Positions 1-64,000 of a stretch of 64,000 bases of DNA are shown here, in pieces (position 1 is the stretch's first letter; each line of letters starts with the position of its first letter). Made by a program: the position numbers and the translations under genes. Below the pieces are notes generated by a model. That model worked only from the letters and a program-made list of their open reading frames with translations, searched no databases and was not told the origin of the DNA. Origin of the DNA: Siphonodentalium dalli (Eukaryota > Mollusca > Scaphopoda > Gadilida > Siphonodentaliidae); the NCBI GenBank assembly GCA_032622095.1, contig CP136063.1:41204106-41268105 (forward strand). The letters are read 5' to 3'.

Positions 1-962
1 TTTTTAAACAATATTTGTTCTAAATTCAATAAAATTGAATTGAATTCAATTAGATAAGTGGAAACCCTATATTTGTTAGACCTGAAGGTTTAAAGCTGCA
101 CTGAATCAAGCCCATTGTGACTGTATGATAAAAACGATGTATATGTACCACGAAAATAGGAAACTTGATCATTATTTGACACTATTCAACGTACCAATAT
201 GAAATGTTCGTAGAAATAAATGTTATGCTGTGGTTAAATAGTTAATGTATTTATATTGTAGTGGTGAAGTCATCAATAACTAATGGATTAACCCATTCTC
301 GGATCATAGATTGTTTTGTCAAAGTTCAAATAAATTTTGAATGAAAAAACGTACCGCAGTTATTTCATACGCATTGACAATTTCATAACGAAACGATACC
401 GGAAGTAGGTCTTGCACACTCGTCTACCGGTAATTCCAACGAATTAATTAATTAATAGTTACAAATTACAATGGAATTATGCCTAATTTGTTTTAATTAC
501 CAACAAAAAAAATATCATTGTTGGTTTTCTTCCAATATAATAGAGATTTAGATATTTAAAAAAAAAATCTCAAAATAAAAAGTTTAGAGTCGGCGGTTTA
601 AAATAGGGTCGGCCGGGTTAGCGGAAACAAACGTATATATTTTTTAGGCCTTGTTAGGTAATCCCAGTAATACACTGGTAGTACAATGTCATTTTTATAT
701 AAGACTAAATGAGTTTATATGCATAACAGTTCCCTCTACCTTTCTGGTTATTACTAGACAGAGGAAGGTATCTTTGTCCATGCCTACTATGCGCAGAAAA
801 AAATAAAAAATAAAAATAAGACCCTCCCTCATTGATTTGAAAAAAAATTGCCCGAGAACCAAAACACTTTTTTTTTTTGGCCTTATATTGGAATATTTAA
901 TTTGTTATTTAATGTTTTTGATGAATAATTTCATAATTAAAATGCGCAAGCGAGACAATTAT
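1..962. other. AT-rich gene-less stretch
   Basis: I see no supported gene here. Positions about 846-882 are a solo terminal sequence of the GGCC/TWA inverted-repeat family described at 55412-61878 (here reading inward as a right end, followed by TTA). The rest is AT-rich with homopolymer A and T runs. Confidence 0.5.
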
Positions 963-2669
963 TAGCTCAACTTTGAGATATTGCCATGGTTTGGCGTCCG
1001 TCGTCCGTGTGTGCATTTATGCGTGTGTGCGTGTGTTCGTCAACACTTTCCTTTGGCGCAGGCTACAGGTCGTACCTTTGGTCTGATCTTTATGAAATTT
1101 GTCATGAATGTTGACATTGACATGTAGATGGGAACGAGTCATATTGGGGTCATTCGGCCAAAAAACATGGCCGCTGGTGGCCATTTTGGATTTCAAAATT
1201 CAATCCATTGGCGCGGGCTACAGGTCGTACTGTTCGTCTGATCATCATGAAATTTGTTATGGATGTTAATATTGACATGTAGATGGGAACGAGTCATTTT
1301 GGGGTCGTTTGGCCAAAAACATGGCCGCCAGCAGCCATCTTGGATTTTACTCTTTGCATGACTAAATCCTTTGGCGCGGGCTACAGGTCGTAGCTTTGAT
1401 CGGAACTTCCTGAAATTTGTCATGGATGTTAAAAATGACATGTTGATGGGAACGAGTCATTTTGGGGTCGTTCGGCCGAAAAACATGGCCGCCAGCAGCC
1501 ATCTTGGATTTTACTCTTTGCATGACTAAATCCTTTGGCGCGGGCTACAGGTCGTACCTTTGGTCTAATCTTTATAGAGATATGTCATGATTGTTGACAT
1601 TGACATGTAGATGAGAACGAGTCATTTTGGGGTCATTCGGCCAAAAAACATGGCCGCTGGCGATCATTTTGGATTTCAAAATTCAATCCATTGGCGCGGG
1701 CTACAGGTCGTACTGTTCGTCTGATCATCATGAAATTTGTCATGGATGTTAATATTGACATGTAGATGGGAACGAGTCATTTTGGGGTTGTTCGGCCAAA
1801 AAAACATGGCCGCCAGCAGCCATCTTGATTTTTTACTCTTTGCATGACTAAATCCTTTGGCGCGGGCTACAGGTCGTACCTTTGGTCTAATCTTTATGAA
1901 ATTTGTCATGAATGTTGACATTGTCACGTAAATGGAACGAGTCATTTTGGGGTCATTTGGCCGAAAAACATGGCCGACAGCAGCCATCTTGGATTTTACT
2001 CTTTGCATGACTAAATCCTTTGGCGCGGTCTACAGGTCGTACCTTTGGTCTAATCTTTATGAAATTTGTCATGAATATTGACATTGACATGTAGATGGGA
2101 ACGAGTCATTTTGGGGTCATTTGGCCAAAAATCATGGCGGCTGGCAGCCATCTTGAATTTAAAAATTCAATCCATTGGCGCGGGCTACAGGTCGTACTGT
2201 TCGTCTGATCATGAAATGTGTTATGGATGTTAACAATGACATGTAGATGGGAACGAGTCCTTTTGGGGTCATTCGGCCTAAAAACATGGCCGCCAGCAGC
2301 CATCTTGGATTTTACTCTTTGCATGACTAAATCCTTTGGCACAGGCTATAGGTCTTACCTTTGGTCAGATCATTATGAGATTTGTAAAGACTGTTGACAT
2401 TGACATGTACATAGATGGGAATGAGTCATTTTGAGGTAATTCAGAAAAAAACATTGCTGCCGGTGGCCATTTTAGAATTTACTCTTTGCATCACTAAATA
2501 CTTTGGCACACCATAATCACCTCATCCCTGATCCGATGATTATAAAACTTGTCATGAATGTTGATATGGACATGTACATCTTGTCTTAATTAGACATTTC
2601 AATTAGCACCTTTCCTATTCCTCCATTTACTGTCAACCATTAAATTATTCCCCTACCTAAGTTGAGCTA
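963..2669. repeat. Internally amplified interspersed repeat with TAGCTCAACTT inverted ends
   Basis: The left end TAGCTCAACTT (963-973) is matched by its reverse complement at 2659-2669. The interior is a head-to-tail series of diverged units of about 160 bp. Each contains words such as TTGGCGCGGGCTACAGG, GAACGAGTCATTTTGGGG and ATGGCCGC. Shorter relatives with the same ends lie at 3145-3543, 15715-16256 and, one-ended, at 40854. Reading frames through it are spurious. Its non-autonomous MITE-like nature is inferred from the ends and from the lack of a gene. Confidence 0.6.
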
Positions 2670-2945
2670 CAGTGTCATTGACACTTTCATAATTAAGTCA
2701 CGTGCTCATGTGGTATAGATCGTTAATTAAGTCACGTTCTCATGTGGGATACGCGGGTTCTACATATGTTTCTCATATGACCTTGTATGTGTCTTATATG
2801 GACAGTGGAGGGAGAATGTTATAAGTTATATAAACAACATGGCTTCATCGAATTGTTTGCAGAAACCACGCTGTTTCGGACTAATGACCTAACGTGGTGA
2901 TTTTATTAAGCCTTGTTTATCTAATATATAATGTGGTGCCCTTGC

Positions 2946-3030
2946 AGCCCTATGTCCTATGGTAATGTGGTATCCTATGGTAATGTGGTACCTATGTCCT
3001 ATGGTAATGTGGTATCCTATGTCATTAGGT
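2946..3030 (+). repeat. Short tandem repeat, about 19 bp unit
   Basis: Imperfect head-to-tail copies of CCTATGGTAATGTGGTA. No coding potential is seen. Confidence 0.6.
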
Positions 3031-3144
3031 GTCGTAACCGTAACATAATATATATGTTTTATAGAATAGATTGAAATATACTTGAAAGTCTACGTCAGCC
3101 GTGTTGTCAGCATGGTACACAAAATGAAAGTGTCAATGACACAG

Positions 3145-3543
3145 TAGCTTAACTTGTATATTTTTTTTAATGAATTGTTGCCAGTGAAATGTTTCATTGT
3201 TTGTTTCATGATATGTAAGAAATGGTGATTATTCATGATGATCGGACAAATATTAAGGCCTGTATCCCTAGATAACAGATTTGCATAGTGATACACTGAA
3301 TGAAAAAGAAAATGGTTGATGGCGGCCATTTTGTTTAGTTGAATGATCCCAAAATTAGTGGTTCCCATCTACAAGTCAATGTCAACTTCCATGACAAATT
3401 TCATGATGATCGGAAAAATTATACGACCTGTAGCATAGCTGTTCAAAGGCATGAAATATTAAAATCGAAAATGACAGACCAACAGACAGACTCCGGACAA
3501 TGCGCCATGGCAATAGCTTTCCTTGATATGTCAAGTTAAGCTA
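3145..3543. repeat. MITE-like copy with TAGCTTAACTT inverted ends
   Basis: A 399-bp copy of the family at 963-2669 in the opposite orientation, bounded by TAGCTTAACTT and AAGTTAAGCTA. It has a palindromic GTGTCAATGACAC extension outside the left end, as other copies do. It abuts the recombinase-like fragment at 3545. Confidence 0.5.
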
Positions 3544-3544
3544 A

Positions 3545-3745
3545 CTACTTTTTCAACATGCGAATTAGTTTTTTCTTTATTGTCTCCCAATTTCTGTTGT
3601 GGATTACTCACAGGCCCTTTTCCTGTCTTGAAGTTTTCGCTGAAGAGCTTCTTCATCTCCGCCTCCTCTTCAACTATCCACAATTTACGAGTCGTACATG
3701 AATTTGTCTTCCTTCTTTTCTTTCGAGGAACTTTGTCTTCATCAT
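3545..3745 (-). pseudogene. Myb/SANT-like C-terminal fragment of a Crypton-like recombinase family
   Basis: After a possible acceptor (CAG at 3748-3746) the minus strand reads an acidic then basic stretch (DDEDKVPRKKRRK) and a SANT-like helix (RKLWIVEEEAEMKKLFSENF). After a frame change it continues with NRNWETIKKKLIRMLKK and a stop at 3545. This order is typical of the C-terminal tail of intron-bearing tyrosine-recombinase-like proteins common in cnidarian and mollusc genomes. Assignment is from memory of the family. The frame break makes it a remnant unless it is a sequencing error. It could be the last exon of a gene whose other pieces lie upstream on the same strand. Confidence 0.4.
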
Positions 3746-4120
3746 CTGATAGTTTGACAGAAACACATATTTTTATAATAGCTAATGATAGTTGAGTTAA
3801 GGTGGCCAAACACATTTATTAGATTTAGTGATTTTTACCAGAGAGACATATGGGTTGTTTCTACATCTGACATCCAAAAAAAGAAGCTAGGGGGAAATAA
3901 CAGACGAATGATGTATAGCCCTGTTCTACGTGCATAATCAATTAATGATGATAGCTTTATGGATTTTGGGGAGCATAATTTAAGGCATATGCAATTGTAT
4001 GCCATGGAATTATTAAAAGTTAAATGAAGAGAATATGACAAGTAGCTACAATTGGTGGATACAACATTATTATTACAATTAATTAATTACTTGACTTAGG
4101 TTTTCTTTATTTAGTCTCCA

Positions 4121-4250
4121 TGTGCTCATACATACCACACACACTGACAGATGAAAGACTAACATGTGCTCATACATACCACACACACTGACAGATGAAA
4201 GACTAACATGTGCTCATACATACCACACACACTGACAAATGAAAGACTAA
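4121..4250 (+). repeat. 44-bp tandem repeat, three copies
   Basis: Three nearly identical 44-bp units begin at 4121, 4165 and 4209, each containing TGTGCTCATACATACCACAC. Confidence 0.85.
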
Positions 4251-4292
4251 GGCCAAAAAAAATTAATTAATTGATTCTCAGGCAATTTTTTT
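4251..4292 (+). repeat. Solo terminal repeat of the TAA/GGCC family
   Basis: GGCC plus an A-run, then GATTCTCAGGCAATTTTT, preceded by TAA. It matches the left end of the element at 55412. No partner end was found nearby, so it is a solo or truncated end. Confidence 0.45.
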
Positions 4293-5120
4293 TTCAAATG
4301 AATGAGGGTTGCTTTATCACTTTATGGATAAGTGAGATAAGATATATATTATCAAGTATGGGGTGGGGAAAAATTTGGAGATCACACCATCCTGTTAGTA
4401 AATTAGAACTTGGAATATTTAAGGAAATGAGTAGAACACGTTTTGTTGAACAATGGAAAAGTGATATTGAACAGTCATGTAGAGGCGAATTTTATGGACA
4501 ATTTAAAATGAACTTCGGTATAGAAAAGTATCTTATCGATTATACCATCGGGATTATTAACATATTTAACAAGAATAAGAACAGCAAATCACAGGCTACC
4601 GATAGAAACAGAAAGATGGAGTAAATCTAAAACAAAAAAGGGCAAAACAGCCGATTCAAAAGTGTGTCAATTCTGTAAATCGCAAACTGGTGATGAATAC
4701 CGTTTCATATTAGTTTGCCCAGAATTCAGAACTTTAAGATGCAAATATTTACCAGGGAAATATTATGACTTCCCAACTAATGACAAATTATATGCGTTAC
4801 TTACTGAGGAAAATGAATATATTTTGAAGAATTTGTCGATTTTTATCAAATTAGGTTTACAGAAATACCTATGATAGATGACGATGACGACGACGGTGAT
4901 GATGACGACGACGACGGTGATGATGACGACGACGACCGTGATGATGACGATGGTGATGATGATAATGATGATGATAATAATGATGATGATTACACAAACA
5001 AAGGACCCCGAAATTCGACGGCCAAATGTCACATTATGTACATACACTGTAAATATGTTATATTGACTATATTTTGTGCATAATAGTACGATTGAGTTAT
5101 CAATAAAGCATACCAAAAAG
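4293..5120 (+). pseudogene. LINE retrotransposon ORF2 3' terminal remnant
   Basis: The first frame (to 4624) reads a segment ending in KYLIDYTIG. After a frame change near 4570 it continues with RTANHRLPIETERW and then CQFCKSQTGDEYRFILVCPEF, ending with a stop at 4874. The RTANHRLPIE...RW segment followed by a CCHC-like knuckle (CxxC...H/Y...C) is characteristic of the C-terminus of many invertebrate LINE reverse transcriptases. The catalytic reverse transcriptase domain is absent, as expected for 5' truncation. A GAT/GAC microsatellite and an AATAAA signal (5102) follow. One frameshift shows that it is dead. Confidence 0.7.
4871..4992 (+). repeat. GAT/GAC trinucleotide microsatellite
   Basis: About 40 trinucleotide units (GAT, GAC, GGT and AAT variants). 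It gives a poly-Asp reading frame with no independent support as a gene. Confidence 0.9.
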
Positions 5121-5313
5121 ACAGTTTTTCATCTCATCTGAAAGTTGTGGGACATTATTTGCCCTCTCTCGGCAATTTAAATTTAAATGTTTAATTACAA
5201 TGAGTCAATACTTATTTGTATCCTGTCGTCCAAATTCAGTACCAAACATACCAGTTGTGATCGGCGGATACTACGTAGCGGAGTTGAACATACGTTTCTG
5301 AAATTAAATCCAC

Positions 5314-5443
5314 TTACATGTTGACAATTTTGTTGCCATGTATCTTCATACTGTATGAAGACCCCAGTTGCAGTTGTCGTCCCATTTGACGTTCGGCGCC
5401 ATATACTTTGCCGGATTCCGTTTTAATGCCCAGAATTGTGTAT
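5314..5443 (-). CDS. Exon of an unidentified host gene (third of three seen)
   Basis: The acceptor is a pyrimidine-rich tract ending in TTACAG just before 5443. With one base completing the codon left by the exon at 5795-5847, it reads YTILGIKTESGKVYG and then ERQMGRQLQLGSSYSMKIHG, ending at IVNM. Either the TAA at 5316-5314 stops the protein, or the overlapping GTAAGT (5317-5312) is a donor; the sequence does not decide. Phase agreement across all three exons is strong evidence of a real gene. I do not recognise the protein family. Confidence 0.6.
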
Positions 5444-5794
5444 CTGTAATTGAGAGGTAAAAAATATTTTGACATGTACTGAATTATTTAAAGTTCAGTC
5501 AATATTTACGTTAGTTGGTAGATTTATTGAAAGCAAAATATTTCCATTGAACATTTATCTATCATTTGAATCTAAATGGTCAATATTTTCAAAACAGTTA
5601 TGAACATATATATAGCATTGTATGTTATTATGTGTTGACATTTTTGAAGAGGTTTGGAAACGGATTGAAGAATATATATTGAAGACATATGAACGCGAAA
5701 ATTTTCACTAAACATAACATGCACACTTTGTTGTTGCTTGAAATTGTTTACATCAATAATAATTGTTTTATTTGAAATATAGTATATAAATTAC

Positions 5795-5847
5795 CTGGGA
5801 CATTTACCGGTTATTGTTTCTATCACCTCTGTGGTCTTTTCGTCCAG
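5795..5847 (-). CDS. Exon of an unidentified host gene (second of three seen)
   Basis: A 53-nt exon between TTTCCTCAG and AG|GTAATT. It reads LDEKTTEVIETITGKCP plus two bases, which join in phase with the exon at 5443 to make Arg. It also follows the exon at 8742-8608 in phase 0. No domain is recognised. Confidence 0.6.
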
Positions 5848-6276
5848 CTGAGGAAACAATAATGTAACAGTAAGGTGCGATAATAAGTTGACCTGATATG
5901 TTTTACAGGTGATTCGTCGTAGAAAATCATGCCACGACCGGCAATTTATAGTCACAATAATGTGGGACATATTAGCTAGTTCCTGCTCCAATCGTGGCCA
6001 CAGTGAACTTGTCTTAAATGTCTTAGTTACACCAGCGCAGATTTATCTATTTCAATTGTGAATTTATCAAAGCTTCTATCCAAAGGGTGTCTGGAAGAAT
6101 GTTTCTCATTTCATCTGACATCGTTTGCCCTCTCGGCGATTTAAATGTTTAATTATAATGAGTTAATACTTATTTGTATCCAGTGATCCAAATTTAGTAC
6201 CAACAGTACTACTTAAAGGCGGACTAATAAATTGCATTAGCTATAAAGAACGTTTATTATCAGCTCAGAAATATGT

Positions 6277-8175
6277 GGGGCAATTGGTACGCATATAGTT
6301 AACACGACTTAGAGGGGCACTGATAATTAGTAATAATATTTGTTTTATCAAATGGTAAAACTTTACCAGGAAAGTTTTATGCAAAGGAATTAATTGTTTA
6401 CCTCAACGGACTAATAACTAATTTAATTTACTTAAAGGGGCACTAATATTTTTAATAATTATTCACACACCCTTCCTGAATGTCACCCATATCATTTTTT
6501 AATGGCAGCAGCCAAGGATGTATATAGTTCACATTATTCAGTAAAGGCGGATTAGTATTGGTGTGATAGCTCTGTTCTAAATTGTGCAATGATGTACTAA
6601 ATTTAGGCGTGTACTATAGTTGAATAGTATAATGCGACATTTACCACAATACTGTGCCAAAGTAACATGCAGAATGCGTCGAACAGAGGTAACAGTGTAA
6701 AAGACATGCATATTAACTATACACCAAGTTACTAAGAGGGTGTCCATATGAAATAAAAACATTGCTCGGAATATTTCTTTTTCATGAACGACGTCAACTT
6801 GCGAAGTTGAAACATTGGTATGCTTCAGGAATAATATGCTATAATATTTTATTTCTAAAAATGTTAAATCCTCATCGTCACTTTTGTCTCGTTGGTGACA
6901 AGAATCTGGACTTTTGGACTGTGTTTGGTAAAGCCTTTTTCCAAGTTTGTTATTAAGACTCTGTAATGTTCAGGAATTGAAATGGTTATTTGATAATGAG
7001 CAGACATTATAAGTCAAATAAAATGTATTGGTACATCGCTAAAGGCGATACAGTTAGGGTGGATACACATACCAGAACGAAATATAGAAATATGAAATTA
7101 TTTTTATAAACGAAATAACGGAGATATTTGTAAAAGTGTCTTTGACGAAATAACGGACAAGTGTTTTAAAGAGCGTGTTAGGTGCATATACATATGATCT
7201 CTAATTTTCGTGTATTTTGAGTTTTACATGGATTATACAGGGGCAATTGGTACGCATATAGTTAACACGACTTAGAGGGGCACTGATAATTAGTAATAAG
7301 ATTTTTTTTATCAAATGATAAAACTTTACCAGGAAAGTTTTATGCAAAGGAATTAATTGTTTACCTCGAGGGACTAATAGCTATTTTAATTTACTTAAAG
7401 GGGCACTAATGTTTTTAATAATCATTCACACGCCCTTCCTGCATGTCACCCATATCATTTTTGAATGGCAGCAGCCAAGGATGTACAGTAATGCTCTAAT
7501 TAATCGACCTCTTAACCAAAGCAGAATTATGGGTAACTTTCCGATGAATGGCAACAAGCCATATCTCCGACTAAATCCTGAAAAGTTACCCATAATTCTG
7601 CTTTGGTTAAGAGGTCGATTAATTAGAGCATTACTGTATATAGTTCACATTATTCATAAATGGTGTGATAGCTCTGTTCTAAATTGTGCCGTGATGTAAT
7701 AAATTTAGGCGTGTACTATAGTTGAATAGTATCAAGCGACATTTACCACACTACTGTGCCAAATTAGCATGCAGAATGCGTCGAACAGAGGTAACAGTGT
7801 AAAAGACATGCATATTAACTATACACCAAGTTACTAAGAGGGTGTCCATATGAAATAAAAACATTGCTTGGAATATTTCTTTTACATGAACAACGTCAAT
7901 TTGCGAAGTTGAAACATTGGTATGCTTCAGGAATTATATGCTATAATAATTTATTTCTAAAAATGTTAAATCCTCAACGTCACTTTGGTATCCTTGGTGA
8001 CTAGAATCTGTGGATCAATGGGGCTGTATTTTGTATACCCTTTTTCCAAACTGGTGAGTAAAACTCTGTAATGTTCAGGAATTCGAATGGTTATTATGAG
8101 CAGACATTATAAGTCAAATAAAATGTATTGGTACATCGCTAAAGGCGATACAGTTAGGGTGGATACACATATACC
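6277..8175 (+). repeat. Direct duplication of an approximately 0.8-kb intronic segment
   Basis: Copy 1 spans about 6277-7079 and copy 2 about 7241-8175, with the same order of blocks and only scattered differences. Copy 2 is longer mainly because of the 151-bp MITE at 7486-7636. Both copies lie in the intron between the host exons at 8608 and 5847. Confidence 0.85.
7486..7636. mobile_element. 151-bp Tc1/mariner-pogo-type MITE with intact TA target duplication
   Basis: The ends are perfect inverted repeats of about 55 bp (7486-7540 and 7582-7636), starting CAGTAATGCTC and flanked by TA on both sides (7484-7485, 7637-7638). The paralogous copy of the surrounding duplication (near 6520) shows the uninterrupted site with a single TA. 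CAG-starting ends with a TA duplication are the hallmark of pogo/Tigger-type Tc1/mariner elements. It has no coding capacity. Its ends resemble those of the 2.6-kb element at 33504. Confidence 0.9.
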
Positions 8176-8299
8176 AGGCAATACGCACACGCTTGACTAC
8201 CAAAAGATAACATATCGGGGTTCACGATATGATGGCTATAATAGTGTACACATCTCGAGCAGGTTAGGAAATTGATGGCAATTATTAGTACTCATCTCG

Positions 8300-8408
8300 A
8301 GCAAATAACAAATTTCAAAAATCAATATCTAATAACTCTGTGCTTTGTTTGATGGGTTCCTCGACTCTAATCAAATATTTTTTACCCCCAAAGCCAAAGA
8401 AATAGTAA
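8300..8408 (-). repeat. Interspersed repeat shared with 50185-50245
   Basis: The minus strand carries TTTCTTTGGCTT...GGGGGTAAAAAA...TATTTGATT...GAGTCGAGGAA, which recurs on the plus strand near 50185-50245 just beyond the MULE-like remnant. Class unknown. Confidence 0.4.
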
Positions 8409-8607
8409 TATAGGACCCTCTGATCGGATTGTTGTTGTTGGAATCTGTTGAGATGGGGACCCTCTGTTCGGATTGAGTACCTTTAAATGGGTTGCTGTAA
8501 ATGTAATCTAGTGCCAAACGCTATCAAACAGCGATTCAAATTTGACATGGAACAAAAGCTAATCTGATTAAAGTTTTGTGTTAACAATTATTCATGTTCT
8601 GACTTAC

Positions 8608-8742
8608 AGATTGGACAAACCTGTTGACGTTAAAACGGATGGGCAAGTCTTTGATCTCATCAGGGAATTCCGTAATAACCCCCGGATTAAGAAATTTCTC
8701 AATCGCTTCTTTATCTACCTCAAATGGCGCAATTTCGCTGAT
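8608..8742 (-). CDS. Exon of an unidentified host gene (first of three seen)
   Basis: A 135-nt exon (45 codons, phase 0 at both ends) between a strong acceptor (TATATCTTTTCAG) and a consensus donor (GTAAGT at 8607-8602). It reads ISEIAPFEVDKEAIEKFLNP and then GVITEFPDEIKDLPIRF, ending NVNRFVQS. Soluble, mixed charge, no signal or membrane segment. Upstream exons must exist because there is no start codon. I cannot name the family. The plus-strand frame here is a shadow. Confidence 0.6.
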
Positions 8743-8890
8743 CTGAAAAGATATATTGTTTGTTATACACGTAGTTTAATGTTTTGTTTAACGAGTTCTC
8801 AAATTTCAAGTCTATATTTTATTTGAATAATAACGCTAACAGTCATAAAATATTGGATATATCGAAATAATACATTAAGCTCATAATTTT

Positions 8891-9282
8891 CACTATGCAC
8901 AACAAACCGGCCAAAAACGGCCAAATAAAGCTGCAACAGCCTAAATTATCTTGGGTCTGTCTCAATAAAACCATACAAATATGGATATCATTGGAACCGG
9001 CTCATTCACCACATTGTGATGGTTACAGTTATGCCCTGTGCCAATGCATTCTCTTATATATGAGAGTCGACCATAGGTCGCCTCGCATATATAAGAGAAT
9101 GCATTGGCCTAAAAAAATCTTTTTTTTAACACTTTTTACAATTTTTTCTTACATTCTTTAACAATTTTATAATTTTTAATGTGTTAAGCCAATGCATTCT
9201 CTTATATATGCGAGGCGACCTATGGTCGACTCGCATATATAATAGAATGCATTGACACAGGGCCGTTCTGTTGGGTAAAGGG
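8891..9282. mobile_element. piggyBac-like MITE, family B, with two internal palindromes
   Basis: The right end is GTTGGGTAAAGGG followed by TTAA (9283-9286). The left end is degenerate (ACAACAAACCGGCC) but aligns with the intact end of the copy at 39095-39433. Two copies of a palindrome based on TGCCAATGCATTCTC and GCGAGTCGACCATAGGTCGC occupy about 9032-9110 and 9187-9262. TTAA specificity and CCCTTT ends suggest piggyBac. It has no gene. Confidence 0.65.
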
Positions 9283-9289
9283 TTAAGTG

Positions 9290-10550
9290 CCAAATAATTT
9301 ATGATTAAAATTACGAAAACATTACCGACTGACGAACAATTTAAACAGACAATATCACAGTGCTTGTCCATGATCAGTGCGAAAATTAGTAACGATGGCT
9401 ATGGAAGGCAAACGGGGAAATTGTTGCAAATTTGTGAATTTTCGTATGACGTTTGAGAAATCGGCAAACCATGGCGATTTCAATACTACAAATGCGGTAA
9501 ACTGCGGAGTTCAGAATTTAAACTTGGTTGGGTCCTATTATATCCCTTGCACTGTAAAATATCATCCATGAATAGTTCACTTGCCTCAACTTATTAAAGT
9601 TTATTTAAAGTTATTGCTCGATCCAATTTTTCAGGCCACTATATAGGCCCATATATAATATACCGGTAATTATATATATGTTTAATAAAGTAATTTATTG
9701 TAGGATATACATGTATAAATACAGGCATACATGTACACAACTTGCCACTAAGACAATTGACAAGATCAAGGCCTGCATCATTATCAAGTTGCTATATATA
9801 TATTGCATCATCATCTAATTACATAACCTGCGGGGGTTTCAATTTTGTTTGCATGGGGGACCCTCTGTGGCACGAGCTTACGCATCATTGGACACAGATT
9901 TTCTTAGTTACACTGTCAAGCTGATCAAAGAAATCTGCCAACGCAGCAGTTCATTCTGACGTAACAATTCTGCAATATATAGTACCGATTCGCATTGTCA
10001 TAACACGTCCCAAACAGTTCACTTTTACTGAGGTGTGTTAGCCATTGATATCCCAGCATTTTGCTACATGTATCTCTGATTAAATGCTGCATTATCTGTT
10101 TACGGTTAACGGGTCATGAAATTTCCATGACCGGTCACGGCCGTGGTAACCGGAAAACCGTTTCAGCCCTATATATGTATTTGTTAAGGTGAAATGTCCG
10201 GTGATGGGGGGGGGGGGGGGTGTGGTTGGAGAAAGTTTGAAAATTGCATAGGCATGCCAGGAAGCAGAGAGTAAATTGAGACTCCTGCCTAATTATACGG
10301 TACCGATACTTAGATAGTTCATATGCGCACTGGTTTGCCAATAAGAAGCTTTCTGATGTTTTCTCATTTACTTCCTTGTATTGAGTCACCAGTTGTGTAT
10401 ACAAATACTGAAGACGACGACAATGCACAGTACAAAAGCATTTTTATGTTTACCCATACCATAGTATGGTAAACATAGTGTCGTTGTCCGGATTGACCAC
10501 TCGTCGTTAGTCCGTCTGTCTGTCTGTCTGTAGACACTTTACGCATGGTG
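9290..10550. other. No supported gene
   Basis: This contains a G-run at about 10207-10221, a short palindrome around 10450-10475 and a TCTG/GTCT microsatellite near 10507-10528. A minus-strand frame at 10406-10280 follows an acceptor-like CTTCAG and could be an exon, but no donor or homology supports it. Confidence 0.35.
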
Positions 10551-10985
10551 CGATAACTGAAATATTTTCTATCTGATCGGAACCAAATTTTGTATATGAA
10601 TTTCTCAGCACCAAATACAGATCGAGTTCGAATATGGGTTTGATCCGAGTTTTTTTAAGGGAGTTATGGCCCTTTTTCAACTTAGAATTCATGCATGCTG
10701 CCATAACTAAAAAAAAATTCATCTGACCGTAATCAAATTTGGTATGCGAGTTGCTCAGCCCAAAATACATATCGAGTTCGAATATGGGTTTGATCCGATA
10801 ATTTTTAATTGAGTTATGGCCCTTTGACATAGAATTCATGCATGCTTCAATCAATCAACAATTTTTCAACTGATAGGAACCGTTTTGTATTTGAGTTTCT
10901 CAACTCAAAATACAGATCGAGTTTGAATATGGGTTTGATCTGATATTTTTTAATGGAGTTATGGTCTTTTGATTATTTTATTCAT
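10551..10985 (+). repeat. Diverged 145-150 bp tandem repeat, about three copies
   Basis: Units share ATCGAGTTCGAATATGGG (10621, 10771, 10916) and AGTTATGGCCCTTT. Similar arrays are frequent in mollusc genomes (established pattern, from memory). It is non-coding. Confidence 0.75.
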
Positions 10986-10989
10986 CGCT

Positions 10990-13366
10990 AAAATATATCA
11001 AAGATACCCAGTTTGCTCTGTCCAAATAGAATCTAATAAATCAGGTTTGAAATTGTCTTCTCACACAGAGATAGTATCCAGTTACAATGCCATGAAGTTG
11101 TCTCTCTCTTATATTGAGTTAATTAACTGCTAGGAGATGTTGGCCATATCAGATATACTTTATACTCTATAAAGTATCTCTGGCCATATATGAGATATCA
11201 TAGATGGAATGTTTATACTATTATATTTTATATGCATGGTTATTTAAATTTCATCTAAGGCATAATCTGGTTTCATTGTTTAATAGCATTACTATTGGAG
11301 ATTAATAATGTGATTGTCTTTAGTAGATTTGTTGGAATTTTGTTGGTTGCATGGGAAGACAACTTTGGTTTTCAAACTTTTAAAAACTTGAGAGCTCTGT
11401 ATCAGTCTATGAGAACAAAATTGTTCATAACACTTTTAGAACTGTAGGTCTAGTTTGTTTTATCTATATATTAATGGATAGCTTTTTCGACATTGATTTC
11501 AATTTATTACAAATGTGAATTGAAATATTAAAGGGGCACACCAGTTTTGATATATTTTTCTTGTACTCTGCATGAGATAAAACTTTTTATGTGTACCTAT
11601 ACCATAAGGGAATCGCGCGGAATTGATTGGAATGTCGATAGTATGGTTTATTGACATTTCTGTGTTCAGTTGGAACGTTCTGGTGTGACCCCCACCCATG
11701 CATCAAAATTTGGTGACGCGGATTGAAAAGTCGCCATATATCTGCCAATTTTTGAGATATCGAGCTAATTTTTGCGTCATTGTGTTCGTACTTGATGCCC
11801 CTTTAAAAGTTAGCAGGGTTCTGGTAAGGTATTGTGGCGACATTCTACTATGTAGGCCAATATGTATGTTGTTCAGTATATACTTTTCGAATATCTCTGG
11901 CCTCCATCGACATAATGCGGCAAGTGGGTAATCGTTTAGAAGTACTAGAAATTCCCCATCGAATGACACCAAACACGTGACGATCGGTTGAAGGAATTTA
12001 AATTCATAGTGAATTTTCTGTAAACTTGAACAAAAGGAAGGGGCCACAATTTCTACATTTTTCAACCGATTCATAAAATTCACTCATAATGACACTCAGT
12101 ACATTTTATAGATACTTCACAACCATTTTGGTTCAAATCGGAGACAAAAAAAATTTGACAAATTTTGCCCCTCCCCTAGCCTGGAAAAATTTGAGCGGAC
12201 CTTTGTCAAAATTTCCTGGTTTCGTCTTCTGTCTATGTTTAAGACGCTCACATAGACCAAATCCAGTTGTTGCGCTCTTCTAGGAGAAGATCTGGGCACA
12301 AGCACTTTCTACACATGGACTTTTATTAGTACATTTTTCAATTTGTTATAACTTGGAAATTTCTCAATCGATTTACAAAATTCTTTCATGAGTAGCATCA
12401 GTACGTCGTATAGATACACGACAGTAAAAATGGTTGGAATCGGTGACAAGAAAAAAATTGACAAATTTTGCACCCCTCCCCAGGTCAACAAATTGTGTTC
12501 GGACCTTGGTGAAAATTTCCCCGATTCTTACCCTTTCGTTAGTTAACACGATTACGAGAACCGAATTATGCGCCTGAGCAATTGTATATGCGAGTAATAA
12601 TATACATTATGTGTATTATATGGTTCACCAGTACTGTCACGTTTTTGAGCGAACGGTCTCCCATATGATACAAATCGGTTACCTAATACTCTACATTTGG
12701 GTATAGAGTCTACACGATAATTCTTCATTGTACCATTATCCAATCAAAATCGTCCTTGTATACGTTGTTTGAGAGATAGATTTTTCATCGCATAATATTG
12801 TCGCGAGACTCAGGAAGATCGTCTTTATTTAATGGTAAAGGCATTGTTTACATTAAAAATACTAGTCCAATCAAAGATTAATGATGGTAATTGTCTTAAT
12901 TAACTAACATATTTCCAATAATTTTATTATATGTTGACCAACATGCAGTCATTCGGAAAAAGGGCATCACCCGTATTCGAACTAAGTGTCGACTGTGGCA
13001 AAAGTTTTGCATTGTTGATTAAATATCCTACAGCCCGATCGATCTGTCAGCAGCCGAATTGATCTGTCAGCAGATCGATTCTAAGGTTTCCCTGACCTGT
13101 TCTAGACGTGATAGTCACACAAAAATGTTTTTATCATCTACTTCACCACAACACTCAGCCTAGAGGTGACTTGGGCCAAGTTAGGAGAATTTCAATCTAC
13201 TTAGGTCTTGGGACGTGATCTTGATGAGAAAAAATGGAAGAAAATTGTTTTTTGAAAGAAAAACAATTTGATTTTTTTTTTGTCAACAAAAACTTTTGAA
13301 AAAGTAAAATAAACTAAACAAATTGCTCCCTGGAATAACCGTTTATATTTAACACACCACATGACA
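10990..13366. other. Gene-less stretch with a diverged approximately 300-bp tandem duplication
   Basis: Two diverged copies lie at about 12050-12200 and 12325-12500 (shared words GACAAATTTTGC, CCCCTCCCC, ACATTTTTCAA). A short palindrome lies near 11140-11200. I see no supported exon in the remainder. Confidence 0.4.
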
Positions 13367-13370
13367 TTAA

Positions 13371-13598
13371 CCCTTTGAGTGCCAGGTCGATTTTTATATC
13401 AACCCATATACCCTGTGCCAATGCATTCTCTTATATATGCGAGTCGACCATAGGTCGCCTCGCATATATAAGAGAATGCATTGGCCTAACAATTTTTTTT
13501 ATTTTTTTTACAATTTTAATAATTTATTCTTATATTCTTTAACAGACTTATTTTTGTAGGTTTAGGGCCGATGAGATCGGCCCCTGGCACTCAAAGGG
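13371..13598. mobile_element. piggyBac-like MITE, family A, copy 1
   Basis: 228 bp flanked by TTAA (13367-13370, 13599-13602). The ends are CCCTTTGAGTGCCAGG and its complement. Inside is a palindrome of about 70 bp built on GCGAGTCGACCATAGGTCGC, followed by a T-rich spacer and GGGCCGATGAGATCGGCCCC. TTAA duplication plus CCCTTT-type ends is the classical piggyBac signature. It is non-autonomous. Confidence 0.9.
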
Positions 13599-14171
13599 TT
13601 AAACATCTTGAATAAGTGTACCTGTAAGCACGAAACAGTTCTGAGATGTAGCCTATACTAAAAAATTCAAATCCACGAACGAAAGCATGCCATTTTCACA
13701 AGGTGTGCTCGATTGAGTTTCTGTCTACTGGTGCCAACCGGTGCACAAAAAATAAATTCCAATGTTTCTATTTATAGATACGATAGGAAGGTCAATATTG
13801 AAACAGATAATTGACTTCAAACGTAAAACAGGGCTTCTAAATGTTAATGCAAGGGCAGATTAATTATGAAACATCGCCTTCACACCAAACACGAATAATA
13901 CAATACCAATATATAAAAGTCATGTCTAGATTGATCATAAATTTTACCACGAATTATCGAAAACTGGAGCCGACCGCACACTTCACAGTAGCGTAATTTT
14001 AGTGAAGAAAACAAAATCGAAATATAATGAAATGATTAGGCCTTATCTATATACTTCACACAGTCTTTGTAAAGCATCTTAATATTTAAAGTAGGAAGTA
14101 TTGGTGTTAGACCGTGCTACAGGAACGCCAAAACATTGATTTAACTTTGAAAATTCGCGGGAGAAACTTAC

Positions 14172-14188
14172 CTATTTTTGGCCGCCAT
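14172..14188 (-). CDS. Candidate first coding micro-exon (MAAKN)
   Basis: The minus strand reads ATG GCG GCC AAA AAT AG directly followed by a consensus donor GTAAGT, with a purine-rich Kozak context. It may be the first exon of a gene running to lower coordinates, possibly the one with exons at 8742, 5847 and 5443, but no connecting exons were found. Short ATGGCGGCC words also occur in local repeats, which is the main alternative explanation. Confidence 0.35.
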
Positions 14189-14256
14189 TTTGTCGATCCC
14201 AAAAATAAAATCTCGGAGCAAATCTCGCGGCAAAATCTCGCGGTATTTCCCATCGG
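14189..14256 (-). promoter_or_regulatory. Candidate TATA-less promoter with repeated CGCGAGATTT words
   Basis: Immediately upstream of the micro-exon the minus strand has CGCGAGATTT twice plus a degenerate third copy (CCGAGATTTT). The TCTCGCGAGA-type element is known from TATA-less metazoan promoters. Its role here is inferred from its position. Confidence 0.35.
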
Positions 14257-14582
14257 CAATCATCTGTCATTCTTGTAAAAGCATCGTTATAGTCTCATGA
14301 GTTACTTCCCCTCAATCCGTCCGATCCGTACGTCTTATGATAAAGACGTACATGTTGATATCCTGACTAATGTGGGTTTTTTTTCTGCGACGGACTCTGA
14401 CCACATTGAGACGTTCTGGACAAAATTAAACTATGGTTAACCACATAAACCCAAAATACCACATAAGGCACACTTGGACGTAGATTGTATCACATAAGGT
14501 TCAAATGTAAACACGGACAGACGGACGGTACTACCAACAAATGTACAATATGTGACTACCAAGTTAAGTGGCTAAAATGTTA

Positions 14583-14830
14583 TGTGGCTATTTTTTTTGT
14601 TCTAATGAAATGGCACATATGTGGCTACAAATCCATTTTCCTATGATTATGTGACTATTTTCTTTTTCCACCGAAATGGCACAAATGTGGCTGCAAATCC
14701 ATTTTCCTATGACTATGTGACTATTTTCTTTTTCTAGCGAAATGGCACAAATGTGGCTTCAAATCCATTCTCCTATTTCTATGTGCCTTTTTTCTAAAGG
14801 AAACTGAAGGAAATCGCATAAATGTGACTT
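14583..14830 (+). repeat. 66-bp tandem repeat, about four copies
   Basis: GAAATGGCACA recurs at 66-bp spacing (14608, 14674, 14740), each followed by ATGTGGCT and CAAATCCATT. Related sequence recurs near 21170-21240. Confidence 0.75.
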
Positions 14831-15714
14831 TAATTCATTTTCCGGGCTGGTGGCAGGTCCACTTGGAATTTTAAAGAATATGTGCATGCAATTTCATCAA
14901 TTAAAAATGCAGTGTTAGGCCAAAAAAAAAATGTTTTGATTCTAAAGGTACTAGTAGGGACATAAACAACCAAATGTCCAGACGGTATACACTTGGATCT
15001 CAATGACTTCGACTTTAGGAGGAAAAATGTTCTCAAAATGTCCCGTTCAACAATAAATAATCGTCCTTCAGTTTTATTTTATTTTTTCTTCTTTATTTTA
15101 GATTATTTGGTAAAATATATATCTTTGGAAAACATCCACATATTGAGTTCGAAATTGTTACCATGTTGGCTTTTAAAGATCCTGTAGGGGGTCCTCTTGG
15201 ATTTCCAAAATAGCTGGCATTTTCCATCCAGATGTATGACCAGCCCCATTGGACAGATTGTGCAGATCTCATTACAACCACCACAATGGATAAACAAATA
15301 GTTTTGATTCACTGATATGGCCACCAATTCCATGATGGCCACTAAAATGTTTGCCAAGCATCCAATATGATTTAAATATGCTGATGCCAGGCACACATAC
15401 ATCATGACAGACTTAGTCATTTAACCACCAAGAAAAATCATCAGTTAAACGTGTGCAATAAAAACATAACGACCCTGACTAAACCCAGAAAGCTAAATAG
15501 ATAAGCTTCATAAAGAGAGTACTATTTTTTACCAAAAGCCACATACTTCAGATACTGGGACTGGTTTGGTACAATACTGATAGGACTGGATATATACACT
15601 ATCTGGATCCTATCACAGAACATTCCATGTCACGGGATAGTACATATTATCCAAAATCTGCTTTAGAAGTCCAGATCCATCATGATAAAATTAATGAAAT
15701 TGTCAATGACCCTG
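14830..15714. other. No supported gene
   Basis: Two minus-strand frames (14830-15036 and 15103-15420) lack homology or splice support and contain repeat-like words (GATCCTGTAGGGGGTCCTCT). I treat the stretch as old interspersed repeat. Confidence 0.35.
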
Positions 15715-16256
15715 TAGCTCAACTTGTGCAATCCAATTTAATTTGGATGACGGCAGTAGAGCATGCCAACAAAGCAAATAGTAAAATCCAAGATTTTAAA
15801 TGTCAAGGTCATGTCGATCATGCATATGAAACTTGGTGCCTATCGGAAGAAAGATGCAGGCTGTAGTGTGTGCCCAATGATTTAGTGAAGGAAAGAACAG
15901 AATCCAAGATGACTGCCGGCGGCCATGTGATTCATCGAAAAAAGTTCTAATCCGAGAGCTCCCATCTAGAGGTCATCCCAATTGTGCCTGCAAAATCTCA
16001 AGATTATCTGGCTATAAATACGGGCTGTAGGATTCAAATTTGAAATCCAAGATGGCCACTGGCAGTCATGTTTTTTATCGAAAATCGGAAAAATTTGATA
16101 GCTCCCATCTAGAAGTCAGCCAGAAGCTACATATCAAGTTTGGTGAAGATCGGATGAGGGATGCGGCCTATAGGGTGTGCCGAAGGAAATTGTTGACGCA
16201 CAAGACGGACGCCAACTGACAGCAATAACTCAGCTTGACTTTGCCAAGTTGAGCTA
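15715..16256. repeat. MITE-like copy with TAGCTCAACTT inverted ends
   Basis: 542 bp bounded by TAGCTCAACTT (15715-15725) and its complement (16246-16256). The interior has ATGGCCACTGG and ATCGGATGAGGG-type diverged subrepeats like those at 963-2669. Confidence 0.6.
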
Positions 16257-16296
16257 AAAAGTAAAACCGTCCTAAATACAGATCTAGCAAGTTTAA

Positions 16297-16542
16297 CCCT
16301 TTGAGTGCCAAGTCGATTTTTGTATCAACCCATACACCCTGTGCCAATGCGTTCTCTTATATATGCGAGTCGACCATAGGTAGCCTCGCATATATAAGAG
16401 AATGCATTGGCCTAACATTTTTTTTTTTTTTTTTTTTTTTTTTACAATTTTTTACAATTTTAATAATTTATTCTTATATTCTTTAACATACTTATTTTGT
16501 AGGTTTAGGGCCGATGAGATCGGCCCCCTGGCACTCAAAGGG
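16297..16542. mobile_element. piggyBac-like MITE, family A, copy 2
   Basis: 246 bp with TTAA on both sides (16293-16296, 16543-16546), CCCTTTGAGTGCC ends and the same internal palindrome. It has a longer T-run than copies 1 and 3. Confidence 0.9.
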
Positions 16543-16608
16543 TTAAGTTATATAACATGATTTTCCAACACTTTAGTCACGTTACAGCTTTGAATACATA
16601 TATTCTAC

Positions 16609-17135
16609 CTGGATGTCTATGTTCTCCAGATTTTGGCCCTTAAATTTTGATGTCAAATTCTGTGCTTGAATCAAAAACAACTTCGTTATGTAGGTTCTTT
16701 CAACTGTGTTCGACATTGATCTGTAGGATTGTTTATGGACCCTTTGAGTATGTCCTAAATGCTTGCATACCCACTCCAACTGATACTCATCTAGATTCAT
16801 CATCTGTAGGATTGTTTATGGACCCTTTGAGTATGTCCTAAATGCTTGCATACCCACTCCAACTCATACTCATCTAGATTCATCATCTGTAGGATTGTTT
16901 ATGGACCCTTTGAGTATGTCCTAAATGCTTGCATACCCACTCCAACTCATACTCATCTAGATTCATCATCTGTAGGATTGTTTATGGACCCTTTGAGTAT
17001 GTCCTAAATGCTTGCATACCCACTCCAACTCATACTCATCTAGATTCATCATCTGTAGGATTGTTTATGGACCCTTTGAGTATGTCCTAAATGCTTGCAT
17101 ACCCACTCCAACTCATACTCATCTAGATTCATCAT
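16609..17135 (-). CDS. Exon resembling the catalytic end of a Crypton-type tyrosine recombinase, with five tandem 83-bp copies of its 5' part
   Basis: The acceptor is AATATTTACAG (ending 17136). The unit repeated at 83-bp spacing from 17135 down to 16721 reads LDEYELEWVCKHLGHTQRVH. Only the last copy continues into YRSMSNTVERTYITKLFLIQ and KFKGQNLENIDIQ before a GTAGAA donor (16608). HLGHT...Y is the box II His-region expected of a tyrosine recombinase, and the downstream GK..E(I/V)D stretch is typical of the Crypton-like metazoan family (from memory). Because 83 is not a multiple of three, the extra copies destroy the frame unless splicing skips them. It is probably a pseudo-exon. Confidence 0.5.
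16721..17135 (-). repeat. 83-bp tandem array derived from exon sequence, five copies
   Basis: Unit starts at 16721, 16804, 16887, 16970 and 17053, near-identical. Each unit on the minus strand begins right after an AG and ends CCTACAG, recreating an acceptor-like junction. Confidence 0.9.
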
Positions 17136-17174
17136 CTGTAAATATTCAAGTTGTACAAATTAAACACGAGTTAA

Positions 17175-17407
17175 CCCTTTGAGTGCAAGGTCGATTTTTG
17201 TATGAACCCATATACCCTGTGCCAATGCATTCTCTTATATATGCGAGTCGACCATAGGTCGCCTCGCATATATAACAGAATGCATTGGCCTAACAATTTT
17301 TTTTTTTTTTTTTTTTTTTACAATTTTAATAATTTATCCTTATATACTTTAACAGACTTATTTTGTAGGTTTAGGGCCGATGAGATCGGCCCCTGGCACT
17401 CAAAGGG
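17175..17407. mobile_element. piggyBac-like MITE, family A, copy 3
   Basis: 233 bp flanked by TTAA (17171-17174, 17408-17411), with CCCTTTGAGTGC ends and the internal palindrome. It lies just upstream of the recombinase-like exon at 17135 on that exon's strand. Confidence 0.9.
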
Positions 17408-17643
17408 TTAAATACCCAAAAGTCAAAAGATGAGTAAGTTTTAATTACAATGGACATGTTTTTATGATTGATGTCTCCTCAGTGGGCAATATGAGTGTAC
17501 AAGGAATGAAAGTATCAATGACATTTAAGCTTAATTTGGGGTTAATAAAGCAATTCTGAGCATATGTTTAACAGATCATTATGTTACGCACCATGGCAAT
17601 AGGTTCGGATACGTCTTCGGTCGTCTCAGCCTTTTCTTCACAC

Positions 17644-17830
17644 TCAGTACGAATGGGCTCGGCTTATGTCTTCGGTTGTCTCAGGCTTTTCATCACACTC
17701 AGGACCATTGGGCTTGGCTACGTCTTCAGTCGTCTCAGGCTTCTCATCACACTCAGGACCAATGGGCTCGGCTACCACCTTTGTCGTCTCAGCCTTTTCT
17801 TCACACTTTCTTCGTGGAAACCTAAGCATG
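17644..17830 (-). repeat. 54-bp repeat encoding an acidic 18-residue motif
   Basis: The minus strand reads two full copies of a motif based on GPECDEKPETTEDVAKP and partial copies at each end. The unit keeps the frame, so it could be part of a protein-coding exon. No start, splice site or homology supports this. Confidence 0.4.
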
Positions 17831-17851
17831 TGACACAAACACATAATATTA

Positions 17852-18909
17852 GACAAATATGTCGGTTCTTACTTCTGGTGAGTAGTACATTTTGATTGCC
17901 TGTTGCCGTGAGAACAAGTCCGAGTCTGTGATTTTGTTGAAATCCTCCCTGCGTGCTGGTGATTCTTTGAAAACCCAATAAAGCGATTTCATGACCTTGG
18001 TGACTGGGTCATCACTAAATCCATTCTTGAACGAATTGTGCACTGTGTGTACGCCACAGCTGCCTATGTTGACCAGCTTAACATTCTTAACATCCGATTC
18101 CAAATTTTCCAATTGACGTTTGGTCCGTCCATTGACAACTGATCAATCTTATGAATAGCGTTCAAATTTTCAACCATAGACATGAGAATAGGTAGTATGT
18201 CTTCAGCTCGGCCATGTCCTAAGAAACTGGAATCCAGATAATTGGTAACATCTGCATTGGTAATAGGGTCCCAATAACGCACGTATATATCCAATTGTTT
18301 CTTTGCTTTATTGATTTATTGTGTGTTTCATCAAACATCAGCACCAGGTTTTGGATATTATCAGCTTTTATCTTATCTAAGATCATATGTTCGAGGTACA
18401 TACCCAGTCCGAACACACTGAAATACATCACTTTGTTCTCTCCAATTGAGAATTGCTTGGCAATGTCGCTATCGGGGAAACATTAATTGGAAAGTTTCTC
18501 CAATAGATACACAACTGTTCCACCCAAAGTGGCTGTTAACTGTTTTAACACTCCACATTAGTTCTGCTTTCAAAACATCACTTGAAGTCACACCTAGACA
18601 GGCTAATGCTGATGTTGCTGGACTTGCTGTTGAAATTATAGGGCTAGTACTACTGGTAGAACTTGGTTCTTGTGAACGAAAGAGATTATGCAGATTAGTA
18701 TTCGATTGTCTTTCTTGGCAAGCTTTATTTTGTTTGGCGGACGTTGTGTGAGATTTTAACGCAGACTCTCCCATGTTGCTTACATCGATATCTTTTCTGC
18801 ACATACGACATTTCGCCAAAAATTTATTGCCTTCTACGGCTTCAAGCCAATTACTATAATTTGTGTTTGTTTTCCAGTTTGGATAATATTTGCACTTTCC
18901 GCTGGGCAT
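17852..18909 (-). pseudogene. hAT-like transposase pseudogene
   Basis: Starting at ATG 18909 the reading has a zinc-binding N-terminus (KCRMCRKD...H) and then AELMW/SVKTVNSHFGW. After an extra C in a CCCC run (near 18470), DSDIAKQFSIGE and FSVFGLGMYLEHMILDKIK follow. After further breaks come MFDETHNKS, YWDPITNADVTNYLDSSFLG, SMDGPNVNW and NIGSCGVHTVHNSFK...SPARREDF. This order of blocks matches a widespread metazoan transposase-like family usually annotated as uncharacterised and apparently hAT-related. At least three frame breaks and loss of the C-terminus mark it as dead. Terminal repeats were not found. Confidence 0.6.
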
Positions 18910-18949
18910 TATGATTATTTTGTTTTATCGTTTTCAGACGAAAGCGAAA

Positions 18950-19690
18950 AATGGCACAGGGTTTTCCCCGGCCGCATTACGTATTCCTACACTAACACAA
19001 CTTCTATGGTATGTTTGACATGATTAGTGGAAAATAGAGAACCGAAGTAGTGACAACCAATCAGAGAGCCGCTTACATCAGCATGCACAAGTCTAAATGA
19101 ACCGACGTAAACAGACGGAACCCAGCGGAAATTACCGAAGTGTTACTTTTCTTGGTTCCGTTTACGGAGCACCGCGAGTTATATTAATTTAACTTCATTG
19201 TGCGATCGGCGAGAATTGGATTTTTCCAGGGTTTTCAAGGAGGGGTTGAAAATTACAGGGTTTTCAAGGGTCCTTGCAAACTCATTTTCTAATTCCAGGG
19301 TTTTCAAGGATTTTCATGGATTCGTGCGTTTCAAATTTTTATACCAAACGTATCACGCTTGCTTTTTATTTGTGCCAAGTTATGTGTGAACTAGACAAGG
19401 AACGTCTCAATTCCTCAAATCTTTTTAGTTTGATCGCAGACAATTTTGTAAACTAATATCTGATTGGTTAGTCAGTGCAAAGCAACCAATCAGGATCAAT
19501 TTAGTATAGCGTGTTTGGACTAGCGATTGCTTTGCATAATTATACAAGTGTAATTCGTGAAAATTCGGTAATTTCCGTTAGCGAAACTGGGGTTTCCCCT
19601 CTTTGGTAGATTTGAATGAAAACTTATACGATTTTGCGTAGTTGACCGAATGTCGACGCGATCAAAACTGTGTGTATATCGATTCGTATA
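18950..19690. other. Gene-less stretch with CAGGGTTTTCAAGG repeats
   Basis: CAGGGTTTTCAAGG-like words recur at about 19227-19311. They may be the subterminal region of the transposon that carried the pseudogene at 17852-18909. No gene is seen. Confidence 0.35.
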
Positions 19691-19779
19691 ATCTTACGAA
19701 AATCATTATTTTAAGGCCTGATTGGGGTATTGCCACTATTGGTTTTGGAAACGAACCAATCAAATACTTCGTCTGTCTG

Positions 19780-20147
19780 TATATATACAATGCAGGAGCC
19801 GATTTCGGCTATAGGCGCATTGGTGGAGGAGGATGATGATGTCAGGTTGGTGTTGGCGCTGCAACATTATCAGTGTCAGGTTGTTCCCCTCGCAGAGCAG
19901 ATAGAAATCAGTCAATATCTACAACTGACTGTTCTAGGTGGTTCCAATCCACAGTTGTTTTTACAAAGAAGGAGTGTTCGTACTGTGAGCGGCTGGTACG
20001 CAGAAGTTGAAACGATTCTGTGTTATTACACTCCTCCTTCTCCACCGGATTTTGACTGACACAGTCCTCAAATTTTGTTGGCTTTATTTTCCTTGTGTCT
20101 TTCTTCTTGTGTTTTAGGTAATCAGACTTAGGAAGGGCTGGGACCAA
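19780..20147 (-). pseudogene. LINE ORF2 C-terminal remnant with 3' tail
   Basis: The minus strand reads LLRTSRSQYEHSFFVKTTVD then WNHLEQSVVDID. This is the conserved C-terminal motif (R..Y..SFF.RT...WN.L...VV) of many LINE reverse transcriptases. The following tail, ending in GGCTCCTGCATTGTATATA, recurs in part near 55065-55085. The reverse transcriptase core is absent because of 5' truncation. Confidence 0.55.
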
Positions 20148-20149
20148 CC

Positions 20150-20876
20150 CCTTGTCTATTTTGTGGTATTGAACCAGTCGCTGTTGGCAGTGACATTTGT
20201 TTTTGTTGTTGTTGGATGAAGTGGTTTTACCTTCAGGAAATAGTACAATCCCTATAGGGTCCAGCCCTATAGATGTATTATAAGTACATGAATACCATTA
20301 TTAGTTTAGGTGAAATAGTTAAAATTAAAGTTTATAACACAAGACAGAATAAATGAACATATAAAGGTTGCGTAACACGAAAATAGGATATTTCTAAATG
20401 TCAGTCAGAGAATTCATATTTGAACAGTATGGCAACAAGCACAAAAAGGCATATTTCTTTTCAAGAATATGATGGTGGTCCTTTCTGTAGAGAATAACAG
20501 TCACAAAATATCGTGACAAAATACTTTGTTAGAAAGAATTTTGAACAAGCGAAAAAATTTCATGTCTGGTGGGTTGAGCGCGCATCCTCCTCCTTCGTAT
20601 AATAATTATGCCCGACTAAATACAATGAGAATTACGTTCTCAACTATTATTAACTTATTATTTTATCATTTGGCCACCAGTAAATATGTAATAAATAGGA
20701 CTAGTGTCATTTAGAAATTATGCGAACTTTGAATTAATTCTCATTGTAACATGAAATCGAAAGTCACATAAATGAGTTGGAAGAAATGGACAGTTTCAAC
20801 GAGGTCTCGAACTGTCAGTGTCAAACTAGCATATAATATCAGTATTGCAACGATTACAGTTACTAACAAGTGATCA
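20150..20876. other. No supported gene
   Basis: AT-rich sequence. The short frames lack splice or homology support. Confidence 0.35.
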
Positions 20877-21080
20877 AATTCACATGAAAATATTTCTTAA
20901 AGTCATAAATCTCACCTTCGTGTTGGAGTTCCACAGGTTCCCTCCAATGGCTCCATGCTTGTGTCAGACGTGTCCATTGACACCATGTTCTTCTATGTGA
21001 TTTTCCCACATCCGGAAGTACACGACAATTGACAGACATTCCCGAATGTATGTCTTGTCGAACAAATCTAAGGTGAGTAA
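20877..21080 (-). other. Possible coding exon, strand ambiguous
   Basis: On the minus strand a pyrimidine-rich acceptor (ACTCACCTTAG) and a donor (GAAG|GTGAGA) bound a frame starting DLFDKTYIRECLSIVVYFRM, which meets a stop before the donor. On the plus strand a frame reading VPSNGSMLVSDVSIDTMFFY, then VIFPHPEVHDN and a stop, precedes a donor-like AAG|GTGAGT. One of these is probably a TE-protein fragment. I cannot decide which. Confidence 0.3.
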
Positions 21081-21455
21081 TCGTTGGACATTTTTTCTCC
21101 AAATATTTATGTGACCACAAGTTATGAGGCTTTATACGGCCACATAAAGTCATTTCATACCATTAAGAAATTTTACTTATGTGGCTAGTCACATAACTTA
21201 AAAAAGTCCTTCTCATGGGGAAATATAGACACATAAGTAGCAATTTGTGTTGGGTGGACGGACAGACGGATGGACAGACTGATTACATAATACAACCTTT
21301 TTTTTTAAATGGCGTATAAAAATGATTAAGTTATTAAACGACATGACAATAGCATGACAGATGTGAAGGGTTAATAATTTCTGAACAACTTAGCCAATTT
21401 GAGTCAATTTTAAGTCACATACAAATAGAGCGCACCATACTTTTCACACGGAACA

Positions 21456-22190
21456 TCAAGTTAAATGAATATTCGTTAACCTTGAAGCCAATGTCTTCTC
21501 AGAAAAGCTGAGTGAGTCCATTATCTCGCAATTATTATCATTATCATGAATCACATTTTCTTCAAAATCTCTGGCAGTCATTTCTTCTACCTCTGCAATT
21601 CTACGCCAATTGAAGATGACGATGCGGATCAGAATATGATATGCCAGCTGTGTCCACTCTTTTGATGTTGGCTGGTCTAATTTCATTAAGGAGTGCATAC
21701 CACAATTTAACCAATTCTTGAATATAATTAAATCATTGGTTACAGGAAGCAACTTTGGTTTGTTTATATGCCGCAGTTTAACTCTACGGTTTGCAACACA
21801 GGACACGCAGTTGTTCCAATGAGTTTTATATAAATACTCGAAATCTTTGCCATTCTCCACCATATCCTTGTCTTGTTGAATAATACCTGTGCTTACTTTC
21901 AAAAGATAGCATTGTTTCATATAGTGACCCAATACTAAAGCCAATGTTGGTGTATCATATTCAACGGAAATACTGATTACACCTTTTTTCACACCCTTAA
22001 AGTTTGGTCCAGTTAACCATTGATTCAGACTTTTGCCAGTATTTCCTTTGTTGAGATGAAATAGAAGACGGCCAACTGTTCGTACCTTTGTACGAAGATT
22101 GCACATATCTTTTCTACGTTGTTCTTGTTTCGTCCCAAGGCGATCGGCCAAACTTCAAGCAAATTCTTTTATCAGACTATCGTCTAAGCA
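21456..22190 (-). pseudogene. Crypton-like recombinase N-terminal domain pseudogene
   Basis: It reads CLDDSLIKEFA, an in-frame TGA (near 22153), then SLADRLG...RTKVRTVGRLL. Next come PTLALVLGHYMKQC, NKPKLLPVTNDLI, an IFNWRRIAEVEEM segment and SLSFSEKTLASRL. Helical 'K.R..GRLL', '(S)LAL.LGH', 'LLP...D' and 'FN.RR..EVE' blocks in this order characterise the N-terminal and first catalytic (Arg) part of an intron-bearing tyrosine-recombinase-like family of invertebrates (from memory). It is homologous in order of blocks to 37452-38172. The in-frame stop indicates a dead copy. Confidence 0.5.
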
Positions 22191-22199
22191 CATTTTGGT

Positions 22200-22740
22200 T
22201 TAAACAATATTTTATTTGAAGTAAATAGAACAGAATTACAAACAATAAATACATAACATATAATTTTAAATCCTAAATAAAAGAGGATTGGGCAACAAGC
22301 TTGGGGGCTTTTGTTAAGTCCTATTCTCAGAAAATAAATGTTACCCCAATAGATAGCATTGGGGTATAGCAGACAGGTTTGGTTCTGTGTGGTCCGAATA
22401 ATAAAGTTTAGGCGAAGGGATAGGAAAGAGAAAGGGAGTGCAGGCAGTGGTTGAAAAGCGGTAGGTGAACTTTACCACTAACAGCATTAGTCCAGGAGAT
22501 ATTGGTCCACCTCTGCACCCCCCCCCAGGACTCAACTTCACCCCACTAATTTTCTTTCTTAATGTCTCCTCTAATTTTTTTCGGTTGTTAACAAGAAAAA
22601 AAAGTGGCCGCGGAGACTCCAGACAAGATTGCGTCCATATGCACCAGGTCTCTTTAATCGCAGTTATAGTAAAAATGATATCACATGCGGTCTTGTTTTC
22701 CGCTCGATTCGTTATGCTAATATGAAACCCTTACAAATTA
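22200..22740. other. No supported gene
   Basis: AT-rich, with a C-run near 22519 and no coding signal. Confidence 0.35.
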
Positions 22741-22759
22741 GCCAAAAATCCGACAACAG

Positions 22760-23640
22760 AATCCAATTTGGCGGCCAAGATGGCCGCCGAAATGTGAAAA
22801 TATGCTATTTTTCTGACGTTTCACCACGTTTCTTTGTCTCTGTTGGAAAATATTGGCATCTTGGCGTGATGTTATACATTTATCGTATAGAAGAGTCAAT
22901 GGCGAACACATGGGGACCATAATATACCTTCATTGTGGTATATTTTTGTCCGATATCACGTTTTCCCAAATGCCTGTATAATAGGTCAAAGCCGAATCTA
23001 CTTTAATAACGCGATGTAATGTTTCGAATCTATGAATGTTATTGCTATCATAACACCACCAGAAGATACTCGAGCTAGGATTCCTCTTATACCTGAGTTG
23101 AGGAATATTCACCCAAATTCAAGATGGTGGCCAAAATGGTCACCAGAAATAGACAAATCGCCAAAAATCACTGATTTTAACATCAGTGAGCATTATTGTC
23201 ATGACAACTCCACACCTGCTTACTATTGTGAGTTGGGAACACTTAGGCGAAGAACTTTCCTTGTACCATATCCAAATAAAAGTCTCCCAAATCCAAAATG
23301 GCGCCCACAATGGCGAACAGATTTTGAAAAATTCACATCATGGGGCATTATTGTCGAGACAACTCCACCCATGCTTACAGTTGAGTTGGAAATACTGAGG
23401 TGAAGTAATTACCTTACATCTCATGCAAGAAATGGTTTTCCAAATCGAAGATGGCGGCCAAAATGGCGACCAAAATTTGAAAACACGCCTACATTCCTTT
23501 ACTTTCTTACGATGGGCGTTATTGTTTCGCGATTTCTACCCACCATCACATGTTGATATGAAATATAGATATGAAGTATTCATTAGGGTTTGGCAATTGA
23601 CACTCAGTCAATATGGCGGCCAGAAATTGAAAAGAAGCCG
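22760..23640 (+). repeat. Diverged tandem repeat, about 165 bp unit
   Basis: CAAGATGGCGGCCAAAATGG-like words recur near 22770, 23119, 23294, 23447 and 23609. The units are too diverged to be coding. Confidence 0.6.
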
Positions 23641-23699
23641 ATATTATCACATACTAATTTCAACTTTTCATAATATCGATCTGTATAGACAAAACGGTA

Positions 23700-24606
23700 C
23701 ATAATATAAGCCATCTATTAGTTCCAACGTAAGTCGTAGCCTTTTGGAAGGATGAAAACCCACAATCGCGATGTGACAATCCAAAATCCATTCTCCACTA
23801 AGGGCCCATACTGGCCGTAAACCGTATATAGGTGCACCGAATAGTCATATTATGACTTCCAAGAATCAAAACAACAGTACTTGAGTTTATTCTGATTTGC
23901 CACATTCAGCATTATCTAGACCAGTTTCCGTCTCTCCGTCTCTGGCTCACAACAACAGTTTTCTACACTTCTTTGTAGAAGGGTCCCACTAATCGGAATG
24001 TTTCAAACAATACAAATGCCGGTGTCAAGCTCACGTGTTTGTTTCGAAAGCTTGGAATTCTTATCCTTATTCTTGGCGAGCTTCATTCGTGGTATAGCTT
24101 ATGGTATAATTCAGATGCTACATATGGGGTATGGGCGTCATCTTGTGCGATACACTAGAAAGGTATTCGGTCGATGCGTATACTAGCTTTCAAAAGGACC
24201 TATCTATCTGCGTATTGTCAGCTTTGGTGACCTAATGGGGATAACAACATGTACACCTGGTGATCTTCCCAAACAGCCACTTCTCAATATATGGTTCATC
24301 AATTCACATACTCATCTAAAGCACTGACATACCCGGACAACTTCTGTATATGGCTTCGAATGTTGAAAGCCTGACATTTGACGGATGCCTTTCTGCTAAG
24401 GCGTAGAAGACCATAATGCATAATATACCCAAACTTCTTGAACACGATCCTAAGAACAATCTTGTTTGCGTCCAGCAATCGTCTCGCCGAACAGATCCAA
24501 GCAGATGATAACAATACACACGATGCTAGTTTGTGGGAATGTGTCATGATAGTGGAAATGAAATTGGACAATGACAGCACCGCCCCTTATATTGGTATGT
24601 TTTAGA
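23700..24606. other. Flank of the satellite array, no supported gene
   Basis: Open frames on both strands (24299-24580 minus, 23998-24186 plus) lack homology or splice sites. Confidence 0.35.
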
Positions 24607-26170
24607 TTCAGATTGTACGGTTCTCCAATTTGTCCGCATCAGCCAGTTTGTCGAGCAACGTTTGATGTATTCCCTTTCGCTTTCTCGTGGAAAATTGAAA
24701 TATCTTGTGAGGATGTACAGTTCTCCAATTTGTCCGCATCAGCCAGTTTGTCGAGCAACGTTTGATGTATTCCCTTTCGCTTTCTCGTGGAAAATTGAAA
24801 TATCTTGTGAGGATGTACGGTTTTCCAATTTGTCCGCATCAGCCAGTTTGTCGAGCAACATTTGATGTATTCCCTTTCGCTTTCTCGTGGAAAATTGAAA
24901 TATCTTGTGAGGATGTACAGTTCTCCAATTTGTCCGCATCAGCCAGTTTGTCGAGCAACGTTTGATGTATTCCCTTTCGCTTTCTCGTGGAACATTGAAA
25001 TATCTTGTGAGGATGTACGGTTTTCCAATTTGTCCGCATCAGCCAGTTTGTCGAGCAACATTTGATGTATTCCCTTTCGCTTTCTCGTGGAACATTGAAA
25101 TATCTTGTAGAAAATTGAAATATCTTGTGACGATGTACGGTTCTCCAATTTGTCCGCATCAGCCAGTTTGTCGAGCAACGTTTGATGTATTCCCTTTCGC
25201 TTTCTCGTGGAAAATTGAAATATCTTGTGAGGATGTACGGTTCTCCAATTTGTCCACATCAGCCAATTTGTCGAGCAACGTTTGATGTATTCCCTTTCGC
25301 TTTCTCGTGGAAAATTGAAATATCTTGTGAGGATGTACGGTTCTCCAATTTGTCCGCATCAGCCAGTTTGTCGAGCAACGTTTGATGTATTCCCTTTCGC
25401 TTTCTCGTGGAACATTGAAATATCTTGTGAGGATGTACGGTTTTCCAATTTGTCCGCATCAGCCAGTTTGTCGAGCAACATTTGATGTATTCCCTTTCGC
25501 TTTCTCGTGGAACATTGAAATATCTTGTGAGGATGTACGGTTTTCCAATTTGTCCGCATCAGCCAGTTTGTCGAGCAACGTTTGATGTATTCCCTTTCGC
25601 TTTCTCGTGGAAAATTGAAATATCTTGTGAGGATGTACGGTTCTCCAATTTGTCCGCATCAGCCAGTTTGTCGAGCAACGTTTGATGTATTCCCTTTCGC
25701 TTTCTCGTGGAAAATTGAAATATCTTGTGAGGATGTACGGTTCTCCAATTTGTCCGCATCAGCCAGTTTGTCGAGCAACGTTTGATGTATTCCCTTTCGC
25801 TTTCTCGTGGAAAATTGAAATATCTTGTGAGGATGTACGGTTCTCCAATTTGTCCGCATCAGCCAGTTTGTCGAGCAACGTTTGATGTATTCCCTTTCGC
25901 TTTCTCGTGGAAAATTGAAATATCTTGTGAGGATGTACGGTTTTCCAATTTGTCCGCATCAGCCAGTTTGTCGAGCAACATTTGATGTATTCCCTTTCGC
26001 TTTCTCGTGGAAAATTGAAATATCTTGTGAGGATGTACAGTTCTCCAATTTGTCCGCATCAGCCAGTTTGTCGAGCAACGTTTGATGTATTCCCTTTCGC
26101 TTTCTCGTGGAACATTGAAATATCTTGTGAGGATGTACGGTTTTCCAATTTGTCCGCATCAGCCAGTTTG
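24607..26170 (+). repeat. 100-bp satellite array, left block (about 15.6 units)
   Basis: Head-to-tail 100-bp units (one of 120 bp near 25081-25200) contain CCGCATCAGCCAGTTTGTCG, CTTTCGCTTTCTCG and GAAATATCTTGTGAGGATG. Variant sites (CGTTTG/CATTTG, GGAAAATT/GGAACATT, TTCTCC/TTTTCC) form a pattern repeated in the right block. The many 66-67 residue frames on both strands arise from periodicity and are not genes. Confidence 0.95.
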
Positions 26171-29100
26171 TAGAGCTGAAACGGTTGACCCATTCTTCTA
26201 ACCGGTTAACCATCGGGGTTAACCGGATTTCAACCGGTTAACCGCTAATTTATAGTGGACTTCTCTGTGACTTAATTATGTCGACATTTGCCGTGCTCCA
26301 GGGACAGACCTAGGTGAGAAATAGCAGCTGAAATAAAGACCTTATTCACGGCATTTAACGATATTAAAAAACACGCATTCACTGTTCTTTTGCTGGCTCT
26401 CGTGATGGGGAATGAGCAAGTGAAATGTGTGAATGGCAGGGGATGGTTATTTGCAATTGCCGCCATTTGCCGGTGATCAGCATGTTTGGGCATCTGTAAA
26501 ACGAGTAACAATAGTATGGGTAATTGGGTATTGGTAAAACGAGTAACAAAACTATACATTAACGATCTGTAATATATAATTACCATCATTGGTATATCCT
26601 CCAATGATTTAATAAAAACTGAAACGCAATAACTCATACATGTAGCTATAGCACTAAAATGAAGGTCAGTTAGGTAATGCAGTCCTATTCAGTAGGCCTA
26701 ATACTATTCGTCGGAATCACTATCATCATGGTCGCGGATATTAACTCTGAATTTCTCCCCCTTTCGAAGAAACTCGCGAATGAAGATCAAACTGTCTACA
26801 GTGTCGGGGTCCAAACTCGCCCGTTTTTTCGATACGATGTTTCCGGCTGCCGAAAAAATCCGCTCTGACGGCACAGACGTGCCTGGAATACCTAGGTACT
26901 TTCTCGCGAGCGCTGCCACGGGGGAATCGATCAGAGTTCATTTTCCACCAGAACGTTGGCTTAACTTTCGGCGATATCCGCGATCCAATGTAGGCTTTCA
27001 ACTCAAATGAAACATCGTCCCCCTCTGTCTCATGTGATAAACCAATGTCATAGAAGTCGCCCAACAAGTACTTCATGGCTTCGTTGGTGGCTTCTACTTT
27101 TGACTTTTTTATTTTCGGTGCGAATTCGCGCACAGTCACGTCGGGTCCCGACAATAAACTAGTAGACGTAGATGTACCCGGAACGACTTCCGACACTTCC
27201 ATATCGGTACATTTAGTGGGCGATTTGCCAGAAGAACTTTGACATGCCTGACTGGTCTCGCTCTCTGAAGCACTATCTGCAGTAGGCCTATCTGGTTTCG
27301 ATTTACCAGATTCTGTTTTCTCCTTTTCGACCAATATACTAAGCACACATTCGCAAACTTCGTCTCTCTGTTCCTCGTTTAAGAAGGAAAGACTCTTGTA
27401 ACGAGGATCCAAAAATGCTGCTATCACCAATTGGTTCTTACCAGGTTTGCCCAGTGGATAACGCTTTCTCAGATCAGAAGCCACAGTCTTTTTGAACTCT
27501 TTCAAAACTTTGATGTCACCGGTATTCTCTTTGAGATGGTTTGCTAACAAGCCGCATACCATAGGGTAGATCGTGCTGAGTGTAGGAAACTCATCCGAAC
27601 ACAGAATTTCAGTGGCCATCTGAAGCGGTTTGAGGGTGGGTGTGATGGCCTCCATCGTGCGCCAGATATCGTCACTGAGCTCCAAGATGCGCGCGTCAGA
27701 ATCTTTGGTTATATTCTGATCAAGGATAACAGCAAGCACTGGTAGTCTTTGCTCTAGGAGTCTCTGGAACATTACGAATGTGGAGTTCCACCGAGTGGAC
27801 ACATCCTGCAGCAAACTGTGCTCGGGCGAATTCAACTTTTTCTGTGTTTCTTTCAAAGCGTTATTTGCAACATTCGATTTGTTGAAATGGGTAACAAGGC
27901 GTCTAGCACCTCCACTCGCACGCGAAATGGCGGGAAGTCCGAGTCCAATATTTACGCTCAGCTGGAGCGTGTGTCCAAAACACCGAATATGTGGGGTATC
28001 TCCCAAGTCCATCTCACGAACAGCAGCCACAATATTCGAACAATTGTCTGACGTAATACCCGATACCTTGTCCGTGATGCGAAATTCGTCTAGAATCAAT
28101 CTGATTTCTTTTGCCAAATTGGAGGATGTATGTCGCTCTTTCACTTCCCGGGTACACAGGACGAAATTGTGAATTTCCCAGTCTTCACCGACGTAGTGCA
28201 CTGTCACGGTGATGTAAGCTTCAGTTGCACAACTCGTCCAGCAATCAGTTGTAATAGCCAGATAATCATTCTTGCTCAATTCTTTAAGGAAACGCGCTTT
28301 CATTTCCGTATAATTCAGCTTAAGATATTTCTTTATTGTGGTGTGACAGGGAACTGTGTATGTCTCGTTCAGTTGTCCTATGAATTTGCGAAATCCCGAC
28401 CCATTAACTATGCACAAAGGTCTCATATCCATAGCGCACCACTCAACCAAAGCTCCCGTGATAGCGTTCCATTTCGATTTTGACATGGGTTTGGGTACGT
28501 GGAAACCCAGAGTGGTTTGCTTCTTTCGTAGAGATTTACTCGGTCCGGGTTCATCGGAACATTTCTGTGAAATCCCGCTTCTGTAACTAGCATCAGGATC
28601 AACTGGCTGATTTGGCTCTGGTGTGTTCACACTCACGAAGATGTGTTTCTTCTTTAAATGAGAAGCCATGTTCGACGTGGACCCAGAGTAGACAAATCTA
28701 TACTGACAAATTTTGCATTCCGCAAACTTTTTTTTCTTTGCATTGTCTTCTACCAATCGGAAATTCGCCCACACTTCTGATTTACGCGATTCCATTTAGA
28801 TAATAGCCGTCTTGAAGCGTCTTCCCTTCTCAAAATTCAACACGAAATAATACCTGATGGGTGTCTATCAGATGACAGACTCACTGATTCAGTGACGTCA
28901 TTGCTTTGAACTATCCCGCCTTGATACACAGTGACTGCACACGTGCTCTTGTCGGAAGATCAGAGAAAACTTCAAAGGGCCGGAATTGATTGAAGGTCGC
29001 CGACACTTGCAGACAGTTCGAGAATTGCTACTAAGTATCTGATACTACTGCGTGTACCAATTAATGCTTGCATTGCACTCTACTATCGGTGACACAGGGT

Positions 29101-29270
29101 TTGGTATTAGTTTTGCATCATTTAACCTAATATTTTCAATTATTTTGAGGATTATTCACGTTCACATTCAACTGATAACGGGATGCGGTTTCGTCCGGTT
29201 CATTTTTTTCTAACCGGTTACATCGCTAACCGGATGCTAACCGGTTAACCGTCTAACCGTTTCAGCTCTA
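26171..29270 (-). mobile_element. Nearly intact hAT transposon inserted in the satellite array
   Basis: 3,100 bp flanked by the 8-bp duplication CCAGTTTG (26163-26170, 29271-29278), a word present in each array unit. Terminal inverted repeats start TAGAGCTGAAACGGTT and fit the hAT YARNG rule. Both subterminal regions carry several ACCGGTTAACC-type motifs in both orientations, probably transposase binding sites (inference). It encodes one BED-finger transposase. Confidence 0.95.
26704..28795 (-). pseudogene. hAT (ZBED-type) transposase, single frameshift near the C-terminus
   Basis: From ATG 28795 the main frame gives 684 residues. A BED zinc finger (Cys27, Cys30, His46, His51; W9) binds DNA. 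The RNase H-like core has Asp184 in ITTDCWTS and Asp250 in GITSDNCSN, followed by HIRCFGHTLQLSV and DVSTRWNSTFVM. The hATC dimerisation region starts at FWWKMNSDRFP, where one extra base in a five-base C run (G5 on the plus strand, 26922-26926) shifts the frame. The correct continuation, AALARKYLGIPGTSVPSERI...SLIFIREFL, runs in another frame to 26704. Length and blocks match ZBED1-like hAT transposases. The lesion may be real or a homopolymer sequencing error. Confidence 0.9.
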
Positions 29271-30340
29271 CCAGTTTGTCGAGCAACATTTGATGTATTC
29301 CCTTTCGCTTTCTCGTGGAACATTGAAATATCTTGTGAGGATGTACGGTTTTCCAATTTGTCCGCATCAGCCAGTTTGTCGAGCAACGTTTGATGTATTC
29401 CCTTTCGCTTTCTCGTAGAAAATTGAAATATCTTGTGACGATGTACGGTTCTCCAATTTGTCCGCATCAGCCAGTTTGTCGAGCAACGTTTGATGTATTC
29501 CCTTTCGCTTTCTCGTGGAAAATTGAAATATCTTGTGAGGATGTACGGTTCTCCAATTTGTCCACATCAGCCAGTTTGTCGAGCAACGTTTGATGTATTC
29601 CCTTTCGCTTTCTCGTGGAAAATTGAAATATCTTGTGAGGATGTACGGTTCTCCAATTTGTCCGCATCAGCCAGTTTGTCGAGCAACGTTTGATGTATTC
29701 CCTTTCGCTTTCTCGTGGAACATTGAAATATCTTGTGAGGATGTACGGTTTTCCAATTTGTCCGCATCAGCCAGTTTGTCGAGCAACATTTGATGTATTC
29801 CCTTTCGCTTTCTCGTGGAACATTGAAATATCTTGTGAGGATGTACGGTTTTCCAATTTGTCCGCATCAGCCAGTTTGTCGAGCAACGTTTGATGTATTC
29901 CCTTTCGCTTTCTCGTGGAAAATTGAAATATCTTGTGAGGATGTACGGTTCTCCAATTTGTCCGCATCAGCCAGTTTGTCGAGCAACGTTTGATGTATTC
30001 CCTTTCGCTTTCTCGTGGAAAATTGAAATATCTTGTGAGGATGTACGGTTCTCCAATTTGTCCGCATCAGCCAGTTTGTCGAGCAACGTTTGATGTATTC
30101 CCTTTCGCTTTCTCGTGGAACATTGAAATATCTTGTGAGGATGTACGGTTTTCCAATTTGTCCGCATCAGCCAGTTTGTCGAGCAACATTTGATGTATTC
30201 CCTTTCGCTTTCTCGTGGAAAATTGAAATATCTTGTGAGGATGTACGGTTCTCCAATTTGTCCGCATCAGCCAGTTTGTTGAGCAACGTTTGATGTATTC
30301 CCTTCGCTTTCTCGCGGAAAATTGAAATATCTTGTGAGGA
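29271..30340 (+). repeat. 100-bp satellite array, right block (about 10.7 units)
   Basis: Continuation of the array at 24607-26170 beyond the hAT insertion. From about 29400 the order of unit variants (GTAGAAAATTG, GACGATG, GTCCACATC, then the CATTTG/GGAACATT series) matches that of the left block from about 25090, indicating a block duplication of about 0.7-0.8 kb. The last unit (30290-30340) is degenerate. Confidence 0.95.
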
Positions 30341-30344
30341 TATT

Positions 30345-31323
30345 TCCAACGCATACACCACAATATGCCAAATACTCAACAAATTATTAATCAACGTGTT
30401 CAGTATAGGCATTATATCCAATTAGATTTAAAGTGTATACATTTACAGTGCAATGCAAAAAAAAAAATGCATGTAAAAATGCAAAAAAAAATTAAAATAT
30501 TTAGTCGGGATGTAAAATATTTTACTAAATAATACTAAATTAAAATTACAACTTTGTATTTGACAAATCCTTGTAGAAACCCACATCTAGCAGGTAGCCC
30601 TTACAAGCCCTTCAGCTCTGCGGATATGTGTTTGCTGCTACATGTATCAACATTAGCGAATTATACTTAATCATATAATTCGCTGCTACAAGTAAATGGG
30701 TGTATAAACGGAAATACATAATCCCACAATGGCCATCTGTCATTAAAGCCAATCACTAATCAACGTGCATAGTATCTTAACACATGTGTACCAAGCAGGA
30801 CCTTCGGTAATCCAGAGATGTTTTTTCCACAATTATAGCCACTTAATATAGACACTTCGTTAATAAGGGTGAGATAATGTTATCACGTAAGAAACTATGG
30901 ACATTGATTAACTGGATTTAATGGCACCCTTATGTCGCGTACTGATTATGAAACACTGTGCGGTCACGAGAGTCGGAACATCTTTTAAGCTGCGTGTGTA
31001 CGCGAATTCGAAGAAAAAAAGGAAAAATAATATGTAAAAAATTGTTCTGTATTTTTTTTTATTTTGTTTGATAGATTACAAATTAATGAGGGGTTATGGG
31101 GAGGGCCATTCGGCCCTGCCGACAATCCCGGGTTAGCCACCCGAAATACATAAACACAATTCGAAGATGAGATATTGTTTATGAACGGCTTTGGTTCGCA
31201 TTCATAGTGCATTGTCTGTACAAGATTGTTGTCTTATCACCAAGCCACCCTTGACAGCTGTTGAAGTACTTTTTACTAGTCATGTCGGCTTGTGTTTATA
31301 TGAGCCAAAAGCTCTATCATAAA
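30345..31323. other. No supported gene
   Basis: AT-rich sequence with A-runs. Nothing convincing is seen. Confidence 0.35.
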
Positions 31324-31863
31324 GTGTTTCCTACACCGTATGCATATATAGTGTTTCCTACACCGTATGCATATATAGTGTTTCCTACACCGTATGCATA
31401 TATAGTGTTTCCTACACCGTATGCATATATAGTGTTTCCTACACCGTATGCATATATAGTGTTTCCTACACCGTATGCATATATAGTGTTTCCTACACCG
31501 TATGCATATATAGTGTTTCCTACACCGTATGCATATATAGCGTTTCCTACACCGTATGCATATATAGCGTTTCCTACACCGTATGCATATATAGTGTTTC
31601 CTACACCGTATGCATATATAGTGTTTCCTACACCGTATGCATATATAGTGTTTCCTACACCGTATGCATATATAGTGTTTCCGACACCGTATGCATATAT
31701 AGTGTTTCCTACACCGTATGCATATATAGTGTTTCCTACACCGTATGCATATATAGTGTTTCCTACACCGTATGCATATATAGTGTTTCCTGCACCGTAT
31801 GCATATATAGTGTTTCCTGCACCGTATGCATATATAGTGTTTCCTGCACCGTATGCATATATA
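31324..31863 (+). repeat. 27-bp minisatellite, 20 copies
   Basis: Twenty units of 27 bp (GTGTTTCCTACACCGTATGC plus ATATATA). Because 27 is a multiple of three, both strands stay open: VFPTPYAYI on plus and GNTIYAYGV on minus, in frames of about 216 residues. Variants are few (GTG/GCG, CCTAC/CCTGC). I regard it as a young non-coding minisatellite. Confidence 0.95.
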
Positions 31864-31942
31864 GCTAATTTCCGATTGTGTTTGACCTGCACTTTTAACT
31901 CGCTGCTGTAAATACTGTTACTGTCGCCTTTGCAATAGTTAA

Positions 31943-32120
31943 CCCTTTGAGTGCCAGGGGCCGATCTCATCGGCCCTAAACCTACAAAATAAGTCTGTTA
32001 AAGAATATAAGAATAAATTATTAAAATTGTAAAAAAAAAAAAAAGACTCGCATATATAAGAGAATGCATTGGCACAGGGTATATGGGTTGATACAAAAAT
32101 CGGACCTGGCACTCAAAGGG
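31943..32120. mobile_element. piggyBac-like MITE, family A, copy 4 (reverse, half palindrome lost)
   Basis: 178 bp flanked by TTAA (31939-31942, 32121-32124). The ends match the other copies, but only one arm of the internal palindrome remains (ACTCGCATATATAAGAG). Confidence 0.9.
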
Positions 32121-32124
32121 TTAA

Positions 32125-32945
32125 AGGAAGTGTCTAGAGTGGTTCCACAGATATTACATATAGTGTGACACTTGGTATTGTTTCGTTTCGAAATGGGAGC
32201 GCATATTGGCTTGTGGTACGTTTGCATAAGCTTTTACACTTGATGTGATCTCTTTCCGAAATGAGTGAAATCTCTGTCGAGTGTGATATATGGAACAGGG
32301 CTTCGCGGCACTGTAGTGTAGTGTCCACTGTTAGAGAGTTCAGACAACGTAACGTCATTCGTCACGTAACCGGCGAATAACGAAAAAATGAAAAAATTCA
32401 GCTTTTAACACTGAAATTTTGTGAAAATTAAATAATTTGTCATCAAAACTAAAAACATATTCATAATACCTGTGATCAAAACTTTACATCAGTCTATTTT
32501 TTCAATCGATCCAACCAACGTAAATATTTTTGTTTTATTCTTCATGACACCGGTCAACAGAAAATCCCGTAATTTAACCGTTTTGTGGACCGTTTTTTCG
32601 CTCCAACGTCCCACGTGTGTTGTTTTTACCACGAAACCCGAAAGTCTTTCCCTGAACTTGACCTTCCCAAATATACGAAAATATCTTGGGGGAAATCCCA
32701 TTGAGTAATTTGGCAGGTGCCGTTTCAAGATTCCCACCACACAGGTGAAATGATCAATAACAATACGAAAAACAGTATAAAAACCCCATTAAAATACAAA
32801 ATCGAAAGTCGGCACCCGGGATATGAAACTGGTGTTTTGTCCATCCAAATATGTTAATTATATATTTTTACGCAAACTATAAATTAATCGGCCAGCGGTT
32901 TCTTTGCGCCCGATCTAGTGTTTTTTGTGTCGTTTGCTTTCCGCG
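32125..32945. promoter_or_regulatory. Gene-less stretch, possible promoter at its right end
   Basis: No coding frame is supported. The last 60 bases before the ATG at 32946 are pyrimidine-rich with CpGs and could be a 5' UTR. No TATA box is seen. Confidence 0.25.
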
Positions 32946-33045
32946 ATGTCTGAAGACGTCAACAGCGAAGATTTGGGAGGTCGTCCTTCATCAAACACCG
33001 AAGACAGAAAAAACGTTCATTCTTCTCATAAAGATGACGTTATTG
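32946..33045 (+). CDS. Candidate first coding exon (MSEDVNSEDLGG...)
   Basis: ATG at 32946 opens a hydrophilic reading MSEDVNSEDLGGRPSSNTED...HKDDVI, then a donor-like G|GTAATG at 33046. Composition is coding-like (charged, low complexity, disordered) and unlike the adjacent repeats. Downstream exons would lie beyond 33.5 kb, across the 2.6-kb element. None was identified, so it remains a candidate. Function unknown. Confidence 0.35.
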
Positions 33046-33503
33046 GTAATGCTGTTTGGTATATTGATTATTATTGTGATGCGCATGTGACATACGGTAT
33101 AATTCTCTTTAAGTGGAGTATGCATGCAGCACTGTCAAGTCTGCTCAATATAAGATTTTCAAGCACTTATATTTAACGATCACGTGATGGGTAGTATGAA
33201 TAACAGTTTTATAACATTAATCAGATGCAATTCAGCTTTTGCCCAGTTATTCTCGGCGACCGCTTTTAATTATTACAAGTCAACAATTATTTTGACATGG
33301 TGTGGACCTATTATACGGTCTGTCATATTTTTGGACACAAGGCGGTGATCCAATAATTGGCAGTAACCGTTGGCCAATCACTGACCAGGATATACTGTAT
33401 CAAATTACACATGAACTTCAGTAAAATTTGTGTCCTGTTTTCTTATATGTGATCACCCCATTGCTCGAAGAGACAAACGAAAGCTAACCCTTAAATTAAA
33501 GTA

Positions 33504-36089
33504 CAGCACTGCTCAAATTAAGCGACCCTTTTTAACGAGGTGTACATGCGTTAATACCGCGGTGCAATACCGCGACATACCGCCGATTCGCGGTTGCACT
33601 ACCACGCGCGTACCGCAGTACCACCGCGACGTTCCCGGTACCACCGCACTACCAGCGGTAACGAATGTTGGTACCGTGGTGACACGCGGTAATGCACCGC
33701 ACATACCGCTACTTCGTAGCGTTTGTGTAACGAGGTTAATGGCGGGATTCGATGTCTGACCGTCAATCTTCCAAAATAGGACGGCCGTTCTCACGATCTC
33801 CGTCCATGATTGTGTACCGTGACGTGTATTATTAAAATATTGAAATAGATGAAAGCCAAGTATCGGGAAATATACCGGGCTTCCAGATTAAGTAAAGGTA
33901 AGTATAAGTTACTTTGAGAAAGTAATTTTTAAATTAAATGTGAATATTATAATAACACTTCTAGTCTTGTTTTATTGCCCAAAAACCCCGTAAAATACAC
34001 TATTTTGTGAGCATGGTGGGTTATCGGGAAGGGAACAAATGATTACGGCCATTTTAGCTCGGTAAATCCCGTATATATAGTCTATATCAATGCTCAGATG
34101 TACGTGATCCCCAAATTGAATGATAACGATTATATTTAAATAGTTTCCAGAATAAATATAGTTGTTAACTTTATTGACATTCATTAACTTCAAATCACAA
34201 ACACCATTTGTTCGTATAAAGGGAATTATTGTCTTAGCAATAAAAGACACAAAGTGGAACTGCCGTATATATATCCAGGGAAAACAAATACATTCTGTGC
34301 AAAAGCACGTGTCACTGATTACGTCATACTCCAGCTGGTATAGATTATGTTAATCTAGGCCCTGGACACTTCAGATGTCGTCATGTCTTTTTATAACTGG
34401 CCTCAATGGGTGACGCGCGAATGGCTAGCTGTTTTGTATTTTGGACACTTGTATTTTCATTATTTCAATGCATCCGTTTAGCTTACATAATGCTCGTAGA
34501 ATGTAGTTCAGATATTTATCAATCTATTTTGTTATTGCGAATAATATGTGTATTTTGGGGAGCAAACCGCCACGTGACTTTAAGCAGACAAGGCTCATTC
34601 GATCTTTAAAATGTTGTGCACGTAATAGCTATTTATAAATATTTGTCTCACAAAAGTGAGACAAACGCTCTTTATTGCTACCATATCGGGAATAAACTAA
34701 CAAGGACTAAAACACACCGAATTCGATCAGTTAAAATAATTATGTTACAATGTTAACCTCTGTATAAAACCAAACAAACATATTTAGAGGTCAACTTTCC
34801 AACACCATGAATGTTTTTCTTCGGAATCACGATTAGATAGGAATATGTGATATAATTTATACTGCGACCCACCGAGAACTACAAGTGCACGCCCTCGCCA
34901 AAAGTTGCATTTTCACATCAAACAATGCCACCCGACACACTCGTGAGCTCAATGAATGTTCATGTAACAACATCAAAGACCGATTTGACAACGTTGTGTC
35001 TTTCAATGTTCGGTGTTTTGCGTGTGTCTTTTGTCGCGCACATTGGTGATGATAACAACTTTGCTGCATGACATGTGCCACGCTTTCTTAGTTATACATT
35101 GTATTCCCACCGACCAGCACCGACAAGAAATCTTGAGGCGCAAATGTTTGTAAATTGCTTTATTATTTCACGCATGGGTACAATCGTACGTCTTGACGAC
35201 AATATACTATTTACGTGCCCATTATGTTTGGCATTTGAACAAACTCGATTTGAACGAATATGAATATTTCTGCAAAGAACGCCGCCCTTGCCTCTAAGAC
35301 TAAAATCGGACTATTACTAATGTACCGTTGCCGCTGGTTTTCCACCAAATTCATATAAATGGAGGATTTACTTCTCTCATTTTATAAGAAATTTAGATTT
35401 CGGAAACACAAACGGAACAAAAAAATCCGCATTAGTGGAATCTGGCGCGTAAATCATTTGACGATATGTAAGATAGATGCCAACAACAAAACTATTACTC
35501 CACGATACTTTGCGTAATCGCCGTAAGCAACTATAGCCGAGTTCAAAAACCGCCGACGTGGTTAAAAAATATTATAATAATAAGATTTTCTGGTAAAATA
35601 TTTCATATATATATACATGACACGAGATTAAAAGTGATGTACGTGTAAATTTGTAATATGTTACATGTAAACCCGACATGTTGATGTACTTTGCACATAT
35701 GTACTCCGATTGCATTATTATTCAGTTATATTCATTACGTATACATAATTATGTGCAGCTTACATGTATTCATTCAATACAAAAGTTATTCATAATCATT
35801 TACCCAACGATGTGAGGCCTTGTTTCCGACGTGTTCTCTCTCCGCGGTGGAGGGCCGTTAGCGGTAAATTGAACGCGGTCAGGAAAAAAACAATGCGGTG
35901 TACGGCGGTAACGAACACCAATAACGTGGTGACCCGCGGTAACCAACGGTAAAAATACCGTACCAGTACCACGGGTCAACCGCCCTCCGTCGCGGCACAG
36001 AATGACTACCGCGGTATTTTTGTGGTATCACCGCGGTAAGTACCAGCCCAGAACCTCGTTAAACAGGTCGCTTACTGAGAGCATAGCTG
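33504..36089. mobile_element. 2.6-kb Tc1/pogo-like non-autonomous element
   Basis: Flanked by TA (33502-33503, 36090-36091). The imperfect ends start CAGCACTGCTC and, on the right strand, CAGCTATGCTC. They share AAGCGACC and TTTAACGAGGT and resemble the ends of the 151-bp MITE at 7486. The subterminal 200-250 bp on each side are crowded with CGCGGTA/TACCGCG motifs (33550-33720, 35850-36050). No transposase frame is visible in the middle, so it is non-autonomous or gutted. Confidence 0.7.
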
Positions 36090-36091
36090 TA

Positions 36092-37451
36092 CCAGCAACT
36101 GAGAAATACACCCAGATATGTCAATCAGATTACCCCTCTTTTATGTTAATAAAAAATTTCATACTCAGTCTGGTCGGGAGTACAACTGCAGGCAGACATA
36201 CTATTCTTAAGTTGATAAAAGGCTATAAAGTTTGAAAGATATTCATTTGGTGGGTAAGGGGGGTGGTGTCCCCCTCCTAATTGTGGGGGTCTGCACGGGA
36301 AAGTTTTGAAATTCTGATGCACTGAGAGCGTGCGTACATAAATCAGCCTTAAAAATATTTCACCTCACAAGTATATCTGCAGTAAAACACGAACAAGAAC
36401 TAGTGAGGTCAATTCTGTTGTTTAGCAATTTGCGGGGTGTACCTCGGAAGTAATACCAGGAAGCGATTTTTTAAAAGAGAGTCCATTTCAGTGTTGGGTG
36501 TGAAACCGGTTTTTCGCATGCAGCTCAGAAGTATCATAATTACGTATATGCACACACACAATTGTTATTTGTTCCCAAAAGTAATTTACAAACTTTCAGA
36601 CAACTGGGGGAGAATGGTCAGACTTGTGACATGAATTTCTCAAATTCTGTGTTTAGCATTAGTGTCGGGCACAGTGTGCACCTCACAAGTAAGCGAACCA
36701 TAAGACCCTGAAAATTCTACTTTTTCACTTAAATATGATGATCAGAACAGAAATGCCTGACTAAAATTAACTGCTGATGTAAGGAATGTCATCTGACTTT
36801 CCAATACCATCCTAGTGAGCACTGAACTCTTTCTCTAGAGGAATGCGACTGAGTTAAATGAATTGTGGACAGACTTCTGTGCACTTGATGGCAATAGCTT
36901 TGCTTGACTTTGTCAAAATAAGCTAAAAACAAAATTCTAATAAAAATAAAAATAATCCAAACTCATTTTTGTGAGTTCTTTATTTTTTTTGGTTTCCGGA
37001 TATCAACTGGAAACCCCAAAAAAAACAAAAGAACTCACAAAAATGAGAGAAAAGTCCAAAAACTCCCTACTCCCATAAGTGGGTAAAAATCATCGGAATA
37101 AACCCAAATTCAGAATTGACCTGCATTTTTAACATAACTAAGCCACAAAAATTCAAACTCAAGTAATTATCAGGAAACCACACAATTTTTGTTTTTTTTT
37201 CTTAGTAAAAAAGTCACATACATGTAACTCTGGTCAAAATCATACATTTGACATTGACCTGCAGGTCTTGAAATTAGGGAAAATGTCCCATGGCAAATTT
37301 AATGCTGTGGCATGTTATAATCCACATGTTGCCATGGCATTTCCCACAGCATTGCTTATTGTCGTGGCCAATTTCGAGGACTGGACCTGTATAACAATTT
37401 AACCACAAATGCAATAAATTAAATAATCTCATGAAAATAACTCAGTCTTAC
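36092..37451. other. Gene-less stretch with repeat ends and a palindrome
   Basis: Near 36890-36930 there is a terminus of the TAGCTCAACTT family (GACTTTGTCAAAATAAGCTA). Position 36960-37048 is a hairpin with arms TTTTTGTGAGTTCTTT. The remainder has no gene signal. Confidence 0.4.
36960..37048. repeat. Inverted repeat with arms of about 37 bp
   Basis: The arms contain TTTTTGTGAGTTCTTT and GGTTTCC and are separated by GGATATCAACT. They could form a cruciform. Confidence 0.75.
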
Positions 37452-38172
37452 CTGCTTCCCTCCATTTCTCCTGTCCTTCGCCTGTTGTACGTCAACAATC
37501 GACTGCATGTTACTTCAGCAACCTTGATGTAATTTTCTTTAGTCAACAAATTCAGATCCAATGTTTTCATTTCCTCCTTTAGAAACGATTGCAACTTAGT
37601 AATGTCCTCCTGTTTCGGTAGAGGTTTTGTGTTGTAAAAATGTCGATGCTCTAGTATAACTTTCGCTCTTTTTGTCACTTTTGTCTTCCAGAAAATCTGC
37701 TTTAATTTCTGTACCTCCTCAGCTTCTGTTCTGTTTTGAACTTTCTTCTCTTTTTTCATTTCTTGTATTGCTAACCCAATTTTTATATCTGTCATCATTT
37801 GTATATTATAGCCTAATTTAACAGCATTGATTGGGTTTTTCAAGTCCTCGGCACTGGGATTTGTCGCTAAGATTGTAGCCTCAAAATGATCAGGTTTGAA
37901 ATAAGCCGACATGGTCTGAACACCACTCAAAGGCTTGATCTTCCGAAGGTTAATCAACAGGCGTGCATTTAGGCGCATTATATCACTAGTATACTTTCCA
38001 CGTTTCAGGGGATTGCCTACATTTTTGTCGAGCCACATATTCCCCAATGCAGTTATGAGTTCATCCTCCCTGGCAACAAGGCCAATTTTATCACTTCTCA
38101 TTATAGTATATACTTCATTTTTGAGAAGTTTTGATGCTCTATGATGAATTCTTCCCGCATTGGCATCAGATA
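37452..38172 (-). CDS. Exon of a Crypton-like gene: N-terminal recombinase domain
   Basis: Reads DANAGRIHHRASKLLKNEVY, SDKIGLVAREDELITALGNM and RLNARLLINLRKIKPLSG. These are followed by NAVKLGYNIQMM, HFYNTKPLPKQEDI and SRLLTYNRRRTGEMEGS, then a consensus donor at 37451 (CAG|GTAAGA). Block order matches the pseudogene at 21456-22190. The NRRRTGE Arg is the likely first catalytic residue of the tyrosine recombinase (inference). The remaining catalytic boxes must be encoded by exons further left and were not found adjacent. Confidence 0.5.
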
Positions 38173-38256
38173 GTAAATTTAAATGTGAACTGCTTTGCTT
38201 CTAATCTGGTTTTTTAGGACAATTTTGTTGATGTTTCCAGAGCAGTTTCTTTTTAA

Positions 38257-38590
38257 CCCTTTGAGTGCCAGGGGCCGATCTCATCGGCCCGATCTCATCG
38301 GCCCTAATTTACGGTGTGTAAAATCGGCCCTAAAAAAAAAAAAAAGTTAAAAAAAAATAATAATAATTCTTTTGGGTTGAATTTTTTTGGGTATGCTTAA
38401 GCATGCTATAGTGAATTTAAAAACAAACTGGATAAAACCTTAGGGGCATGTTATAACTCAAAACTATCACCACGTATTCATAGTAATAATTTTGATGCCA
38501 ATGAAAAATGTAAGATTCCCTGGCACTAAACCTATGCATTGGCACAGGGTATATGGGTTGATACAAAAATCGGACCTGGCACTCAAAGGG
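38257..38590. mobile_element. piggyBac-like MITE, family A, copy 5, in an intron
   Basis: 334 bp flanked by TTAA (38253-38256, 38591-38594), reverse orientation. The core is replaced by about 200 bp of unrelated AT-rich sequence and the palindrome is reduced to ATGCATTGGCACAGGG. It sits between two exons of the Crypton-like gene. Confidence 0.9.
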
Positions 38591-38620
38591 TTAAGCCAGA
38601 CAAAGCAGAAATAGTCTTAT

Positions 38621-38732
38621 GTCAAGGTAATCTGTTGTCAAGGTAATCTGTTGTCAAGGTAATCTGTTGTCAAGGTAATCTGTTGTCGAGGTAATCTGTT
38701 GTCAAGGTAATCTGTTGTCAAGGTAATCTGTT
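38621..38732 (+). repeat. 16-bp tandem repeat, seven copies
   Basis: GTCAAGGTAATCTGTT x 7 (one GTCGAGG variant), at the boundary of the exon at 38740-39090. Confidence 0.95.
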
Positions 38733-38739
38733 GGCCTCC

Positions 38740-39090
38740 TTTCCTTCCCTCGTTGGATTGCCCTCATATTATGCTTGTGATTGAACTTTGCTCGCATAAG
38801 ACTTATGAGAGTTTTCCTCTTTTTTGAATCACTTGTCTCTGCAATCTCTTTGACTTCACCACAATTATGTTTTCTGAAGATGTGCTGAGAAAAGTTAGAT
38901 ACTGTCATAGGTATTGGGCAAAGTTCACAACTCATTTTGCCTGTCCTAGTTGTTTTTGATTGCTCTGTTTTTCTTACATAGATATCTCTGAAAGTCTGGT
39001 CACGAAGTATTTGATCCTGATAGCATTCTATCGCCATATTCCTCATCTTCTGAATCTGGAACTATCTCATCATCAAATATAGTTTTCCCT
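38740..39090 (-). pseudogene. Crypton-like gene segment: acidic patch and zinc finger, frame-broken
   Basis: One frame gives DDEIVPDSEDEEYGDRMLSG and then a stop near 39013. The frame one base away gives DIYVRKTEQSK, a zinc finger CELCPIPMTVSNFSQHIFRK followed by HN, and RAKFNHKHNMRAIQRGKERR. Acidic patch, CxxC...HxxxxH finger and F.HN...L..GK..RRP are the usual N-terminal order in the family. A single extra base accounts for the break. Confidence 0.45.
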
Positions 39091-39094
39091 CTAA

Positions 39095-39433
39095 CCCTTT
39101 ACCCAACAGAAGGGCCCTGTGCCAATGCATTCTCTTATATATGCGAGTCGACCATAGGTCACCTCACATATATAAGAGAATGCATTGGCTTAACACATTA
39201 AAAATTATAAAATTGTTAAAGAATGTAAGAAAAAATGGTAAAAAGTGTTAAAAAAAGATTTGTTTTTAGGCCAATGCATTCTCTTATATATAAGAGAATG
39301 CATTGGCACAGGGCATAACTGTAACTATCACAATGTGGTCAAGGAGCCGGTTCCAATGATATCCATATGTGTATGGTTCTATTGATATTTTAGGCTGTTG
39401 AAGCTTTATCTGGCCGGTTTGTTGGGTAAAGGG
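39095..39433. mobile_element. piggyBac-like MITE, family B, interrupting a coding exon
   Basis: 339 bp with CCCTTTACCCAACA ends, flanked by CTAA (39091-39094) and CTAG (39434-39437), a decayed TTAA-like duplication. It has two partial palindromes with TGCCAATGCATTC cores. Removing it with one 4-bp duplicate keeps the frame between the flanking exon halves (…MLVL / EGKTIFDD…). Confidence 0.8.
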
Positions 39434-39437
39434 CTAG

Positions 39438-39852
39438 AACAAGCATCGAAACTCTATTGTTTTGATGACTTTGACGATGTGAGAAATCTGCTTCTTCAGA
39501 TGAGCTATCGCTACTAGATTCATTTATTTGCTGAGAGTCCAAGCATGTTGTGTCAACTATTTTATCTTTCTGCACATGGGCCAAATCAGTATCCATTTTG
39601 TCATCACAAATTGCTTCTTCAGAGGAATATCCACTGCTTGGGTTATACTCAGAACCACTTGACTCAAACACATCACTGTCAAGAGATAAATTATCATGAC
39701 TGGCATTATCAGAAAGCGATTCCACAGAATTAACTGGAATCTCTTCTATTAGTTGATCCACGACATCCATTGCCATTGGCTCTTTTATCATTTCTGTTTC
39801 CCTTGACTGTGTTGATTGGGACTCTATATTCATCTCCATTGAATTACACACC
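39438..39852 (-). CDS. N-terminal acidic exon of the Crypton-like gene
   Basis: After an acceptor-like TTTGTTAG this reads a Ser/Asp/Glu-rich stretch (SLDSDVFESSGSEYNPSSGY, SSSDSSSEEADFSH) and runs into the MITE at 39433. Low complexity is typical of the disordered N-terminus of such proteins. Function unknown. The gene is probably inactive because of the frame break downstream. Confidence 0.45.
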
Positions 39853-39854
39853 TA

Positions 39855-40853
39855 ACAAATGGAAGAAATGATTATGAAGACATTGCCAAGAATAAACATG
39901 ATTATTATTCCATTAATAAGTATTGACTGAGGTTTAACATGGTTTCAGCCACCTCGGGCAATATCAGAACTGTCAGTTTTAAATTGGTGCACAGAATGTA
40001 CATTACAACTATTGTCACCATTTCGCCAGGTGGACCTATTGTTAATTATATGTGCTGAGTGGGTAAATCTCAAATTCTCGGTCATTTCAAAATAATAATG
40101 ATAAAAATACACTCAATTTTTTATAAACATAAGATATATGAAAGTTGTGGGTATGTGCAGGGGTGGTGCCCAGTGTTCGCGCTGGACCGAAAATTCTTTT
40201 GGACAAAAGATTGGCCAAATGAAAATTTTATTGGCCAAATGAAAAAAAAACATTGGCCAAATGAAAAAACAATTTGGCCAAATTAAATCCTAATTTTGTG
40301 GGAGGTTCACAGGTTATTAAAATATTTGTTTTAAACTTTATTTGTGACTACTCTATATTTATGAACTTCTGTCTGTATGTGTGTGGGTGTCTTATAGACT
40401 CCGAAACTACTGGACCGATTCCACTCAAATTGGGTATGTGGACAATTTTGCTGGGCACAATATGAGCTCATCAGATTTCAGATCTGAGGTCAACTTTTCA
40501 CGTGCCGAGGTCAAATCTGTTTTTACGCCGTTTTACGCTACGGTATTTAAGTTCGATGCTCACAAGTCGATTTTATATAGCACGAATAATAAATTACCAG
40601 TCATACAATGGGTAGCATTAGAATCTCTAGCATTCGCTCTTTCCAACGATGTATGATACGTGTATGTACGTTAAATTTCTGCCTTAATTATCGGGAAGAA
40701 CGCAGGACCCTGCTTCGATCATCGAAAAAACAGTGCGTAATTCTATGACGTCGCTATACAGACATCAACAGATCATAACATGATCGCGTTAACTACTAAT
40801 CGGCCCTAAACTTTTATTGGTAGAACCAAAAAATGAAAGTGTCAATGACACTG
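39855..40853. other. No supported gene; short tandem repeat inside
   Basis: Four copies of TTGGCCAAATGAAAA lie at about 40211-40283. The rest shows no gene. Confidence 0.4.
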
Positions 40854-41380
40854 TAGCTCAACTTTGTAAATGAGCTATTTTTTTTTTGCCGAGCGATGAA
40901 AAGAATTATGAAAAGAAAGATAAAGATGGGCCACCAGCGGCAATATATATTTTCTTTTGCCAGACTGCCAAATAACGCCAAAATTACTTCCCATCTACAT
41001 GTCATTATTAACATCCATGAAAACGAACAGTATGGCATGTATCCATGCTACATGTAATGAATTGAATTTTGAAATCCAAGATGGCCACTGGGGGCCATGT
41101 TTTTTTGCCGAATGGCCCCAAAATGACTCGTACCGGTCTACATGTCAATGTTAACATCCATGACAAATTTTATAAAGATCCGACCAAATGTATGACCTGT
41201 AGCCTGTGCTAAACGTTTTAGTGATGCAAAGAGTAAAATCCAAGATGACTGCTGGCGGACATGTTTTTTGGCCGATTGACCCCAAAATGACTCGTTCCCA
41301 TCTACATGTCAATGTCAACACCCATGACAAATTTCATGAAGATCCGGCCAAATATCGATCACCCGTTCACGACTGTACCA
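40854..41380. repeat. One-ended copy of the TAGCTCAACTT family
   Basis: Starts TAGCTCAACTT (40854-40864) after GTGTCAATGACAC and carries the CCCAAAATGACTCG and ATGACAAATTT subrepeats of the 963-2669 element in reverse. The right end is not recognised. Confidence 0.5.
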
Positions 41381-43620
41381 TCAAATATACCATTTTGCGC
41401 AGTTGCTCCAGACGCCATCTTGGAAAATACACTCCTAATCTGATACCCGACAGTGTATACACCACTTCACTGAAAATACAGCCACTCCTTGTATATAAGA
41501 CAGAGTAGCCAATTTTTTTCACCAACCACAACTTGTAAGCGATTGCGTAGCACGCTCAGGCAATGGTTACCATTTTCCATATTTTGGTCGCCATTTTGGC
41601 TGTTATTTTGAGACAAAGTGACAATATCGCAACCATACAGTTGGAATATGCATGAGTAATGATATGTGTTACTCACGTTGCACACATATATTATGTTCTT
41701 TTCTAGTTGAAAAATGACCATAATCAGCTGCCTAATCCCAAAATTTAGTGATTATTTTTTTATTTCGTACTGTGTTCAGTAAATATGAAGGGGATGGGAC
41801 CCTCCTGTGAAGGGCATATTGCATTGACTGGATGGTTAGTTAACATAAGCAATACAAAATAAAGTCAAAATTCTCAGCCAGTTTCAAACGGCGGAAAGTG
41901 ATCATTGAGATATCAGTAAAAAATTACAAAATTTACACTTCAAGTTGCCATTAAGGTGGCCATTTTGAATGGAACGTTCCAATTTTAGCCTGAAAATGTG
42001 ACATTATTTAGAAGCTTCACATAAATATGTACATAAATTACATATGTCGAGATTTTCTCACTATAATTTGAATCAAACAAACTTATTGATCCATCTGAAT
42101 AAAGGTGCCCATGTTGGATGCCATCTTATTTTGTGTCTACACAGGCACGTTAATTTCGAATTGAGATCGCTTAAAGTTGACGGATATAACAAGGAAGAAA
42201 TTTAGTCCGATGAAGTGTTTAAATCTGGAAGGGGATTGCAGAGATCGGAATGGGAAAAAATTGTGTTATTTTTTCACAATTTGTCAAATTTTCACGAAAT
42301 TTCGGCAAAAAGCATCACATTAATTATACCAGCATATTATGATAATTGTCCAATTAAGCTCAAAAGGGGCATGTCAGACAGATGTAGTTTCTGATAAATT
42401 TTTTAAATGGGTAATTTTACCCAATGTCCGGGACAAAAATGCTCTTAATAATGTTGCCACACAGAAAATGCGTTGTATTAAGTCACAATATTTAACAAAT
42501 CGAAATAAATTGGTACCAATTTGTTCTATCCATCCTCGGGGTCATGTCACATTTTAGCCCAAAGCCATTCTAAGTACTGCATTGTAAAAACAATCGTCTC
42601 AAATTGATGACATAGAATCTCAGACCAATCGGGTCGCGCGGTTTGGAATTGTGGCTAAAAATAGATATTTGCGGCATTCAGTATTATTTTTGCTCGAGAC
42701 ATTTGTGGTATACCGTGGAAGGTCTTTGTTCCCGTTTAAAGACTCAAATGATGTTGATCCAGGATGGTAAAGCTTAGTGAATTCACTAGACTGCCTACAT
42801 ATTCTGTTGAATTGAGATACCTTAATCCTTATGACGCTGAGCTTGTCAGTTGCTTGCTAGATATTGGTTGATTCTACATGCACAGGAGTTTGTGGTCATC
42901 AAATTGTTTTGTTGAATTAACGTTAATGGCGAAAATATCGGTGCAACTTTGCAGCATATTTATTGGATGTTTCATCAATATATGTATTTTATTTATTAAA
43001 GATGCCATCAGGCTTACATCCGGTAGGATGGCAACAACAACAAAATTATAGAACTCATGCTTTCGCCACAAATGGCTTGAAAAATACGATACTAATAGCA
43101 AACAGGCCACATCCACATATCCCTTATAGATGGCAATAAGATGATTTTGTCAATTTGGAACCAATAATGAGACAACCAAATCTGCATTCAGCGGATAGCT
43201 CCATTACTTGGCATATAGAGGCTATTGGTGCAAACAAAACTGTAAGCTTTGGGCTTCACCACTATCATGAAGTTGCTGGAATCTTTGGGAGGTGTTCGTT
43301 TTCTGTATAATAAAACTTGTCTCTCATAACCATTCAAATTTATTAAAATAAATGTGTGAAAAAAAAATTATTGAGAGATCCAGTAGATATAATTTCCCCC
43401 AACTGTGCAGTGGTCTTGAGTTTTGACTGTGGTGACAAACCGAGACACTGAGGACAAAAGTCAAAAAGTTCACTGTACTTTAATAACATAAAAGGTTGCA
43501 CGACCACAGTGTCCCCCCGAAACGGTGGCAAACTCCAAGATTGTCTTTGTTCAGAAGGTTTATTTTTGTTTGTATATTTTGGGTTGAACCCAAATTCGAA
43601 GTTGACCTTTGTTTCTTTGT
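41381..43620. other. Gene-less stretch
   Basis: AT-rich sequence with scattered ATTTTGGTCGCCATTTTGG-type repeat words. Short frames on both strands have no support. Confidence 0.35.
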
Positions 43621-43639
43621 TTTGTCGGAGAAAAGTCAC

Positions 43640-44300
43640 ATACCAAAAGTGGTTTTGAGGTATATGTGAAATCTAAGTCGAATAAAAAAAGGGCTTTAAG
43701 TCTGTCAGAAATCATTGGACCGAGCCCCGAAACAAATTCGACCTTTATTCTTGGTCATTACACATACATACCAAGTTTCATCTCAAATGAACGGAAAGAA
43801 CTTAAATTATCATGCGGACAACATGAAAAGTTTGATTTTCTAAGTCGAAAATGGGTGAAAAAGGGCTATAAGTCTGTCAGAAATCATTGGACCGAACCCC
43901 GAGTCGAACTTGACCTTTATTCTTGGTCACTACATATACATACCAAGTTTCATCTCAATTGAACAGAAAGAACTTGAGTTATCATGCGGACAACATGAAA
44001 AGTTGGATTTTCTAAGTCGAAAATGGGTGAAAAAGGGCAATAACTCTGGCAGAAATCATCAGACCGAGCCCTGAGTCGAACTCGATCTTTATTCTTTGTC
44101 ACTACACATACATACCAAGTTTCTGCTCAATTGAACAGAAAGAACTTGAGTTATCATGCGGACAACATGAAAAGTTGGATTTTCTAAGTCGAAAATGGGT
44201 GAAAAAGGGCAATAACTCTGTCAGAAATCATCGGACCGAGCCCAGAGTCGAACTCGACCTTTATTGTTGGTTACTACACATACATACCAAGTTTCAAACT
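43640..44300 (+). repeat. 172-bp tandem repeat, about four copies
   Basis: CATGCGGACAACATGAAAAG recurs at 43811, 43983 and 44155 (172-bp spacing). Units become less diverged to the right. Confidence 0.85.
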
Positions 44301-44561
44301 AATGATTCGCCGGCCCTATTAATAATGTATTACCGCAGTTTGCCCGTAATCGACAGTCAGAGGCACGTAAATGATAAATCACATAAAAAATGTAACTCAA
44401 ATTCAATCGAGCTATAGTAGCCTGTTAACCAGATTCATCCAACACCAATAGCCATAACTACATTACATGTGTAGTTACAATAGCTGCTTGTATCTATGTC
44501 ATGGAATCAGATCGTTCATAAAAAATTATCACTAATATAAATAATACCGGTATAGCTATTA

Positions 44562-44855
44562 TCAGGTCAGGGAAAACCCAAACTCGATCTACTAAACCTC
44601 GTTTTGTCTAAAAACCTCGTTCGAGGTTTCTCAGGATCATGTGACCACTGGTCAAAATATTCACCCATGACATAAGGGCGAACACTCTATTGACTCTAAT
44701 ATCATTTTTGGTTTAGAGTGTTTCCCCTTAAGTCATGGGTGAATATTTTGACCAGTGGTCACATGATCCCGAGGAACCTCGAACGAGGTGTTTAAGACAA
44801 AACGAGGTTTTAATAGTAGATCGTGTTTGGGTTTTCCGGGCTTTCCCTGACCTGA
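44562..44855. mobile_element. 294-bp palindromic MITE with TTA target duplication
   Basis: Long arms of about 140 bp start TCAGGTCAGGG and are flanked by TTA (44559-44561, 44856-44858). A 3-bp TWA duplication fits PIF/Harbinger-type elements, although the ends alone do not prove the class. Confidence 0.8.
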
Positions 44856-45746
44856 TTATAGCTAGAATAGCCAGACCTTTTCACCAACATTCCCTATAGC
44901 TGGATTATTAAAAGCAAACGCCAGCATTGTGGTGCCTGCATGAGTCAATGAATGAATGATCATGAATGATGTATAATTTATAAATTACATGTACCTTCAC
45001 CAAGTTCATGATTTTGAAGTTCAATTTCAACTCTTTTCCAGTTCACTAACAGTTGGAAATTTCTGAATTGAACTCTTTTTGAATGCTGTGTCCAGTGTGT
45101 GCCACTACTACTAGTACTAGCCATACTATTCGCTACCGGTATAGAACTTAGAAGATTCGGTAATAAGCTATGTTAATAGTGCCACTGTACTCATGGGCGT
45201 AGCCAGCATTTTGAAAAGGTGGGTTCGAATTTTCGTTTTATGGGCATAGGACGTCGCGCGCTGGGGGAGGGGGTACCACCTTCCTGCTGGAAAATTTTGA
45301 AAAATTGAACCTATCGAGAGCGAATCTGGAGCATATTTTTATAATATCTGCGCCTATAATTGAGAGGTAAAAAACTGATTTTTTGATTTTATCTACCGAT
45401 TATGTGAGGATATATGGCATGATAGAGTTTGTCATCGTACATGGTCATATATAATGTACTAATGTTTGTTAATGTATTGGCCCACGTGTAGTATCGACTC
45501 AACAATAAAGTACAATGATCAAACCCAGCCATCCCAAAATATAATCTACGTATTAAATCCCTGTGCGATCTTACTCTAAATTGTTACGGTATCATATATA
45601 TTGGCTGAAGTGGGGTATAATATATTTAATTGAACGACAATTTTTCAAGGTTGAATCATTTAGTGATCATATGTCGGCAAATAAACTCTGCAATGCCATT
45701 CGCCGTGCATGTTTGCGGGCGAAATTATTCACAACGTTGGCGCACT

Positions 45747-46075
45747 CTATTGGCTGTGAATGTGCATCCGCGCTAATGATGACAGTCTCTGGTAGCCCAT
45801 TGTATCCCTCATGAGGCTCATACAGTTCGATAATCTACGCATGGCACTGAAACTTCGTTCACACTCGCATGATGTAGCTGGAGTTGAGCATATAAATTTG
45901 GGTAGATGGCTGGTCTACATATCTCTAGGGCAGCGGCACAAGACTTGGGCGCATGATCCACAGCCATTTCCCTACACCTCTCTTGCCACGAGAAGTATTC
46001 ATCTTCAACGCATTCGGCACTGGGCAAATCCGGCAGATACTGCACCACAGATTGCTTCATGATTTTTATTAAAAC
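45747..46075 (-). pseudogene. hAT transposase C-terminal (hATC) remnant
   Basis: Reads LPSAECVEDEYFSWQERC and ALEICRPAIYPNLYAQLQ. After a frame change it reads ATSCECERSFSAMRRLSNCM and YQRLSSLARMHIH with a stop at 45747. TSCECERSFS..RRL is the signature of the hAT dimerisation domain in ZMYM1-like and hAT-5-like proteins. The N-terminal two thirds is gone. Confidence 0.8.
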
Positions 46076-46729
46076 CCTTTGGTGTGTGGGGGGGGGGGGG
46101 GGGGGGGGGGCTTCATGTCCAGAAACTACAAGCATCGTCCTCAGTATATGGTTGACCATTCAGTATCACAACGATAATGTATGGCAGCATATATTAGCTA
46201 CAACATTATCATATACATATCGTGACGTGACTACACGGACTCGGGTCTCGGAACACAGCTTGACACGAAAAAAAAGTCGTTGGCCACAACGGAATTACGA
46301 ATAAATACACTGAATGAACCTTATACCCTATATTGTTTGCATGTATACACTGTGTCTAACTGTCTATCCGTTCATAATTGCCAACGACTGTGAAAACAAA
46401 TTTTACACACATTCATACATCTTCACCTTAGTTGAAACTGAACACAATGTTGACGTATTATAATGCTCACATCTATGGATTTGATCCATGTTAAAATCAA
46501 ATTTTCGCCCGGGCGTATGTGCGGATTTCAATGAAACATACGGACCTCAAGTTTGATGTGAAATAGTTTATTATCGGCCGAGCATGTTTCTTGCCGCTCG
46601 CTTGCAACTAGCTAATCTTTCGTTTTGTTGTCGCATAGTTGGTCAAAACGACCTTCAAAAATCCCGCATTGTTGTTGTCGGAAGCTAGTTCAAGCTACGT
46701 CAGAGTTCCGACGTCGTGGCCTTTTGACG

Positions 46730-46991
46730 GGTGGGCACTGAATGGAATCAGGATAGGCAGGTCCGGTCTGCGCAGTTTTTAATGTAATAATAATTTGTCG
46801 AATAAAACTGAGCGGAACGACTTAACTTCTGTAAACCATACGCTCAATTTGATCACATTGACAACGCATTGTGCGTGTTTGACCAAACTATGAACAGTTG
46901 TGGGAGTGTTCGATCCTCTTGTCGTGCGCGTCAAAAAATGACGCATGCATAGACCGGACCTGCCTATCCTGATTCCATTCAGCCTTTTCCC
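46730..46991. mobile_element. 262-bp MITE nested in the hAT element
   Basis: Inverted arms CTGAATGGAATCAGGATAGG (46738 on) and complement (to 46982), flanked by the direct repeat TTTTGACG (46722-46729, 46992-46999). An 8-bp duplication with GG-starting ends leaves the superfamily open (hAT or MULE). Confidence 0.75.
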
Positions 46992-47053
46992 TTTTGACGT
47001 GTGATCAGATTCTACGGAAACACAATTGTCAATACATCTTCCGAAATTCTAAA

Positions 47054-47160
47054 GTGCCCTCGTCGCCTGACTCCCAGGGTTCGACGGTTCGTTCTCTCGG
47101 GCAACTTCCGGGGTTCGTTAACTTAACATCGAACCTGAATTAGTCAGGCGACGAGGGCAC
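47054..47160. mobile_element. 107-bp palindromic insert nested in the hAT element
   Basis: Perfect 19-bp arms (GTGCCCTCGTCGCCTGACT and complement) around a 69-bp spacer. No obvious target duplication. Confidence 0.6.
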
Positions 47161-47226
47161 GCTGTTTTCCAGGTCGGGTTCGTCCGAACCCATCGAACCC
47201 TCGCTGGCTACGCCCATGACTGTACC

Positions 47227-48540
47227 ACCTATGTGACCTAGACCTAAATACTTGTTTTCCCCCACGGAAGTTGATTTTCAATTCTTTAAAAATTGGGAAG
47301 ACAAACTGGAAAATTATGAAAAGAAAACAACTGAAAATAACTGGATGTGGATAGAATTGTCAGATCAGAACTGTCGCATGTGTTTGTAAACTTGATTCCT
47401 CGGGTAATGGGTAGAATTAATAAATTGTAATTTTTGCTATAATTATAGTGGTCAGTGTTGGCAAAATCGTTTCATTATTTTTTATTCATTAGCATAAATA
47501 AAATATGGACGGTATGGCTATAAAATATAGCACAATATTGAAACAAGAGTCTGAAGAGAACCTTTCTCACCTACGTGACCTTGGCTTTCCGTTCGTTGGA
47601 TTTATTAATTAAACCCAAATAACTACATTGCGACCACACATTGCAAATAGTTGTAAACTTAGTCTACTTAATAATTAGTGAGGGAGGGGGGGGGGGGGGG
47701 CAGTTCATCTAATTTATAACTAAATGAAAATATACCAAAATCCAAATAAAGTTTTACTTGTGCCGAAAAGCGATCGTGTACATGACTTGTGTAATAATGA
47801 TTCACCAGGCGGCCAAAAAGGCCATCTCATTAAAGGCTGCATGAACACTAATCCGTATAATCGTAGATTCTGGCGATTATTTAATAGTTATAACTTATAT
47901 CATATAATCATGCCAATATAATTAAGTTGAATATAATGACGTGTTTATGGCATTGCGTCTATATTCTAATACTCGTGATCAATGTGTTCGCCGCTTCATT
48001 TTTTGGACAATTTCATCGAGAGAAAATTAACGCATGGCGATAAACATGTTTGTTGCATAATAAACGCACACATTATATATCACGGCTTTTAGAAACGTTG
48101 ATAAATGAACTTAAATAACTGGTGAGTGTATATACGTTCGATCGGGATCGATATAAATACTACATGAACATGAAAAATACGTACCACCATCTTTCATCTT
48201 GACGTCTGGTTGAAGTTGAACCACGTGATGCGATATAGATATTCACTGCGCATGCCTGATTCGTATATCTGTTAATTGTGAGGTTTGCCGACGTGGTGCA
48301 TAACTTCCATTGCGCATGACTGTTCCGTAGGTGTGTGACTTCTGAGTTACATTGATGCAAATCGCTGATTGGTTTATTGATACCGCAATGCGTATTGTAA
48401 TCTTGGCCGAAATTTGCTGACGCAGTTCAGACGAAAATGTTGTCCGTTCCAGAGTGGGGTGCGATAGCAATTTTTTGCGTGCAACTCAGAAATATCACTA
48501 GGACGTATCTGAACACACCCGATTGTGGGGGAGAGTGGCT
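47227..48540. other. No supported gene
   Basis: This contains a G-run near 47687-47700. On the minus strand a very short ATGAAAGATGGTG followed by a GTACGT donor (48197-48185) is a possible micro-exon, but nothing else supports it. Confidence 0.3.
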
Positions 48541-49560
48541 AAAATGCAAGCTTGGCGCCAAGCTTGGCAGTTTTTAAGGCAGGTGACTAAAAGACAAGCT
48601 TGGCGGATTGAAATTTTTTTAAAGCCTTTTAAAACGCTGTTTTCGTGTGAATTATGCGGGAATAGCAACAGTTAATTACTTATATGGCCCATTTTCGTAA
48701 ATTAATCTACAATAGTGGCAGTAATGTCCCCGATTGGTTGGTTAATAGGGGGCGTGGTCACAAAATCAAAACATCGTCTTTTTACGCAGATTTCTTGTCG
48801 ATTTTTGGACGATTTCTCTTTTTAAACACCAGTTGGACTAAGTTTTTTTACTCGAAACATGTTGAATGGTTATCATTTATCACTCTCATAGTCGAGCTTG
48901 GCGGTTTTGAACATTATATACGAAGAATTTTTGACTTTTAGATGACCAACCACCGAACTGCCAAGCTCGAAATTTAAATCAAAATATGAAGCTGAATTTT
49001 CGCCGATTTCTCGTTTCTAAAACACGTTCCAGCTAGTTTTCATGTAAAAACGTGTAAAATGATTATCATTCTTCACAAATATAATCGAGCTTGGCGGTTT
49101 TGAATATTTTATATTAAGAATTTTGGACATTTTGATGACCGATGGCTGGTGTGTTAACCGAAAGAAAACCTTGCTTTTTTTTTCAGATTTCTTGTCGATT
49201 TTTGGCCGATTTCTCTTTTTAAACACCATTTGCACATAGTTTTCATCTGAAAACATGTTTAATGATTATCATTTATCACTCTCATAATCGAGCTTGGCGG
49301 TTTTGAACATTGTATACTGAGAATTTTCGACTTTTAGTTGACCGACCACCGAACCGCCAAGCTCGAATTTAAAATCAAAATATGAAGCTGAATTTCCGTC
49401 GATTTCTCGTTTCAAAAACACGTTCCAGCTAGTTTTTATGCAAAAACATGTAAAATGATTATCATTCGTCACAAATATACTCGAGCTTGGCGGTTTTTAA
49501 CATTGTGTACTTAGAATGTTCGACTTTTATATGACCGCTCACCGAACCGCCAAGCCAAGG
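48540..49560. repeat. AGCTTGGCGG inverted-motif repeat block, unit about 396 bp
   Basis: CGAGCTTGGCGGTTTTGAAC-like words recur near 48895, 49087, 49289 and 49482, alternating with the complement CCGCCAAGCTCG. The larger unit is about 396 bp with two half-units. The left border has AAGCTTGGCGCCAAGCTTGG. Class unknown. Confidence 0.6.
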
Positions 49561-50389
49561 CAAAATGATACCCAGACCAAACCGAGGCAAAATGATACCC
49601 ACCAAATATTGTCAACGTGTACCCATTAATGATCGTCCATGCAACTAATCAAACTTGTTCAATTATGTTATATTCTTGTTTCGATGTAGCATTGTGATTT
49701 AAATGGCACGTATATATAAGATAAGTTAGTCGTGTGTGGAACGGTCACAATGATAATATACATGAATTCCAGAGGGCAAACTGTAATATAATTTAATTCT
49801 CCATCCACATTAAATTATTATTTGTTTTTTTTGGGGGGATTTGACCCAGGAGGATTTGAAAGGGCCTGAGACGTCATTTTTTCTTCTTTTTAGTGTAAAC
49901 ATATTTTTATTTCCAACATAACATAATATACAGATGATACAAAATTAATATGCAAAATAGAAGAGAATCAGAATCAGAATTCAATTAATCTCAAATCGTC
50001 GAACATGTTGACATAACAGAGACATATATATGTCACTCACATCAGTGCTATAATAAATAATATTTAGTAAAATGTCCGAAATGTGATATCGTAAAGTATA
50101 GCAAAATAAACCGACTTGCCACATATACATACACATTTTTCTTTATTACATTGTTCATGTTTTGACAGGTATCAGACGCTCATAAATTACTATTTCTTTG
50201 GCTTCGGGGGTAAAAAAAAATATTTGATTCGAGTCGAGGAACAGAACATACCCGTCAAAGCTCAGAGTGATCAGATATTGATGATTGAGGTTAGTTCAAT
50301 TGTTTCTAGCCCAGAAACTCGAGTTCAAACGGACGTTTTTGTAGAAATATATATATATATTCGGCATCGTTTTTGTAAAGATTGATAAC
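49561..50389. other. No supported gene
   Basis: AT-rich. It contains the interspersed repeat shared with 8300-8408. Confidence 0.4.
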
Positions 50390-51432
50390 AATAAAATTAA
50401 GTGGTTATCATTAGCAAAGTTGCCTACTCCAAGTCGTCCTCTTTTGTATTCATAAAAATAAAATTTACAAAGAAAATACAAAGAAAGTACAATTGCGCTT
50501 TCCAACCTTGCAACTGTTTCAAGACAACAATGAATGACTCAGACTGATTGTTTGTGATGCCAGAGAGAGTCGTACACTTTATGTGGACGGAGCAACCAGG
50601 CACCAGCGCCTCGTTTGATGTCGCTTTTCATATTTATATCAAAATAAGATTTAACTGACTGTGTCCAATTAGAAGTGAGGTCTTCGTACCTCTTCTCAAA
50701 ATCATCCTCAGAATTTGCCTTCAACAAAGATATCAAGTCCTGCTTATAAATGGCAATTTCGTCTACATTAGCCTTGAGTTCAGTTTGTAAATATCGATGG
50801 AGATCCCTTTTGAGATGGTTCCAGCAGAAAAAAATGGGCATACTTGGAAAGATTGTGCTCACAGCATTCGAGAAGGCGTCCTCTCGATAAAAAACTATGG
50901 GGATTCGACTTTGAAACTTTGCAAGGTTTGGGATCTTTTCCCTCACCGCCTCGAAAAGACGAGTATGTGGCTTTTGATATTTCCGCTCGTGGATGAGAAA
51001 CGCCAGTGGAAAAACAGGAGAACCTTCAAACAAAATATTTCGAATGACAAGAGATGAAACGTAGAAGTCACCAACGTTGAATGTTGTGTCATAACCGAGA
51101 ACGAATCGGCGAGAATCCTGGTCAATTTCGAGAAGATCATTTACCTCATTGGACCATTCTGGGTAATGAATAATGACATACAGATCGTTGTCAAGGTAGC
51201 AAACTTCAGGTAAATGCTTCAACTGATGTGCCATTTGCAAAATGTCCCTGATGGGATCTTTAGACCTTGTGCCCGCAACTACATGCGCCTTTGAATTCCG
51301 TACCTGTTTCGTATTTCTTGGATTGAGGACACCGTTATGATCTGGCTGAATATTATGATCTGACACGAGGCGTTGGTATATGGTATGGGGGTTGGATTCA
51401 GAAGATGTCACAGCTTCTCTGATAGAATGCAA
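50390..51432 (-). pseudogene. MULE-like transposase remnant
   Basis: The main frame reads LGYDTTFNVGDFYVSSLVIR, then PVFPLAFLIHERK, RIPIVFYREDAFSNAV and PIFFCWNHLKRDLHRYL. It breaks at a CTCTCTC run near 50565 and continues in other frames with SGITNNQSESFIVVLKQLQ and IVLSLYFLCKFYFYEYKRG. The D...D pair with a C..H helix (CWNH) is the MULE/Mutator DDE arrangement. ITNN.(S/A)E.FN matches the block containing the third acidic residue. Frameshifts in simple-sequence runs show decay. Its upstream edge is fused to P-like sequence at about 51435. Confidence 0.7.
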
Positions 51433-51439
51433 TGCATTG

Positions 51440-51620
51440 TATGCAATTTATTGTATGCATAGGATCTTGTATTACTGCTAATGGCTTATTTGAATTGAAG
51501 GCATTGCGTGTGATAAAATTGCTGTCTTTTGGATCTCCTGGAAATAATAAATGCATGCACGCTCGATTTGTGGACGCGCCATCAAACATGATATAATTAA
51601 CATTAAATGCGATGAACAAT
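51440..51620 (-). pseudogene. Partial second copy of the P-like transposase block
   Basis: Reads NVNYIMFDGASTNRACMHLL and ITRNAFNSNKPLAVIQDPMH, nearly the same as 52330-52500 with about 10% differences. It may be the scar of a tandem duplication or a second element. Confidence 0.65.
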
Positions 51621-51808
51621 TACTGCCAATTCCCAATCACAACACTTTGTTTTCTCTTGTCCCCTTTTTGCGACATTTGGGATTTAGCACTCCCGGAAAC
51701 GACACGCGGAAGTTGTCAGCTGCTTCGGTTGTGTTGGATTTTGCAGAGATGGTAGATTGCTGCAGTAATATCGCCGTGTTTGCCGGTCCGTATTGCGTTA
51801 GAGTAGGG

Positions 51809-53141
51809 TTAGTGTTTAAACCGTGCCTGACACCGCGCTGTTGACAAAAGTGATTCTCTTACTATATCACTGTTGAAGTTTGCCGGAACAATACTGTCGT
51901 CTCCGTTCAGGACAAGCCTGAACAGAGCAATGGTTCCTTTGATGGTCGAACATGTCTTGTCTGGTTTCGTCTGAGAACAATTTTTATTTGGACTATAAAT
52001 TTCATTTTCAATGACAATGTTCTCCCATGATTCGTTCATCATTTGCTGATGTGATTGGCCTAGAGTCGGTAAAGAAAATTATTAGTTTGGACGTAGCTTC
52101 GAAATTGTTGAGGACAGTTTTTCCGGTTTTTCAAGAGATTCTGAGTAGCCTTTCATGAGATACAGCATATTGAAATCTAACACATCAATGGCCAGTTTAT
52201 TTCTCATTTTTGTAGACGGGGTTAATAATAGCAGATTCCCACTGATCCCAGACAACAGCTTTGCCATGTAGAATCAAATATTTGCCATTACATGATTTGT
52301 TCTTCTGCCTGCTATGTTCGATATTATTCATAATCTTTTTGATTGTGTGCATAGGATCTTTTATGACTGCTAATGTCTTATTTGACTTGAAGGCATTGCG
52401 TGTGATAAAATTGCAGTCTCTTGGCTCTCCTGGAAATAACAAATGCATGCACGATCGATTTATCGACGCGCCATCAAACATTATATAATTTACATTAAAT
52501 TGGTAGTCGTCACAAGCGTGACGTAGCGTCGATGATGTCCAAAATTATGTTTACTAATTGGAACGCTGTTGCAGTTGAGGTACCATAATACGCCACAGGC
52601 CACCTGAACCCTTCATTCCCCTTAAAGATGACCTGTAGCCATTACTACCTTCTGCCCGTTTTGGATATAATTCACCATGTTGTTAATGGAAGCAACGTCT
52701 GTCGCCCCGACGATCCTATACTGCAGATTGTCTTGGATGGCCATCTCATCTAACACCAAACCCCCACACACGCCAGATTTGGATATGTTTTTCTTTTTCG
52801 CTTCCGATGCCATCCATTTAATATTGTCATGGTTGATGCCTGGCATCTGCTTGATGGAATTTTTATAATACGACAGGAGACGTTGGGACGGGAGGATGAA
52901 GCACCCGCTATCTTGGATCTCCCGATAAGTGTTTGGAGACTGTTGGTATATTGCCAAACAAACGCTTATCAATCTTGGATTCCAACGCCTCCCTCGTGGA
53001 TCCTTTGTGTTGGTGTTTCTTAGTTGATCCCTAATGAACATTTTTAACCCCTCCGGTATTTGTTGTTCTAAAATTTTATTCGCAATGACTCGGAGGTCGG
53101 TGTCGTCCTCTTCCTTGAGTGGTAACGTATATTCTGAACGC
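51809..53141 (-). pseudogene. P-element/THAP9-like transposase pseudogene
   Basis: It starts after the acceptor TTTATCCACAG. It reads RWNPRLISVCLAIYQQSPNT, LPSQRLLSYYKNSI, GLVLDEMAIQDNLQYR and, after a frame change near 52625, FRWPVAYYGTSTATAFQLVN. Then come YIMFDGASINRSCMHLLFPG, LAVIKDPMHTIKK, NGKYLILHGKAVVWDQWESA, KLAIDVLDFNMLYLMKGY and a C-terminal piece to 51809. Block order and motifs (LDEM, AYYGT, FDGAS.NR, DP.H..K) match P-element-type transposases. At least three frame breaks are present. The N-terminal THAP finger was not found. Confidence 0.7.
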
Positions 53142-53179
53142 TGTGGATAAATGAATAATACAATCATTTAAATTATAGA

Positions 53180-54225
53180 CTGTAGAACAAACGTGTCTTA
53201 AAGATAATCTGTCGATTCCTGAACTGCACTATGAAAAGGACCCAATGCAATGATGCATGCACTCATAACTTCACCATTCTAAAAAACAGGTAGAAATAAA
53301 CTTGATACGATGCGGTATAATACTATTTATTTTCATAAAAACCAGGTGGGGGGGGGGGGGGGGTTACTATAAAATTTGCAGGAACGTATGCCACCCCCAA
53401 TCCTGCAACAAAAAATATTTTTAGTCAGAATTTTGTGACGCCCACCCCCAAATTTCACTAAAAATGGTCTACAGCGGCATAAAACTCTACTGATATCACT
53501 CACATGACTGGGATTGATCTTATCATCTTTAAACCAAGGTCATGTCATGTGGAGAATACAAAAAAAATAATATTTCCTAACTATTTCCTGATTAGTCTGT
53601 CAACCAGCACATTATGTAACATATTCCATACCACTTATATTAGTCTACTGGAGCAACTTACTTCTATTATACTAAACTAGCTGAAACAGGCTCCCTTTGA
53701 GCACCTACACTCAGCACGGAGATACCTGTGACCCCATTTGTGGGAATTCGCAAACATTTTTATCTGAGACAAAGCCTTCAGTGAGCACATTTGGTCATTG
53801 AAACATTCTGATATATATATACGTTTTATCAGTTCACACCTTCCTATTATAGTTGTGCCATGGAAAACCTAATGGAAGAAAAGACGAGAAGAGTGTGCTC
53901 AACAATGCGCTAATGAGCGAGTCTGCCTTTGGTTCCCAATTTATGCTAAAATAGTGTCTCAATTCACTTAGTACCCTAATTAACTAAAGTACCCGTCCGT
54001 ACACATTTTGAACAATTCACACCTTTCTATTATAGTTGTGCCATAGAGAACCTTACGAATGAAAGGAGGTGAAGGGTTCGCTCAACATACTGTACAAATG
54101 GGCAGCACAATTGTATTCTTATACATTAAGGGGGAATATATGCAATGGTTCACATTAGCCGAGTGATTACATGTCTCCGAGTATATTCATAAGACTTTGT
54201 GTATAGAGTGTCTGCTAGTAACAAC
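53180..54225. other. No supported gene; diverged duplicate block
   Basis: Two related blocks of about 100 bp (53830-53930, 54008-54110) share TCACACCTT, CTATTATAGTTGTGCCAT and GAACCT-like words. A G-run is at 53347. Confidence 0.4.
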
Positions 54226-54635
54226 CAGGCTGGGTTATCTCCCTTAATCTGCCTGTGGACGACATACATCAGAGCCTTATTAAAAAATCAGAATGGGTTA
54301 TCTCCCTTAATCTGCCTGTGAATGACACATACATCAGAGCCTTATTCAGAAACCAGACTGGGTTATGTCCCTTAATCTGCCTGTGGACGACACATACATC
54401 AGAGCCTTATTCAAAAATCAGGCTGGGTTATGTCCCTTAATCTGCATGTGGACGACACATACATCAGAGCCTTATTCACTAATTAGGATGGGTTATCTCC
54501 CTTAATCTGCCTGTGGACGACACATACATCAGAGCCTTATTCACTAATTAGGATGGGTTATCTCCCTTAATCTGCCTGTGGACGACACATACATCAGAGT
54601 TATTTAAGCACCTTAATCTGGGTTATCTCCCTTAA
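54226..54635 (+). repeat. 65-bp tandem array, about 6.5 units, split by the 7.6-kb insertion
   Basis: CCCTTAATCTGCCTGTGGACG recurs at 54241, 54304, 54369, 54434, 54499 and 54564. The unit beginning at 54629 is cut at its TTAA, and its missing remainder resumes at 62269-62310 on the far side of the insertion. Confidence 0.95.
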
Positions 54636-55683
54636 CTCTTTCGTTGCCGAGCCAATTTTACACCTAAATTGCCGGAGAATTTGTGAGAAAACTGATTTTA
54701 TTGTGGAAAAGTATGATACAATAATAGTCTTCTTCTTATGAAATAATGTTTCAAATATCAAGGACATGTGTGTAGGTGATTAGCCAAAGAATTGCGGGTG
54801 AATATTTTGCCGAAGAATATTCACGACAATTAAGGGGCATAACTCCTTGTCACCCAAGGGAAATAACTCCAAATAAGGATTTTTTTGCAATAATCCAATT
54901 GAAAAAATGGTCCACAACCTGCTATATTCAATTTTGGATTTCTGAGACAGTATTCCAACGATGATGATCTGATAAATCTTTCTACTGTCTTTCTCATTTT
55001 AAAAACTTGTAAGAGAAAATTAGGGTCTAGTTCTGGTATAGCTGGACCATATGTGAGGAGCTACACAATGCAGGAGCCGATTTAGACTTTAGTTGCGACA
55101 GTTTACTACGAAAATAGCTAGGTTTTTTAATTGAGGAAAATGGCAATTTTGACTGTCAAAAAACAAAACAAAAATTGTGATATATAATTAAATCTCTAAC
55201 TACAAGCTTATCATCATTGTGCTATAAACTTTCACTGAGTCTAAACTGTCACTGAGGCACGCTGGGGCCTGTGGGAGTTTTTATCACGCCGTTTGTTTTA
55301 GTGAATTACGTTTTTACCTTGAAAAATAGGTGATTCATTCAGCAAAAAGGGCAATTTTGACTATTAAAAAAACTAAGAAAACAATCTAAAGTACACATAA
55401 TCTTTATTGTAAGGCCATTAAAAAAAAATACCCGTGTTCTCAGGCAATTTTTCCTAAAAAAGGCGGGGAGGCTGTTTTTTGTTTTTTGTTTTTTATAAAT
55501 TCTCAGTTATATTTCAGTTATGTCCTTTTTCACAAGTAGATATTTATTAGTCATCTTCTATACATACACATGTATGTATATATTGTTCTTTTGTACATGT
55601 ACTGGTACCTCATTCCCCCATTAATAGTTAACAGGATGCTGGTAGCATACTTATTTTATTACCTACTGGTATACTTAAACCTT

Positions 55684-57584
55684 CCCAAGAGAAAATGTTG
55701 AGTGAAATTTCACTAAAAAATTTAGTCAAAATTCAGTGAAATTTCACCAAAATAACAGTAAAAAATTTAGTCAAAATTCAGTGAAATTTCACTAAAATTT
55801 CAGTGAAATTTCACTAAAATTTCAGTGAAATTTCACTAAAATAACACTATTAAACAGTAAAATGGTTCCATCATTTCTTGTACTATACTGTTCTGTATCG
55901 CATGTCAAATTTTCAACCATATATAGAGCTGAGAAATCCAGTTTGATTTTACTGTATGACGTCGATCTTTGTATATGCTGGCCCGCATTGGTCAGTGAGA
56001 TGGAACAAGGATATATGAAATGTAAATATATTTAGTATTTATTGACTGTCCAAACATTGAGTAAAGTCTAAAGTTTGATGTCCTCACACACAAAGAATCT
56101 ATGTGCACAACTGTACGTGCTACAGTGATCTTGCAAAGCCTTGCATCCGCGCGATCCGTAATTTGTTAGCTTATTGCAAATAACACATATTCACTTTCCA
56201 GAAACGGCAACTTTTTCAAAAAATCACTTAGAACGTAATCTTTTTCTTTACCATCTTTATGACGAATTTTGACCGGCTTTTGAAACCAGGCAAATGAAAA
56301 TTTATTCTTAACTCCAACGTCGTCGTATCGATTGCCTTCTTTCACAATTGAATTCATAACAATCACTTTTAAAACTTCTAATTTCTTTTGAAAGAGATCG
56401 CGAACCGTGAAACTCTTTTGTTCAAAACAAAAGAATGATCGCGGCAAAAAATATCCCGAAGTCCGTCGAGTCAACGAATATCATTGGTTTGATATCGAGC
56501 GTCGACACCAAAGGAAGCGAATCGAGCCAATGAGAAGCTACGTATTAAACCGGCATGGTGGAACCGGTGTTGCCGAAAAAACAACCGGTGTCGCTTTGAA
56601 TGACCGGACAATTTATGTCGGCCGACTGAGATCGTCGCGAATAAAAAAAAACATGCCCTTTGAAGTTTTGTATTTGAATAGACACATCGCGGTTTTTCAC
56701 ATTTCACACTTAATATATATAACATCACAAACTTTGTTGGCACAGAATAATTTTCTGTTCACGGTGTCTTTCTTAGAACAGTCAGCTATTACGCTCTGAA
56801 TCAGATGTTTCTTTACCGTACTCGTCAGAAAATGGCGAGTATTTGAGTCGTATTTGTCACTTCCAATATCCGCTGACATTCACTCACTATTTTTACCTGT
56901 ATTTTACGAAATCCTCTCATGTGAGTAATTGAAAATTGCATCCGCACAAGATATATATAGTCTTTGATTGTGATAATATATGGACACGAACTTACCGATA
57001 ATGGAAAAATGTGGCCCATTGATAAGATTATAATATCCCTTTACTGGAAGCAATTCTCTGTATACTAAATATATACTGCATGCTGTTCACATTTGGGGGT
57101 CCATATTTCCATGTAGACACACTTCTTTAAGATAGAATTGAAAACACAATTTTATTCTTTTTTCTTTTGTCCACCAAGACAATAATAAAACTATATAAAT
57201 GATGTAAAATTATAAATTAAACTGAAAAGTACTCAAAATCTCACTGAAAACTATTTGATAATTTTTTAGTGAAATTTTATATTTAAAACTGAAAAGTACT
57301 CAAAATCTCACTGAAAATTGTTTTATCATTTTTTAGTGAATTCATTTTATATTTAAAACTGAAAATTTAGTACTCAAAATCTCACTGAAAACTATTTTAT
57401 CATTTGAGTGAAATTTTAGTGAAATTAACTGGAAAAGTTAAAGTGAAATTTCACCGAATTTTCAGTGAAATTTCACCGAAATTTCAGTGAAATTCACTGA
57501 AATGGTGAAATAACATCAAAATTTGGTAATTTCACTGAATTTCACTGAAATTTCACTGAAATTTTGGTCTCATTTTCTCTTGGG
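55684..57584. mobile_element. Third-level nested module with CCCAAGAGAAAATG ends
   Basis: The inverted ends CCCAAGAGAAAATG (55684 and complement to 57584) border subterminal blocks of repeated GTGAAATTTCACT and TTCAGTGAAATTT (55695-55850, 57410-57570). Between them is unrelated sequence with coding-like frames. Target duplication is unclear, so it may also be the arms of one element with a captured interior. Confidence 0.55.
56166..56474 (-). CDS. Unidentified open frame inside the nested module
   Basis: The minus strand reads about 100 residues, basic and non-repetitive (SFTVRDLFQKKLEVLKVIVM, FSFAWFQKPVKIRHKDGKEK, LSDFLKKLPFLESEYVLFAI). Composition is coding-like but I recognise no family. 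The opposite-strand frame at 56407-56799 overlaps only at its edge. It might be an exon of the large gene or captured host sequence. Confidence 0.3.
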   Translation of the reverse strand: MTRRTSGYFLPRSFFCFEQKSFTVRDLFQKKLEVLKVIVMNSIVKEGNRYDDVGVKNKFSFAWFQKPVKIRHKDGKEKDYVLSDFLKKLPFLESEYVLFAIS

Positions 57585-58309
57585 TTACCACTACTATTCA
57601 TCACTGGCAGTTGGTGGATTTAACACCAGATTAACTCAAGGTTTAACAAAATATAAAACAAATGTTTTCTAACAGGGTTCTGGTATGTAAAATTTTATAT
57701 ACAAGTTTATATCAGATACAACAACCTGGAAGATGCTGTATTTGTGATAGCTATTAAAACTCGTGGGTCAGTACTGTCCAAAGAAATTAATGTACATGAT
57801 CCTTCGCTTTTGATAGATATTAAATTTGGTGTTTTATATAAATTGATGTTGTGTTTCTTGAGCTTTTCAATATTGATGTGGAAATAAATTAAAATAGGAC
57901 TGTTGTGTAAATCATGTTGTTGCTTTTGACTTCAAACCTGAGTTTTATTCTTTTCAAAGAGACTGAGACTGGTATAATAAAACAAGCAAAATAAAACAAA
58001 ACATTGTGGATGCATATTATTTGCTGTCAGTGTTTACTTGAATGATTGTTTACAAATTAAACCAATTAATCTTTTCATAAGAAATTTTTGCTGAGTTAAA
58101 AAGATTACATTTTTGTTTATACTAGTACTGTTGTCCCTTCTTTGGGCGATGGCTTTTATGTTGCTGAATTGTTTATACTAACAAATTTGAAAGAACTGAT
58201 TGATTTATATATCAAACAGTAGAGCCATTCAGCAGTGCTATATTTCCTAATGTCTGCTCCATTTGCGAGACCTCTGAATCCCTCATCAAGTCAGCTCATT
58301 GTGTTGATC

Positions 58310-61300
58310 TCATTTTTTAGCCTTTTTTGCTTTAGCCTCTTCAAACAAATTCTTCTTCCTCTTTGATGTCGCAGATTTATTAGAACTGCATTCTGTGCAT
58401 ATGGGGTAATACCCGGCCGACTTGATTAGAGATTCAGTAGTACAACAAATTGAGCACACATCAGGGAATATGGAACTACTGAAATATGCGATCTCAACAG
58501 GAGATGAGCATTCTATACTTGGCTTCACATACACTTTATCTAATACAGCATTTAGTTTTGTATTCCCTTCACAGATCAATTCTTGTAAAGATGATCCACA
58601 TGTGTAGGTATATAAAGACAATATCCTGTCGAGAAGAATTAGTTCAACTTTGGAAATAGCCTTTGCTGAATACAGAACTCTACTTTTTTGACATTCTGTA
58701 CATTTCACTAAACGTTTTACACCTTTTGCCATTTGGGCAGATAGGTTGAATGGCAATTTGACTTTGGCACCCGCAGTGGCTGCCAAGGATGGACGATGTT
58801 TCTCATTTGTGACTTCTCCATAAAGAGTTTCAATTGTGGCATAATGAGAATCATCGTCTGCCATTGGCCCAGGGTCAGGCAAAAAATGTAATCTTCTGAA
58901 CTCGTCAATTGGCAACTTTGGAGCAGTACATATGTTACAATCAGTCTTGCCACATTTTTTTATCATAAACATATAATGCCTTCTCACAGTACAATGATCT
59001 AAAAATGCCTTCAAATTTGGCAATTTGCTCAAATCTTTTTGCAGGTGATGCTCATTTGTAACCGAGTTGTCAATCTTAAGTAATTCTTCCCATAGTTTGT
59101 TCATTGTAGTGTTGCTTGCGGGGTCAAAAGTTTTGAAATTTTTCTCCTTGAGTTTAAGGCGCTCAAATAGAGATTTCAATAACTGTTTCACAGGGGCAAT
59201 GCTCTCTCTGTATTCAACCATCATTGTTGGATCGCCATTTAAGACTTGCCTGACAGCTCCAATGGTATTAGCAGGTTTGATCTTACGCTCTTTCTCATCA
59301 GACATTGATTGTCTCATCATGCCTACTGTATTTAGGGCCAAATTTAAGTTGGACATGACACTCTCAGCAGGGTTACGCCAGGATGCCATTGGAGCTGTCC
59401 TTACGGCAATCAACATGTCCAAGTCTAAAACTTTGAAAATACATATCAGTGACATCTGTACCCTAAGATAATTATTGCGATGATCAGGTCCCCCATCAGT
59501 TTGAATACAAAGGACAGGTTTGTTGTTTAAAATAATTTGCTCAGATTCCAATATGTTTAGTAGTTCTGTTGCATGGCGCATTGGATTTGAAGGCTGTAAT
59601 ATTATATCTTTAACCCCCAACATATACTTGACCATGATAAAAGCTACCAGTTATCTCTTTGGGTATGTCGTTGACTAAGCAAACACTTGGAACTATTGAA
59701 ATCTTCGTGAAATCGTGGTCAGCCACTTGGAAGCTTTCATTTGTGGCAACTAAAACCCTCTTTCCACGATCAACGGCTGCCACCGGGCAATTTGGCTCCC
59801 CCACACTAATGTGATGTTTATCATCTAAGCAAACTAGGGTACAGATGTCCCTGTGCAAAACACAGAATTCTTTCAAATAGCGGAACATTACCGCACAATA
59901 GTGGTCATCAATGTGCGTGTTACGAAACTGACGAGATTGAATCATGTATTTGATAGGTAAGGCACCGGTATATTGGAGTGCAGTTTTATCAGAAGGATTT
60001 TTTTGATAAAACTGAAGTCTTATCCATTGCAAGCTCGGTATTGCCGTTTCAGCATTACACATTTTTGTAACCTGATCACGCAAGTCATTCACAGAAATAG
60101 CTTTTGCCAAGTGAGTTACATGATCATGCCGCCGATCATCAACAGCTTCTTCTATGGAACTATTTATGAACTCTCGACACTTGTCAAAAAACACTGAATA
60201 CTTTGATGGTCTACCAGGATTATGTGCACGAAGATCACAAAGTATGTCTGGATCTTCCAAAGTGAACGCAAGTTTGACTCTTGCATCGACAACAGCTTGA
60301 TCCGAATCATGTGCAGCTGAACAGTCTCCAGTGATGCTGTGATATAGGTAACGCCAGTACATTGGCTTGACATCATGAATTAGCCCACAGTCTTGCATAA
60401 AGAGTCTTCTTTGCATGGCTGTATGGTATTTAGGCAGTTCCTTCTTGACAGAACACGCCAAATCAGAAGATTTGGTCATAACAATACTTTCGGAGTCATC
60501 TGTTGGAATTTTCCACAGAAAATTAAATGCTCCAATGTTGTTATGAAATGAAACAGTAAAATGAACACATTTTGTTTCAATATTATCTGCTAAACAGTCC
60601 AGATAGTATCGGCGCTGTCTCACATTCGAAGGTGTTAGCTCATCAAGATGTATTGGCGTGTAATAGTCAATATCTTTCATTTTGTCGTTCAAATCAATAT
60701 AGCGACTGCCCATTTCCCTACATCCGACCATAGGAACAAGAATATTGTAATTGTCACTCCTACGTTTTCATCCTGTTTAGAACGATGTTCTGACATCTTA
60801 TCCGTTCTATCAGCAAGATAATCGGCATATTTGTTTAAACAATCAATATATTTCACAATTTGACCTCTCATCTCATCCCACTCGCTCTTTCTAATGAAAG
60901 GCGTATCAATTAACATCATAAGTTTACTTGTATGGGACTTGAGCTCCAATGAATCTATTTGCAACGATTTTTGTTTGTGTTTATGACGAGAAGGCATGTT
61001 GTATCCCTGGTAGCTAGCAAACAATTTTGGCACAATAATACTTCTGTCCTCCAATTTCTCTAGGTGTGGGTCCATGAACCAAATTGCATCAGTCAGAATG
61101 GATACAATTGTTTTGCCAGTTTCAATGAACTTTTTAGAGAACATCAAGTTTTTTGTCTCTAGATGGTCTATGAAATTATTAGTTAATTGCTTTCTTTTGT
61201 CCAATGTCCAAAACTAGCAACACACTTCGGGGGCATGATTTTCTGTTTTGACATCAATATGTCAAAAAGATTTCGACTCGAACATGTCGGTTCTTCCTCT

Positions 61301-61608
61301 TGATTAATAAATGTAGGTGTCCCTTTATTGGGAACAGTTAATACAGGCATGTCGAATTTAAAGTACCTCCCATAACATTCAACCACCTCTTTGATGTTAG
61401 AGTCGGGTGAAACTTTTTGGAAGACCGCTTCCATCGAATTACCAACGTAACAAACTGGACCCGTGACATTTTCGGAAATATTTGGTTTCTCTATTTTAAC
61501 GATGTGTTCGTAAACTTCATATATCGTTCTCGATGGATCGATAGATCCGAAAATAGTCCACGTTTGTATTATCTTGAACCCGCTAGTAATAAGGGTGGAA
61601 AGTAACAT
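58310..61608 (-). pseudogene. Large DDE-type transposase-like gene (about 1,100 residues) with frame breaks
   Basis: Four overlapping frames on the minus strand (61608-61183, 61204-60689, 60731-59610, 59635-58310) join into one protein if single-base shifts near 61195, 60760 and at the C5 run 59614-59618 are allowed. Block order is an N-terminal region, VPMVGCREMGSRYID, CDLRAHNPGRPSKY, CLDDKHHISVGEP (candidate first Asp, 59820-59825), VADHDFTKISIVPSV and SFYHGQVYVG. It continues with IQTDGGPDHRNNY (second Asp, 59495-59497), APMASWRNPAESVMSNLNLA (Glu, 59364-59366), CNICTAPKLP and a C-terminal pair of CxxC zinc sites ending in a Lys-rich tail. Very similar proteins are abundant and unannotated in cnidarian and mollusc genomes (from memory). 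I cannot assign a named superfamily. Confidence 0.7.
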
Positions 61609-62268
61609 CTTTTATTTTCAATCGATTCATAAACACGTGAAATTTATTTGGAAACGAAACAGGAACCGGTGCGTACAAATATTGTTCCGTGAGTAAACGA
61701 ATAGCGGTGTTTGATTACGTGAAATGAAACCGGTGTGTAAAAAATATTGTCTCGGGAGTATACAAATACCGGTGTTGTGAAAATTATGATTTGATTTGAC
61801 GAAAAAAAAATTGGATGCAGCGACATTTTCATGACGCGGGCGGTGCTTGAGAACACGGGAATTTTTTTTTAATGGCCTAATGTCAGGTTGTCATACTATC
61901 ATGTTTAAATTAGTTAATGCATTGGTAAAATGCATATCTTTCATATAAATAATTGTCTAAATATATTTTTCTGAAATTGTCAGCCATTTTGGATTTCCGA
62001 CTGCGGATCTTACATTTTGTTTGCAAACTTATTTCATTATTTTAATTTTCAAACGTCTTAAAAAGGATTAAAAATCAGATATATGCTGCGGAATTTAATT
62101 AGAAACAATTAAAACAATAATTTTATGAAACTTGAAAAACTTTTTTATTATTGTGATACAGTTGTGATCAAAATAATTATGGTTACAATTATGGCCGATA
62201 ATATCGGCCCTGGCAATTTATCAACCGGACATTTGGGCCGATAATATCGGCCCCTGGCAATCAAAGAG

Positions 62269-62310
62269 TTAATCTGGACGACATACATCAGAGCCTTATT
62301 CAGATGACAC
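62269..62310 (+). repeat. Right-hand remainder of the interrupted 65-bp unit
   Basis: TTAATCTGGACGACATACAT followed by CAGAGCCTTATTCA continues the unit cut at 54635, apart from loss of CCTGTG. Confidence 0.85.
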
Positions 62311-62316
62311 AGTAAA

Positions 62317-62565
62317 CTAGAAGTCATCATTTATAAACAGACAGTCACCACTCTTAGACGAGGATAGGGGACGTTTTCCGGCATCCACTTGGTCGGATGA
62401 CTCGGGTAGCTGGGCCTCCAAGGGCCCTTCTACCTCTGCCCCGTCCACATACACTACACTCTGGATATCAGACGGGCTTGAGTAAAGGGCAGAGGCCTGT
62501 GCAGGCTCCGCCCTAGGGGCTTTTTCCTGGGCCCAAGCCCGTTTTTCCTCCTCCGAAATAGACAT
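62317..62565 (-). CDS. GC-rich open frame (MSISEEEKRAWAQEK...)
   Basis: 82 codons from an ATG in a good context (ACAAACATG) to TAG. It is acidic and Ala/Pro/Ser-rich, ending GDCLFINDDF. GC content is clearly higher than in the surroundings. An acceptor-like TGCTTTCCAG lies 30 bases upstream. Family not recognised. It could be a first coding exon or the start of a retroelement ORF1. Confidence 0.4.
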   Translation of the reverse strand: MSISEEEKRAWAQEKAPRAEPAQASALYSSPSDIQSVVYVDGAEVEGPLEAQLPESSDQVDAGKRPLSSSKSGDCLFINDDF

Positions 62566-62594
62566 GTTTGTCAGTTAGTCTAGTTAGTCTTACT

Positions 62595-62840
62595 CTGGAA
62601 AGCAAAAGGCATAATTTAGGTGCTGATCAGACAATAAGGGCAAAGATAATTATCAATCTTTTCTGCCTCCTGTTTAAACTTTATGCACCCCCCCCCCATG
62701 AAAGCAGTCTGTACACTTGCCACATTCTATCATGAAACCCTCCTCGGGTTTATGCGAGATGGAAAATAAAGGAACAGGCAATCCCCATAGCTGAGAAAGA
62801 GCCCTTTGTCTTTCAATCCACGGTGGCAATACCTAATCTT
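62595..62840 (-). pseudogene. PHD-finger exon with a 10-base G-run frameshift
   Basis: After an acceptor-like AGATTAG the frame reads LPPWIERQRALSQLWGLPVP, HKPEEGFMIECGKCTDCFHG, then (after a run of ten G that shifts the frame) CIKFKQEAEKIDNYLCPYC and a stop. IECGKC..CFHG.C....Y.CPYC is the second half of a PHD finger, a histone-tail reader fold also found in ORF1 proteins of some LINEs. With six or nine G the frame would be intact, so slippage or a base-calling error is possible. Confidence 0.6.
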
Positions 62841-62949
62841 TACAATGGTTTTGTGATACCCATAATATATGAGCAGGTGGATGCACGCACCCCGGTCCCA
62901 CATATAGAGGCACCCCTGTCTTGAACTTCGATAGTGGAAACTTCACTAG

Positions 62950-63909
62950 TTATGTCCAGAGCAGTCTACCTTGCGGCAGTTTACAAAATGTCAGGATAGG
63001 AGTAACAAAAATATAGAATATACGTCTAGACTCCCTTGGATTAACTGATCTATCAGCAACTTCCTCCTTTACAGTAACACTAAGGAGTTTGAACCTCACA
63101 GTATCAAAAAGAACATTTAAACTTGGTTTCAGATTTTTTACCTTGGAAATAAGCTCATTCAAAACATGGCCCCGATGAAGCCTGAATTTGATGTCCCTGC
63201 ATTCACGAACCTCATCGTCGAATAACGCAGATTGCAGGAGTTCAGATAACGGATCATTTACAGTTGGTGTAATCTCTTCTGCAGATGAAAAGCTGTGGTG
63301 GTCAAGATCCATGCTGATATCCAATTCAGCACTGCAGTCAAGATCATCTGTTTTGTCATCGTGTTGCTTGCAGTCAAGATCATCTGTTTTGTCATCGTGT
63401 TGCTTGCAGTCAAGATCATCTGTTTTGTCATCGTGTTGCTTGCAGTCAAGATCATCTGTTTTGTCATCGTGTTGCTTGCAGTCAAGATCATCTGTTTTGT
63501 CATCGTGTTGCTTGCAGTCAAGATCATCTGTTTTGTCATCGTGTTGCTTGCAGTCAAGATCATCTGTTTTGTCATCGTGTTGCTTGCAGTCAGGATCATC
63601 TGTTTTGTCATCAGGTTGCTTGCTGTCAAGATCCTCTGTTTTGTCATCAGGTTGCTTGCTGTCAAGATCCTCTGTTTTGTCATCAGGTTGCTTGCTATCA
63701 AGATCCTCTGTTTTGTCATCGGGTTGCTTGCTGTCAAGATCCTCCTCATCGTGTTGCTCTTCAACTGCATTTTGACTGCTTAAGTAGAATGTCAGAATTC
63801 CAATTTTATACAGCTGGTAACAATCTGCTACTGTAACGTCATTTGGAACTCTCTGTTCCTTAGGCCACACAAAGTTAATTTCCTGTTTCTCAAAGGATTT
63901 TTTTTTCAA
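62950..63909 (-). CDS. Exon of an acidic-repeat protein of unknown function
   Basis: An open frame without a convincing ATG (so an internal exon or partial gene). The N-terminal part reads WPKEQRVPNDVTVADCYQLY. Then come about eleven copies of a 12-residue acidic repeat (DLDCKQHDDKTD), and a C-terminal part with CRDIKFRLHRGHVLNELISK and LFDTVRFKLLSVTV. The RLHRGHVL segment resembles a region N-terminal to HECT-like domains in invertebrate uncharacterised proteins (weak, from memory). A donor-like T|GTAAAG lies near 63075. It may continue to the PHD exon. Confidence 0.5.
   Translation of the reverse strand: MKKKSFEKQEINFVWPKEQRVPNDVTVADCYQLYKIGILTFYLSSQNAVEEQHDEEDLDSKQPDDKTEDLDSKQPDDKTEDLDSKQPDDKTEDLDSKQPDDKTDDPDCKQHDDKTDDLDCKQHDDKTDDLDCKQHDDKTDDLDCKQHDDKTDDLDCKQHDDKTDDLDCKQHDDKTDDLDCKQHDDKTDDLDCSAELDISMDLDHHSFSSAEEITPTVNDPLSELLQSALFDDEVRECRDIKFRLHRGHVLNELISKVKNLKPSLNVLFDTVRFKLLSVTVKEEVADRSVNPRESRRIFYIFVTPILTFCKLPQGRLLWT
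63337..63744 (-). repeat. 36-bp in-frame minisatellite, about 11 copies
   Basis: Unit GTCAAGATCATCTGTTTTGT plus 16 more bases (plus strand), with a right-hand variant subset (GGTTGCTTGCTG). Unit length keeps all frames open, so the frames on the plus strand are shadows. Confidence 0.95.
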
Positions 63910-64000
63910 ACCCAGCAGGCAGGCAGGTTTGTATATAATGTTTTTATGACTAAAATTTTCCAGCAGGCAGGTTTTTATATCTACTTTTTATGACAAAATG

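Follow-up and report, generated by a model that had tools for sequence, protein, structure and literature searches.

A five-copy 83-bp minisatellite at a putative splice acceptor of a recombinase-like gene copy in Siphonodentalium dalli

Why should a tandem array begin at just the nucleotide where an intron appears to end? The question is raised by a short minus-strand segment within 64,000 nucleotides of DNA from the scaphopod Siphonodentalium dalli, the whole of which was analysed and is referred to here as the window. A first-pass annotation described positions 16609-17135, which correspond to the whole putative exon, as a satellite born from a recombinase exon, with five copies of a catalytic HLGHT box arrayed exactly from the splice acceptor. 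The reading favored here, to which we assign a probability of about 0.6, is that of a recent, exon-derived minisatellite that arose by duplication between two occurrences of the sequence TACAGAT and that resides in a probably non-functional copy of a recombinase-like gene.

TRF delimits one tandem array at 16719-17140 (period 83, 5.1 copies, 99% matches, no indels, score 837). In minus-strand orientation its five units start at 17135, 17052, 16969, 16886 and 16803. Unit 1 (17053-17135) adjoins the original intron end and is identical to units 2 (16970-17052), 3 (16887-16969) and 4 (16804-16886), while unit 5 (16721-16803) carries a single substitution, a Glu to Gln codon, and runs on into the remainder of the exon. 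The five 83-bp copies with their HLGHT box are thus as first described, and so is the AG/ATG that recurs at each junction (the slash marks the putative splice boundary): every unit opens with ATGATGAATC straight after TACAG, giving TACAG/ATGATG. Five whole units and the 7 bp of TACAGAT account exactly for the length of the array; TACAGAT is a direct repeat that forms both borders, with the outer copy (17134-17140, minus strand) at the putative intron/exon acceptor and the inner copy (16719-16725, minus strand) within the exon. No further copies of the unit are found elsewhere in the 64-kb window. Five local copies that span 422 bp make this a minisatellite, and the term "satellite" was too strong. 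Tandem arrays number 26 in the window when TRF rows are merged by hand, and together they cover 14% of it.

The putative unexpanded exon (16609-16803, minus strand, 195 nt) comprises 65 open codons, beginning MMNLDEYQLEWVCKHLGHTQRVHKQSYRSMSN..., and ends at a CAG/GTAGAA donor at 16609; from their agreement with consensus, its acceptor and donor are presumed to be in use. The proposal that the exon's remainder follows on the last copy only also holds: unit 5 alone extends into ATCAATGTCGAACAC... and the open frame as far as the donor. The unit is 83 nt long (3n+2), and the reading frame changes from each copy to the next. If any of the first four acceptors were the start, the LGH frame would encode MMNLDEYELEWVCKHLGHTQRVHKQSYR and then encounter TGA TGA stops at the next junction, each internal junction reading TAC AGA TGA TGA (Tyr-Arg-stop-stop) in this frame. 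An exon that began at acceptor 1 would be 527 nt long with stops in all three frames, and one from acceptor 5 would be 195 nt and open for its 65 codons. A unit length of 3n+2, Tyr-Arg-stop-stop at the junctions and a 527-nt exon with no open frame mean that the units do not form a coding repeat. In front of acceptors 2-5 stands the exon sequence CAAAGGGTCCATAAACAATCCTACAG in place of the original intron end, of which only TACAG was duplicated; judged by such context, the first acceptor is probably the better one. Were it used, translation in the LGH frame would end with the Tyr-Arg of copy 1, and the original frame would be kept only by use of the last acceptor.

Minisatellites can arise by microhomology-mediated duplication, followed by slippage. 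The array resembles such cases in having a short direct repeat at both borders, as is expected of microhomology-mediated tandem duplication, and in its near-identical copies; it is unlike them in general in that its border falls on a splice acceptor. The coincidence has a simple source, however, since the array starts exactly at the acceptor because TACAGAT is present both there and 83 bp inside the exon. As TACAGAT itself contains TACAG/AT, each new junction automatically rebuilds an acceptor-like sequence. The phase of the array is most likely explained by a single microhomology duplication, for which splicing itself is not needed. The initial observation of an array starting precisely at the acceptor is therefore correct insofar as the array does begin at a consensus acceptor, but the precision is owed to the 7-bp direct repeat and not to splicing. 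Among 200,000 simulated random duplications of 50-149 bp, placed outside the arrays of this window, only 0.084% had a shared flank of at least 7 bp.

The proposed sequence of events would start with a multi-copy animal gene family resembling tyrosine recombinases, one member of which had TACAGAT at a 3' splice site and again 83 bp into its LGH...Y exon. Duplication between the two 7-bp repeats, by microhomology end joining or replication template switching, would have copied the intervening 83 bp; slippage or unequal exchange could then have raised the copy number to five, with all later copies inheriting TACAG/ATGATG. The duplication mechanism is one that we infer. It should not be generalized to the other arrays: eight of the 26, chosen manually, exceed a whole number of units by 0, 17, 7, 6, 2, 49, 13 and 71 bp, so that short microhomology is no rule in the window and the explanation is limited to the 83-bp array. 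What the locus offers is a clean, young example of how a tandem array, rebuilding the acceptor at each junction, can grow from a short sequence that acceptor and exon have in common. No published array beginning at a splice acceptor was named in the titles and abstract openings that were searched, a collection in which few subscription journals are covered.

The identity of the gene is approached through its motifs. The exon contains LGH followed by a candidate nucleophile Tyr nine residues after the His (LGHTQRVHKQSY), a spacing found in 12 of 24 reference recombinases. Sequences of the form LGH-x8-Y occurred by chance 0.6 times per Markov window (60 windows, 31 of which contained at least one), and [LIVM]GH-x8-Y 1.1 times (150 windows); with about one expected per window by chance, LGH-x8-Y alone is weak evidence. 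Farther upstream in the gene sense lies an exon-like frame of 232 residues (21456-22154, minus strand) with the box I motif FNWRRIAEVEEMTARDF; its order and strand would place it in one gene with the LGH exon. A strict box I pattern, R-x-[SAG]-E-[LVIAM]-x-x-[LMI]-x3-D-[FILVW], is matched once in the window, by RIAEVEEMTARDF at 21602 on the minus strand, 4.5-4.8 kb upstream of the LGH exon. The pattern was devised with the frame already known and matches only 7 of the 24 reference recombinases. With the same post hoc pattern, box I appeared on average 0.007 times per Markov window (150 windows), and none of the 150 contained a box I with a box Y after it on the same strand at a distance of up to 6 kb.

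A paralogous frame, recognized by BLASTP, occupies 37448-38200 on the minus strand and ends with TYNRRRTGEMEGSR at GCAG/GTAAGA. It shares 22% identity with the frame at 21456-22154 over 174 columns (E 1e-7 for this single comparison), and the residues N.RR..E.E are the same in both. Scored against a profile of the 24 reference recombinases, all of them bacterial, the LGH exon ranks first among the 1,582 window frames of at least 25 residues, but its E-value is 2.8 and that of the runner-up, located elsewhere, is 3.0; in the alignment LGH falls on LGH and Tyr on Tyr, with no gaps. Membership in the tyrosine recombinase family is likely but unproven, and the support for it is at the level of motifs. 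The region 37448-39851 (minus strand) appears as a second recombinase-like gene copy, in which an upstream finger-like frame, CELCPIPMTVSNFSQHIFRKH, has no Pfam match. On the 3' side of this finger-like frame is an array of seven 16-bp units (38620-38733), about 25 bp before the end of a TTAA-flanked element of the type described below.

Homology searches with the recombinase-like frames returned nothing significant from Pfam or PHROGs, nor did the LGH exon match PDB sequences significantly. PF00589 gave no match at E-values up to 1 or up to 10, although above about 0.1 most matches are removed by HMMER's own filters. When the two paralogous frames were compared, profile to profile, with the reference set, the E-value was 0.095 and the probability 0.6%, and a segment preceding box I was aligned to box II, the wrong box. 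For a structural model of the upstream frame (21456-22154), Foldseek found nothing in PDB or BFVD at E 0.001, which says little at a model pLDDT of 54; the single-sequence model of the paralogue (37448-38200) was worse, at pLDDT 39. Between 17140 and 21456, no convincing frame with box II (H-x-x-R or LR..AT) was recognized by eye or with loose patterns, and a loose box II-type match, LRRSLSS at 19410, was judged to be chance. When viral contigs were scanned, the upstream frame gave 4 pattern matches, the LGH exon 9, the paralogue 6 and alignment A1 141, none of which was confirmed by tblastn. The box I DNA pattern had no matches; the corresponding LGH..VH...YR pattern hit one viral and 13 prokaryote stretches, and all 14 were dismissed by eye as chance, being short frames or lacking recombinase character. 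Peptide strings looked for in the literature were not found, which is weak evidence in that papers rarely print sequences.

Crypton-derived recombinase genes are reported to occur in animals, and a published table includes a Crypton from the mollusc Lottia (PMC3212892). The locus resembles tyrosine recombinases and the Crypton-derived genes in its LGH-x8-Y box and the R-x-[SAG]-E box I upstream. It is unlike them in having no Pfam, PHROG or fold match and no recognised box II exon, and in that the putative gene is split by introns. A shrimp integrase-containing element (PMC3117699) was considered as a possible relative. The label of a recombinase box given to the exon is accordingly retained in part: a box I upstream on the same strand and shared with the paralogue speaks for it at the level of motifs, but LGH-x8-Y is itself at chance level and no family, profile or fold match is significant.

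These same data bear on the possibility that the array is a plain non-coding minisatellite, in which both the LGH-x8-Y box and the acceptor are coincidental. A box expected 0.6 times per random window and found in 31 of 60, searches that return no significant family, profile or fold match, and a window of which 14% is tandem array would all suit such an account. The box I motif on the same strand upstream, common to the paralogue, argues otherwise, as does the top rank of the LGH exon among the 1,582 frames, with LGH and Tyr correctly aligned, though its score is not significant; on balance we regard coincidence as unlikely, if deserving of some weight. Much less probable is an assembly artefact that inflated or collapsed the copy number. 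The four identical 83-bp units might raise that suspicion, yet unit 5 differs from them and the array, at 422 bp, is shorter than a long read.

The remaining alternatives accept the exon and concern the choice of acceptor. If the last acceptor were used, copies 1-4 would now be intron and the full protein would still be made, a form of intron growth for which there is precedent in the potato RdRp gene. There, an intron was gained by tandem duplication across an intron-exon boundary and RNA-seq reads confirm splicing of the new intron (PMC4974935). The scaphopod array is similar in that a short tandem duplication takes in the 3' splice site together with the first part of the exon that follows, with the acceptor duplicated; TACAG/ATG is present in each copy, and the last copy alone gives an open exon of 65 codons. 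It differs from the potato case in its five copies, in its putative splicing and in including only TACAG of the intron. The potato duplication took in a putative branch site and polypyrimidine tract (PMC4974935), whereas here CAAAGGGTCCATAAACAATCCTACAG, which is exon sequence, stands before acceptors 2-5. Intron growth is considered unlikely. A splicing switch can also be imagined, in which the first acceptor would yield a protein cut after the catalytic Tyr-Arg, the last would yield the full protein, and variable unit number would tune the ratio, but from the sequence we consider this exceedingly improbable. The array presents a natural test of how the spliceosome chooses among near-identical acceptors, only the first of which has the original intron end.

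Returning to the favored reading, of an exon-derived minisatellite made by TACAGAT duplication, the array is probably damaging to the gene, and this copy is probably decayed or non-functional because the array is out of frame and no box II exon is recognisable. As a gene story the locus is therefore minor. Five frames in the 4.3 kb between the array and the box I frame were scanned against Pfam, and none matched at the curated cut-off. Short inverted-repeat elements flanked by TTAA lie on both sides of the exon, one at 17171-17411 (plus strand), 30 bp from the outer TACAGAT, and a second copy in the same orientation on the opposite side, at 16293-16546; both have CCCTTTGAGTGCC-like ends. The idea of a composite, in which the two flanking elements had carried the exon, was set aside: the element recurs, whole or partial, at several further places in the window, and the flanking copies are unremarkable. 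About 70 bp from another copy of the TTAA element is an array of twenty 27-bp units (31319-31864) with frames open on both strands.

Several other features of the window may be recorded. A single 100-bp unit makes up two arrays (97% alike at best match), at 24614-26176 and 29271-30341, which share an orientation and bracket a 684-aa frame (26741-28795, minus strand) that matches a BED zinc finger (E 1.9e-9) and, below the curated cut-off, a hAT-like RNase H domain (E 0.0037); the region 24614-30341 may be a transposon that has a tandem array at each end. Two further matches on the minus strand, both below the curated cut-off, are to a MULE transposase (50539-51447, E 5.2e-5) and to the N-terminus of a TNP-like RNase H (52622-53167, E 0.001). 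A 345-aa frame with no Pfam match at E 0.01 holds an array at 63333-63741 (minus strand), in which eleven 36-bp units keep the frame and encode DDKTDDLDCKQH repeats.
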